Below are positions 1 to 44,439 of a DNA stretch of 44,439 nucleotides, piece after piece. The stretch is from assembly GCA_012034765.1 (NCBI GenBank), contig JAAUOU010000026.1, positions 1 through 44,439 on the forward strand. Direction: 5' to 3'. The translations under genes were made by a program, and so were the position numbers. Every line of letters begins with the position of its first letter. Position 1 is the first letter of the stretch. The notes beneath the pieces are model-generated. The model worked only from the letters and a program-made list of their open reading frames with translations, did no database searches and had not been told where the DNA came from. The stretch comes from Pleurocapsaceae cyanobacterium CSU_1_1. GTDB taxonomy: Bacteria; Cyanobacteriota; Cyanobacteriia; Cyanobacteriales; Xenococcaceae.

Positions 1-28
1 TATTTTTGCTAATTATTTAGACCTGGTA

Positions 29-98
29 GCTAACAACACTTTAATTAATTATTTTGTAAACCACTTTTGATCAATCGAGGTTTACCAGTGTTGTTAGC
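29..98 (-). other. Conserved stem-loop after peptide gene A
   Basis: Bases 29-40 pair perfectly with 87-98 (12 bp), and a nested 7-bp stem pairs 56-62 with 79-85. The structure lies about 40 bases beyond the stop of the peptide gene, so it would be in the 3' part of its transcript. Copy B (1570-1643) keeps both stems with two compensated base pairs. There is no T-run on the 3' side, so it is not a classical intrinsic terminator. An RNA stability or processing element is more likely (inference). Confidence 0.65.
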
Positions 99-140
99 CT
101 AGCTCACGAGATTTCTGGCGCTAATTTTCTCGTGCTAATA

Positions 141-368
141 CTATCTAGAAGCACTAGCATAGGATTTGGAACCAGAAAGACTAACACCAGCGTTTGCGTC
201 TGCTATAGCGTAGGTATTGGTGTAGGCGTTAGTATATTTTCCAAAAGCTTTGGCATTAGCATTAGCATCAGCCTGAGCATGTTTGCCATGGTAGTAGTAG
301 TAATAAGAGCCACCTTGGACTTCGGAATTATCGGCTGATTCAATATATTGTAAGTCAGAAATAATCAT
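141..368 (-). CDS. Double-glycine-leader secreted peptide A
   Basis: A 75-residue predicted precursor peptide. Residues 1-20 are a leader of the bacteriocin/C39 type: MIISDL at the start, Y8, E10, and V17-Q18-G19-G20 at the end. Cleavage after G20 would release a 55-residue core. The core has a tyrosine run (SYYYYYHGKH), then an Ala/Asp/Asn stretch (ADANANAKA), then a Thr/Tyr/Ala stretch, and ends GSKSYASASR. The ATG is preceded by AAGAGGT about 8 bases upstream, and the same ribosome site precedes copy B. The leader is identical in protein to copy B (1689-1913) despite eight synonymous codon differences, which shows selection on the leader. The likely processing partner is the C39-domain exporter at 3050-6186. 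The function of the core (bacteriocin, signal or surface peptide) is not known to me. Confidence 0.85.
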   Translation of the reverse strand: MIISDLQYIESADNSEVQGGSYYYYYHGKHAQADANANAKAFGKYTNAYTNTYAIADANAGVSLSGSKSYASASR

Positions 369-478
369 CTTATTGACCTCTTAGTGTTTAACTATTTAAG
401 TAACTTCTTACGTAGGAACAAAAGCTATTCTCTATTGCTCCTATGAAAATAGGATAACTTGATTAAAATTCTAAATGT

Positions 479-491
479 TGCCATTTTGGCA
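479..491. promoter_or_regulatory. TGCCA-N3-TGGCA inverted repeat upstream of peptide A
   Basis: The sequence is TGCCATTTTGGCA, about 110 bases upstream of the peptide A ATG. An equivalent repeat (TGCCAATTTGGCA) sits about 100 bases upstream of peptide B, inside the duplicated block. Arms are conserved and the centre varies, as expected for a dimeric regulator site. A TATCCT/TATCTT hexamer lies downstream on the minus strand in both copies. Operator function is inferred. Confidence 0.45.
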
Positions 492-501
492 TTTATTTGA
501 T

Positions 502-1049
502 GCTCACCCTTGGCATTTAGTTGTAAAAGTAAATAGCATCTTGAGATTATGCTGCCAACATTGCTACTGCAATCTTTTAAGACTCCAGTTTGTAATTAAA
601 ATACCAATTCGCACAATTGAATTACAGCGAGGTTATTATCTAGTTGAAATTGCCGAGATACCATACAAAATGCTCCACCTGACTGATATCAGATAGAGCT
701 TATCTTAGGTAACTTAAATTTTATTGTCATAGAATCTATCTTAGGATTTAGAAAGAACTGTAATATAAGAATATATAAATTAAATATAAATTTATCTAAA
801 AATATTTTTTTGCCTATTGACTAACAAAATAATGATGGTATCCAAAACATCAGTAATTATTAGAAAATTAGGGCAATGGTCAAAAAAAAGCTTTTAATCG
901 AGAAGCCTTCAAGCAAGGTGATTTTTAGAAATGAATCAACTAAACAGCAAAGATTTTTGATCAAGCCCCAAATAACTTTTGTTGAGTTTTACTAGAGCGA
1001 ATTTATCATGCAAACACATGAATGAACTCCAAATAATACTACTTAGTAA
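502..1049. other. AT-rich spacer between peptide genes A and M
   Basis: About 550 bases with no supported gene. A plus-strand reading frame starting near 475 and a 38-codon frame near 876 have no recognisable features. The right end (about 1000-1049) would carry the 3' region of the middle peptide gene, but it lacks the covarying stem-loop seen after the other two. I see nothing else in it. Confidence 0.5.
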
Positions 1050-1358
1050 CTAAAGGATTGAAACACCAGCACTTTTGGTCCTAGCTACAGAGCTATAACG
1101 ATCTACGGCGTATCCAGATGCATAACCGGCACTGTATCCAGCAGTATACGCTGGTTTATTAACAATTGTGGCTCCAGTTCCAGTTGCAGCATGGCTATAG
1201 TCTCCTTGTGTTGCTACCTCTGCTGTGGCATAAACAACACCACCACTTGCATAAGTATCTACATAACTATCAGCCGAAGCGCCTCCTGCGATCGCAAAAT
1301 CACTTTTTTGGTACTCTTTATTGCAACAGTTAAAGAATTCTAAATCATGAATAATCAT
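1050..1358 (-). CDS. Double-glycine-leader secreted peptide M (divergent)
   Basis: A 102-residue predicted precursor, more divergent than its two neighbours. The leader starts MIIHDLEFF (compare MIISDLQYI) and ends A22-I23-A24-G25-G26; it also has a Cys pair at 11-12. The core of about 76 residues is rich in Ala, Gly, Ser, Tyr and Thr, with a pseudo-repeat AYTAGYSAGYASGYAV, and ends with KSAGVSIL, recalling the GVSLSGS motif in peptides A and B. AGAGGA lies about 10 bases before the ATG. It sits between the duplicated blocks on the same strand as both copies. The leader makes it a probable substrate of the same C39 exporter. Core function is unknown. Confidence 0.75.
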   Translation of the reverse strand: MIIHDLEFFNCCNKEYQKSDFAIAGGASADSYVDTYASGGVVYATAEVATQGDYSHAATGTGATIVNKPAYTAGYSAGYASGYAVDRYSSVARTKSAGVSIL

Positions 1359-1360
1359 GG

Positions 1361-1531
1361 CTAAATATCCTCTGGAAAAAATTTGATTTGGTTTGTAATT
1401 GACATGAATCTAAAAATTAGCAAACAGGTATTGCTGAAGGTTTTGAACATTTCCTGAACATGATTTAACATTTCCAAGCTAGCTCCAGAATTAGCCTGAA
1501 TAACCTCAGCCTCATTCTCCTTCAACAACAC
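1361..1531 (-). CDS. Possible 56-residue small protein upstream of peptide M
   Basis: An open frame from a GTG (TTG alternatives two and three codons on? the next codons are TTG-TTG) stops two bases before the peptide M ATG. The first 30 residues (LKENEAEVIQANSGASLEML and onward) look like an amphipathic helix with protein-like composition. The rest is more hydrophobic and ends KFFPEDI. No GG leader and no family I recognise. The stop overlaps the region holding the peptide M ribosome site, so the two could be translationally coupled. It could equally be a remnant of a longer gene or chance. Confidence 0.25.
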   Translation of the reverse strand: MLLKENEAEVIQANSGASLEMLNHVQEMFKTFSNTCLLIFRFMSITNQIKFFPEDI

Positions 1532-1569
1532 CTAAAATTTATATTTTTGCTAATTATTTGAATCTGGTG

Positions 1570-1643
1570 GCTAACAACATCTTGATTGATGATTTATCTT
1601 GTAAACCACTGTCGATTGACTAAGGTTTACCGATGCTGTTAGC
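1570..1643 (-). other. Conserved stem-loop after peptide gene B
   Basis: Arms 1570-1581 and 1632-1643 pair, with a nested 7-bp stem 1601-1607/1624-1630. Relative to copy A, two adjacent pairs changed on both arms: C39-G88 became T1580-A1633, and T40-A87 became C1581-G1632. The one imperfect position (A1577 opposite C1636) becomes a G-U wobble only in the minus-strand RNA, the strand of the peptide gene. Confidence 0.7.
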
Positions 1644-1688
1644 TTAGTAGCTCACTAGCTTTCGCCTGCTAATACTATTTACCTTACC

Positions 1689-1913
1689 TTAGTAGGTTGA
1701 AGCACTAGCATAGGATTTGGAACCAGAAAGACTAACACCAGCGTTTGCGTCTGCTATAGCGTAGGTATTTGTATAAGCGTCAGTATATTTTCCATAAGCT
1801 TGGGCATCAGCATTAGCATCAGCCTGAGCATATTTGCCATAGTAGTAGCCCCATCCACCTTGGACTTCAGAATTGTCAGCAGATTCGATGTATTGTAAGT
1901 CGGAAATAATCAT
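1689..1913 (-). CDS. Double-glycine-leader secreted peptide B
   Basis: A 74-residue precursor and close paralogue of peptide A. The frame is open from 1979, but I place the start at the ATG at 1913: it matches the peptide A start and has the same AGAGGT ribosome site about 9 bases upstream. The leader (residues 1-20) is protein-identical to A and ends EVQGG. The 54-residue core reads WGYYYGKYAQADANADAQA at its start, so the tyrosine tract is shorter than in A. The remainder is nearly identical and ends YASASTY. Divergence is concentrated just after the cleavage site, which suggests the exposed N-terminus of the mature peptide is where the copies differ in function. Predicted substrate of the C39 exporter downstream in the locus. 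Confidence 0.85.
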   Translation of the reverse strand: MIISDLQYIESADNSEVQGGWGYYYGKYAQADANADAQAYGKYTDAYTNTYAIADANAGVSLSGSKSYASASTY

Positions 1914-2013
1914 TGGATTGACCTCTTGTAGTTTTATATTTTGGTTGGCAGAAACAAAAACTATTTGTTTTGTTTCCATGTAAATAAGATAACCCGATCA
2001 AAATTCTAGATGT

Positions 2014-2026
2014 TGCCAATTTGGCA
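2014..2026. promoter_or_regulatory. TGCCA-N3-TGGCA inverted repeat upstream of peptide B
   Basis: TGCCAATTTGGCA, about 100 bases before the peptide B start. It is the counterpart of 479-491 with a changed centre but conserved arms. Operator role inferred. Confidence 0.45.
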
Positions 2027-2118
2027 GTTATATTTTGCCCATCCGCATAATCATATAGATAGGTAGCTTTTGGCTATAAAAAAGCAAATAGTCCTTAGCT
2101 ATTTCGCTAATATAATTT

Positions 2119-2141
2119 AGTATTTTTAGTACTAAAATACT
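2119..2141. promoter_or_regulatory. Near-perfect palindrome between peptide B and prolyl isomerase
   Basis: agtattttt-agt-act-aaaatact is palindromic over 23 bases apart from one extra T. It lies in the divergent spacer, about 205 bases upstream of peptide B and 100 bases upstream of the prolyl isomerase. A regulator site serving both directions is possible. The arms are AT-only, so chance is also plausible. Confidence 0.3.
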
Positions 2142-2241
2142 GTTTGATAGCCCCAAGCTAATTTAGCCAATTTTGATTCTTAGCTATCTAGATTAGATCT
2201 ATGCTCCTACATCAAAAAATTAAACTAAGGATAAGTCAAAG

Positions 2242-3012
2242 ATGGTCAAATTTAACAACATAGAAGTAGCAACAGACGAGATAAACACCTATCTTCAGCA
2301 GGAGTTCAAGCTGAAACAAATTTGCAGCGAGATTTTATATCAGAAAATTATTGCCGAAGCTACTGCTGCTAGAAATATTAACGTCACTGAAGTTGAAATT
2401 GAAGCCGAAGCCAACAAAATTCGCAGTTCTCTGCGTTTGGAAAAGGCAGCAGACACCTTAGCTTGGTTAAAGGATAATTTACTCGATCCAGAACAGTGGG
2501 AAATTGCGATCAACAATCATCTGATGCGACAAAAACTAGCACAACATTTGTTTGATTCTAAAGTGGAAGCATATTTTGCCCAGAATCGCTTAGATTTTGA
2601 CCGATTTGTGCTTTATCAGTTAGTTGTTCCCTATGAAAAACTAGCTCAAGAACTTTTCTATCAAATAGAAGAAGAAGAAATTAGTTTTTACCAGGCGGCT
2701 CACCTCTATGATATCGATCACCAACGTCGCAATGTATGTGGCTTTGAAGGGGAAGTACACCGCTGGAACTATCCTCCTGATATTGCTGCTATCATCTTCA
2801 AAACGCCAGTTATGACTGGAGAACTAATCCATCCGATTAAATCCAACCAGGGCTACCATCTGTTTAAAATTGAAGATTACTTGCCCGCCCAGCTTACACC
2901 AAAAATAAGACAAGAGATTATTGATCGGCTATTTGGGCAGTGGCTGAATAGTGAATTAAGTTACCTAATTCACAATCAACTTGCCCCCAGCAAGGAACAA
3001 TTTACTCAATAG
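2242..3012 (+). CDS. Parvulin/PpiC-type peptidyl-prolyl isomerase of the export locus
   Basis: A 256-residue protein. The N-terminal half is helical and charged, like the chaperone part of SurA/PpiC proteins. The parvulin-like domain is around residues 120-225, with the signature order Gly-rich turn (CGFEGEVHRW), the helix PPDIAAIIFKTPVMTGEL, then the strand IKSNQGYHLFKIEDY. There is no signal peptide or membrane segment, so it probably acts in the cytoplasm. It is divergent from peptide B and convergent with the HetC-like exporter, leaving only 37 bases between stops. PpiC-type genes often accompany C39/HlyD export loci in cyanobacteria (family knowledge), where they may keep substrates export-competent or act as a maturation factor (inference). 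AAGGA lies about 11 bases before the ATG. Confidence 0.8.
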   Translation: MVKFNNIEVATDEINTYLQQEFKLKQICSEILYQKIIAEATAARNINVTEVEIEAEANKIRSSLRLEKAADTLAWLKDNLLDPEQWEIAINNHLMRQKLAQHLFDSKVEAYFAQNRLDFDRFVLYQLVVPYEKLAQELFYQIEEEEISFYQAAHLYDIDHQRRNVCGFEGEVHRWNYPPDIAAIIFKTPVMTGELIHPIKSNQGYHLFKIEDYLPAQLTPKIRQEIIDRLFGQWLNSELSYLIHNQLAPSKEQFTQ

Positions 3013-3049
3013 CAAAAACAATGCGTTGTCAGTCAAGTCAAGATTCAGG

Positions 3050-6000
3050 CTATAGACTCAACTGCTGTTTAGCTAGTTCATAGTAAAGTCCATTGAGGGC
3101 AAACAGTTCGTCATGAGTTCCTTGTTCAACTACTAGACCTCGATCTAAGACCACAATGCAGTCTGCATTACGGACTGTGGAAAGACGATGGGCAATAATA
3201 AAAGTAGTACGGTGTCGAGAAAGACGAGCTAGATTGTCTTGAAAACGCCTTTCAGACTCTGTGTCGAGAGAACTAGTTGCTTCATCTAAGATTAAAATCG
3301 GCGGATCTCCTAAAAAGGCGCGAGCGATCGCAATTCGCTGGCGTTGACCACCAGAAAGATTATCTCCCCGCTCACCAACTTTGGTGTTATATCCTAACGG
3401 TAAAGACTGAATAAAAGCATGAGCTTCTGCTAGTTTGGCAGTAGCAATTACTTGCTCTAGGGTAAATTCAGATCGGTATAAAGTAATATTTTCTAAAATA
3501 GTGCCTGAAAATAGATAGCAGCTTTGTGGCACGACTCCCATTTGCGATCGCAAAGATTGTAAAGAAATATGCTTAAGATTGTGTCCATCAACTGATATAT
3601 TCCCATTTACAGGGTGATACATTCCCTGGATCAGCTTCACTAGCGTACTTTTCCCGATCCACTGCGACCAACAATCGCGATCGTCTGCCCCGCTCGTACC
3701 TTCAAAGTGATATTTTGTAATATATTTCTTTCTTCATCACTTTCGTAGCGGAAGGTAACATTATCTAGATAAATATCGCCGTTTAGTTGGGGCAAGACTA
3801 GTTTATCAGATTGAAAAGGTTCTTCGGTTTTGGCATCAAAGACATCATTAAGTCTTTCTACTGAAATAAATACTTCCTGTAATTCATCCCATACCCCCAC
3901 CAATACCAAAACAGGACTAATAATATAGCCTTTCATCATATTGAAGGCGACATACTGACCAATACTTAGTTCTCCTTTAATTACTAAAGTTGCCCCATAC
4001 CAAAGCAACGCAGCTCCACCAATAGTATTAATCATGTTGCTTAAAAAGCCTAGATTAATTGCCAGTTTTTGCCCCTTGAACTGCACGTTTAACTGACGGG
4101 TTAGCAGCTCCTCCCAACGCCAGCGTAAATCTTTTTCGGCCGTAACAGATTTGACGGTAGAAATCCCCGTCATCATTTCTACTAAAGAAGAATTTTGATC
4201 GGCAGTAGCATTAAATCTTTCTCGCGAAACTTTTCGCAGCAGTGGAGTAGCAGTGAGGGTCAAGATGACAATGGGCGGAATCAAACATAAGATCAAGGCT
4301 GTTAGCTTCCAGTTGTAATAAAGCATCAAACCCAGATAGACAAATCCAGTGAAAAAGTCTAACCAAGAAAGCAATACGTTCCCAATCAAAAACTGTTGAA
4401 TCTTTTGATTTTCTTGAACCCGAGTAATAATATCTCCCACCCGACGGGATTCAAAAAACTTGAGGGGCAGGTTTAAAGCATGATTAATAAATCCACTAAT
4501 CATGGTTAAGTCGAGACGGTTGGATAAATAGCTCAATAAATAGGTACGTATTGAAGTTAAGCCACCTCCCAAAACCCCAAATAGCAGCATTCCAATCACT
4601 AAAGCATTCAAAGTAGATTGACTTCGATTAACCACCACCTGATCCAGAATGATCTGAGTAAATAGAGGCGATACCAAACCAATAAGCTGAATTAAAATAG
4701 AGGCAATAATGATCGTTATGCTGATCGAACGATATGGCAACAGTAGCGAGAAAAACCGCCCCAATGTGCGCTTTTGGGTTGGAGCATCGGCTAAAGCATT
4801 GGTTGGTTCGAGCAATAAAGCAAATCCCGTCCAGGAATTAAGAAACTCTGAACGATCCTGTTCAGACTTCCCTGCTGCTGGGTCGGCAACCAGAACTCTG
4901 TCTCCTTTGACGCGATAAACGACTACATAGTGATCCCCTTGCCAATGAGCAATCCAAGGATTTTTTTGCTCGACAATACGACTCAAACTAGCTCTTACAG
5001 GGCGAGCATGATAGCCCAACTTTTCGGCAGCAACGGCTAAATTTTTGAGAGATGCCCCAGAACGTCCGATCCCAATTAGCTCACGTAAATAATTGATACC
5101 TACCGATTTGCCCCAATATCGGCTAATCATGGCAAGGCAAGCCGCACCGCAGTCAGAAGAACTTTGTTGTTCAATATGGGGATAAGTTTGCCAAAGACCG
5201 CGACGTTTGGTGGGCTTGGGATAATCAATTTCCTGTTCTGGGTCTACTGTGGCGAGCTGTTCTTCTGGGGCTGCTTCAGCTTGGTAATTAACTGCTAAAC
5301 TCGGTGAATTAACTACTGCCAGAGCATTGATATTATTAGAGACTCTGGGATTAAGTAATAATGACTGATTAGCTGAAGGCGGGGAGTTGGTTTGCCAAGA
5401 GATTATTAATTCAGGAGCTAATTCTGTGAAATTTTTCCAGTTTGCTGGCGACAATTCATAAAACAGCAGGACAGTTTGAGATGTCCAGTCGGGCGTTGTC
5501 GACGGATAGCCCCAAGAATCGCCGATCTTCAAGGTTTGGTCTTTAACCTGACCGTTTCGTAGCCAAAACCGAATGTTTTTCTCTTTAGCCACTACTTTAG
5601 TACCTGCTCTAATTTTTTTTTCGGTTAGATAGGGTAATAATTGTCTAAGACGGAGACTAGAGAGAAAACGTAACTCAGTCTGAGTTTTAAAGAAAATTAA
5701 TTTTTGCTGTTCATGAATGACAATTCGCCATTTTAAGGCAAGTTCTGGCAGCTTTTTGAGAAAAGGCTTGAGTTTTTCTAAAGTAATTCGAGCAACTTGA
5801 ACCTTACTTGCTGCTTGTACTTTATATGCTAAAGGACTTTCATACCAAAAAGAGTGAGCGCCAAAAATTTCGCCTTCCAACAATAAACTAGTTGAAGCTT
5901 CTCGTTTTTTATCAGCATCAAAGCCCAATAATCTAGCTCTGCCTTCGCAGACTAAAAAAAAATGTTGCTCATTGTCCGATGATGAATTTGAATTAGATCC

Positions 6001-6186
6001 ATCAGGCTGAATTGTAATCTGCTCTCCCAATTCATATTCTTGGATTGCAAACTCTTGACTGAGCAATTCCAGTATGGGTATTTTTTCTGAAGAAAATTGA
6101 CTTTGGCTTGACAACAAATTTAGAATTAGCGATCGCTTTTCCACTTGATTATTAGTAGATGACGATTGGGCTTTAATGATATCCAC
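3050..6186 (-). CDS. HetC-like C39 peptidase ABC exporter, frameshifted in Walker A
   Basis: With one base restored this encodes about 1045 residues. Domains in order: cyclic-nucleotide-binding-like region (about 30-150), a second degenerate one (about 160-260), C39 peptidase (about 335-460) with C346, H419 and D435 all present (SSSDCGAACL, GDHYVVVY, VADPAAG), ABC membrane domain (about 475-760), and ABC ATPase. This architecture is that of HetC, the Anabaena heterocyst-development exporter homologue. The family cuts double-glycine leaders and exports the peptide. The frame breaks at 3649-3655: the first frame ends GRSGSGKVR-stop, and the next frame carries STLVKLIQGM, the LSGGQRQR signature and Walker B ILILDEATSSLD. 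One extra A in the A4 run would restore GSGKST. The break lies in G-GGA-AAA, a -1 slippery heptamer, so recoding, real mutation and sequencing error are all open. If the break is real, the product is a membrane peptidase without ATPase. It is the last gene of an apparent hlyD-hetP-hetC-like set. Confidence 0.85.
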
Positions 6187-6265
6187 TTTTTCTGGCTCCG
6201 CAAAAAGCTACTAAAATTAAAATATATAAAATTTAATTACTTGAACAATCTAACAATCTAAAAAT

Positions 6266-6297
6266 GGGTGTTATTCATGAAGATGCAAATAACACCC
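6266..6297 (-). terminator. Terminator-like hairpin between HetP-like and HetC-like genes
   Basis: A perfect 10-bp stem (6288-6297 with 6266-6275, GGGTGTTATT/AATAACACCC) with a 12-base loop, followed on the minus strand by ATTTTTAGA. It sits 26 bases after the HetP-like stop and 80 bases before the HetC-like start. It may end or attenuate transcription, giving lower or separate expression of the exporter. The T-run is only five bases, so termination may be partial. Confidence 0.65.
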
Positions 6298-6322
6298 TTG
6301 TGCATAAACAGCTTGTTAAAAA

Positions 6323-6709
6323 TTAGGCAACAAACAGACGAGATAAAATTCTCATGGGTAAGCTTTTTTGACCTCCTTTTACCGTACTAGATTGATGCTC
6401 TACATCTTCTAAGCAGTATAAATCTAGATCTTTAATCTGAGCGGATTTCTGGTTGTTTTTAGCTTCGCTAAAATGGCTTACCTTAGCAGTATGCTGTGAC
6501 ATCTGTATTGGTTCGCGATTGCTTTTCATCAATCGGTTATATGTTCGATAAGGAATATAGTGTAAGGGATTATATCCAGAAAAACGCAAAATCAACAGAC
6601 ATGCCCAGGAATATTTTCCTGATAAAATAGCGTCAACTACCTGGTTAAATTGCTCATTAGTCATTGTTCTATTGAGCTGAGAATCAGAAGAATAAGATTT
6701 GTTGTACAT
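6323..6709 (-). CDS. HetP-like protein with a C-terminal double-glycine leader-like motif
   Basis: 128 residues. Residues about 16-64 carry the HetP family signature, including AILSGKYSWACLLILRFSGY followed by NPLHYIPYRTYNRL. HetP proteins promote commitment to heterocyst fate in Anabaena, where hetP lies next to hetC; the same pairing occurs here. Residues 92-113 read like a peptidase leader: I-K-D-L-D-L-Y-C-L-E then STVKGG. This compares closely with the I-S-D-L-Q-Y-I-E...EVQGG of the small peptides in this locus. Cleavage after G113 would release the basic 15-mer QKSLPMRILSRLFVA. That the neighbouring C39 exporter cuts here is inference. It lies 46 bases after the HlyD gene and is probably cotranscribed with it. 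The presence of HetC/HetP homologues does not by itself show that this organism makes heterocysts. Confidence 0.85.
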   Translation of the reverse strand: MYNKSYSSDSQLNRTMTNEQFNQVVDAILSGKYSWACLLILRFSGYNPLHYIPYRTYNRLMKSNREPIQMSQHTAKVSHFSEAKNNQKSAQIKDLDLYCLEDVEHQSSTVKGGQKSLPMRILSRLFVA

Positions 6710-6755
6710 GATACTTCGTTTTATTAAATAGAGTTAAATTGTTAGGATTTTAGTT

Positions 6756-8405
6756 TTATAAATCAACGCCATCTTGTCGCATTTTTTTAACTGGATCTAG
6801 CAGCACATCAATAATGCGACGGTGGCGAATCACAATATCAGCACTAGCTGTTTGCCCTGGTTTAAACGAAATCTTTTTCAAATTGTCAGTCACATAGTTG
6901 CGTTCGAGTTCAATTCTTACTCGATACACTTCCCCTAATTTTTCATCGGTTTGACTATTTGTTGAGATGGAAATTACTTTTCCAGGAATTATTCCATAAT
7001 CTTGATAGGAATAAGCATCAAATTTGACCTGTGCAGTCATCCCTTTTTTGATAAAGCCAGCATCTCGATCTGGTAATATAGCCGAAAGTACTAAAGGAGA
7101 TTTATCAGGCGCAATTTCGGCGACAGTTTCTCCTGGTTGTATTACTTTGCCTGTATTGACTACATTAAAAGCTAGAACTGTTCCAGCTACGGGAGCTTTA
7201 AGTGATTTTTTTTCTAACTGACTTTGGGCAGTTGCTAGAAGATTTTTAGTTTCAGCAATTTTACTCTTAGCTTGGTTAATTTCTAGCTCTAGCTGCTGGG
7301 CTTTCTGTTTAGCTGTTACCTCCAGTCGAAGACTATCGGCTTTTTTAGCTTCTAGCTCTGTTTGAAGGCGTTCAGCTTCTTTTTGAGCCTCAGCCAATGC
7401 TCCTTGATTCTCAGTGATACTAGATCTCATGTTCCTAGTAGACTGCTGAGACTGATATACTTGCTCATTAATACTACTAATCCCTTGCAGTTTGCTATCA
7501 ATCAACTGTTGTTCGATTTGGCGTTGTGCCTGTTGAGCCTGAAAAATATATTCTTGTGAGATTGCGCCCTGTTCAGCAAGTTCTTTGAGCTTTGCTAGTC
7601 TTTGTTGATGTTCTTTTAATTCAGCGCTAATTTGATTAAATTTAGCTTTATCCAACCCTGGCAGTTGCGCTGTTTGTCCTTGTCTTGTGATATTGGCTGA
7701 GAGTTCAGACTGTTGTTGTGCCAATAAATCACTAGTAATCTGTGCTTTGGAAATTGCCGATTCAATAGCTAATTTTTGCGAGCGGATCTCAGCTAGACCA
7801 ATTCTGCGTTGGCTTTCGACTTCAATCTTAACTTGTTCTAATAAATTAAGTTTTTGGCGCAGTTCAACCTGGCTAGAAGCCAAAATTTCTCTAAGTCTTT
7901 CAACTTCTTTAGTTTCTCGTCCTGAATCTAAAGTGGCGATTAGCTGTCCAGCTTTAACTTTTTCTCCCTCTTTAACCTCAATAGTGCTGATCTTGGCAGC
8001 TTCTAGGGATTCGATTTTGTAGGCTTCTCCTTTGGGGACTAACTTTCCTTGAGCTTTACCTATCTGATCGATTTGACCAAACCAAGCCCAGGCAAAGAAA
8101 GTTAAGCAAAATACAACTCCGCCTGCAATTAATTGCAGGGGAAAGTTAGATGGAGGTTCTTCCAGTAAAGACTGCATCGCTGGAGACCACTGAACTAGTT
8201 CTGCTTGACTATGACTATTAGCGACAGTTAGAGCAGAAGATTGCTGTTCGGGTTTGACGATGGCTAGCTGAGATTCTTCAGGTTCTGGCGTATTCCTTAA
8301 AAGTTGGGAACTATTCTCTGGGGTATGATGGGAGACATTTTCAGCCTCTTGGTGAGAATTACCGTTTATGAACTTAGCTAGCTTTACTTTTGGCAATATT
8401 TTCAT
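6756..8405 (-). CDS. HlyD-family membrane fusion protein
   Basis: 549 residues. A long cytoplasmic N-terminal tail of about 88 residues precedes one membrane helix (about 90-110, LIAGGVVFCLTFFAWAWFG). Then come a biotinyl-lipoyl half-domain (IEVKEGEKVKAGQLIATLDS), a long Gln/Lys/Glu-rich coiled coil, and the second lipoyl half (LKAPVAGTVLAFNVV). The C-terminus is the beta-barrel region. This is the usual type I secretion adaptor that links an inner-membrane ABC exporter to an outer-membrane channel. It heads the minus-strand set that continues with the HetP-like and HetC-like genes, so the HetC-like exporter is its probable partner. No TolC-like gene is present in the window. The ATG has only a weak upstream AAAGAG. 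Confidence 0.9.
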   Translation of the reverse strand: MKILPKVKLAKFINGNSHQEAENVSHHTPENSSQLLRNTPEPEESQLAIVKPEQQSSALTVANSHSQAELVQWSPAMQSLLEEPPSNFPLQLIAGGVVFCLTFFAWAWFGQIDQIGKAQGKLVPKGEAYKIESLEAAKISTIEVKEGEKVKAGQLIATLDSGRETKEVERLREILASSQVELRQKLNLLEQVKIEVESQRRIGLAEIRSQKLAIESAISKAQITSDLLAQQQSELSANITRQGQTAQLPGLDKAKFNQISAELKEHQQRLAKLKELAEQGAISQEYIFQAQQAQRQIEQQLIDSKLQGISSINEQVYQSQQSTRNMRSSITENQGALAEAQKEAERLQTELEAKKADSLRLEVTAKQKAQQLELEINQAKSKIAETKNLLATAQSQLEKKSLKAPVAGTVLAFNVVNTGKVIQPGETVAEIAPDKSPLVLSAILPDRDAGFIKKGMTAQVKFDAYSYQDYGIIPGKVISISTNSQTDEKLGEVYRVRIELERNYVTDNLKKISFKPGQTASADIVIRHRRIIDVLLDPVKKMRQDGVDL

Positions 8406-8653
8406 GAGTTTAAAACTGATAACTCTTTATTAAATTATGAGCAGCCAAGCTTTTATATGCATCAAAAATGAAATAAATAGCAAAAAAGCAGCTTATATTA
8501 AGATTTAAATTCTTCACTTTTACTTTATACAAGATTGAGCTAATTAAATAAATTCATCATCTTTTTGTAACATTGCTTGATGCAAAAGAACTTTTGTTAT
8601 TTTATGTTCGTTTTAAGGGGATAGCAAAAGATTTTAGATAATTTCGGCTGTGT

Positions 8654-8700
8654 GCCTAATTTCACAATTTGATTACTAATTTGATCACTGCTAATTAGGC
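8654..8700. other. Inverted repeat GCCTAATT in the hlyD-purH spacer
   Basis: gcctaatt (8654-8661) pairs with aattaggc (8693-8700) across a 31-base loop. The spacer 8406-9170 is about 765 bases and otherwise holds only the short repeats listed separately and presumably the divergent promoters of hlyD and purH, which I cannot place. Confidence 0.3.
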
Positions 8701-8737
8701 TCTTTCTTAATACAAATTTACTGTTTAGCTATTTAAT

Positions 8738-8757
8738 TTGGTGTTTTTTGGTGTTTT
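8738..8757. repeat. Tandem 10-mer TTGGTGTTTT x2
   Basis: Two exact adjacent copies of TTGGTGTTTT in the hlyD-purH spacer. Possibly a slippage product or a regulator half-site pair; no further evidence. Confidence 0.35.
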
Positions 8758-8858
8758 TTACTGTTTCAATTACTAAAATCCAAATCAACATCAATGCAAA
8801 ACTACAATTTTTACGTGAAGATTTTGTGAAGACTGGTATTCCAAAATAATTATGCGTC

Positions 8859-8893
8859 AAGCGATCCGTAGGCTAGGCGGAGCCTAATCGCTT
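8859..8893. repeat. Short palindromic interspersed repeat
   Basis: AAGCGAT and ATCGCTT arms enclose ccgtaggctaggcggagcc, itself containing GGCT/AGCC arms. GTAGGCTAGGCGGAGCC-type palindromes recur between cyanobacterial genes (family knowledge). Only this one copy is in the window. Confidence 0.6.
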
Positions 8894-9170
8894 TTAGCTA
8901 CGATAAATTCGCCTTTCTGGGATAAACATTTATTCTGCTCCACTGTGTTTGGTTACTTTCATAGACTTTCATAAACGTAGATTTGATATTATAAGCATTG
9001 AATGTTAATTATCTGAGGGATTTAGCTATTTTCTGATTACTTATGCCTGATGTTAACGTAATTTGATAGGTGTATAATTCATAAAACTCATAGAAAAACT
9101 CATAAACTCTTCTTAAAATCTCGAAAATATCATAAGGTAAACATTACCATCCTTGAAGCAAGAGCAACCT

Positions 9171-10709
9171 ATGAGCCTTCTAGCACTATTGAGCGTGTCC
9201 GATAAAACTGGGATTGTTGAATTAGCTCATAAATTAATAGCTCATAAGTTTGAGATTATCAGTAGCGGTGGGACAGCCAAAGCTCTACAGGATGCTGGCA
9301 TTAGCGTGATCAAAGTAAGCGATTATACGGGATCGCCAGAGATTTTAGGCGGAAGAGTTAAGACTTTGCATCCTCGCATTCATGGCGGTATTCTAGCTCG
9401 TCAGGATTTGTCAGAGGATCTAGCGGAGTTGGAAACTAATCATATTCGTCCGTTTAATTTAGTCGTGGTCAATCTGTATCCCTTTCAACAGACGATCGCT
9501 CAACCAAATGTGAGCGTAGCCGAAGCAATTGAAAAAATTGATATTGGTGGTCCTACTTTAATTCGAGCAGCAGCCAAAAATTATCAATATTTAACGGTAT
9601 TATGTAACCCCGAACAGTATGAACCCTATCTAGCTGAATACGAGCAATCTCATGGGGAAATATCTCTCGAATTTCGGCAGCAAAGAGCAGGCGAGGCTTT
9701 TGCCCATACAAATAGTTACGATCGCGCCATCTCGGCTTACTTTAGCAGGCTCAATCAAGAAGAAACTTTAGGGAATAGCTATAGTATTTCTGGCACTAAA
9801 GTGCAGTCTCTGCGTTACGGTGAAAACCCTCATCAACCCGCAGCCTGGTATCAAACTGGAGCTAAATCAGGCTGGACAGCAGCACAAAAGCTTCAGGGCA
9901 AAGAGTTGAGCTATAATAACCTGGTGGATTTAGAAGCAGCGCGACGCATCATTACTGAATTTGACCCTGCCGAACCAGCAGCAGTAGTGCTAAAGCATAC
10001 TAATCCCTGTGGTGCTGCTGTAGGTAGCACTTTAGCAGAGGCTTATGAAAAAGCTTTTAATGCTGACTCCATCTCGGCGTTTGGGGGGATTGTAGCCTTA
10101 AATCAGCCGATTGATGTAGCTACAGCAGAAGCTTTAATTAAAACATTTCTCGAATGCGTGGTAGCGCCAGGGTGCGATCAAGAGGCACAAGCAATCCTCA
10201 CGGCTAAATCTAAATTAAGAATTCTCTTACTTCCTGATTTAACTGCGGGACAACCAGAAACCATTAAAGCGATCGCTGGGGGGTTTTTAGTTCAGGCAAG
10301 CGATGACCAAATTGAGAACCCCGATAACTGGCAACTGGTGACCCAAAAGCAGCCTACCCCCGCACAAATTGCCGAGATGTTGTTTGCCCAAAAATTAGTG
10401 AAGCACGTTAAGTCTAATGCTATATTAGTTAGTCGCGATCGCACTACCTTGGGAATCGGCGCAGGACAAATGAATCGGGTGGGTGCTGTCAAAATTGCTC
10501 TCGAACAAGCAGGAAATAAGGCTCAAGGAGGTGTATTAGCCAGTGATGGTTTCTTTCCCTTTGATGACTCGGTACGTACTGCTGCTGCTGCGGGAATCAG
10601 CGCTATTATTCAACCAGGGGGGTCAATGCGGGATCGAGATTCCATCGCTGCGGCTAATGAGTTAGGAATTATTATGGTACTAAGCGGTACTCGCCATTTT
10701 TTACATTAA
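9171..10709 (+). CDS. purH: Bifunctional AICAR formyltransferase / IMP cyclohydrolase
   Basis: 512 residues from the ATG at 9171, which I prefer to the in-frame TTG at 9153 because homologues begin with a short lead into LLSVSDKTGI. It catalyses the last two steps of purine synthesis, AICAR to FAICAR to IMP, in the cytoplasm. The N-terminal MGS-like cyclohydrolase domain has SSGGTAKAL, GGRVKTLHPRIHGGIL and LVVVNLYPF. The C-terminal transformylase domain has LRYGENPHQPAAW, KHTNPCGAA, SAFGGIVALN and the terminal DSIAAANELGI. Length is normal for the family. cynS follows after 48 bases on the same strand. Confidence 0.97.
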   Translation: MSLLALLSVSDKTGIVELAHKLIAHKFEIISSGGTAKALQDAGISVIKVSDYTGSPEILGGRVKTLHPRIHGGILARQDLSEDLAELETNHIRPFNLVVVNLYPFQQTIAQPNVSVAEAIEKIDIGGPTLIRAAAKNYQYLTVLCNPEQYEPYLAEYEQSHGEISLEFRQQRAGEAFAHTNSYDRAISAYFSRLNQEETLGNSYSISGTKVQSLRYGENPHQPAAWYQTGAKSGWTAAQKLQGKELSYNNLVDLEAARRIITEFDPAEPAAVVLKHTNPCGAAVGSTLAEAYEKAFNADSISAFGGIVALNQPIDVATAEALIKTFLECVVAPGCDQEAQAILTAKSKLRILLLPDLTAGQPETIKAIAGGFLVQASDDQIENPDNWQLVTQKQPTPAQIAEMLFAQKLVKHVKSNAILVSRDRTTLGIGAGQMNRVGAVKIALEQAGNKAQGGVLASDGFFPFDDSVRTAAAAGISAIIQPGGSMRDRDSIAAANELGIIMVLSGTRHFLH

Positions 10710-10757
10710 ACCTGTCTATTAGGCTATTAGGCAATATTACAAAAAGGAGCAAGAAGG

Positions 10758-11201
10758 ATGCCTATTTCAGAAATTACCGAAAAACTACTAGCAGCGAAGA
10801 AAGCCAAGGGAGTCACTTTTGCAGATCTAGAAAAAGCAGTCGGCTTAGACGAAACTTGGATCGCCTCGGTTATTTATCGTCAAGCTAGCGCCAGTATAGA
10901 AGAAGCCACCAAAATTGTCACTACTTTAGGTTTATCAGAATCAATGGCTGAACCTCTGACAGTACCACCCTTAAAAGGTTCTTTAGAGCCTCAAATTCCT
11001 ACCGATCCATTAATCTATCGTTTTTATGAAATCATGCAGGTATACGGTATGCCGATCAAAGCGGTTGTTCACGAAAAATTTGGGGATGGGATTATGAGTG
11101 CGATCGACTTTTCCGTAGAAGTAGAAAAAGTAGAAGATCCCCAAGGCGATCGCGTTCAGATAGTCATGTGTGGGAAGTTTTTACCCTATAAGAAGTGGTA
11201 A
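10758..11201 (+). CDS. cynS: Cyanate hydratase (cyanase)
   Basis: 147 residues, full length. It decomposes cyanate with bicarbonate to ammonia and CO2, supplying nitrogen and removing a toxic ion, and forms a decamer in the cytoplasm. The N-terminal helical domain is followed by the conserved catalytic domain [17 protein letters not shown] and [14 protein letters not shown]. The catalytic Arg, Glu and Ser correspond to R88, E91 and S114. AAGGAGCAAGAAGG directly precedes the ATG, a strong ribosome site. The gap of 48 bases from purH allows cotranscription. In many cyanobacteria cynS follows a cyanate/nitrite transporter (cynABD); none is here. Confidence 0.97.
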
Positions 11202-11305
11202 CTTGATGTTTTTGTGCGACATTACTTAAAAGCAATGCCAAAAGTTATTACTCTGTCTTTAGGTTGAAGCAAAATTAGGCAAATTATCTAAAGATAGTTT
11301 TATAG

Positions 11306-11344
11306 CTATTGTGGTCTTACTTAAACTTAACCAGACCGCAATAG
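11306..11344 (+). promoter_or_regulatory. 12-bp hairpin just upstream of the SRPBCC gene
   Basis: ctattgtggtct (11306-11317) pairs with agaccgcaatag (11333-11344), perfect but for one G-U wobble, around a 15-base loop. It ends 28 bases before the ATG at 11373. No T-run follows. It could be a 5' leader structure or a protein-binding site for the SRPBCC gene. Confidence 0.5.
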
Positions 11345-11372
11345 GTTGTTAACCTTGGCAATCACAATCATT

Positions 11373-12035
11373 ATGGAAATTGAGCGCACTAAAATTGATC
11401 ATTCATCTACCAGTGAAGCAATTATTAATAGCCCTTTGGTAATTAAAAATTTACAGCAGCATTCGCTGAAGGAAGTTTTAGCCGACTATAGCAATCGCAG
11501 CCAACTTACTCAAACTGACTTAGTTGAGCGTGTTAGCGAAGCTATTGGTTTAACCCCCAACATTCAGGTGGAAAAAACTGTGACGATCGCTCGTCCTGAA
11601 TCGGAACTATATAGTTACTGGCGCGACTTGACCAAATTACCCAATTTTATGGGACATTTGAAGTCAGTAACCAATAAAAACGAAGCAGGGACAGTCTCTC
11701 ATTGGGTAGCTAATGCACCTCTAGATATGAAGGTAGAATGGGATGCCGAAATTATTAAAGATGAACCTGACCATTTAATTGCTTGGAATTCTCTAGATAA
11801 CGCAGACATCGCTAACTGTGGTTTGGTACGCTTTCAACCCGCTACGGGAAATCGTGGTACTGAGGTCAAGGTAGTTTTAGAATACCAGCCACCAGGAGGC
11901 GCATTAACTAATGCGATCGCCAAACTGTTTGGGGAATCACCCCAACAACAAATTGGGGATGAATTAAATCGCTTTAAACAGCTTATGGAAACTGGCGAAA
12001 TTGCTACCACTAAAGGACAGCCAAAAGGTTCTTAA
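11373..12035 (+). CDS. SRPBCC-fold (polyketide cyclase/dehydrase-like) protein
   Basis: 220 residues from the ATG at 11373; an upstream TTG at 11346 would add nine unlikely residues. From about residue 65 the sequence follows the START/SRPBCC pattern: IQVEKTVTIARPESELYSYW, LPNFMGHLKSV, then WDAEIIKDEPDHLIAWNSL and the C-terminal helix with ELNRFKQLMETG. The family binds small hydrophobic ligands; bacterial members of this kind are often called cyclase/dehydrases and usually lack a known reaction. The N-terminal 60 residues are helical and specific to this group. A stress-protein gene follows after a clear terminator, so the two are probably separate units. Confidence 0.75.
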   Translation: MEIERTKIDHSSTSEAIINSPLVIKNLQQHSLKEVLADYSNRSQLTQTDLVERVSEAIGLTPNIQVEKTVTIARPESELYSYWRDLTKLPNFMGHLKSVTNKNEAGTVSHWVANAPLDMKVEWDAEIIKDEPDHLIAWNSLDNADIANCGLVRFQPATGNRGTEVKVVLEYQPPGGALTNAIAKLFGESPQQQIGDELNRFKQLMETGEIATTKGQPKGS

Positions 12036-12062
12036 GGCATCTAATATAATGAATTGTGAAGT

Positions 12063-12090
12063 ATGTCTGTGGACATTGCAGACATTTTTT
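12063..12090 (+). terminator. Intrinsic terminator after the SRPBCC gene
   Basis: ATGTCTG (12063-12069) pairs with CAGACAT (12079-12085) around a 9-base loop, followed directly by a T6 run. It lies 28 bases beyond the stop. Confidence 0.8.
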
Positions 12091-12185
12091 AATCTTCAAA
12101 AGTTCATCCACACCTATAACTTTTGGGTGATGAATAAACGAGAGATGCATCAAAGAATGTAAGTGTCGTTTATCAATAGCAAATA

Positions 12186-12953
12186 ATGAATCAGTATAAG
12201 CGTTCAGTAGGTTTATTTTATAGTCGTGATGAAGCAGAAGCAGCTTTACGCGCTCTCAAAGACGATGGTTTTGATATGAACAGAGTTAATGTCATTGCCA
12301 AAGATGCCGATCAAGTAAGTCAATCAGCAGGTTTAGATACAGCTTATGATGAAGGCAATAATGCTGCCGAGGGTGCTGGTGCTGGAGCTAGTTCTGGTGC
12401 AGTGTTAGGCGGTATTACAGGTCTATTAGTTGGCTTAGGTACTCTGGCAATTCCTGGTGTTGGTCCAATCATTGTAGCGGGAGAAGCAGCCACGGCGATC
12501 GCCACTACTTTAGCTGGTGCTGGTATTGGTGCAGCAGCGGGTGGTATTATTGGCGGTCTAGTAGGTTTGGGTATTCCTGAAGATAAAGCCAAAATCTATA
12601 GCGATCGCGTTGGTAACGGTAGTTATTTAATTATGGTCAACGGTACTAATGATGATATCAGCCGTGCTGAAAGAATTCTCCATAATAGTGGTATTGAAGA
12701 ATATAACGTGTACGACGCTAACGATATTAACGATGACATCTACGGCAGAACTTCAGGTGTAAATCGGGTAAATACTAACCAGTCTGCAACTACTATGGGC
12801 GATATAGATCGTTCTGGAGTAATTGAGCCTAATACGACAAGTAAGGTTATGGATACTCGTACTGAAGTCACTGAACCAAGAACTACTAGCGATCGCAAAA
12901 CTACAGGTAGCGACGCTGATGTAATCATCATAGAACCGCGAGATAACCAATAG
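12186..12953 (+). CDS. General-stress-type protein with glycine-zipper core
   Basis: 255 residues. Residues 1-50 (RSVGLFYSRDEAEAALRALK and on) resemble the YflT/general stress protein 17M fold. Residues about 62-135 are Gly/Ala-rich and hydrophobic (GAVLGGITGLLVGLGTLAIP, then GAGIGAAAGGIIGGLVGLGI), a glycine zipper that probably inserts in or binds membrane. Residues 136-180 form a second alpha/beta unit. The tail from about 185 is polar, Thr/Asp-rich and probably disordered, ending VIIIEPRDNQ. Such proteins respond to heat, salt or drying in other bacteria; the exact role is unknown. It has its own upstream region after the terminator at 12063-12090. Confidence 0.75.
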   Translation: MNQYKRSVGLFYSRDEAEAALRALKDDGFDMNRVNVIAKDADQVSQSAGLDTAYDEGNNAAEGAGAGASSGAVLGGITGLLVGLGTLAIPGVGPIIVAGEAATAIATTLAGAGIGAAAGGIIGGLVGLGIPEDKAKIYSDRVGNGSYLIMVNGTNDDISRAERILHNSGIEEYNVYDANDINDDIYGRTSGVNRVNTNQSATTMGDIDRSGVIEPNTTSKVMDTRTEVTEPRTTSDRKTTGSDADVIIIEPRDNQ

Positions 12954-13053
12954 ATTAGTTTTCCCGCGATTTTCATCTAAGTATTTCTAGTTGGTTACAA
13001 TAGCCGAACAAGTAACACCAGCTAGAAATATAAAGATAAATTTAGCAGTAATT

Positions 13054-13171
13054 TATAGTCATTTCAAATAGAACCCAGACGAATAGTACAAGCTGGCATA
13101 TTCGCCTTGGTGACCTCTGACTTCTAATTTCTATCACAGATAAACCTGCGGAATTAGTTGGAATGACTATA
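13054..13171. repeat. MITE-like element with 14-base terminal inverted repeats
   Basis: tatagtcatttcaa at the left end and ttggaatgactata at the right end pair at 13 of 14 positions, giving a 118-base element with no coding capacity. A solitary similar end, tatagtcattcccaataaaa, occurs near 32941. This suggests a small non-autonomous element family. No transposase is in the window. Confidence 0.55.
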
Positions 13172-13309
13172 GCTTTCCAGTTGTTGCTCAAATTTTCAGC
13201 ATTTCGAGTTCAAATATCAGTCTTACACCTAAATCCCTAATCGAAGAGTAAAAATAACTACGATTCTCTATTGATTAGCTACTAACAATTAACAATTAAC
13301 TCAAAAATA

Positions 13310-13462
13310 ATGAAAGCTGTATGTTGGCATAGCGCACAAGATGTCAGAGTTGAAACTGTACCAGATCCTAAGATTCTTAATCCCCGCGATGCCATTATCA
13401 AGGTGACCTCTACTAAACGCTCAAGTGACTCTTTTTGCAGTTATTGTTTAGCGTTAGTTTAA
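13310..13462 (+). pseudogene. Zinc alcohol dehydrogenase N-terminal stub
   Basis: The ATG at 13310 opens a 50-residue frame whose first 36 residues ([20 protein letters not shown] and on to DAIIKVTST) match the start of zinc-dependent alcohol/formaldehyde dehydrogenases. The expected continuation, the Cys-Gly-Ser-Asp zinc site, is missing. The frame runs into unrelated sequence and stops at 13462. A full gene would be about 380 residues, so more than 90 percent is lost. A hairpin, TAGCGTTA/TAACGCTA (13449-13474), lies over the stop. Likely non-functional. Confidence 0.75.
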
Positions 13463-13523
13463 TCATTAACGCTATTGTTCTTAAAATTCTTATCTAGTTA
13501 TCGCTTACTTTTTTTTAGGTTGA

Positions 13524-13940
13524 GTGCGATCGATTAATTTTCTAACCTTTTTAGTTTGGCAAGAGCAGCATCAGATAACTTTGAACGTTGGAGAAATGAC
13601 CGTAATGATGCAGTATTTCTTCCAAGGCTGGAACTGTCGTGGCCCTGCGAAATACAAAGATATGATGCTTGATATTGCTACCGAAGAAATCGGACATATC
13701 GAGATGCTGGCAACTACCATGGCTTATTTACTTGACAATGCTCCTCTTGAGCAAAAAGAAGCAGCAGTAAAAGACCCGATTATGCAGGGTGTTATGGGTG
13801 GCATGAAAGCCGAAGACATTATCATGTCAAGCATGAATCCACAGCACGCTACAGTTAGTGGCGGTGGTGCATTACCTGCTGATAGTACAGGCTATCCTTG
13901 GAATGGTCGTTATGTATCTGCTTTAACCGAGACAATCTAA
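13524..13940 (+). pseudogene. Manganese catalase fragment
   Basis: 138 codons. From about residue 23 the frame matches the middle of non-haem manganese catalase: GEMTVMMQYFFQGWNCRGPA, then ATEEIGHIEMLATTMAYLL, MNPQHATVSGGGA and YPWNGRYVSA. The first part of the four-helix bundle, which contributes the first metal ligand, is absent and replaced by unrelated codons. The C-terminal half, with the remaining ligands, is lost after residue 133. A full protein has about 230-300 residues. The fragment keeps only part of the dimetal site, so it should not work. It sits in a run of truncated genes. Confidence 0.75.
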
Positions 13941-13983
13941 CTAGAGTTAATGAGTAAAACTTAGCTAAAAATCAGGAGTAGCA

Positions 13984-14544
13984 GTGGTAAGTGATGGGAC
14001 AAAATCTCATCCTAACTCGGTTGCTTATCCTCCTCCTAAATTAAAAAAATTACGAGAACAAGAAAGTCTGGCTGCTTTAGCTATTTTGGGAGTTGCACCT
14101 GAAGCAGTTACTTTTTTAGATCTGCCTGATGGTGAGGTAGATATTAGTAGTAAATCACAACCAGCGATCGCCTCTATCGATCAATACCTTTCTCAACTAG
14201 TACCTGCGATAGTTTTTCTACCTTGGCGTAAAGATCCTCACCCAGATCATCGTGCTAGCTGGCAATTGTTCACCGTAGCTATGAAAAATCTGGCTATTCC
14301 TCCACGTATCATTGAATATCCAATTTGGGATTGGGATACTGAGCAAAGGGGTGATTTTGCTGACTCCATTAATGCTTGGAGATTAGATATTACTAACGTA
14401 CTGGAATTAAAACGACAGGCGATCGCTCAATATCGTTCGCAAATTAGCGATTTAATTAACGATGATCCCGCAGGTTTCCGCCTCACAGCCGAAATGTTGC
14501 AAAATTTTACTCAGCCTTGGGAAATATATTTAGAAGTTAAATGA
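13984..14544 (+). pseudogene. PIG-L family deacetylase, N-terminus missing
   Basis: 186 residues from a GTG. The frame begins at VVSDGTKSHPNSVAYPPPK, which in PIG-L/LmbE deacetylases lies about 60-70 residues into the protein. The usual N-terminal zinc motif (A/S-H-P-D-D) is therefore missing, although the later motif DPHPDHRASW is kept. Family members remove acetyl groups from N-acetyl sugars using zinc. Without the first ligands activity is unlikely. The stop overlaps the ATG of the methyltransferase (ATGA at 14541), the original operon arrangement. The upstream junction abuts the catalase fragment within 43 bases, pointing to a deletion. It is not excluded that it is still translated to feed the downstream gene. 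Confidence 0.75.
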
Positions 14545-15125
14545 TGAACCAGCCTAAAGATTCGCTTCAGCCAAACTATTTTGAAGATCTGTATCGCCAA
14601 AATCCCGATCCTTGGGATTTTGAAACTAGCGATTATGAAGCGCAAAAATATCAGACAACTATTGAGGCTTTACCCAATCCACGCTACAGCAATGCTCTAG
14701 AAGTAGGTGGTTCGATTGGAGTATTAACGGCTTTACTGGCTCAACGCTGCGACTCTTTACTTTCACTAGATGTTTCCCAAATAGCTCAACAAAAAGCGAT
14801 CGCTCGTTGTCAAGATTTGCCCCAGGTACGCTTTAAAATTGCCCAAGTGCCACAAGACTATCCTGATGAAATGTTCGATCTGACTCTGCTGTCTGAGGTT
14901 GGCTATTATTTAAGTTGGGACGATCTTAAAACCACTCAACAGTTAATTATCGAACACCTCCAGGTAGGAGGACATCTTTTGCTAGTTCACTGGACGCTGT
15001 TTGCTAAAGATTATCCTCTTACAGGTGACCAAGTTCACGATTCTTTTTTACAGCTAAGTGAACTAAAGCATTTAACAGGATTGCGGCAGGAGCGATATCG
15101 GCTCGATCTGTTCGAGCGTATCTAG
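14541..15125 (+). CDS. NodS-like SAM-dependent methyltransferase
   Basis: 194 residues, apparently full length. It starts with YFEDLYRQNPDPWDFETSDY, a hallmark of NodS-type N-methyltransferases. Motif I is ALEVGGSIGVLTALLAQ, followed by LLSLDVSQIA and the acidic FDLTLLSEVGYYLSWDDL. NodS methylates the amino group of a deacetylated chitooligosaccharide in rhizobia. In cyanobacteria NodS-like genes occur beside PIG-L deacetylase and family 2 glycosyltransferase genes (family knowledge), as here, suggesting modification of an amino sugar. Its start overlaps the preceding deacetylase stop, and its last 54 bases overlap the convergent glycosyltransferase remnant. Its pathway partners look broken, so its own role may be vestigial. 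Confidence 0.85.
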   Translation: MMNQPKDSLQPNYFEDLYRQNPDPWDFETSDYEAQKYQTTIEALPNPRYSNALEVGGSIGVLTALLAQRCDSLLSLDVSQIAQQKAIARCQDLPQVRFKIAQVPQDYPDEMFDLTLLSEVGYYLSWDDLKTTQQLIIEHLQVGGHLLLVHWTLFAKDYPLTGDQVHDSFLQLSELKHLTGLRQERYRLDLFERI

Positions 15126-16161
15126 ACTGGAATAGTGGCGATTTAAATTTTGGTTAACTAAAGTCTGTAAATCGGCGATCGCTTGAGGAAGTATGACTCT
15201 TTGTGGGTACTTATTCTCTATAACTGCATTTTGCTGCTGAGATTGGCTAATTTGCTCGCTCGCCAGTCCAAAAGTAGGCGATCGCAACAGGATTTCTGTT
15301 AATAAATCTCGATCTATGCCCAAGTTTTGAGCCACAATGGTCATTTTAATTGAATTATCTGCTCTTGTTTGTCTTTGCCAGAGGTAACGTAGTTGACGAC
15401 GCAGACGAAAACGAGCTTCAATCGTTAAAGCTGATTCAACTAATGGACACTGTTGTTGCTTACTAATAATCTTTAACTCAGACAATCGATCTGCTAGCCC
15501 AGCTTTTGCTCTCCCTAACGCTCTAGCACTAGTAACCACCCGCACTGCTGGACTATGACGAAAACGAGCATCAACGCGCATTAAAGCATCATAAAGAGTC
15601 TGGTGGTTTGTCTAGTTTATTTCTTTCTCTATTATTGGTGATAATACGACCACCTACAGCATCTGCTCCAGCTTCAATTTCGGCTAAAGTTGCAGCAATC
15701 CAGTTAGAAGCGACTCTGGTATCACCATCGGTTGAGGCAATTACGCCCAAATCGCGTTCAATCAACTGGAATCGCCTACAAGCTTCATCCATCAAAAGTT
15801 TGCGTACCCAACCAACGTGAGCGCGATCGCTATGTATTGTTTTCTCTACCAGATGAAGCATTAGATCTGGGTGATTTCGCGCAAAATGTCTAACTATTGC
15901 GACCGAATTATGGCTACAGTTATTAGCTAAAACAATAATTTCATAGCAGTTTTTGTTTAATGGCTTCCCTGTTAAGTCAACTTGATTTGTAAGAGCAAGT
16001 AAAGTCGCTTTAATATTTTCCGCTTCATTACGCACAGGAATAATTACACAAACTTTACAGCTAATCAAAGGTAATTGAGCGACCAGTGATTGTAAACGAA
16101 TACTATTATTGATTCGCCCTATTTTTAACGCAGGTCGATTTAGCAGAGTAATTTGCAACAT
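15072..16161 (-). pseudogene. Family 2 glycosyltransferase with probable internal deletion
   Basis: Two frames on the same strand. The first (16161 to 15589, 190 residues) has the GT-A start: CKVCVIIPVRNEAENIKATL, then ASTDGDTRVASNWIAATLAE and GADAVGGRIITN, and ends after DKPPDSL. The second (from about 15605 to 15072) continues YDALMRVDARFRHSPAVRVV. The frames differ by +1. Family members that I recall have some 50-60 residues between these motifs, including a conserved YLDP...RH region, so I infer a deletion rather than a simple one-base slip. The donor/metal DGD motif is intact, but the acceptor part is not. It completes the deacetylase-methyltransferase-glycosyltransferase neighbourhood, although it is on the opposite strand. 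Confidence 0.75.
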
Positions 16162-16571
16162 TAAATTGTCTAGATATATATGTATTGAGATATCTATATT
16201 TTTGCCAATTTAAATATTGATGTGTTCATCATAAAGATAGAATTAAACATCTTTTTTAGCCCAAACATACTATATAAATAAGTAGATGTTTTTTTGATTT
16301 GGTTGATCTTATGGGACTATTTATGAAAATAAAAGCATTTTTTGTTTCCTGTTGCTTTTATTTATTCCCTTGACACCGATGTTTTATGTTGAAAATTAAA
16401 AGCATACTGTTATTATCTGTTAAAAGTAATAAGCATTATTAATCTATCTTTAGTGATAAATGCTTGGTAAATTAAAAATTACCATAAAAAAATAGATTTT
16501 TCTTATAAAATTAGAGATAAATAACGTAAGATTGTAATTAATAAAAATTTTCTCATTAAGTATCTTTAAAA
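16162..16571. other. AT-rich divergent spacer
   Basis: About 410 bases between the glycosyltransferase remnant and the DUF1517 gene. It holds a 9-bp inverted repeat, ataaaagca (16329-16337) with tgcttttat (16353-16361). No gene or clear promoter is visible. Confidence 0.4.
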
Positions 16572-17626
16572 GTGTTTAGATATAATTTAAATTTTACTAA
16601 TCTTAGATTTTTAACCGCTATCTTATTAGCTAGTACTACTTATTGCTTGGATTTGAAGAGCATAGAGGCAACGTCATTGACACATACGTTTAATTATCAA
16701 CTATCGTTATTAGAAAGTGGGTCAACTCATCAAAACTTAGAATCTAGCCAAGATGCTCAGGGAAACTTAGGAGTAATATCTTCTGTAAAGCAGCAACGCG
16801 AACCCTATGTATTATCAGATAATTCTGATCAAACAAATTTAGTAGCATTTGGATCAGATGAAAAAAACCCCAAACAAAATTAATTAGGCTGATCTCGCTA
16901 TCTTTGTTAATGCTATTTTTTGTTCCCTTGGGTATTTTCTATCCTTTATTTTTGTTTTATAAAATGCTGCTGGTCAAGCCTGATGAACCTGATGATATAT
17001 TAAATAGCGATCGCGAGGAAACAGTAGCCGATCGCAATCTAATAGATTCAGTCTTACAAGCAGAACAAGATGTTAATCAAGCAACAGTATCAAAGCTGCA
17101 AATTGCCTTTTCTCCTCCTGCTACTCGGTTGAGAGAAGAGTTAAATCGAATTACTCTGATGAGCGATTTAGATGTAGAGCATGATGTAGTCGATTTGATG
17201 CATCAGACTATTAAGGTACTAATTGAGCAGGGACATTGGACTCATGCAAGTTATACTTCGGCAACTCTTCCTTTGCACAAAGTTAAACTAGAATTTGATT
17301 TTATTACCGCGCAAGAAAAGACTAGGGGTGCTGGTGCTAGTACAACGCCAAGTTTAGTTAACCAGAATCGCAACTTAAATAACAGTGATGCTCTAGAAAG
17401 CTATAGTTATGTAGTGGTCACTCTTATTCTCTGTACATCTAAAGCTGTTGTGTCTAAGACAATTAACACCAAAGAACAGTTAGTTAAAGAACTGAGGGAA
17501 CTAGGCAAGTTAGAAAAAAACTCAGTGATTAAATATGAATTATTCTGGAATCCTCAACAAGAAGGTGTCTATCTTACCAATGCTCAGTTACTAACTGAAT
17601 ATGCAGACATGACCAGATTATTGTAG
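16572..17626 (+). CDS. DUF1517-type membrane-associated protein, one frameshift
   Basis: Two frames together make a protein of about 351 residues if one A is restored in the A7 run at 16861-16867. The first frame, from a GTG, has a signal-like helix (LRFLTAILLASTTYC) and a polar stretch ending at QN-stop (16883). The second frame, read upstream of its first Met, continues KKPQTKLIRLISLSLLMLFF, a hydrophobic helix. Then comes a soluble domain with SKLQIAFSPPATRLREELNR, QTIKVLIEQGHWTHASYTSA and VVVTLILCTS, which resembles DUF1517 proteins of cyanobacteria and chloroplasts. Function unknown. Membrane anchored, with the soluble domain on one side. The break may be a sequencing error; see the similar homopolymer breaks at 3649 and 18472. 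It is convergent with the epimerase, with two bases between stops. Confidence 0.6.
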
Positions 17627-17628
17627 TC

Positions 17629-18641
17629 TTAAACCGCAGTGGATAATTTAGAAGGTAACGATTTTTCGCTAACGGTATTGTAGCCATAATACGAACGATA
17701 CCAGTTGACAAAACTGGCTAACCCTTGAGCAACAGAGGTTGTGGGATTAAAACCAATATCACTCATCAATTCTGTGATATCTGCATAGGTAGCAACTACA
17801 TCTCCTGGTTGCATGGGCAAAAAGTTTTTCTGGGCGAACTTACCCATCAAAGTTTCGATAGTGGCAATAAATTCTTGTAGCTCGATCGGATGATTATTAC
17901 CGAGATTATAAATCTTATAGGGAGGTTGTAGTTTGGTTTGGTGAGGAATTAATTTAACTATGCCTGTGATTACATCGTCAATATAGGTAAAATCTCGCAT
18001 CATTTTACCGTAATTATAAACATCAATAGGTCGGTCTTCAGCGATCGCCTGAACAAATTTATAATAGGCCATATCTGGTCGACCCCAAGGCCCATATACT
18101 GTAAAGAAACGCAGTCCTGTCGTCGGAATTTGATAAAGATGACTATAGGCGTGAGCCATCAACTCATTGGCTTTCTTGGTAGCAGCATATAAGGATACGG
18201 GACTGTCTACAGGATCGGCGACGGAAAAAGGAACTTGCGTATTTTTGCCATAGATAGAACTAGAAGAGGCAAAAATTAGATGCTGAACTGGATTATGGCG
18301 ACAACCTTCAAGAATGTTAGTAAAGCCAATTAAGTTACTGTCGACATAGGCGTGAGGATTTTCTAGAGAATAACGCACCCCTGCCTGTGCTGCCAGGTGA
18401 ACTACCACTTCAAATTTACCTGCGCTAAATAAATTAGCGGTTACAAGGCGATCGCTGATATCTAAATATTCAAAGTAAACTTAGGATTGGGCAATAGTTG
18501 TCTTAAACGAGCCTGCTTTAAACCAACATCATAGTAGTTGTTAAGATTATCAACTCCATATACTTGGTTGCCTTCGGCTAGCAATCTTTTCGCCAAGTGG
18601 AAACCAATAAAGCCAGCTACGCCAGTAACCAAAATTTTCAT
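17629..18641 (-). CDS. UDP-glucuronate 4-epimerase-like SDR, one frameshift
   Basis: About 337 residues if one T is restored (minus strand) at the three-base run 18472-18474. Start ATG at 18641 with AGGAG nine bases upstream. The first frame has the NAD motif [15 protein letters not shown] and [17 protein letters not shown], then stops after KFTLNI. The other frame resumes [16 protein letters not shown] (with the added base) and carries [20 protein letters not shown], the S-S-S-I-Y-G turn, the catalytic Y-A-A-T-K-K and [14 protein letters not shown]. These are typical of UDP-glucuronate 4-epimerases, which make UDP-galacturonate for extracellular polysaccharide. Apart from the break nothing is missing, so error or a very recent mutation is likely. 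Confidence 0.85.
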
Positions 18642-18870
18642 CAATGAATTCTCCTACAACAGCTAACAAATAATAGATCAAGACTACGACCATGATTTTT
18701 TGGCGATCGCACTTGATAAATTAATAGATATTAACTAGTTTTAATAATTAAGATCTCTAAAAGTCTTACTATCTTGGCTGTCAGGAGCGATAATGGCAAA
18801 TAATTGGCAGCAAAATTTAGGTCAAAACAGAGAATAAGCAAGGTATTACGCCCGTACAAGGGTTAGAGCA

Positions 18871-19218
18871 TCACTCCTTTGCATTCCACGCTGCATCGCT
18901 TTTGGCTGCCATAATAAAATCATTATGGTGAAGTCCACCAATAGCATGAGTCCACCAGGTAACGGTCACTTTACCCCATTCAGTCAGTAAAGCAGGGTGA
19001 TGTCCTTCTTCCTCTGCCAGATTCGCGACTGAATTAGTAAAAGCTAGTGCGCCTCTAAAGTCGGCAAACTGAAAAACTCGTTGTAGACGTAATTCACCAT
19101 TTTCTGTGATCAGATTCCAGTCGGGTAGCTGTTTTTTGTAAGTATCAATTTCTGCTGCTGTAGCAGTCGGTAAGCTGCCAGTACAAGGAACGCATTTTTG
19201 CTCTAATAATTTAGTCAT
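18871..19218 (-). CDS. Pterin-4a-carbinolamine dehydratase
   Basis: 115 residues from the ATG at 19218; an upstream in-frame TTG at 19227 is less likely. It dehydrates 4a-hydroxytetrahydropterin to recycle the pterin cofactor. The conserved motif is EEEGHHPALLTEWGKVTV followed by W-W-T-H and GGLHHNDFIMA, with the active-site histidines present. An N-terminal CVPCTG segment is common in bacterial members. In cyanobacteria, where phenylalanine hydroxylase is often missing, the enzyme may serve other pterins or carboxysome-related homologues exist; this one keeps the catalytic motif. It stands alone on the minus strand. Confidence 0.92.
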   Translation of the reverse strand: MTKLLEQKCVPCTGSLPTATAAEIDTYKKQLPDWNLITENGELRLQRVFQFADFRGALAFTNSVANLAEEEGHHPALLTEWGKVTVTWWTHAIGGLHHNDFIMAAKSDAAWNAKE

Positions 19219-19450
19219 GATTCTCAATTTTTAGCTTTAATTTTAAATTATATGTAGATATGTAGTCTAGATTCATTATTTTCAACAATTGATCTTTGTT
19301 GCCTGCTTTGAGGAGATGAAAAACTATTAATAATTAGTTGACTTGTTTGCTTTTGGTAACATAGAAATATACCTATTGATTTTTCTAAATATATATATTG
19401 CAGTTTTAACTAGCTAAACGATATTTTTGCAATATTTTGAACTTAAGCTC

Positions 19451-20662
19451 ATGAGTCTATGCATTAATCCTGAATGTAAGAAAATACATAACTCAGACAC
19501 CATGATTTTTTGTCAGCAATGTGGTTCAGAACTGCTGTTGGAAGGAAGATATCGTGTAGTTCAAGAACTTGGTCAAGGTGGATTTGGCACAACTTATGAA
19601 ATATTAGATTTAAATTCTCGTCCTTGGGTACTAAAAGTCTTAATGGACAACCATCCTAAATATGTTGAGCTATTTAAACAAGAGGCTCAAGTATTAGCGC
19701 TGCTCAATCACCCTGGTATACCTAAGATAGACTTTGATGGTTATTTTCTTTATTATCCCGAAGGCAAAGAAGAACCTTTATATTGTCTAGTGATGGAGAA
19801 AATTGAGGGATTAAACCTTAGTCAATATATCAAACAACGAGGCGATCGCCCAATTACACCAAAAAGAGCTTTACGTTGGCTAGCCGAATTGGCTTTACTT
19901 TTAGAACAAGTACACAACAAAAATTTTTTTCATCGAGATATTAAGCCTTCAAACATCATGTTACGCCCCAATGGCTGCCTGGCTTTAATTGATTTTGGTA
20001 CTGCTAGAGAAGTAACTCAAAGCTATCTACAGAAAATGGCAGCAGGAGAAATTACAGGAGTTATCACCCAAGGCTATACTCCGATGGAACAAATGAGAGG
20101 TAAAGCCGTACTGCAATCAGATTTTTATGCGCTGGGTGGTACGATGATTTATCTCTTAACTGCTCAAAACCCCACTAAATTTTATGATTTAATTAAAGAA
20201 AAATTGATTTGGCATGGTACTGTACCAGATATTGCTCCAGAATTTGTCAATTTAATCGATCGCATGATGGCATTTTCGCCTTCAAAAAGACCATCCAGTA
20301 GTAGAGAAATTTTTCAAGCAGTGATTGAAATCGATTCTAGTTTGCAGATTTTAGATGAGCATTTCAATGCTATTTCTAGTCATTCTCAAGCGGAAAAATC
20401 ATTGGCTCACATCGTTACTACTAAAACATCATTGTCATCATTGTCGTCTAGCTTTAACACCCAGATAACTCCTGAGTTTATAGAACGCTGTCGTCAAGAA
20501 TTAGCGGAATTTATTGGTCCAATGGCAAATATTATTTGTCAACGTACCATCAAGCAACACCCGAATATGACCAAAAGTGAACTTTATCTGTCATTAGCCC
20601 AAACCATTTCTAATCCTCAACAGGCAAAAGAATTTCAGCAGCGGTTTTTTAATCAGCTTTAA
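19451..20662 (+). CDS. Serine/threonine protein kinase with N-terminal zinc ribbon
   Basis: 403 residues from the ATG at 19451, chosen because it starts just before the zinc ribbon. Cys4, Cys9, Cys21 and Cys24 form that ribbon. The kinase domain has the glycine loop ELGQGGFGTTYE (39-50), Lys62, the catalytic loop HRDIKPSN (161-168) and DFGTAR (181-186), so it should be active. Residues after about 300 form a Ser/Thr-rich linker and a small helical C-terminal domain (ITPEFIERCRQELAEFIGPM), a pattern seen in cyanobacterial SpkC/SpkF-like kinases. No transmembrane helix, so cytoplasmic. Substrate unknown. The next gene is convergent, 21 bases away. Confidence 0.9.
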   Translation: MSLCINPECKKIHNSDTMIFCQQCGSELLLEGRYRVVQELGQGGFGTTYEILDLNSRPWVLKVLMDNHPKYVELFKQEAQVLALLNHPGIPKIDFDGYFLYYPEGKEEPLYCLVMEKIEGLNLSQYIKQRGDRPITPKRALRWLAELALLLEQVHNKNFFHRDIKPSNIMLRPNGCLALIDFGTAREVTQSYLQKMAAGEITGVITQGYTPMEQMRGKAVLQSDFYALGGTMIYLLTAQNPTKFYDLIKEKLIWHGTVPDIAPEFVNLIDRMMAFSPSKRPSSSREIFQAVIEIDSSLQILDEHFNAISSHSQAEKSLAHIVTTKTSLSSLSSSFNTQITPEFIERCRQELAEFIGPMANIICQRTIKQHPNMTKSELYLSLAQTISNPQQAKEFQQRFFNQL

Positions 20663-20683
20663 GCTCTAAACTCTAGCTTGGAG

Positions 20684-21577
20684 CTATTGATTTTCTAGCA
20701 TTTCCATTGCCATTTTTAAACTAACTTTTAAACGATTAAGAGAGGCTGCTAAAATTCCAATTTCGTCATTAGTTTTTTGCTCAAATTCAGTCTCCATATT
20801 TCCTAAACTAAGCTGTTTAGAAGCATCAGACATCTTTTTTAAGGGTTCAGTAATTGTCAGCTTGAGGAACAGATTAAGTAAAATACTGGCTAGCAGCAAA
20901 AATATTAATACTTTACTTATGACCAAATTACGAAGCTTTTTGGCTGCATTAATAACCTGACTAGACGGTACAGAAATAATCTGTGCGCCCACAATTTCAT
21001 TAAGTTTCCAACCAAAACCATTGTCACTACCATAAGAGGCAACTAAACTAGCAGGGGCTAGATTCGGTATGCTATGGCAGCGTAAACAGCTTTCTTTTTC
21101 AACTTTTAAAGGGTGAGCAATATAAAATATTTTTCCTCCAGGAATTGAACGAAACCCCTGTTGTTGTTCAATCGAACTATTTCTAAAAGATTGGATGATT
21201 TCGGCTTCAAATTGATCTGCTTTATCTCTAACGTTGGTTGGATTAAGGGTTGCTTCTTTATAGAAAAATTGGCTGTATTGTTCTTGAGAACGTAAATTTT
21301 CGAAAACTTCTCTGGCAGAATAAGCCGGAACTGTTTGGGGTAAAAAAATTTGCTCTGTTTCCAAACGAGCAGACAATTCGGGATTAACTTGAGTACTAGT
21401 ATAGTTGCGAATTGAGTTCATGGTTGCCATCAGCATTGATGCTCGATTGACTATCTCCTGTTCGGCATAATTTTGCAGAACTCTAGATAAAATAAACCCC
21501 ATTGTGATAACCAGTAGCAATAAAATTATTGCTAAAAGAAGATTAAGCTTTAGCCCTAATTTAAGATTTTTATACAT
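20684..21577 (-). CDS. Membrane sensor with DUF3365 haem-type domain and HAMP
   Basis: 297 residues. Membrane helix one is about residues 10-31. A periplasmic DUF3365/Tll0287-like domain follows to about 215 and contains C164-L-R-C167-H168, a c-type haem attachment site. Membrane helix two is about 219-241, then a HAMP region (TITEPLKKMSDASKQLSLGN and on) and a short coiled-coil tail. There is no kinase, cyclase or methyl-accepting module after the HAMP, so output must go through a partner. The periplasmic haem suggests redox or small-gas sensing (inference). It is divergent from the PhnD-like lipoprotein gene with 138 bases between starts. Confidence 0.85.
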   Translation of the reverse strand: MYKNLKLGLKLNLLLAIILLLLVITMGFILSRVLQNYAEQEIVNRASMLMATMNSIRNYTSTQVNPELSARLETEQIFLPQTVPAYSAREVFENLRSQEQYSQFFYKEATLNPTNVRDKADQFEAEIIQSFRNSSIEQQQGFRSIPGGKIFYIAHPLKVEKESCLRCHSIPNLAPASLVASYGSDNGFGWKLNEIVGAQIISVPSSQVINAAKKLRNLVISKVLIFLLLASILLNLFLKLTITEPLKKMSDASKQLSLGNMETEFEQKTNDEIGILAASLNRLKVSLKMAMEMLENQ

Positions 21578-21715
21578 TTTACATATTGCAATTTTTTTAA
21601 TTTAAAATTACATTTTTGCAGTTATTATTAGCTTTATCAATAAAGATTTATAACTGTTAATATTTGAAGTTTTATTAAGAAGAAAATTGTTAATCGTTAA
21701 AAATATTTAAACAGT

Positions 21716-22552
21716 ATGCAGTTTCAACCTATTTTACTAGTAATAATAATATTTACTTTAATAGCTTGCGATCGCCCTGAAGAGACTACCCTGAGTAAAC
21801 TGAGTATTGGCGTAGTTAGCTATGGTGAAAATGAAAAATCCCTCCAACAATATCAAGCTTTTCAAGAGTATTTAGGAACACAACAAAATAGTTTAATTGA
21901 GCTTGAGCCAACCTACAATGAAGTCAAAGCTTTAGAGCAAATTGCCAGCAAAAAGTGGGATTTGGTTTTTGCACCTCCAGGATTAGCAGCGATCGCGATC
22001 GCGCAATACAACTACGAACCATTAGTCCCCCTAGAAGGAAGAGATCAAACTCGTTCAGTCATTGTTACCCAACAAGATTCAACCGCCAAAAGTCGTCAAG
22101 ATTTGGCAGGTGAAACCATTGCTTTAGGACAAAAAGGCTCTGCTACAGGATACTATCTACCAATTTTTAATTTATATGGACTGAAATTTAAACAGGTGCT
22201 GTTTGCTCCTACTCCCAAAAATATATTGCAACTCCTCGATCAAGATCAAATTGCTGCGGGAGCTTTATCTCTAGAAGACTTCAATCAGCTTAAGCGAGAC
22301 TACAAACCCAACCAGTTTAAAATTATGTATCTCGATCGGCATAACGTACCCCCAGGAGCAATTCTAATTAGCGATCGCCTAGAGCGAAATCAACAGGAGC
22401 AAATTAGATTGATATTACGCCAAACCCCCTCTTTTATATCTTCTAGCGCGGGCTATTTACCTAATGAAGAGCTGCCAGATTACGCTTATTTAACCAAAGT
22501 TATCAAACGGGTACAGGAAGTTTTAGCAACATCCCCAATGGTACTTCAGTAA
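21716..22552 (+). CDS. PhnD-like periplasmic binding lipoprotein
   Basis: 278 residues. An N-terminal lipoprotein signal ends with the lipobox L-I-A-C18. The body matches the PhnD/phosphonate-binding fold: LSIGVVSYGENEKSLQQYQA, then KKWDLVFAPPGLAAIA, VIVTQQDSTAKSRQDLAGET and IALGQKGSATGYYLP. No ABC permease or ATPase gene is adjacent, so it is probably not part of a complete importer. It is divergent from the haem-HAMP sensor, and orphan PhnD-like proteins often serve as the ligand-sensing part of signalling systems (inference). Ligand unknown; phosphonate or phosphite is only a family guess. Confidence 0.8.
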   Translation: MQFQPILLVIIIFTLIACDRPEETTLSKLSIGVVSYGENEKSLQQYQAFQEYLGTQQNSLIELEPTYNEVKALEQIASKKWDLVFAPPGLAAIAIAQYNYEPLVPLEGRDQTRSVIVTQQDSTAKSRQDLAGETIALGQKGSATGYYLPIFNLYGLKFKQVLFAPTPKNILQLLDQDQIAAGALSLEDFNQLKRDYKPNQFKIMYLDRHNVPPGAILISDRLERNQQEQIRLILRQTPSFISSSAGYLPNEELPDYAYLTKVIKRVQEVLATSPMVLQ

Positions 22553-22813
22553 CCTAAACCTAAGTAAAGATAAATTTAATCAACAGTCCATCCCAATTTT
22601 TTTCTTTAGTCATTTATACTCATCGATGACCAAGAAGCAGATCTAAAGCCGCTCAATCTGTAGTAGGGTCACAAGCGATCGCTATCTAAGTAAAGATTTA
22701 CTAAGATATGTCTCACTTTGAGCATTTTCTGCTGAGTAATCGGCTAAAACGGTCTGTTGAAAAAATAAATATTTAAGAAATCAGTTTTGAATAAATATAT
22801 TGACGGAGCAGTC

Positions 22814-23458
22814 ATGTTAACTAGTGTTTGCTCTTTGGGACTAACAACTATTTCGATCGCCGAAAGCAAAATTTATGAACCATCAAATAATGTAGTTAAA
22901 GTTTTACAGCTAGAGAGATTAGACAATTCTTTAAGGGTTGATCTCAAAAAATCAGAAAGCTATATTGCACCCACTCCAATTAAGCCTCAGCCCAAGCCAA
23001 TATCTAAAGTTGCCATCAACTTGATCAAGGAGTTTGAAGGATTTAAAGACTACGCATACATTGATACTGATGGCACTCCTGTAATTGGTTATGGTTTATC
23101 TAAAATTGGTGGTGTACCTGTACAAATTGGCGATCGCATTTCCACCACTCAGGCTGATGCAGCCTTAAATGCTCACGTACGGGAAATTCACCGAGAATTA
23201 GATGAGGCAGTCAAAGTTGATTTAAGCGATCGCCAATTAAGCGCGATAACTTCCCTTGCTTACAATGTTGGGGTGGATGGCGTTAAAAACAGTACTTTAG
23301 TCCAAAAAATTAATGCCCAAGATTATGCAGGTGCAGCAGATGAGTTTCTGCGTTGGGATAAAGCTAATCTTCAAGGTGCGTTAGTCCAAATGCCAGGATT
23401 AACCAGAAGAAGAACCGCCGAAAGACAGCTATTTTTAAGTGGCGGTCAAAGTTCTTAA
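22814..23458 (+). CDS. GH24 phage-type lysozyme with export signal
   Basis: 214 residues from the ATG at 22814, which has GGAG five bases upstream; an in-frame TTG at 22787 is weaker. A short hydrophobic N-terminus (MLTSVCSLGLTTISIA) may be a signal. After a proline-rich linker (PTPIKPQPKP) comes the GH24 domain: INLIKEFEGFKDYAYIDTDG and TPVIGYGLS, then LSDRQLSAITSLAYNVGVDG and a C-terminal GLTRRRTAERQLFLSG. The catalytic Glu (EFEG) and Asp (IDTDG) are present, but the usual Thr of the T-I-G-Y-G motif is Val. GH24 enzymes cleave peptidoglycan. No phage structural genes are nearby, so it looks like a domesticated cell-wall enzyme. Confidence 0.85.
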   Translation: MLTSVCSLGLTTISIAESKIYEPSNNVVKVLQLERLDNSLRVDLKKSESYIAPTPIKPQPKPISKVAINLIKEFEGFKDYAYIDTDGTPVIGYGLSKIGGVPVQIGDRISTTQADAALNAHVREIHRELDEAVKVDLSDRQLSAITSLAYNVGVDGVKNSTLVQKINAQDYAGAADEFLRWDKANLQGALVQMPGLTRRRTAERQLFLSGGQSS

Positions 23459-23566
23459 GGATTTAGCTAGCTTAGAGCTTGATCGACAGTGGCGTAATGA
23501 CACCATACATGTATATCTTGGGACATAAGTTATTCTCGATATATTTTCTGATGGGTCATAAATTAA

Positions 23567-25561
23567 ATGATAGATACAGCTCCTCAACTCAATCGTATTG
23601 ATGGTCGTCTTTGGCAACGGTTTATTGAAGTAGCCTTACCCTATTGGTATCCAAGTAAAAAGAAGGCGGGAACTTTCTTTTTGATGTTGGTACTGTTGTT
23701 AATTTTTCTGTTTGCTTTTCTGTTTATGGCGATCGCTGGAACTCTCTGGTTAGGACAGCAATTATTCCCCCAATTTATCAACGAAGCTGCTGCTGGCTTG
23801 ATCGGCATGAGGAAACAGATCTTTAGCAACTCAACTGCACGCCTAATACTAGCTCTTGCTCTAATCTTGCCCACAGTAGTATTTGCTTGGAAATTTCCGC
23901 GCTGGAAAGGACGGGCTAAACAGTGGGGATTATTGTCCGTCTTGTTGCTGTTTTCCGTTATGGTTAGTGGTTTGAACGTGGTAATCTCCTTCACGATCCG
24001 CTTTATTGAAACTGCCCTGGTAGATAAAGATGAATCGACGTTTTGGCTATTTTTATGGGTCTATGGCGGTGTATTTGTTGTCGGCACAGCGATCGTGGTT
24101 ATTTATCGTTATTGTCAGCAATTATTAGGAGTTTACTGGCGAGAATGGTTAACTCAAAATCTGCTACAACGGTACTTAAAAAACCGAGCTTACTATCAAA
24201 TTAATGCCCAAAAGGAAATTGATAACCCCGATCAACGTCTTGCCGAAGATATTAATTCTTTTACAAGTACTAGCCTCACTCTATTGTTAAGCATTCTCGA
24301 TTCAGTGATTACTCTGGTTTCTTTTGTGGGAGTGCTGTGGGCAATTTCTAGCAGTCTTTCCCTGGTGTTGATCGGTTATGCTCTATTCGGCACTATTGTT
24401 ACTGTCTTGTTAGGTAAAAGACTGATTGGGCTTAACTATAACCAACTCCAGCGAGAAGCTGATTTTCGCTATGGTTTAGTTCATTTGCGAGATAATGCTG
24501 AGTCGATCGCTTTTTATGGTGGAGAATCACAAGAACTAGCCAGCGTCGGTCAACGATTTGCACGAGCAATTAGGAACTATCACGTTTTAATTGGTTGGCA
24601 ACGAAATCTCAATTTTTTTACCACAGGACATAGTTATTTTGTGCGGATATTGCCTTATGTAGTAGTTGCACCAATTTATTTGGCGGGAAAAATTGATTTT
24701 GGGGCGATTAGTCAGGCAACTATCGCATTTTTCCAAATTTTTGGAGCTTTGAGCATAATTATTGGTCAGTTTGAGTTGTTGACAGCTTTTGCAGCGGGTA
24801 TTAATCGAATTGCTGTTTTTGATGAAACCCTAACAGCTTTAGACGAGGAGACTGCCTTAGAGTCAGCAGCACCAACTATTGGCGCAACTATCGATTCTCG
24901 TTTAGCTTTAGAAGAGGTCACGTTATTAACCCCCGATCGTCAACAAACTTTAGTCGAAGATCTTTCTGTAGCCGTTGAACCACAGCAAAGTTTAGCGATT
25001 GTCGGCGAAAGTGGCGTGGGTAAAAGCTCTTTGTTACGAGCGATCGCTGGATTGTGGAATCTGGGTTCGGGCAACATTGTTCGACCAGCATCTAATTCTA
25101 TGCTCTTTCTGCCACAAAAACCCTATATGATCCTGGGGACATTAAGGCAACAGTTACTCTATCCCCATACCGACAGTCAGATACCTGATGAGCAGCTAGA
25201 AGAGGCGCTAAAACAAGTCAACTTAGGAAATTTAACCAAAAAAGTAGGTGGACTAGATGTGGAATTGAGTTGGTCAGACGTTTTATCTTTAGGAGAACAA
25301 CAAAGACTAGCTTTTGCCAGACTATTGCTGACCAAACCTAGCTATGCAATTTTAGATGAAGCCACTTCAGCACTAGATGTACAAAATGAGAAACGACTCT
25401 ATCAAATATTACAAGAGTCTGACACAACCATTATCAGTGTTGGTCATCGTCCCAGCCTATTACAATATCATCAAAAAGTACTTCAGCTTAAAGGTCAGTC
25501 ACAATGGCAAGTATTATCGGTAGAAGATTACCTGGCAACTTTTAATGAGCTAAATATTTAG
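23567..25561 (+). CDS. SbmA/YddA-type ABC transporter (fused permease-ATPase)
   Basis: 664 residues. A membrane domain of the ABC_membrane_2 class (as in peroxisomal ABCD, YddA and SbmA/BacA) spans about residues 35-430, with several helices and the conserved N-P-D-Q-R element (EIDNPDQRLAEDINSFTSTS). The ATPase has Walker A GESGVGKSS, a signature LSLGEQQRLAFARLL and Walker B YAILDEATSALD. Members of this class move peptides, cobalamin or fatty acyl compounds; the substrate cannot be told here. The gene starts 108 bases after the lysozyme gene, so a shared transcript is possible but not shown. Confidence 0.9.
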   Translation: MIDTAPQLNRIDGRLWQRFIEVALPYWYPSKKKAGTFFLMLVLLLIFLFAFLFMAIAGTLWLGQQLFPQFINEAAAGLIGMRKQIFSNSTARLILALALILPTVVFAWKFPRWKGRAKQWGLLSVLLLFSVMVSGLNVVISFTIRFIETALVDKDESTFWLFLWVYGGVFVVGTAIVVIYRYCQQLLGVYWREWLTQNLLQRYLKNRAYYQINAQKEIDNPDQRLAEDINSFTSTSLTLLLSILDSVITLVSFVGVLWAISSSLSLVLIGYALFGTIVTVLLGKRLIGLNYNQLQREADFRYGLVHLRDNAESIAFYGGESQELASVGQRFARAIRNYHVLIGWQRNLNFFTTGHSYFVRILPYVVVAPIYLAGKIDFGAISQATIAFFQIFGALSIIIGQFELLTAFAAGINRIAVFDETLTALDEETALESAAPTIGATIDSRLALEEVTLLTPDRQQTLVEDLSVAVEPQQSLAIVGESGVGKSSLLRAIAGLWNLGSGNIVRPASNSMLFLPQKPYMILGTLRQQLLYPHTDSQIPDEQLEEALKQVNLGNLTKKVGGLDVELSWSDVLSLGEQQRLAFARLLLTKPSYAILDEATSALDVQNEKRLYQILQESDTTIISVGHRPSLLQYHQKVLQLKGQSQWQVLSVEDYLATFNELNI

Positions 25562-25925
25562 CATCAGAGTCATTGTGCTTTGGCAAAGATTAAGAAATAT
25601 TGAACACAATACATCTCAGAACATATCAAAATATCGGGGTCGGGGAAGCTATTTATGCTCTAAGACCCCTTTGATCATCTACGTGGATTCCACTAGTAAT
25701 AGAGCTTTAAAATAAGCTTAAACTCTTTCTTGTGAGCAGGTTAATTGGCTTAACTTATATTTGATTAACATTGATATTAACAATCAGATTAAGCTCAGAT
25801 AACTGTTGTATTGATTTTTGTTGACCAACCCTGAGCCAAAAAAATTGTGGTAACGTAATTAAGGTAAAGATAAGTAACAAAAATAAGAAAAAGTATACTT
25901 ACACTAGCTCATACTCATTTAACCT
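25562..25925. other. Spacer with GGGGTC/GACCCC hairpin
   Basis: About 365 bases without a gene. ggggtc (25636-25641) pairs with gacccc (25664-25669) around a 22-base loop, with only TTT following. It may help end the ABC gene transcript. The rest is AT-rich and probably holds the promoter of the DUF3120 gene. Confidence 0.4.
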
Positions 25926-26645
25926 GTGACATCTTCCTCAAGTTCCGATCGCTCACTAGCAACACCTGCGACTATTCTCGATTTACCTCTACAACCAAGT
26001 AGAGGAAGTAGAGCTTGGCGAGTTTTTTTTGCCTCTTCATTTCTTGTATCAGTCCCCGTATTTTTTCAAGCTCCTATTGTCAGGCTATTTCCCGAACTTA
26101 GTCTGGTGCTAACCCTGTTTTGGGTTGGATTAGGTTTTTACCTCTATCAGCGCCCTCAAAATCGCTGGTGGGGAGATATTATTTTAGGCTTTAGCTGGAG
26201 TTGGTTAGCTGGCTCGATCTATTGGGGTTGGTTGAGATCTGAGCCTTTAATTCATATGCCGATTGAGGCGATTGGTTTGCCTTTTGCGCTGTGGTGTATT
26301 TGGCGTGGTTGGGGGAAGATTGGTAACTTTTTTTATCTTGGTTCTCTGTTGGGGACAGCGATTACCGATCTCTATTTTTACTTAGTAGATGTAATTCCTT
26401 ACTGGCGAAAGTTAATGACGGTAGATATGAACCCTGCGTTAGCCTCGCCCATTTTTAAAGCAGCTTTGGGACAAGTGCAAACCGTTTGGGGGATTAGTTG
26501 GGCGATCGTCTTAGTGAATATTCTGTTAGCAGTTAGCTGGTGGGCATTAAAGAAAACCGAGCTACACTGGTGGGCATTCGCAGGAGCAGTTTTAAGCACA
26601 ATTTTAGTCGACAGTTTGTTCTGGATTGCTGCTTATTTTGCGTAA
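25926..26645 (+). CDS. DUF3120 membrane protein
   Basis: 239 residues from a GTG. After a polar N-terminus of about 30 residues there are six or so hydrophobic helices (for example FFASSFLVSVPVFFQAPIV, LVLTLFWVGLGFYLYQ, GFSWSWLAGSIYWGWL, VNILLAVSWWAL and the C-terminal VLSTILVDSLFWIAAYF). The sequence fits DUF3120, a family found in cyanobacteria with no assigned function. The ABC permease gene follows after 45 bases on the same strand, suggesting an operon. Confidence 0.8.
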   Translation: MTSSSSSDRSLATPATILDLPLQPSRGSRAWRVFFASSFLVSVPVFFQAPIVRLFPELSLVLTLFWVGLGFYLYQRPQNRWWGDIILGFSWSWLAGSIYWGWLRSEPLIHMPIEAIGLPFALWCIWRGWGKIGNFFYLGSLLGTAITDLYFYLVDVIPYWRKLMTVDMNPALASPIFKAALGQVQTVWGISWAIVLVNILLAVSWWALKKTELHWWAFAGAVLSTILVDSLFWIAAYFA

Positions 26646-26690
26646 ACGAGTATTTGTCACTTGTTTTAAAGGATAAACCTAATCTATCTT

Positions 26691-27734
26691 ATGGCTCAGA
26701 GTAATCATGACTTAGAACCCTTGCACCTATGGCAAAACCTGCAAGAAAATGAAACTATTCTCTATATAGTTAAACGTCTATTCCAAGCTGCCATAACTTT
26801 GCTCTTGGCTTCGGCACTTTGTTTCCTAGTTGCTGAGATTGCTCCTGGAGACTATTTAGATACCCTTAAGCAAGATCCCCAGATTACTCCTGAACGGATT
26901 GCTGCCTTGAGTGAGCAGTTTGGTTTAGACAAGCCTGCGGTAGTGCAGTATTTTCGCTGGCTATGGCGCATCTTAACTAGATTTGATTTTGGTCAAAGTT
27001 TTGTTTATTTTCGCTCCGTTTCTTCTTTGCTGATCGAGCGAGTTCCCGCTACTCTCTTACTGGCGATCGCTTCGATTATTTTGACTTGGGCGATCGCTAT
27101 TCCCTTGGGTATTTTAAGCGCAGTTAAGCAAAACAGCCGTATCGATCAGATCTTGCGGGTATTGAGCTATTTGGGGCAAGGCTTTCCCAGCTTTATTACT
27201 GCTTTAATCTTTCTCATCATTGCTCAGTTTTTGTCTCCTCTGTTTCCCGTAGGTGGGATGACTAGTATCAACCACGATCAGCTATCTGTAATCGGCAAAA
27301 TTCTTGATCTTGCTTGGCATATGCTGTTGCCGACGATCGCCCTAAGTATTACTAGTTTTGCTGGATTGCAGCGCTTAACTAGAGGTCAACTGCTAGATGT
27401 TTTGCGCCAAGAATATATTCAGACTGCGCGAGCCAAAGGTTTGCCAGAAAATAAAGTAATTTATGTTCATGCACTGCGCAACGCCATTAATCCCCTGGTG
27501 ACTTTATTGGGGTTCGAGTTTGCTAGCTTGCTTGGAGGTTCGTTTATTGCCGAATTTTTCTTTAATTGGCCAGGATTAGGTCGTTTAACTTTACAGGCGG
27601 TACAGGCTCAAGATAAATATCTGGTGATGGCAAGTCTGATGATGGGTGCAGCTATGCTAATTATCGGTAATCTACTGGCGGATTTGCTCCTCAAAGCAGT
27701 AGACCCCAAAATAAAATTAGCAGATCTTAAATAG
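26691..27734 (+). CDS. DppB/OppB-type ABC transporter permease
   Basis: 347 residues. Inner-membrane permease of a peptide/nickel-type importer. The N-terminal helix is followed by the typical LVAEIAPGDYLDTL segment and LSEQFGLDKPAVVQYFRWLW, where this family has its P-G-D and L-G-L-D-x-P motifs. The EAA loop that contacts the ATPase is QEYIQTARAKGLPENKVIYV. The C-terminus has FNWPGLGRLTLQAVQAQD. No partner permease, ATPase or binding protein is in the window, so the complex is probably dispersed, as is common for this gene in cyanobacteria. Substrate unknown. Confidence 0.92.
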   Translation: MAQSNHDLEPLHLWQNLQENETILYIVKRLFQAAITLLLASALCFLVAEIAPGDYLDTLKQDPQITPERIAALSEQFGLDKPAVVQYFRWLWRILTRFDFGQSFVYFRSVSSLLIERVPATLLLAIASIILTWAIAIPLGILSAVKQNSRIDQILRVLSYLGQGFPSFITALIFLIIAQFLSPLFPVGGMTSINHDQLSVIGKILDLAWHMLLPTIALSITSFAGLQRLTRGQLLDVLRQEYIQTARAKGLPENKVIYVHALRNAINPLVTLLGFEFASLLGGSFIAEFFFNWPGLGRLTLQAVQAQDKYLVMASLMMGAAMLIIGNLLADLLLKAVDPKIKLADLK

Positions 27735-27872
27735 ACCTTAGTTCGGTAAGCTGGTATCAGTTTAAAACTATACGTCTAGTGTGAATTAGCTTTGCCCAAA
27801 TTAATTGGTTTTAGCTATCAGCTATCAGCTTTAAGGAAAAGCAACTAATTTATACCAGAGGGGTAAGTAATT

Positions 27873-28157
27873 ATGTTACTACAAATCAATTATTTAATTC
27901 GTTCCAAGCAAGACGGCAAATACCTAGTAGCCCGAATGCCACAGCAAAGTGGGATCGAAGCCAGCTATCTTTTAGTCTTTCAACAAGACTACGATGCCAT
28001 GAGCTATATCAACACTCATGGTCAAGAACTTAGCGATCGCCTTACAGTTGAAACCGCCTCCCCAATTCAACTAAAAGGGCTAATGGAACGCTGGAAATAC
28101 AATGGCTTTGCCATTGTCAAAGATCCTTTATTGCCTGATATCCAATTCGTCAGTTAA
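27873..28157 (+). CDS. Small conserved-looking protein of unknown function
   Basis: 94 residues, no signal or membrane helix. Predicted alpha/beta: a beta hairpin (INYLIRSKQDGKYLVARMP), a central LLVFQQDYDAMSYINTHG, and a C-terminal helix with LKGLMERWKYNGFAIVKDPL. I recognise no domain. The composition, an RBS-like GAGGGG seven or so bases... upstream (ccagaggggtaag before the ATG), and typical codon use support a real gene. It is between the ABC permease and the CBS protein, all on the plus strand but with spacers over 100 bases. Confidence 0.7.
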   Translation: MLLQINYLIRSKQDGKYLVARMPQQSGIEASYLLVFQQDYDAMSYINTHGQELSDRLTVETASPIQLKGLMERWKYNGFAIVKDPLLPDIQFVS

Positions 28158-28268
28158 TAATTTAGCCATCAGCAATTGCTAAATATAGTGACAGTTCCGC
28201 TCTAAACGGTAGCAATTCGCGATAGATTGAGACATAGAGTAGCAAACTATACGAATCTAACAATATAA

Positions 28269-28727
28269 ATGAGCAAAACCGTCGCTGAAGTCATGACTAC
28301 TGATCTAGTCACAGTATCTCCTGAGACTTCTCTACAGGAGGCGATTCAAATTTTGGCAGAGCGAGAAATTAGTGGTCTACCTGTAGTTGACAATCAGGGA
28401 AAGTTGGTAGGAGTAATCTCGGAAACCGATCTAACCTGGCAAGCTACAGGAGTAGATACACCCCCTTATGTGATGTTTCTTGATAGCGTAATCTACCTGC
28501 AAAATCCTGCTAAACACAATCAAGAAATACATAAAGCCTTGGGTCAAACAGTAAAAGATGCCATGAGCGATCGCCCAGCTACCGTGAAAGAGCATCAGCT
28601 AGTGCGGGAAGCTGCGAGAATTATGCACGAACATAAAGTGCGTCGTCTTCCTGTGCTGAACGATCAGTCGCAGCTAGTCGGAATGATCACTCAAGGAGAC
28701 GTGATTAAAATGATGGCAGCCGAATAA
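28269..28727 (+). CDS. CBS-pair protein
   Basis: 152 residues consisting of two CBS domains (about 1-60 and 92-150) and little else. Motifs: VAEVMTTDLVTVSPETSLQE, EREISGLPVVDNQGKLVGVI and, in the second, VREAARIMHEHKVRRLPVL followed by LVGMITQGDVIKMM. CBS pairs bind adenine nucleotides such as AMP, ATP or SAM and act as energy-state sensors. As a stand-alone pair it must regulate a separate partner, which is not evident here. Between the two domains is an insert of about 30 residues (PPYVMFLDSVIYLQNPAKHN). Confidence 0.92.
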   Translation: MSKTVAEVMTTDLVTVSPETSLQEAIQILAEREISGLPVVDNQGKLVGVISETDLTWQATGVDTPPYVMFLDSVIYLQNPAKHNQEIHKALGQTVKDAMSDRPATVKEHQLVREAARIMHEHKVRRLPVLNDQSQLVGMITQGDVIKMMAAE

Positions 28728-28830
28728 GCTGGACAATTTGTTCTGGCGACAATTTTGGGCGAATTTGAACGAAAAAACTTTTTTTACAATCAACTTTAAT
28801 TTTCATCGATATTGATTAACCAATTTAAAC

Positions 28831-29487
28831 ATGAGCATTACACCAGAATCAGTCCAAGAGTTATTAAATTCTGAAGACTTTGGCGAGCGGATTCGCGGTT
28901 TAAATCAACTACGCCAGATTGACCCTAAAACTGCCTTTGATCTCGTGCAACCAATGATTACCGATAACAATACCCGCGTGCGCTATGCTGCGGTGAGTCA
29001 ATTAGATACTTTGGGGGTTACAGACAAAGATACTGCTTTAAAACTTTTGCGCGATCGCCTATTTAACGATCCAGAAGCTGATGTTCAAGCAGCAGCAGCA
29101 GACGCGATTGGCGGGTTAAAGTTAACTGAAGCTTTTGAAGATTTAAACAATGTCTATCACAACACCTCAGAATGGCTCGTGCAGTTTAGTATCATTGCTG
29201 CATTAGGCGAATTAGGAGAACCTAAAAGTTTTGCCCTGCTCAAAGAAGCTTTGCATTCTAATAATAATCTTTTACAGACCGCTGCGATCGGCTCGATGGG
29301 AGAATTGGGAGATCCACAAGCTATTCCTCTGCTCAAGAACTTTGTCGAGCATGAAGACTGGCAAATACGTTTTCGGCTAGTGCAGGCTTTAGGAAGATTA
29401 GGAGGCGACGAAGCCAAGGCAATTATCACCAAGCTGGTGGACGATGAATCAGAACAGGTGGCTCAAGAAGCAAAAAATAATCTTTAA
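28831..29487 (+). CDS. nblB: HEAT-repeat protein, NblB-like
   Basis: 218 residues made almost wholly of HEAT-like helical repeats, for example VRYAAVSQLDTLGVTD, VQAAAADAIGGLKLTE, FSIIAALGELGEPKSF, LQTAAIGSMGELGDPQAI and FRLVQALGRLGGDEA. The start (SITPESVQELLNSEDFGERI) and the length agree with NblB, needed for phycobilisome breakdown during nutrient starvation and related to CpcE/F-type bilin lyases. NblB is thought to act on bilins or phycobiliproteins in the cytoplasm. Repeats of this type are hard to tell apart, so another lyase-like HEAT protein is possible. No phycobilisome genes are adjacent. Confidence 0.75.
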   Translation: MSITPESVQELLNSEDFGERIRGLNQLRQIDPKTAFDLVQPMITDNNTRVRYAAVSQLDTLGVTDKDTALKLLRDRLFNDPEADVQAAAADAIGGLKLTEAFEDLNNVYHNTSEWLVQFSIIAALGELGEPKSFALLKEALHSNNNLLQTAAIGSMGELGDPQAIPLLKNFVEHEDWQIRFRLVQALGRLGGDEAKAIITKLVDDESEQVAQEAKNNL

Positions 29488-29674
29488 TCACCTTAAATGA
29501 TTTGAGCTATGTCATTGAACTACCAGAATAAATTCGCCAAATGTATTTCTTGAAAATGAATTTTTACTCAATTAGACTTTAAACCACCAATTAAAGGGTA
29601 AGATTTGGCTACTTATTTTATTTAAAGGATCATACTTATTGATCTATTTCGTCAAGTAGCTAATCGTCGCCATC

Positions 29675-30763
29675 ATGTTATCTAATCTTTTGAAGATCGC
29701 TTCCATATCTTTGACTATTTTGGTCTTGCCGTCTTTAGTCTCTGCTCAACCAAGTTTTCTAGTGGCTCAGGTCAATCAACTAGAGCTAAATAATTTGCTT
29801 CTAGCAGGCAATAAATACGTCGAATCACAAAATTATGACAAAGCTTTGGAAACCTATGCAAAAGCAGCGGACATTGACGACAAAAATTCCCAGATTTTTT
29901 CTGGTATTGGCTATGTGCAAACTTTGAAAAAAAATTATGCTGAAGCAGCAAAAGCTTATCAAAAAGCCGTTGAGCTATCTCCAGAAGACCCTAAATTACA
30001 ATACGCGCTAGGCTTTTGCTTGGGTAATTTGGGAGAAAATTTAGCAGCAGCGAAGGCTTATGAGAAAGCGATCGCTCTTGAGCCAGATAATTTACAAAAT
30101 CATTTGGGTTTGGGAGTGGTGCTAGTTAGAGCAAAAGAATACGATCGCGCTGTTAAAACCTACGAAAAAATTATTGCCTTAGCACCAGATAACCAGGAGG
30201 CTTACAAAATTGCCTCACAGATTTTACTCAAACAACAGAAATATCCAGAGGCGATCGCTCTTTTACAAGTAGCCATACAACAGCAACCTGGGGAATCAGA
30301 TTTGAGGTTACGGCTAGCTGATGCTTTGTTAGACCAAGGAAACCTCACCGCAGGATTAGAAGCCCTCGAATTAGCCCAAAAAGTGGCTCCTCAAAATCAG
30401 CTTATTTATCTGCAAATCGGCAATGTTTTATACCAACAGGGAGAATTAGATCGAGCTTTAAACGAGTATCAGTGGGCAACAAGACTCAAACCTGATGATC
30501 CAGCAGCGATTGAAGGCTCTGGATTAATTCATCTGGCACAAAAGAATTACTATCGGGCAATTGTTGATTTTCGTCGCCTAACTGAACTTGCGCCGACTAA
30601 TCCCGTCGGCTATCACAATTTAGGTCTTGCTCTCAAAGGTAGAAATAGAGATGAAGAAGCGATCGCCGCTTTAGAAAAGGCTTTGACGCTATATAAAAGC
30701 AATGGCAATCAAACTCAAGCGGAGCAAGTGACAGCATTGATCGGCAAGATTCATGGGGAGTAG
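29675..30763 (+). CDS. Exported TPR-repeat protein
   Basis: 362 residues. The first 24 or so are a signal peptide (LKIASISLTILVLPSLVSA then QP). The rest is about nine tetratricopeptide repeats, such as YDKALETYAKAADIDDKNSQ, YAEAAKAYQKAVELSPEDPK, LAAAKAYEKAIALEPDN and YYRAIVDFRRLTELAPTNPV. TPR proteins are scaffolds for protein complexes; this one should act in the periplasm or thylakoid lumen. It has no catalytic domain. Partner unknown. Convergent with the DUF445 gene. Confidence 0.9.
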   Translation: MLSNLLKIASISLTILVLPSLVSAQPSFLVAQVNQLELNNLLLAGNKYVESQNYDKALETYAKAADIDDKNSQIFSGIGYVQTLKKNYAEAAKAYQKAVELSPEDPKLQYALGFCLGNLGENLAAAKAYEKAIALEPDNLQNHLGLGVVLVRAKEYDRAVKTYEKIIALAPDNQEAYKIASQILLKQQKYPEAIALLQVAIQQQPGESDLRLRLADALLDQGNLTAGLEALELAQKVAPQNQLIYLQIGNVLYQQGELDRALNEYQWATRLKPDDPAAIEGSGLIHLAQKNYYRAIVDFRRLTELAPTNPVGYHNLGLALKGRNRDEEAIAALEKALTLYKSNGNQTQAEQVTALIGKIHGE

Positions 30764-30848
30764 AACATTAAAAAGAAAAAAAAATAAATGAAAGAGTATT
30801 TTGAGCAAAAAACTTGTAGGTTATGCTGCTTTAAGGTCAAATTAAACT

Positions 30849-32099
30849 TTAATTAAACAACATCAGGACTGTCTGTAACAATCCGACGATAAACCCGAGT
30901 ATACCCCCTAAATTGACGATCGCCTGAAGTTCATTTTTGACAATTCCCTGTACTGCCTGCTCTAATTCTTCGGGAGTAGTGGCGGAGACGCGATCAATGA
31001 TTACCTGATCGATCGAGAGAATGGGAATGGCTTGAGCTACTAGTTTTTCTAAATCTTCTTCTAAATATCGCTCTAACACCAAGGCTAATTCTTGGCTAAT
31101 CACTTCTAGTGAATCATTAACCGTTGGTGAAGACTGTAAACGCTTGAGAATTAATGCTGCGAGGTTTTCCCATTCTACCGACTCCCCTAAACCTGTAATA
31201 ACTCTGCCTCCTTCTTCACGTACATAGTTACGTACGGCTTCCCTGACGGTTTTACGTAGTTGTCTGACGGTAGAGACGGGGAGATTTTGTAAAGAAAGGT
31301 TCATCAACCAATTTTTAATGCGATCGCGAATTTGCAGCGAGAAACTTAACTCTTCTAATCGAGCGTTAGTAATTCCTGGTTCATCAATACAAAAAGAACG
31401 TAGTCTAAGTAAACTATTGCGTAAACCAAACAAGTTAGCCACTACCCAATAAGTACCGCTAGTTTTTTCGCGAAAACCTTCATCAATAATTTGAATATTG
31501 CGATCGCTTAAAAAATCGATCATCGCCCGACGAATAGTGTCTGGAGGCAATACTGAACCTAATAGCCAGTCGGAAAACTTTTTAGCCTGCTCATCTTTAA
31601 GCTGAAAATTGAGGAGAATCTGGTCGAAAATCTGATTAACCTGTGCTTCTAAAAAATCTTCTCTTCTGGCGAGTACTTTTAACAGTCGGGGTAAGGATTG
31701 ACTGAATAGATCGCGGAGAATGTTACCTAAAATCTTAGCTGTTTTTTGTTCGCGATCAGATTTAACCCGATCTAAAGCTAACTTCAACAACCAGAGAATT
31801 GCCCCTTGAATACGTTCAGTTGCTAACAATCTTTGAGCCAGCTTTTGTAATTCCCCAGGGGTTAACAATGAACCCATAATCGTATCAGAAACTTTTTGCG
31901 CCAGACGCTCTTGATTGCTAGGAATTAATCCAGGAGTAAAAGGCAGCTTACGTTTGCCTAGATAAATAGCTTTGTAGGGACGAAACAACATTTTGATTGC
32001 TATGTCGTTAGTGAAATAGCCAATGATGCTGCCAGCTATAGGGGGAACTAAAAATATCCAGAGATTCGCTAGTGCCAAAGCAGTATGTTGAATCGACAA
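30849..32099 (-). CDS. DUF445 family membrane protein
   Basis: 416 residues from a TTG; no better in-frame ATG is visible upstream. The N-terminal helix ([20 protein letters not shown]) and the following [20 protein letters not shown] then [18 protein letters not shown] are the conserved DUF445 core. The middle is long, charged and helical. A C-terminal helix (about 395-412) anchors the other end. The family (YheB-like) is membrane-bound with no proven function; it has been linked to cell-envelope processes in other bacteria. menG lies 47 bases upstream on the same strand, so the two may be cotranscribed. Confidence 0.88.
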
Positions 32100-32146
32100 T
32101 AAAGATTAATTAACAAAAAACTAATTGTAGCCGTATATTTTATATT

Positions 32147-32857
32147 CTATTTGGTTAACACCAATATTCCCATCATGCCACCCATTAAAGGATAATGAAC
32201 AGCTTGACTAAATCCTGCTCCATGAGCCAGTTCAATTTGTTCTGAACCTGTCGGAAATCGTTCGACGCTAGGATTAATATAAGCATACTCTTCTTTCATC
32301 CCCATATTTTCCGCAGTTGGCACGACAATATTAGCTAAATACCATTCCTGGAATAGTTGCATGTAGCCAGCATCAGGACGATGAAAATCCAGAATTGCTA
32401 CCTTAGCCCCTGGTTTCAACACTCGTAATAATTCTTCAAGGCTTCGGGGAATATTTGTTACATTGCGCAATCCATAGCCCATAGTGGCACAGTCAAACTG
32501 ATTATCCGCCAAGGGTAGAGCTAGGGCATCTCCTTCGAGCCAATTCATCAGCACTGTTGGACACTTTAGCATTTGCCGTTGTTTAGCGATCGCCAGTTGC
32601 TCACAGGCAAAGTCTAAGCCAGTTACCTGACCTTTATTACCTACCTTTTTAGCCAACAATAAGGCAAGATCTCCGCTACCACAGCAAACATCCAGGCTAT
32701 TATTTCCTAACTTAGCTTCACTCCACTTAACCGCCATTAGCTTCCAAATACGATGCTGTCCAAAACTCAGGCGATCGTTCAGGCGATCGTATACAGGAGC
32801 AATGCGATCGAAGATTGCTTTAATTTCTGCTGCTGCGGGAGGAACGGTTTGGGTCAT
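32147..32857 (-). CDS. menG: Demethyl(phyllo/mena)quinone methyltransferase (MenG/UbiE)
   Basis: 236 residues. UbiE/COQ5 family SAM methyltransferase: AIFDRIAPVYDRLNDRLSFG at the start, motif I LDVCCGSGDLALLLAKKV, then FDCATMGYGLRNVTNIPRSL, LRVLKPGAKVAILDFHRP and the late IELAHGAGFSQAVHYPLMGG. In cyanobacteria this enzyme makes the last methylation in phylloquinone synthesis, the photosystem I electron carrier. It carries the family length and all motifs. DUF445 follows after 47 bases. Confidence 0.93.
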   Translation of the reverse strand: MTQTVPPAAAEIKAIFDRIAPVYDRLNDRLSFGQHRIWKLMAVKWSEAKLGNNSLDVCCGSGDLALLLAKKVGNKGQVTGLDFACEQLAIAKQRQMLKCPTVLMNWLEGDALALPLADNQFDCATMGYGLRNVTNIPRSLEELLRVLKPGAKVAILDFHRPDAGYMQLFQEWYLANIVVPTAENMGMKEEYAYINPSVERFPTGSEQIELAHGAGFSQAVHYPLMGGMMGILVLTK

Positions 32858-32940
32858 TCAATGATCTAAGTAAAATTTCTCTTTAGTAATCATATGGCAT
32901 GGCTCAAGCTGGCAATAATCAAGATCGAGAATCTTAACTT

Positions 32941-32963
32941 ATAGTCATTCCCAATAAAAACCA
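32941..32963. repeat. Solitary MITE-like end
   Basis: tatagtcattcccaataaaa resembles the left end of the element at 13054-13171. No opposite end is found within the next 150 bases, so it is a relic or chance similarity. The surrounding spacer 32858-33064 holds no gene. Confidence 0.3.
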
Positions 32964-33059
32964 CCTGATATTTATTGTAAATTGCATTCAGCGATTGCGA
33001 TCGGGTCTCCAACGAACATTGCCCATCACCAAATCTTAAAAAAATGATAGCCGATCGCC

Positions 33060-33090
33060 AAAAAACCGAGGCGCATTTTTTTACACCTCG
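33060..33090 (-). terminator. Intrinsic terminator of the DUF4912 gene
   Basis: On the minus strand CCGAGG (33090-33085) pairs with CCTCGG (33070-33065), followed by TTTTT. The loop is A-rich. It lies 54 bases after the DUF4912 stop. Confidence 0.8.
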
Positions 33091-33143
33091 GCTTCTTTAT
33101 ATTTGCAGATATTTAGATATTGTTTAGATACCTAATAGATTGA

Positions 33144-34382
33144 TTAAGCAAACCATTCTTCAACGGCTTCGGCTTTAGTGTTGGTATTGCGCGAAGGAGT
33201 CTCACGCTCAAAATTCATATGAATCGAACGAGTCTGTTCTCCGTCGATCGCTACTGCCTTAATGGGATAATCAATCACACCATCTTGGAAAGACATTTGA
33301 AAACGGAATGTACCATCAGAATTGAGCTTGATTTTGCGATCGCCAATTGTTACCGTAGCATCAGGTTCGGTTGCACCATAAACAATTAATTCTGCATCAG
33401 CCACTAGCCAGAACTTGCGTGGACGAGCCTCGGCTAAATTGCCCGAAAAACCAGCCCCAGACATATTTTGACCAGAAGCGGTGGGTACAGCCCACATGCC
33501 TGCCCCTGAAGGGAAAACATAGGAACTTACTGCTGCTTCAGGAGTTTGCTGCATCGAGCCGAACAATGAGCCAGCCATGCGCATTGATTCAGTATCTTTA
33601 GTCATACCAAAGACAGCATCATAAAGGCGATCGCCGCCACCTAGACCTGTAGCTGTAGCACCAGCACTCATAGATTGCTTCTTAGCAGGAGGAACTAAAT
33701 TGTACAGAGTATTACCCTGAAGACCATCTTCCCAATTGACGGTGATAAAGGCATCTTCAATCCAGTCGGAAGGATAGACAGGAGGGATACTAACGGTAGC
33801 TGATCGAGCCAATACTAACCAACGTCCATCAGCACAACGATAACCAATATCTGCTACATAATCGCGATCGCTGACGGGAATTGGCAGATACCATTCTCTA
33901 GCCATCTCATCACACAGATATTCCTGAACGCTGTGAGGTGCTTGATGATTGAGATCAACGTCGGTAACGTCATAAATACGAATTGCTAGTTGCTGTCCAC
34001 CCTGACGACGCAACTCTTCTTTGTGGTCATTAGGGACATCCCAGTAAGCATAAGCCCACTGTGGGTCACGAGGCATTAGCATGATTCGGCTTTCACCATA
34101 GCCGTCAGGAAGTTCTCCTAAATCCTGATCTACCGAAGCAAGAGTTTCCATCATATCCTCTTCCTGACCGACTTCAAATTTCGTCCCTTGCACTTGTTCC
34201 TCCTGCATATCTAATGAATCCTGAGAAAATCTTTCCTGTTCTGTGTTTTTAATTGCTTCTCGAATAGAAGTTAGCAGTTGCGACTTACGCATTCTGCTAT
34301 ATCGAGATATTTTGTATTCACTGGCAACTTTCCTTAGCTGCCTTAAAGTCATTTCTTCTAGTGGTGGTCGTTCTTTTGCCAT
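33144..34382 (-). CDS. DUF4912 protein with N-terminal Rho-N/SAP-like domain
   Basis: 412 residues. Residues 1-48 (MTLRQLRKVASEYKISRYSR, MRKSQLLTSI) match the Rho termination factor N-terminal or SAP-like helical domain, which can bind nucleic acid. The DUF4912 domain is about residues 88-215, with LMPRDPQWAYAYWDVPNDHK, IRIYDVTDVD and YVADIGYRCADGRWLVLARS. The C-terminal third contains a linker and a small beta domain (WLVADAELIVYGATEPDATV) that looks like a carbohydrate- or protein-binding fold. Function unknown. An upstream palindrome at 34642-34663 and its own terminator suggest a single-gene unit. Confidence 0.85.
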   Translation of the reverse strand: MAKERPPLEEMTLRQLRKVASEYKISRYSRMRKSQLLTSIREAIKNTEQERFSQDSLDMQEEQVQGTKFEVGQEEDMMETLASVDQDLGELPDGYGESRIMLMPRDPQWAYAYWDVPNDHKEELRRQGGQQLAIRIYDVTDVDLNHQAPHSVQEYLCDEMAREWYLPIPVSDRDYVADIGYRCADGRWLVLARSATVSIPPVYPSDWIEDAFITVNWEDGLQGNTLYNLVPPAKKQSMSAGATATGLGGGDRLYDAVFGMTKDTESMRMAGSLFGSMQQTPEAAVSSYVFPSGAGMWAVPTASGQNMSGAGFSGNLAEARPRKFWLVADAELIVYGATEPDATVTIGDRKIKLNSDGTFRFQMSFQDGVIDYPIKAVAIDGEQTRSIHMNFERETPSRNTNTKAEAVEEWFA

Positions 34383-34641
34383 TAACTTACAGCCCCTGAT
34401 TAATTAGACGTTGTTTAGCTGCTGGCAGCCATCTATAAGAGTCAGTAAAAGGTTTTAATCCTTTGTCTGCATCTTTTAACCTTAATTAGTCCGCGTCTAT
34501 TTAAATTATTTTTATTATGTGTACGAGTGTGGGAAAGGTTTTAACCACTTGAATCTGTTATAGCAATAAAATCCGTTTGGGGATCAAGTTATTACTAAGT
34601 ACTTTGGTTATTTTACGAGTTTGTTGGATTTGAAAGCTAGT

Positions 34642-34663
34642 TTTGTTATGAAATCATAACAAA
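34642..34663. promoter_or_regulatory. Perfect 10+10 palindrome (possible operator)
   Basis: TTTGTTATGA-aa-TCATAACAAA. The two-base centre is too small for a good RNA loop and fits a dimeric DNA-binding protein better. It lies in the spacer (34383-34704), about 260 bases upstream of the DUF4912 start and 42 bases past the stop of the small membrane protein gene. The rest of the spacer has no gene. Confidence 0.5.
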
Positions 34664-34704
34664 CTTTTAAAATCTGGGATCAAAAACGTCATGAATTAAT
34701 AACT

Positions 34705-35058
34705 TTAGAGTCGAAACCGATAATCATCAGTATCTGATGCGGGAAAATTATGGATTTTTTGCGCGGGATTAGCAGGATTTTGTTCTCTTCGCTCTATTAT
34801 TTTTTCTTGTTCTAGCTGATCTGGTTTTTTAGTCATACCAAATTTATGGAGCAAATAATATGCACCAATACCTAGAACTGCTCCCACTGCCAAGCCAAAA
34901 ATAATTAGCTTAATAAAAATGCTCTCAAGCTGTTTTTTGCGCACAGCAACACTTTCTGCTGATATATTGGCATCAATGTTATCCAAGTTTGGATCTGAAC
35001 TATTATTTTGAGCATTTTGAGATTGATCTTGGTTGAAATCATCTTGTGGCTGAAACAT
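34705..35058 (-). CDS. Small single-pass membrane protein, unknown
   Basis: 117 residues from the ATG at 35058; the frame stays open upstream to 35142, but those residues overlap the ribosomal operon terminator and are unlikely. The first 45 residues are Gln/Asn/Asp-rich and disordered (MFQPQDDFNQDQSQNAQ). One membrane helix follows (LIIFGLAVGAVLGIGAYYLL, about 61-80). The C-terminus is charged and ends DTDDYRFRL. I recognise no family. Confidence 0.65.
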   Translation of the reverse strand: MFQPQDDFNQDQSQNAQNNSSDPNLDNIDANISAESVAVRKKQLESIFIKLIIFGLAVGAVLGIGAYYLLHKFGMTKKPDQLEQEKIIERREQNPANPAQKIHNFPASDTDDYRFRL

Positions 35059-35130
35059 TAAGAGTACAATCCTCAATTTAATTAGAGTAATAGACTTACT
35101 GATTGTCTTATTTAATTTAGCCAAAGCACA

Positions 35131-35155
35131 AAAAACACCCACTAAGGTGAGTGTT
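35131..35155 (-). terminator. Intrinsic terminator of the rplU-rpmA operon
   Basis: On the minus strand AACACTCAC (35155-35147) pairs with GTGGGTGTT (35142-35134), with one G-U wobble and a 4-base loop, followed by TTTT. It lies 53 bases after the rpmA stop. The wobble position forms only in minus-strand RNA. Confidence 0.85.
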
Positions 35156-35207
35156 TTGTGTTTAAATCGAATAAAATTTAACGCTGGTTTAACGCTGGTG
35201 AAAATAT

Positions 35208-35477
35208 CTAGACTGAGCTTTCAGCGATAGGATAAACGCTTACTTTCTTTTGACTTCTGGTTCTATACTCAAATTTCACCTCGCCGTGAATCAAAGCATA
35301 TAAGGTGTCATCATTACCCCGACCAACATTATTACCTGGATATACGCTAGTTCCTCTTTGACGAACTAAAATGCTGCCAGCAGTAACTTCTTCACCACCA
35401 TAACGCTTGACACCCAAACGTTTAGAGTTAGAATCACGACCGTTACGTGTACTACCCGTTCCCTTCTTATGAGCCAT
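35208..35477 (-). CDS. rpmA: 50S ribosomal protein L27
   Basis: 89 residues, full length. Begins [20 protein letters not shown] after Met, then [20 protein letters not shown] and [20 protein letters not shown], all standard for L27. The N-terminus reaches the peptidyl-transferase centre of the ribosome. There is no Firmicutes-type cleaved N-terminal extension. It follows rplU after 50 bases and precedes a strong terminator, the usual rplU-rpmA arrangement. Confidence 0.98.
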
Positions 35478-35527
35478 GTTTTTTCCCTTGCTGTAATATC
35501 TAAATTTAGATTGTAGTTAAAAATTTG

Positions 35528-35893
35528 CTATTCTGCTGCTACTGCTGTTTCTGTTTCTGCTTGAGCAACCACTGAACCATTGATACTAATCGAATCGATC
35601 ATTAAGCGAGTCAATTCTTGACGGTGACCACGCTTTTTACGAGTTTTCTTTTTGGGCTGCATTTTGTAGACAATTACTTTTTTGCCCCGTCTGTGACGCA
35701 TTACTGTACCTTCTACGGTAGCACCTTCAACATAGGGACGACCCACGTTAACTTCATTGTCATTGTTAACTAACAAAACTTTATCGATGGTATAGCCCGC
35801 TTCAGGTTCGGCATCTAATAAGTTGATGTCATAAAAACGACCTGGTTCAACTATGATTTGCGTTCCACCTATTTCTACAATTGCGTAAGTCAT
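35528..35893 (-). CDS. rplU: 50S ribosomal protein L21
   Basis: 121 residues from the ATG at 35893; the frame is open 19 codons further upstream, but [20 protein letters not shown] is the normal L21 start and AAGAGA lies about 8-13 bases before it. Continues [35 protein letters not shown] and the basic [20 protein letters not shown], which binds 23S rRNA. The C-terminal extension ([19 protein letters not shown]) is alanine/glutamate-rich, as in other cyanobacteria. Confidence 0.97.
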
Positions 35894-36286
35894 AAAATTT
35901 TTCTCTTCTAAGATTGCCGTAAGGGTAGCCGAGTAAAAGTAGAAATCCACCAGATGTTAATCATGTCAATTTCTTAATTTCGCCCTGACATTTTAATGTT
36001 TAACCCGCTCCGAGCAAGTTACCTAATGCCCAATCTATAATCATCTTTATTTTCTGGAGTTTTGTCAAGCGGATTTTACTGACTAATTGTTTTAAAAGTT
36101 TTAAAATGGCTTCAAAAACTTTAATAAAGCGTTCTTATGCTAGCTACTAATGTTGCTTAGAAATTTACTTTAACTAAACTATACGTTAACCAAACTATAT
36201 TTATTAATTGGTTCAAAATCTTTTTTAAGTATTTACATTTACGTATATACCGAGTACCATTTGTTTGTCATCAGTAGACAGCATTT

Positions 36287-36311
36287 ATAAAAGACTGTCT
36301 CAGTCTTTTAT
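36287..36311 (+). promoter_or_regulatory. Perfect 11-bp hairpin upstream of the PhyH gene
   Basis: ATAAAAGACTG-tct-CAGTCTTTTAT, 37 bases before the PhyH-family ATG. Loop of three bases. No T-run after it, but the second arm itself is T-rich (CTTTTATGTTTATT). Possibly an attenuator, a transcript 5' end structure, or a terminator of an upstream leader. The spacer 35894-36286 has no gene and should hold the divergent promoters. Confidence 0.55.
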
Positions 36312-36348
36312 GTTTATTACTAGTACAATTTAGCTTAATTTCATACTT

Positions 36349-37317
36349 ATGTATTTTGTTAATGTTTTAGAGGATCTAAATAGACAGATCTCTTGCAGAT
36401 TCACCTGCTTAAAAATAAGATTAAAGCTAGAAAAACACTATCAATATTTGATAAAGGGCAAGAAAAACTCTAGATGGTTATTGATGTTTGTTATAGCTAG
36501 ATTGCCTTGGGGACGAAATTTGGGTGAATTCTTCTATCGCGATCGCTACCTAACACAAAAGCAAAATTATTATGGAACAAAAGTATCATCAATTTTCAAA
36601 GATACAGATTCGGAAAAAGCGGTAAAACTAATTAAACAAGATGGCTATTATTTGGGATTGCAGCTTTCTCAGCCAATCTTAAAAGAAGTCTTGGAATATG
36701 CGTACACTGCAAACATTAGCATTGATGGCAAGCGTGGTTTTGAATTTAAATATAGCAACAAAAATCAGGCTGCCAAGCAATATAATTGTCAAATTATTAC
36801 TGCGAACTACTTAGCAATTAACTCTGAATGTTTAGCCATGCAGAAGCTAAGTAACGACCCAAAACTGAGAGAAATTGCGACAAAATATTTGGGAAAAGAA
36901 CCTGTCTTAGTTCGTAGTCAAATGGGCTGGACTTTTATTGGCAGCAAACAAGCCTATGCCCAAAAAGGAGAGACTGGTATCCCAACGCTTCGATTTCATT
37001 ATGATTTAGATGATTATCGCGCTCTCAAATTCTTCTTTTATCTGACAGACGTAGATTCCTTGAGTGGTTCTCATCGCTGTGTTGCGGGTAGCCATAAAAA
37101 ACGTAAATTGTTACACTATCTTGTCAGAAGTCAATCCGATCAAAAAATTGCCGACTACTACGGTTTAGAAAGTGTAGTTAATATTTGTGGTCGAGCAGGA
37201 TTTGGCTTTGCAGAAGATCCTTTTTGTTTTCATCGTGGATCTCCCCCAACTACTGCACCTCGATTGATGATTCAGCTAGAATTTGCCCTTAATGATTACG
37301 GCATGTGGGAGCTTTAG
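36349..37317 (+). CDS. PhyH-like Fe(II)/2-oxoglutarate dioxygenase
   Basis: 322 residues. The N-terminal 95 residues are basic and include a hydrophobic patch (RWLLMFVIARLPWGRNLGEF). The catalytic core has the metal motif H-Y-D in TLRFHYDLDDYRALKFFFYL, then DSLSGSHRCVAGSHKKRKL and the distal FCFHRGSPPTTAPRLMIQLE, which gives the second His and the 2-oxoglutarate Arg. These are the marks of phytanoyl-CoA-dioxygenase-family enzymes. Substrate unknown; such enzymes hydroxylate lipids, amino acids or natural products. It is alone on the plus strand between rplU and chlB. Confidence 0.75.
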   Translation: MYFVNVLEDLNRQISCRFTCLKIRLKLEKHYQYLIKGKKNSRWLLMFVIARLPWGRNLGEFFYRDRYLTQKQNYYGTKVSSIFKDTDSEKAVKLIKQDGYYLGLQLSQPILKEVLEYAYTANISIDGKRGFEFKYSNKNQAAKQYNCQIITANYLAINSECLAMQKLSNDPKLREIATKYLGKEPVLVRSQMGWTFIGSKQAYAQKGETGIPTLRFHYDLDDYRALKFFFYLTDVDSLSGSHRCVAGSHKKRKLLHYLVRSQSDQKIADYYGLESVVNICGRAGFGFAEDPFCFHRGSPPTTAPRLMIQLEFALNDYGMWEL

Positions 37318-37324
37318 GAACTAA

Positions 37325-37360
37325 AGTCCGATCTAAATCTTAGATTATCTGGATCGGACT
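37325..37360. other. Hairpin between the convergent PhyH and chlB genes
   Basis: agtccgatc (37325-37333) pairs with gatcggact (37352-37360), 9 bp, loop 18 bases. It lies 8 bases after the PhyH stop and 60 bases from the chlB stop. No T-run on either side, so it is at most a weak bidirectional terminator or a transcript-end stabiliser. Confidence 0.5.
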
Positions 37361-37420
37361 GATTGTTAATTGGTTTTAATTATTTACCCTGTTTTGGCAA
37401 ACAGAATAGCTAAGAACTTG

Positions 37421-38947
37421 TTATGCACCTACTGATTCTTTGGCAGCATACATTACTTCAAGAGTAATTTCGGACATATTGCGATCGCGGGCAAATTTTT
37501 CAGTATTGCGCTTGACCTTGCCGCGAACAAAACCAGGAATTTTACCAAGTTCGACTTTGGCTTCTTTGTCCCAATTGAGATCCGAGTCGGCAGAGATCCC
37601 TTTAGTAATTACTTCTTTAGTATCGTGTCCCCCAAAGATTTCTAACAGGTGATCTTCCATTCCCAGAGTAAAGGAGTTGTAAACTAAATCGGCGATCTGG
37701 TTTGTGCCTTCATAACCCATAAAAGGCTTATAACCAATGGGGAAATTTTGAATATGAATTGGCGCTGCAATCACACCGCAGGGAATATCTAACCGCTTAC
37801 CGACATGACGTTCCATCTGAGTACCAAAAATAGCTGAAGGTTCAAGACGAGCGATCGCATCACCGATTTCGGCATTATCTTCACTAATGAGAACTTCATC
37901 ACAATATTCGCTCACCTGTTCTCTAAACCAGTCGGAGTCATACTTACAGTAAGTACCAGCTAAGACAACCTGAATACCCATTTCCCTAGCGAGAATTTTG
38001 GTCATAGCCACGGCGTGAGTATTATCCCCAAAGACAACGGCTTTTTTCCCTGTCAGATTTTGACAGTCAATGGAACGAGAAAACCAAGCTGCTTGAGAAA
38101 CGTATAGGGTTTGGTTATTAATATAGTCTTCGTAATCGACTTCTGCACCCTGCTGATTAATTACCTGCTGTATTTTACGGATGCAACGGGCTGTTTCGAC
38201 TACTCCCATTGGCGCAATATCGACATAGGGCATAGCAAACTCAGCTTCTAAGTATTGGGCCGTCATCATGCCCAATTCACGATAGGGAACAAGATTAAAC
38301 CAGGCGCGAGGCAAGTTTCTCAAGTTATGTACCGAAGCACCATCAGGAATAACTTCGTTAACTTCAATCCCCAAGTCTGTCATCAGGCGTTTTAACTCAG
38401 TACAGTCATGCTGATTATGGAAGCCGAGAGTAGAAATCCCAATAATATTTACGGTCGGTTTTTCAGTTTTACCTGTAGGTAGTTGCTCTTGTTTACGTGC
38501 CTTCTCTAGATAATATTTAACTACCTGATGTAGAGTGCGATCGGCTGCTTGGAGTTCGTTATAGCGATAGTGATTAACATCCGCCAGCATCACATCTCCC
38601 TTAGTATCCATCGAAGCACGACTAACAAAGTTTTGTAAATCTTCCTGCAAGATGCTGGAAGTACAGGTAGGAGTAAGCACAATTAGATCTGGGCTTTCTT
38701 CTCGGTCTTTGCGAGTAATATTATCTACAACCTTTTCTTGAGAACCTCTGGCTAAAACATTGCGATCGACAACACTTGCGGTGACTGGCGTAAAATTGCG
38801 CTCCCTTTCCAGCATTGAACGCATGACGTTGAAGTAATCATCTCCTAAAGGTGCGTGCATAATTGCATGAACGTTTTTGAATGAGCTGGCAATACGTAGC
38901 GTGCCAATGTGTGCTGGACCAGCATACATCCAGTAGGCTAATTTCAT
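37421..38947 (-). CDS. chlB: Light-independent protochlorophyllide reductase subunit B
   Basis: 508 residues, full length. Begins [20 protein letters not shown], the conserved ChlB start, and has [35 protein letters not shown] and [16 protein letters not shown]. With ChlN it forms the nitrogenase-like component that reduces protochlorophyllide in the dark, receiving electrons from ChlL. The C-terminal domain ([20 protein letters not shown] and on) is the PCP-red region. chlL and chlN are not adjacent; separate location of chlB is normal in cyanobacteria. The enzyme is oxygen-sensitive. Confidence 0.98.
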
Positions 38948-39555
38948 AAGTCTTCTCTCCTAGGTAAAGTTGACGCGATTTGTGCAAATGTTGGGACAGA
39001 AAATAACGCTATATTTTAAAATCTTGCTCTTTATTGTCTCAGAAATAGGTGAGTAGATGTAATCAACTAATGTTGTCAGATACAATGCTCACGAGCAAGG
39101 CTACAAGCATCATCATTCCTGATGTGGAGCAGTTTTTTGTTGTCTGTTAAAACATTTTTAATGCAATAAATCTTAATATTGATCGCATTAAAAATTAAAC
39201 ATTTTAAAATAATCAAAAATACCAATCTTATTTAAATTTAATATTTCAAATTTAATATATCTATTATATTTATGCTGTGTTGTTCAAGCTAATTATAATA
39301 AGATAATTAAGATTGAAGCTATTTACTAGCAAATTTCTCTCTCATATTCTTGGTTTATGTTAAGATTTATGAATAATCTGAAAATTACATCCTAGTTGCT
39401 AGTGAATATCTGTGACAAAAGTTGTAATATGAAAAATAAACAGGTAAGCTTGGCTTTAATTCATGTTCACGATCAATAGTGAGTGACTAATAGCCAAAAG
39501 GTATATAGACAATAAAGTAACTGAAGTTAGGAAACTCCTAAGGGGCTGTTATCCG
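38948..39555. other. Long AT-rich spacer upstream of chlB
   Basis: About 600 bases between divergent chlB and the small gene at 39556. It should contain the chlB promoter. Visible structures are a weak CATCA/TGATG hairpin followed by TTTTTT near 39110-39140, and TTAGGA-aac-TCCTAA (39527-39541) just before the small gene. No open frame of note. Confidence 0.45.
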
Positions 39556-39696
39556 ATGGATTATATAGATAAAATACTCGAAAAATTAAAAGATATAGCT
39601 CGAAAACTAATTGAAATATTGCTGGGTCCTGAAGCAGAGCCAGAAAGGGAGACAATCCCCATTCCTGTTGATAGTCGTCAACGTCGTTATCATTAG
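39556..39696 (+). CDS. 46-residue small protein upstream of aroQ
   Basis: ATG to TAG with 46 codons. Residues 1-24 form an amphipathic basic helix (MDYIDKILEKLKDIARKLIE, then ILLG). A proline- and glutamate-rich turn (PEAEPERETIPIPV) and the tail DSRQRRYH follow. No signal peptide. The biased, protein-like composition and the hairpin TTAGGA/TCCTAA just upstream support a real gene. I recall similar short proteins near aroQ in cyanobacteria but cannot confirm it. The aroQ start is 35 bases beyond its stop, so cotranscription is likely. A membrane-surface or RNA-binding helix is possible. Confidence 0.6.
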   Translation: MDYIDKILEKLKDIARKLIEILLGPEAEPERETIPIPVDSRQRRYH

Positions 39697-39731
39697 AGTG
39701 GCAAATTCAGCTTCGTTAGCAGTGAGTTATT

Positions 39732-40187
39732 TTGTCTGAGATTAGCGTGTTAGTCTTACATGGCCCTAACTTGAATTTACTAGGGCTCAGAGAGCCTGCT
39801 GTCTATGGTAAAACTACCTTGGCTCAGATTAACGAATCACTGAATTTGAGTGCTACAAAATTGCAGGTAAAGCTCACTTCCTTGCAATCAAATCATGAAG
39901 GCAGTCTGGTAGATGCAATACATAATGCCAGAGATGTTCACACAGGAATTTTAATCAATCCAGGAGCTTACACTCATACTAGTGTTGCAATTAGAGATGC
40001 TTTGGTAGCAGTGATGATACCCACTGTAGAAATACATCTAAGCAATATATATACTAGAGAAGAGTTTCGGCATCATTCATATATTGCGCCTGTGGCTATT
40101 GGGCAAATTAGCGGTTTTGGTGCAGATAGCTATTATTTAGGATTGCAAGCACTGATTAACTATTTAAAAAGCAGTCCAGTCGAGTAA
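39732..40187 (+). CDS. aroQ: 3-dehydroquinate dehydratase, type II
   Basis: 151 residues from a TTG start. Third step of the shikimate pathway: 3-dehydroquinate to 3-dehydroshikimate, cytoplasmic dodecamer. Motifs: [19 protein letters not shown] with the lid, [39 protein letters not shown] and [20 protein letters not shown] with the catalytic His. The catalytic Tyr in REPAVYG is present. TTG is the only near start before [10 protein letters not shown]; no ATG fits. It follows the 46-residue gene. Confidence 0.95.
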
Positions 40188-40320
40188 TCTTGCTTGCTTA
40201 ATATCTGGCTTTTGTTGATAAGAGCGATCGCCTCTATTGTCATTAAAGTTTTAGTTCAGTTACTTATTACTGGTCATTTTTTAATAGTGGCGTTAGTCTA
40301 TTCTTTTTGAGAATCTTGTT

Positions 40321-40623
40321 ATGGACTACAAAAAGTATAATTTACCTCAAAGACTAGTTACAGGAGCAACGAAGAAATCCCAAGAAGCCCAAGTACCCAC
40401 TGCTATTGGTGGAGATGGTCAAATTGGCTCAAACCTTAATATTCGCTGGACTCCTCGTAGGCGTGTTATAGCAGCAACAGTATTAGGAGTTCCTTTTTTG
40501 TTAGCAACAGCGGTAGCGTTTAAGTCAGGTTACACTTTAATGGGGATAATCTTAGTAGGAGTAGCAGTTTTTGTCGGGTTGATGTATTTGGCTTTACGTT
40601 ACATCGAGGCGAATGAATTTTAA
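40321..40623 (+). CDS. Small two-helix membrane protein, unknown
   Basis: 100 residues. Residues 1-45 are polar (MDYKKYNLPQRLVTGATKKS and on, ending NIRWTPRRR). Two hydrophobic helices follow (VIAATVLGVPFLLATAVAF and LMGIILVGVAVFVGLMYLAL), and the end is YIEANEF. The positive-inside rule puts the N-terminus in the cytoplasm. It is probably a conserved cyanobacterial protein, but I cannot name a family. Convergent with the methyltransferase, 24 bases apart. Confidence 0.7.
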   Translation: MDYKKYNLPQRLVTGATKKSQEAQVPTAIGGDGQIGSNLNIRWTPRRRVIAATVLGVPFLLATAVAFKSGYTLMGIILVGVAVFVGLMYLALRYIEANEF

Positions 40624-40647
40624 TGCCACAACGCCATAGTTTGCTGG

Positions 40648-41565
40648 TTACTGCGCTTGGGCAATAATGATCCTGTGTCGAGGAGTGGTGACAGAAATAT
40701 GTGGAGTAGTAAAGCCTGCTGCGATGAATGTTTGCTCCATATCTAAACTAAAGTACTGATCCAAATAGGGTTCAGTACTTTTAAGTAGAGTCAATATATA
40801 AGGGGGCATTTTCTGAAATACTGACGATTGAGGATTCATGTCCATAATGGATAAATAACCTCCTGGACGTAGCAAACGATGAGCTTCCGTAATAATTGCC
40901 TGCGCTGCGCTGGTGGGAAGCTCATGAAATACTAAGCAGGCTGAAACTAAATCAAAACTTTGAGAGGCTAAACCTGTAGATTCAGCAGCAGCATTAATCC
41001 ATTGAATATGATGTTGCTGCTGTTTTGCGCGATATTGAGCTACCGCGAGAAAGTACGGAGAAAGATCGATCCCTGTGATCTGTGCTAGGGGATAGACTTC
41101 CTGTAGGGCAATACTGCTCATTCCGACACCACAACCAAGATCGAGAATTGTTTGGGGGGTAGTTGCTACATGTTCCTGTAATGCCTGATGATAACTTTGC
41201 CTGAGCATAGTATCGCCGTTAACACCAACTTCTGCCCAAATTTTGGCATGGACAGAGCGAGCCGCCGATTCTACTTCCCAAGCAGCTTTCCAGCTTAAAT
41301 TGCCTTCTGAATAAGCGTGAAAAGAAGTAGTGTAATAGTCTGGATATTTGAGGTCTGGATTTTGGATTTGAGTAAAATCTTTAGACCAATTGCGATCGCT
41401 TAACTGCTGAACATTTTCTCGCCAGGGGACACCCATCACCTCAGCACGCCGAATCATCATCTGACGAGCGCGGGATTTGGCAAAGTCAGCTAAAGGCTTA
41501 ATTGACAAGATACCCTGCACCAAACGAGAGGTTAGATTCATTTTGGGTTGAGAAGTAACAGTCAT
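40648..41565 (-). CDS. Class I SAM-dependent methyltransferase
   Basis: 305 residues. The N-terminal 130 residues are specific to this group (RARQMMIRRAEVMGVPWREN and YPDYYTTSFHAYSEGNLSW). The Rossmann methyltransferase domain has motif I ILDLGCGVGMSSIALQEVYP, then ITGIDLSPYFLAVAQYRAKQ, FDLVSACLVFHELPTSAAQA and LLRPGGYLSIMDMNPQ. Members resemble those acting on small molecules or quinones, but the substrate is unknown. Stand-alone, minus strand. Confidence 0.88.
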   Translation of the reverse strand: MTVTSQPKMNLTSRLVQGILSIKPLADFAKSRARQMMIRRAEVMGVPWRENVQQLSDRNWSKDFTQIQNPDLKYPDYYTTSFHAYSEGNLSWKAAWEVESAARSVHAKIWAEVGVNGDTMLRQSYHQALQEHVATTPQTILDLGCGVGMSSIALQEVYPLAQITGIDLSPYFLAVAQYRAKQQQHHIQWINAAAESTGLASQSFDLVSACLVFHELPTSAAQAIITEAHRLLRPGGYLSIMDMNPQSSVFQKMPPYILTLLKSTEPYLDQYFSLDMEQTFIAAGFTTPHISVTTPRHRIIIAQAQ

Positions 41566-41838
41566 TGCTATATGTCTGAAGGTTTATTTGTTGAATTGCT
41601 CTTATTGTAGAATGCTTACTCCCTCAGATAACTAAAAAATAGTTACCAACGTTGATAAGAGCGATCGCTGTAATCAAAATTTACAACCTAACATAAGTTG
41701 AATGTCCCAGTTTTATGAAGTTAAGATGAAGTTAATCTTTGTTTGAGCAAGATTAGATGAACATATTAATGATTCAAGAAAGTTATGAAATAATAAATTT
41801 AAGACTAGATATTCATTATTATTTACCAATTTTGAAAG

Positions 41839-41868
41839 GTGCGTCCTTAGACAACGCGCTTTTTTTTT
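41839..41868 (+). terminator. Intrinsic terminator with T9, no clear gene upstream
   Basis: GTGCGT (41839-41844) pairs with ACGCGC (41854-41859), one G-U wobble, 9-base loop, then nine Ts. On the plus strand it has no recognised gene before it: the 61-codon frame 41757-41942 runs through it and looks spurious. It may end a small RNA transcribed from the spacer 41566-41838, or be the terminator of a short leader of the ABC gene. Confidence 0.6.
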
Positions 41869-41970
41869 ATCAATTTTTTGTAATCTATTTTACATTTTCA
41901 CTTCAAACCAAATTGACAGTAACGATCTCTGGTGTAGACTGATGACTACCATAATTACCCTGAGATCCCT

Positions 41971-43698
41971 TTGAAGAATCGTAGCTACTGGCAACTCCTT
42001 CCTTTTGTTCGTCCTCAGAGCCTAATTATAGCTTGGGCTTTTATTTGTACTGTGATCTTTACTATTTTTTGGCCAATTAAAGCCTGGCTAGCAGGAGAAG
42101 TAAGTCAATATATTGGTAAAGGGGATCCTAGCAGTATTGCACGTATGGCTGGATTGGCAGCAGTCGTGTTTCTGTTGCAGGGGGTGGCTCAATATGGACA
42201 AGATTCTTTGATGGCGAAAGCTTCACTTAACGCGGCGTTAAATCTACGCACCGCTGTGTATAGTCATTTGCAGAAGTTAAGCCTGAATTATTTTGAAATG
42301 GTTAAAACAGGGGATTTGACCTATCGTTTAACTGAAGATATCGATCGCATTGGGGAAGTAATCAATCAGTTTTTTCACGATTTTGTTCCCTGCATTTTAC
42401 AGTTGGTTGTAGTGTTAGGCTATATGCTTTGGCTGAATTGGCAGTTAACGATCGCAACTTTGATTTTAGCTCCTTTGATGGGGATAATTATCGGTACTTT
42501 TGGAGAGAAACTGTTAAAGTATTCGCGGCGTAGTCAAAATCGGATTTCCAATCTGTCGGCTTTATTAACGGAAGTATTGAGCGGGATTCGTTTGGTTCAA
42601 GCTTTTGCCGCCGAAGAATATGAATTAGAGCGTTTTAGTCGAGAAGCGCAAGCCAATTGCCAAGCTAAATATCAGGCAGAGAAGGTCAAGGCATTTCAGT
42701 TTGTGGTGGTAGGTTTTTTACTAGTAATGACTGTCTTGTTTATCTTTTTCTTAGGTGGATGGCAGATATCTTTAGGGAATCTGACAGGCAAGGATTTTGT
42801 CAGCTACATCACAGGAGTGGCACTACTAATTGACCCGATTACTCATACGACAAGTAACTATAACCGCTTTAAAGAAGGACAGGCATCTGTAGATAAAATC
42901 TTTGAATTACTAGCAATTCAACCTGCGGTTATGGAACAAGAACAGGCGATCGCTTTGGAGTCAGTAACGGGTAAAGTTGAATACGCTGAGGTTAGCTTTA
43001 GCTATAAATCTGATGTTGCTGTAATTAATAATTTAAACCTACTAGCTTATCCTGGAGAAACGATCGCCTTAGTCGGTTCATCTGGTGCAGGCAAGTCTAC
43101 TTTAGTTAATTTATTACCTCGCTTCTATAATGTTGATCGGGGTAAAATACTAATAGATGGCGTTAATATTCAAGATGTTACCCTCAAAAGTCTGCGACAG
43201 CAAATAGGTATCGTACCGCAAGAAACCACTTTATTCTCAGGAACAATTGCCCAAAATATTGCTTTTGGCAAAACCAATTTAGAACTCAAAGATATTGAAT
43301 CTGCTGCCAAAATTGCTAACGCCCATCAATTTATTAGTGAATTATCTCAAGGCTACTTTACCTACGTGGGGGAAAGGGGAGTTAACCTATCGGGTGGACA
43401 AAGACAGCGAATTGCGATCGCACGGGCAATTTTACTCAATCCCCAGATTTTAATTTTAGACGAAGCCACCTCTGCTTTAGACTCGGAATCTGAAGCTTTA
43501 GTGCAAGAAGCTTTAGAAAGAATTATGCGCGATCGCACAGTATTTGTCATTGCTCATCGCCTAGCTACTGTTCGACGAGCAGATCGTATTTTAGTATTAG
43601 AAAAAGGGCGAATAGTTGAGTCTGGTAATCATCAGGAATTACTGGATAAAAATGGAGCTTATGCTAAATTTCATGCTCGACAATTTCAACAAGATTAA
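41971..43698 (+). CDS. MsbA-like ABC exporter (fused permease-ATPase)
   Basis: 575 residues from a TTG; no ATG is in frame nearby. The N-terminal six-helix ABC_membrane domain spans about 1-305 (LIIAWAFICTVIFTIFWPIK, VVLGYMLWLNWQLTIATLIL). The ATPase has Walker A GSSGAGKST, Q-loop IGIVPQETTLFSG, signature NLSGGQRQRIAIARAIL and Walker B ILILDEATSALD, then the H-loop VIAHRLATVRRADRI. All motors are intact, unlike the HetC-like gene at the left. Type IV-like exporters of this kind move lipids, drugs or peptides; no C39 peptidase is present. Substrate unknown. Confidence 0.92.
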   Translation: MKNRSYWQLLPFVRPQSLIIAWAFICTVIFTIFWPIKAWLAGEVSQYIGKGDPSSIARMAGLAAVVFLLQGVAQYGQDSLMAKASLNAALNLRTAVYSHLQKLSLNYFEMVKTGDLTYRLTEDIDRIGEVINQFFHDFVPCILQLVVVLGYMLWLNWQLTIATLILAPLMGIIIGTFGEKLLKYSRRSQNRISNLSALLTEVLSGIRLVQAFAAEEYELERFSREAQANCQAKYQAEKVKAFQFVVVGFLLVMTVLFIFFLGGWQISLGNLTGKDFVSYITGVALLIDPITHTTSNYNRFKEGQASVDKIFELLAIQPAVMEQEQAIALESVTGKVEYAEVSFSYKSDVAVINNLNLLAYPGETIALVGSSGAGKSTLVNLLPRFYNVDRGKILIDGVNIQDVTLKSLRQQIGIVPQETTLFSGTIAQNIAFGKTNLELKDIESAAKIANAHQFISELSQGYFTYVGERGVNLSGGQRQRIAIARAILLNPQILILDEATSALDSESEALVQEALERIMRDRTVFVIAHRLATVRRADRILVLEKGRIVESGNHQELLDKNGAYAKFHARQFQQD

Positions 43699-43974
43699 AA
43701 TTATTAATCATAAATTAATGCAGATTAATATTATTCTCTTTCTTTTAGTTATAAATGTCTTTAAAGTTTGAGCATTACAAAATCTAAAACTTATTCAGGG
43801 CAATGCTTTAAAAGGGATAGGGGAGGAAAATTTACGAATCGTTGCCATCTCCCAGAAGGGTACGATAAGCAAATACTAACTATTGTAAAAATCCAATATT
43901 TTATAACTTTAAAAATCCGTTTCTTTCGCATAATTTAATTAACTAAATATTCTGAACGGTTAGATCTTTAATTG

Positions 43975-44439
43975 CTACTCAAACCTCTTCAATAAATTTT
44001 TGAATTGTCGATTTTTACGAAGCGCGTCGAATGCCGAATCAATTTTTATTTGCTCTTGATATTTGCCCTGATTGATATATAGCGACTGTTGCATATTTTC
44101 CAACACCATATCAATTTTACCTAGCCTCGCATAACAACGAGCTTTGTAGTAAAAACAACAATGAGAGTTAGATCTCTCTTGAAGAATTAGATTGAGATAA
44201 TCAATAGCTTCCTCGTATCTCTCCAGTTCATATAAAGTAAGACTCTTACTTTTCCAAACAGAATAAATGTCTGGCTTTTGTTTTAGCGAAGGGTTATTTT
44301 TAGCAAGTATCTTTTCGTAACTTCTAAAATTAAACACACATCTATCTATTCCAGACCAAAGAGGATATAAATTTTGTTTTAAAGCCCGATCGTAATTATG
44401 GATTGCCTCTGCATAATTTCCTAATTGATGTAGTGCAAG
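43975..44439 (-). CDS. TPR-repeat protein, cut by the window edge
   Basis: The frame is open from the right window edge to its stop at 43975, so the 5' end is missing (at least 154 codons here). Tetratricopeptide repeats are visible: ALHQLGNYAEAIHNYDRALK at the edge, LTLYELERYEEAIDYLNLIL, and CYARLGKIDMVLENMQQSLY. The end (IDSAFDALRKNRQFKNLLKR) matches the common C-terminal motif of TPR proteins in cyanobacteria. Internal GTG/ATG codons are not the start. Protein-binding role; nothing more can be said without the N-terminus. Convergent with the ABC exporter across a 276-base spacer with no gene. Confidence 0.85.
   Translation of the reverse strand, partial: LALHQLGNYAEAIHNYDRALKQNLYPLWSGIDRCVFNFRSYEKILAKNNPSLKQKPDIYSVWKSKSLTLYELERYEEAIDYLNLILQERSNSHCCFYYKARCYARLGKIDMVLENMQQSLYINQGKYQEQIKIDSAFDALRKNRQFKNLLKRFE

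Follow-up and report, generated by a model that had tools for sequence, protein, structure and literature searches.

The DNA analysed here, called the window below, is a stretch of 44,439 nucleotides of contig JAAUOU010000026.1 from Pleurocapsaceae cyanobacterium CSU_1_1, near the start of which a HetP-like protein of 128 residues plus a stop codon is encoded on the minus strand (6323-6709). The protein matches the HetP family model NF037966 with 118.7 bits against a cut-off of 45 over residues 4-64, placing the HetP domain at 6518-6700 (minus). Upstream on the same strand lies a gene for an HlyD-family adaptor (6756-8405; TIGR01843, 232.7 bits, cut-off 208.65), and the next gene 3' of the HetP-like gene, also on the minus strand and separated from its open frame by 119 bp, encodes a C39-peptidase ABC exporter (PCAT), which bears out the statement of the earlier note that a C39 peptidase gene sits just downstream. 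The 5' part of the PCAT gene (3640-6186, minus) carries matches to PF03412, PF00664 and cNMP_binding, and the remainder of the nucleotide-binding domain follows in another frame (3050-3640, minus; PF00005, 81.7 bits), so that cyclic-nucleotide-binding-like, C39, membrane and ATPase regions are all represented. The frame is broken inside the Walker A motif, near 3640 (3600-3720), and the break may be either real or an assembly error; the PCAT of Pleurocapsa sp. CCALA 161 (L176) is a single open frame of 1056 codons. The source genome has six further C39 places besides this one.

Farther on, small precursor genes and a rotamase gene follow. Two small precursors on the minus strand, at 141-368 and 1689-1979, share the same leader, MIISDLQYIESADNSEVQGG. 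A third small open frame on this strand (1050-1358) starts with MIIHDLEFFNCCNKEYQKSDFAIAGG, a leader-like N-terminus ending in AIAGG, and is absent from the window's matches above 0 bits to the leader profile described below; it is possibly a third, divergent precursor, judging from this N-terminus. The rotamase, of PpiC type (2242-3012, plus; PF00639), resembles the peptide-maturation proteins of TIGR04500 at 54.3 bits, below the cut-off of 180, and similar frames recur across many loci that combine HetP and PCAT. Elsewhere in the window, a manganese catalase match at 13524-13940 spans only profile positions 32-137 of 284, as a short or broken copy would.

The predicted structure of the HetP-like protein differs between its domain and its tail. 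AlphaFold2 predicts three helices within residues 18-64, with block-mean pLDDT above 90 for residues 21-60, and pLDDT below 50 for nearly all of residues 71-128; a Foldseek comparison of the model with the PDB gave zero matches at E up to 0.001. The low-pLDDT tail contains residues 92-113, IKDLDLYCLEDVEHQSSTVKGG, which end in KGG and form the putative double-glycine leader (6371-6436, minus), followed directly after the GG by the 15 residues 114-128, QKSLPMRILSRLFVA (6326-6370, minus), the two together occupying 6326-6436. This 15-mer had been described as basic and amphipathic: basic it is, with a net charge of +3, but its hydrophobic moment is ordinary for its composition, 51% of shuffles being equally high or higher. 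The closest named relative, among the best 80 of 385, is the HetP of Pleurocapsa sp. CCALA 161, with 96% identity; the two loci are 93.5% identical in DNA over 7.2 kb and differ in zero codons over the 15-mer stretch. The Pleurocapsa group is not known to form heterocysts. Among the same best 80 of 385, the relative L177 reads KLKDLHYLENIEHQSAQVKGG and then a 15-mer, and L179 reads KFHDLCCLEEVDRQSQKIKGG.

That HetP proteins may be peptide precursors is already in print. According to the accessible text of Wang 2011 (PMC3140520), HetP-like proteins adjoin bacteriocin clusters, carry the motif KIxDLxYLEx10GG and were suggested to be precursors, and Micallef 2015 (PMC4558948) reports the motif in one HetP per Subsection V genome. 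The window's protein belongs to the same family and stands, like those proposed precursors, beside C39-ABC genes; it has the x10GG spacing, with LDLYCLE in place of IxDLxYLE. The window leader is thus divergent in sequence, and for this reason its tail does not pass the strict IxDLxYLE..GG regular expression. It also begins at residue 92 of 128, away from the N-terminal position expected of a double-glycine PCAT substrate. Its best register is D96-L97-Y98-C99-L100-E101, equated with D-L-x-Y-L-E, and a sister genome has DLCCLE at the same place. The result rightly rediscovers a published motif and puts stronger evidence behind it. The 13 HetPs of Wang and the one per Subsection V genome that Micallef treats as bacteriocin precursors are here extended to 147 HetPs, and, relative to those two papers as far as their accessible text goes, what is added is a leader common to the small precursors and its loss paired with the loss of HetC. 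New in this analysis are the common leader, the link to PCAT and HetC, and the selective constraint.

For this comparison, 388 genomes of the class were searched with NF037966, 96 of them giving matches; the 146 places listed outside the window were retrieved in 144 loci, each with flanks of about 9 kb as far as the contigs reach. The 147 HetP frames read include the window's own; one is partial (L175), one runs off its contig (L148), and the HetP of Nostoc (Anabaena) sp. PCC 7120 was not seen in the fetched loci. The strict regular expression is passed by 62 of the 147 tails, compared with a mean of 0.014 and a maximum of 1 of 147 over 500 rounds of shuffling. From 60 distinct tails picked by the motif with GG, a HetP-tail profile was built; because they were picked in this way, only positions left free by the pattern count as evidence of conservation, such as position -4 of the leader, where 48 of the 60 have V or I. 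By the automatic profile call, leader and GG are present in 69 of 147 HetPs, and 60 of 147 have a HetP domain and no leader match at all. In the GG-bearing HetPs, mean column identity is 0.78 for the HetP domain against 0.51 for the leader. The named relatives (83 HetPs) are the best 80 of 385 when ranked by similarity to the query and therefore form no neutral sample; they comprise 50 HetPs with GG and PCAT, 11 with GG and without PCAT, 5 with GG on a cut contig, 9 with a leader lacking GG and 8 with neither. In two Xenococcus HetPs (L182 and L197), GS replaces GG beside a PCAT frame of more than 1000 codons. On the sequences of these tails, the HetP-tail leader is real, beyond chance.

The same profile reaches the small open frames nearby. 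Run against the 19,074 small open frames of the loci, with HetP removed, it gives 78 matches of at least 10 bits, against 0 in shuffled copies, and 90 of at least 8 bits, against 1; two of its matches are the precursors of the window, at 12.9 bits (141-368) and 12.3 bits (1689-1979). Conversely, when one 20-residue leader of the window served as the seed, the profile grown from it reached 99 N-terminal leaders, with the consensus MIISDLNYLETVEASNVEGG; at a threshold of 5 bits this profile matches 62 of 147 HetP tails and 0 of 2940 shuffled ones. Among the matches of at least 8 bits in the 22,445 open frames of the loci, HetPs alone have the leader starting beyond the first 80 residues; the other 93 matches all begin within that stretch. 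Small frames with the leader (at least 8 bits) share a locus with 36 of the 59 HetPs that have both GG and PCAT; the figures are 4 of 10 for HetPs having only GG, 5 of 21 for those having only PCAT and 0 of 57 when both are missing. The window's own tail scores 17.0 bits with the HetP-tail profile, whose 60 tails do not include it, where the best of 2940 shuffled tails reaches 9.7; in the reverse test with the small-peptide profile it scores 1.8 bits and the best shuffle 4.6. The likeness between residues 92-113 and the leader of the small peptides, proposed in the earlier note, stands on the 17.0 bits and on the cross-matching of the profiles, but the tyrosine it relied on does not fall on the conserved one, since the best register is the one given above. 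That HetP tails and small precursors have a leader in common is well supported by these profile comparisons.

Leader and GG are associated with an adjoining PCAT. Adjacent here means that a PCAT of at least 600 aa lies no more than 4 kb from HetP. After 16 contig-cut rows are dropped (7 GG, 9 non-GG), 59 GG HetPs have a PCAT and 3 do not, and 21 non-GG HetPs have one and 48 do not (Fisher p 1.8e-15, kinship uncorrected). When each genus and state is counted once, the corresponding figures are 40 and 2 for GG and 14 and 17 for non-GG (p 1.5e-6), and at the family level the link is not significant (Fisher p 0.37). Ten genera have both kinds of HetP; in g97, g8, g22, g67, g111 and g6 a PCAT accompanies only the GG copies, and the reverse occurs in none of the ten. 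A tree on the HetP domain (about 55 residues) offers only one or two pairs on supported branches for setting GG against PCAT. The adaptor follows a similar pattern: an HlyD gene on HetP's strand and no more than 800 bp away accompanies 57 of 69 GG HetPs versus 9 of 78 non-GG ones. Conservation of the GG and of the upstream positions in relatives beside hetC, on which the earlier note had made its idea depend, is seen in the leader with GG of 59 of the 80 PCAT-adjacent HetPs (21 lack it by the automatic call), and of 48 of 56 with HlyD and PCAT on one strand, again by that call. The eight exceptions among the 56 are L095, L133 and L139, in which GG is clear by eye and which count as non-GG in the PCAT comparison above too, as well as L032, which reads GS, one that runs off its contig, and L089, L152 and L171, which lack such a tail. 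When only PCAT-adjacent HetPs with a leader match are considered, GG is present in 59 of 70, and of the 59 PCATs that adjoin GG HetPs, 53 show the Cys and His motifs of the C39 domain by regular expression. As separate observations, two genomes each have, at one locus with one PCAT, two GG-tailed HetPs with unlike cores (L169 and L170), and at L216 and L239 a GG-tailed HetP stands beside HlyD, and the roughly 8 kb of flanking DNA retrieved there contain zero C39 frames.

In Nostoc (Anabaena) sp. PCC 7120, the C39-ABC exporter that adjoins hetP is HetC, an arrangement like that of the window (PMC10986499). That paper, published in 2024, demonstrates the peptidase activity of HetC, reports no leader-bearing gene near hetC, points to the substrate as what should be looked for next and raises the question of peptides derived from HetP, as its accessible text has it. 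In contrast, one genus of 13 genomes in the present sample, which holds Anabaena azotica and Nostoc parmelioides, has in every genome a HetP with a leader like KIKDLAYLEVVGKQKTEIRGG followed by 33-42 residues. Upstream of it, among the matches listed, a near-full-length HetC match with 67-100% identity is found in 11 of the 13 genomes, and the other two (L238 and L242) have a PCAT of 1045 aa, so that leader and GG are kept in 13 of 13 HetPs with a long PCAT upstream, in line with the conservation expected above. In these 13 HetPs, dN/dS is 0.07 for the domain, 0.24 for the linker, 0.07 for the leader up to GG and 0.29 for the core; the leader is under selection as strong as that on the HetP domain in this genus, and the core is the fastest-evolving part.

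The opposite situation is met in family f6 of the sample, which comprises 23 genomes and is Nostocaceae by the named contigs within it. Among the matches listed, HetC matches above 900 bits occur in 5 of the 23 genomes, with the next matches below 720. Six f6 HetPs stand beside HetC, five with GG and one (L089) without the tail; among the genomes without HetC, again by the matches listed, GG is lost in 15 of 18 and kept in L034, L053 and L061, two of which have a damaged leader (Fisher p 0.007 for GG loss against HetC loss, kinship uncorrected). All 15 GG-less HetPs retain a remnant of the leader, such as KIKDIAYMEV, and in 13 HetC-less HetPs its dN/dS is 0.14 versus 0.30 for the linker; since it is constrained without HetC, the remnant may serve some other use. 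Three Nostoc loci (L237, L249 and L255) have only short C39-bearing frames upstream, and their HetPs retain GG with an altered leader (KDRAYLE). Frames of this kind, of 84-260 codons, are the only C39-bearing ones upstream of hetP in these three loci and in L234 and L220, where the HetP leader changes, and the order of events suggested by these sequences is that HetC may decay first in Nostoc-type loci. Genome G381 holds two HetC-HetP pairs (L089 and L041), one HetP being GG-tailed and the other tail-less. In Nodularia spumigena, hetP is present and hetC absent, according to the accessible text of PMC3610870.

Since the leader is kept mainly beside a matching PCAT, the regulator is probably the source of an exported peptide as well. 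The reading that we find reasonably probable is that the HetP-like protein combines a folded regulator domain with a built-in C-terminal peptide precursor, which is cut and exported by the adjoining PCAT. Its predicted disordered tail would bear the same double-glycine leader as the start of the nearby small precursors; the C39 domain of the adjoining PCAT would bind this leader and cut HetP after GG; the PCAT would export the C-terminal core, 15 residues in the window protein; and the HetP domain with the leader would remain in the cytosol. Recognition of the leader is the well-supported part of this proposal, judging from the comparisons above, and we infer from them the binding by C39, the cut after GG, the export and any signal role of the core. 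Likewise, the release of the 15-mer by cleavage and the double function of HetP, both put forward in the earlier note, would follow by inference. The fast evolution of the core fits a strain-specific signal or antagonist, and equally weak constraint. No report of HetP cleavage was found in the accessible text of the open-licence literature. A partly similar system is that of EbfG1-4 and PteB in Synechococcus elongatus PCC 7942, where secretion of GG proteins is efficient only with the PCAT peptidase domain (PMC4997328); EbfG1-4 are small secreted proteins, unlike the window's regulator domain with its C-terminal leader.

Published work on PCC 7120 bears on whether the tail is cut at all. According to the accessible text of Corrales-Guerrero 2014 (PMC4133259), a HetC peptidase mutant forms heterocysts again when given extra hetP, and HetP with a C-terminal GFP is cytoplasmic and near the heterocyst poles, alike in the wild type and in the strain with an altered HetC peptidase. 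Because additional hetP is effective even when this peptidase stretch of HetC is lost, cutting is not essential to the regulatory role of HetP, and the cytoplasmic GFP speaks against quantitative cutting and export of the tail, although the bulky GFP could itself block cutting. Docking without cutting is therefore the main rival: the tail would bind C39 and anchor HetP, uncut, at the exporter, which HetP would sense or regulate. HetC-GFP likewise concentrates near the poles (PMC4133259), the leader positions are more constrained than the core, and the leader remnant stays constrained after GG is lost, all of which this rival would accommodate. However, GG tracks the exporter, both in the 59 of 70 PCAT-adjacent HetPs with a leader and throughout the 13-genome genus, binding alone has no obvious need of GG, and the catalytic motifs are retained in most of the C39 domains; docking as the sole role of the tail thus seems unlikely to us. 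The constraint on the remnant at a dN/dS of 0.14 without HetC would also suit a tail that serves HetP itself as an interaction motif and resembles a secretion leader by convergence. This is very improbable, given that the profiles cross-match in both directions with zero shuffled matches at the thresholds used and that loss of the leader with GG goes with the absence of PCAT.

It is also conceivable that the HetP domain is merely a very long leader, as in NHLP and Nif11 precursors, and that the exported peptide is the sole product outside heterocyst formers, a view that finds some encouragement in the window's closest named relative among the best 80 of 385, a Pleurocapsa. Wang 2011 places HetP-type proteins alongside NHLP and N11P precursors, and in the window protein, as in those, a longer protein-derived stretch precedes the GG site (PMC3140520). 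Unlike those precursors, the window protein has zero matches to the NHLP and N11P leader models of NCBIfam at E up to 1, the HetP domain is much better conserved than the leader, and the 60 HetPs with the domain and no leader match argue against a domain that serves only as leader, so that we consider this quite improbable. The paper of Wang 2011 further suggests a link to an M16 protease (PMC3140520), whereas the statistical partner found here is PCAT. A regular expression for HxxEH, rather than a profile, applied to frames of 330-1000 aa within about 9 kb on each side found an M16-like frame in the fetched locus of 0 of the 69 GG HetPs; cutting of HetP by M16 was rejected on this ground and would be the least credible of these readings.

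A regulator with a built-in precursor, cut by the adjoining PCAT, leads to a wider and distinctly more tentative proposal, which can be regarded as possible: HetP would be the substrate of HetC, one cut yielding a retained regulator of commitment and the precursor of an exported signal, in an arrangement older than heterocysts that derived from PCAT-HlyD-HetP clusters for peptide export in simpler cyanobacteria and was dismantled with the loss of HetC. If true, a single cut would convert a regulator and emit a peptide signal in one step. The HetPs of the 13-genome genus offer a named candidate substrate and a putative cut site, and with them the question of the HetC substrate becomes directly testable. 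The possible history is one in which a peptide-export cluster was turned into part of a switch for cell differentiation.
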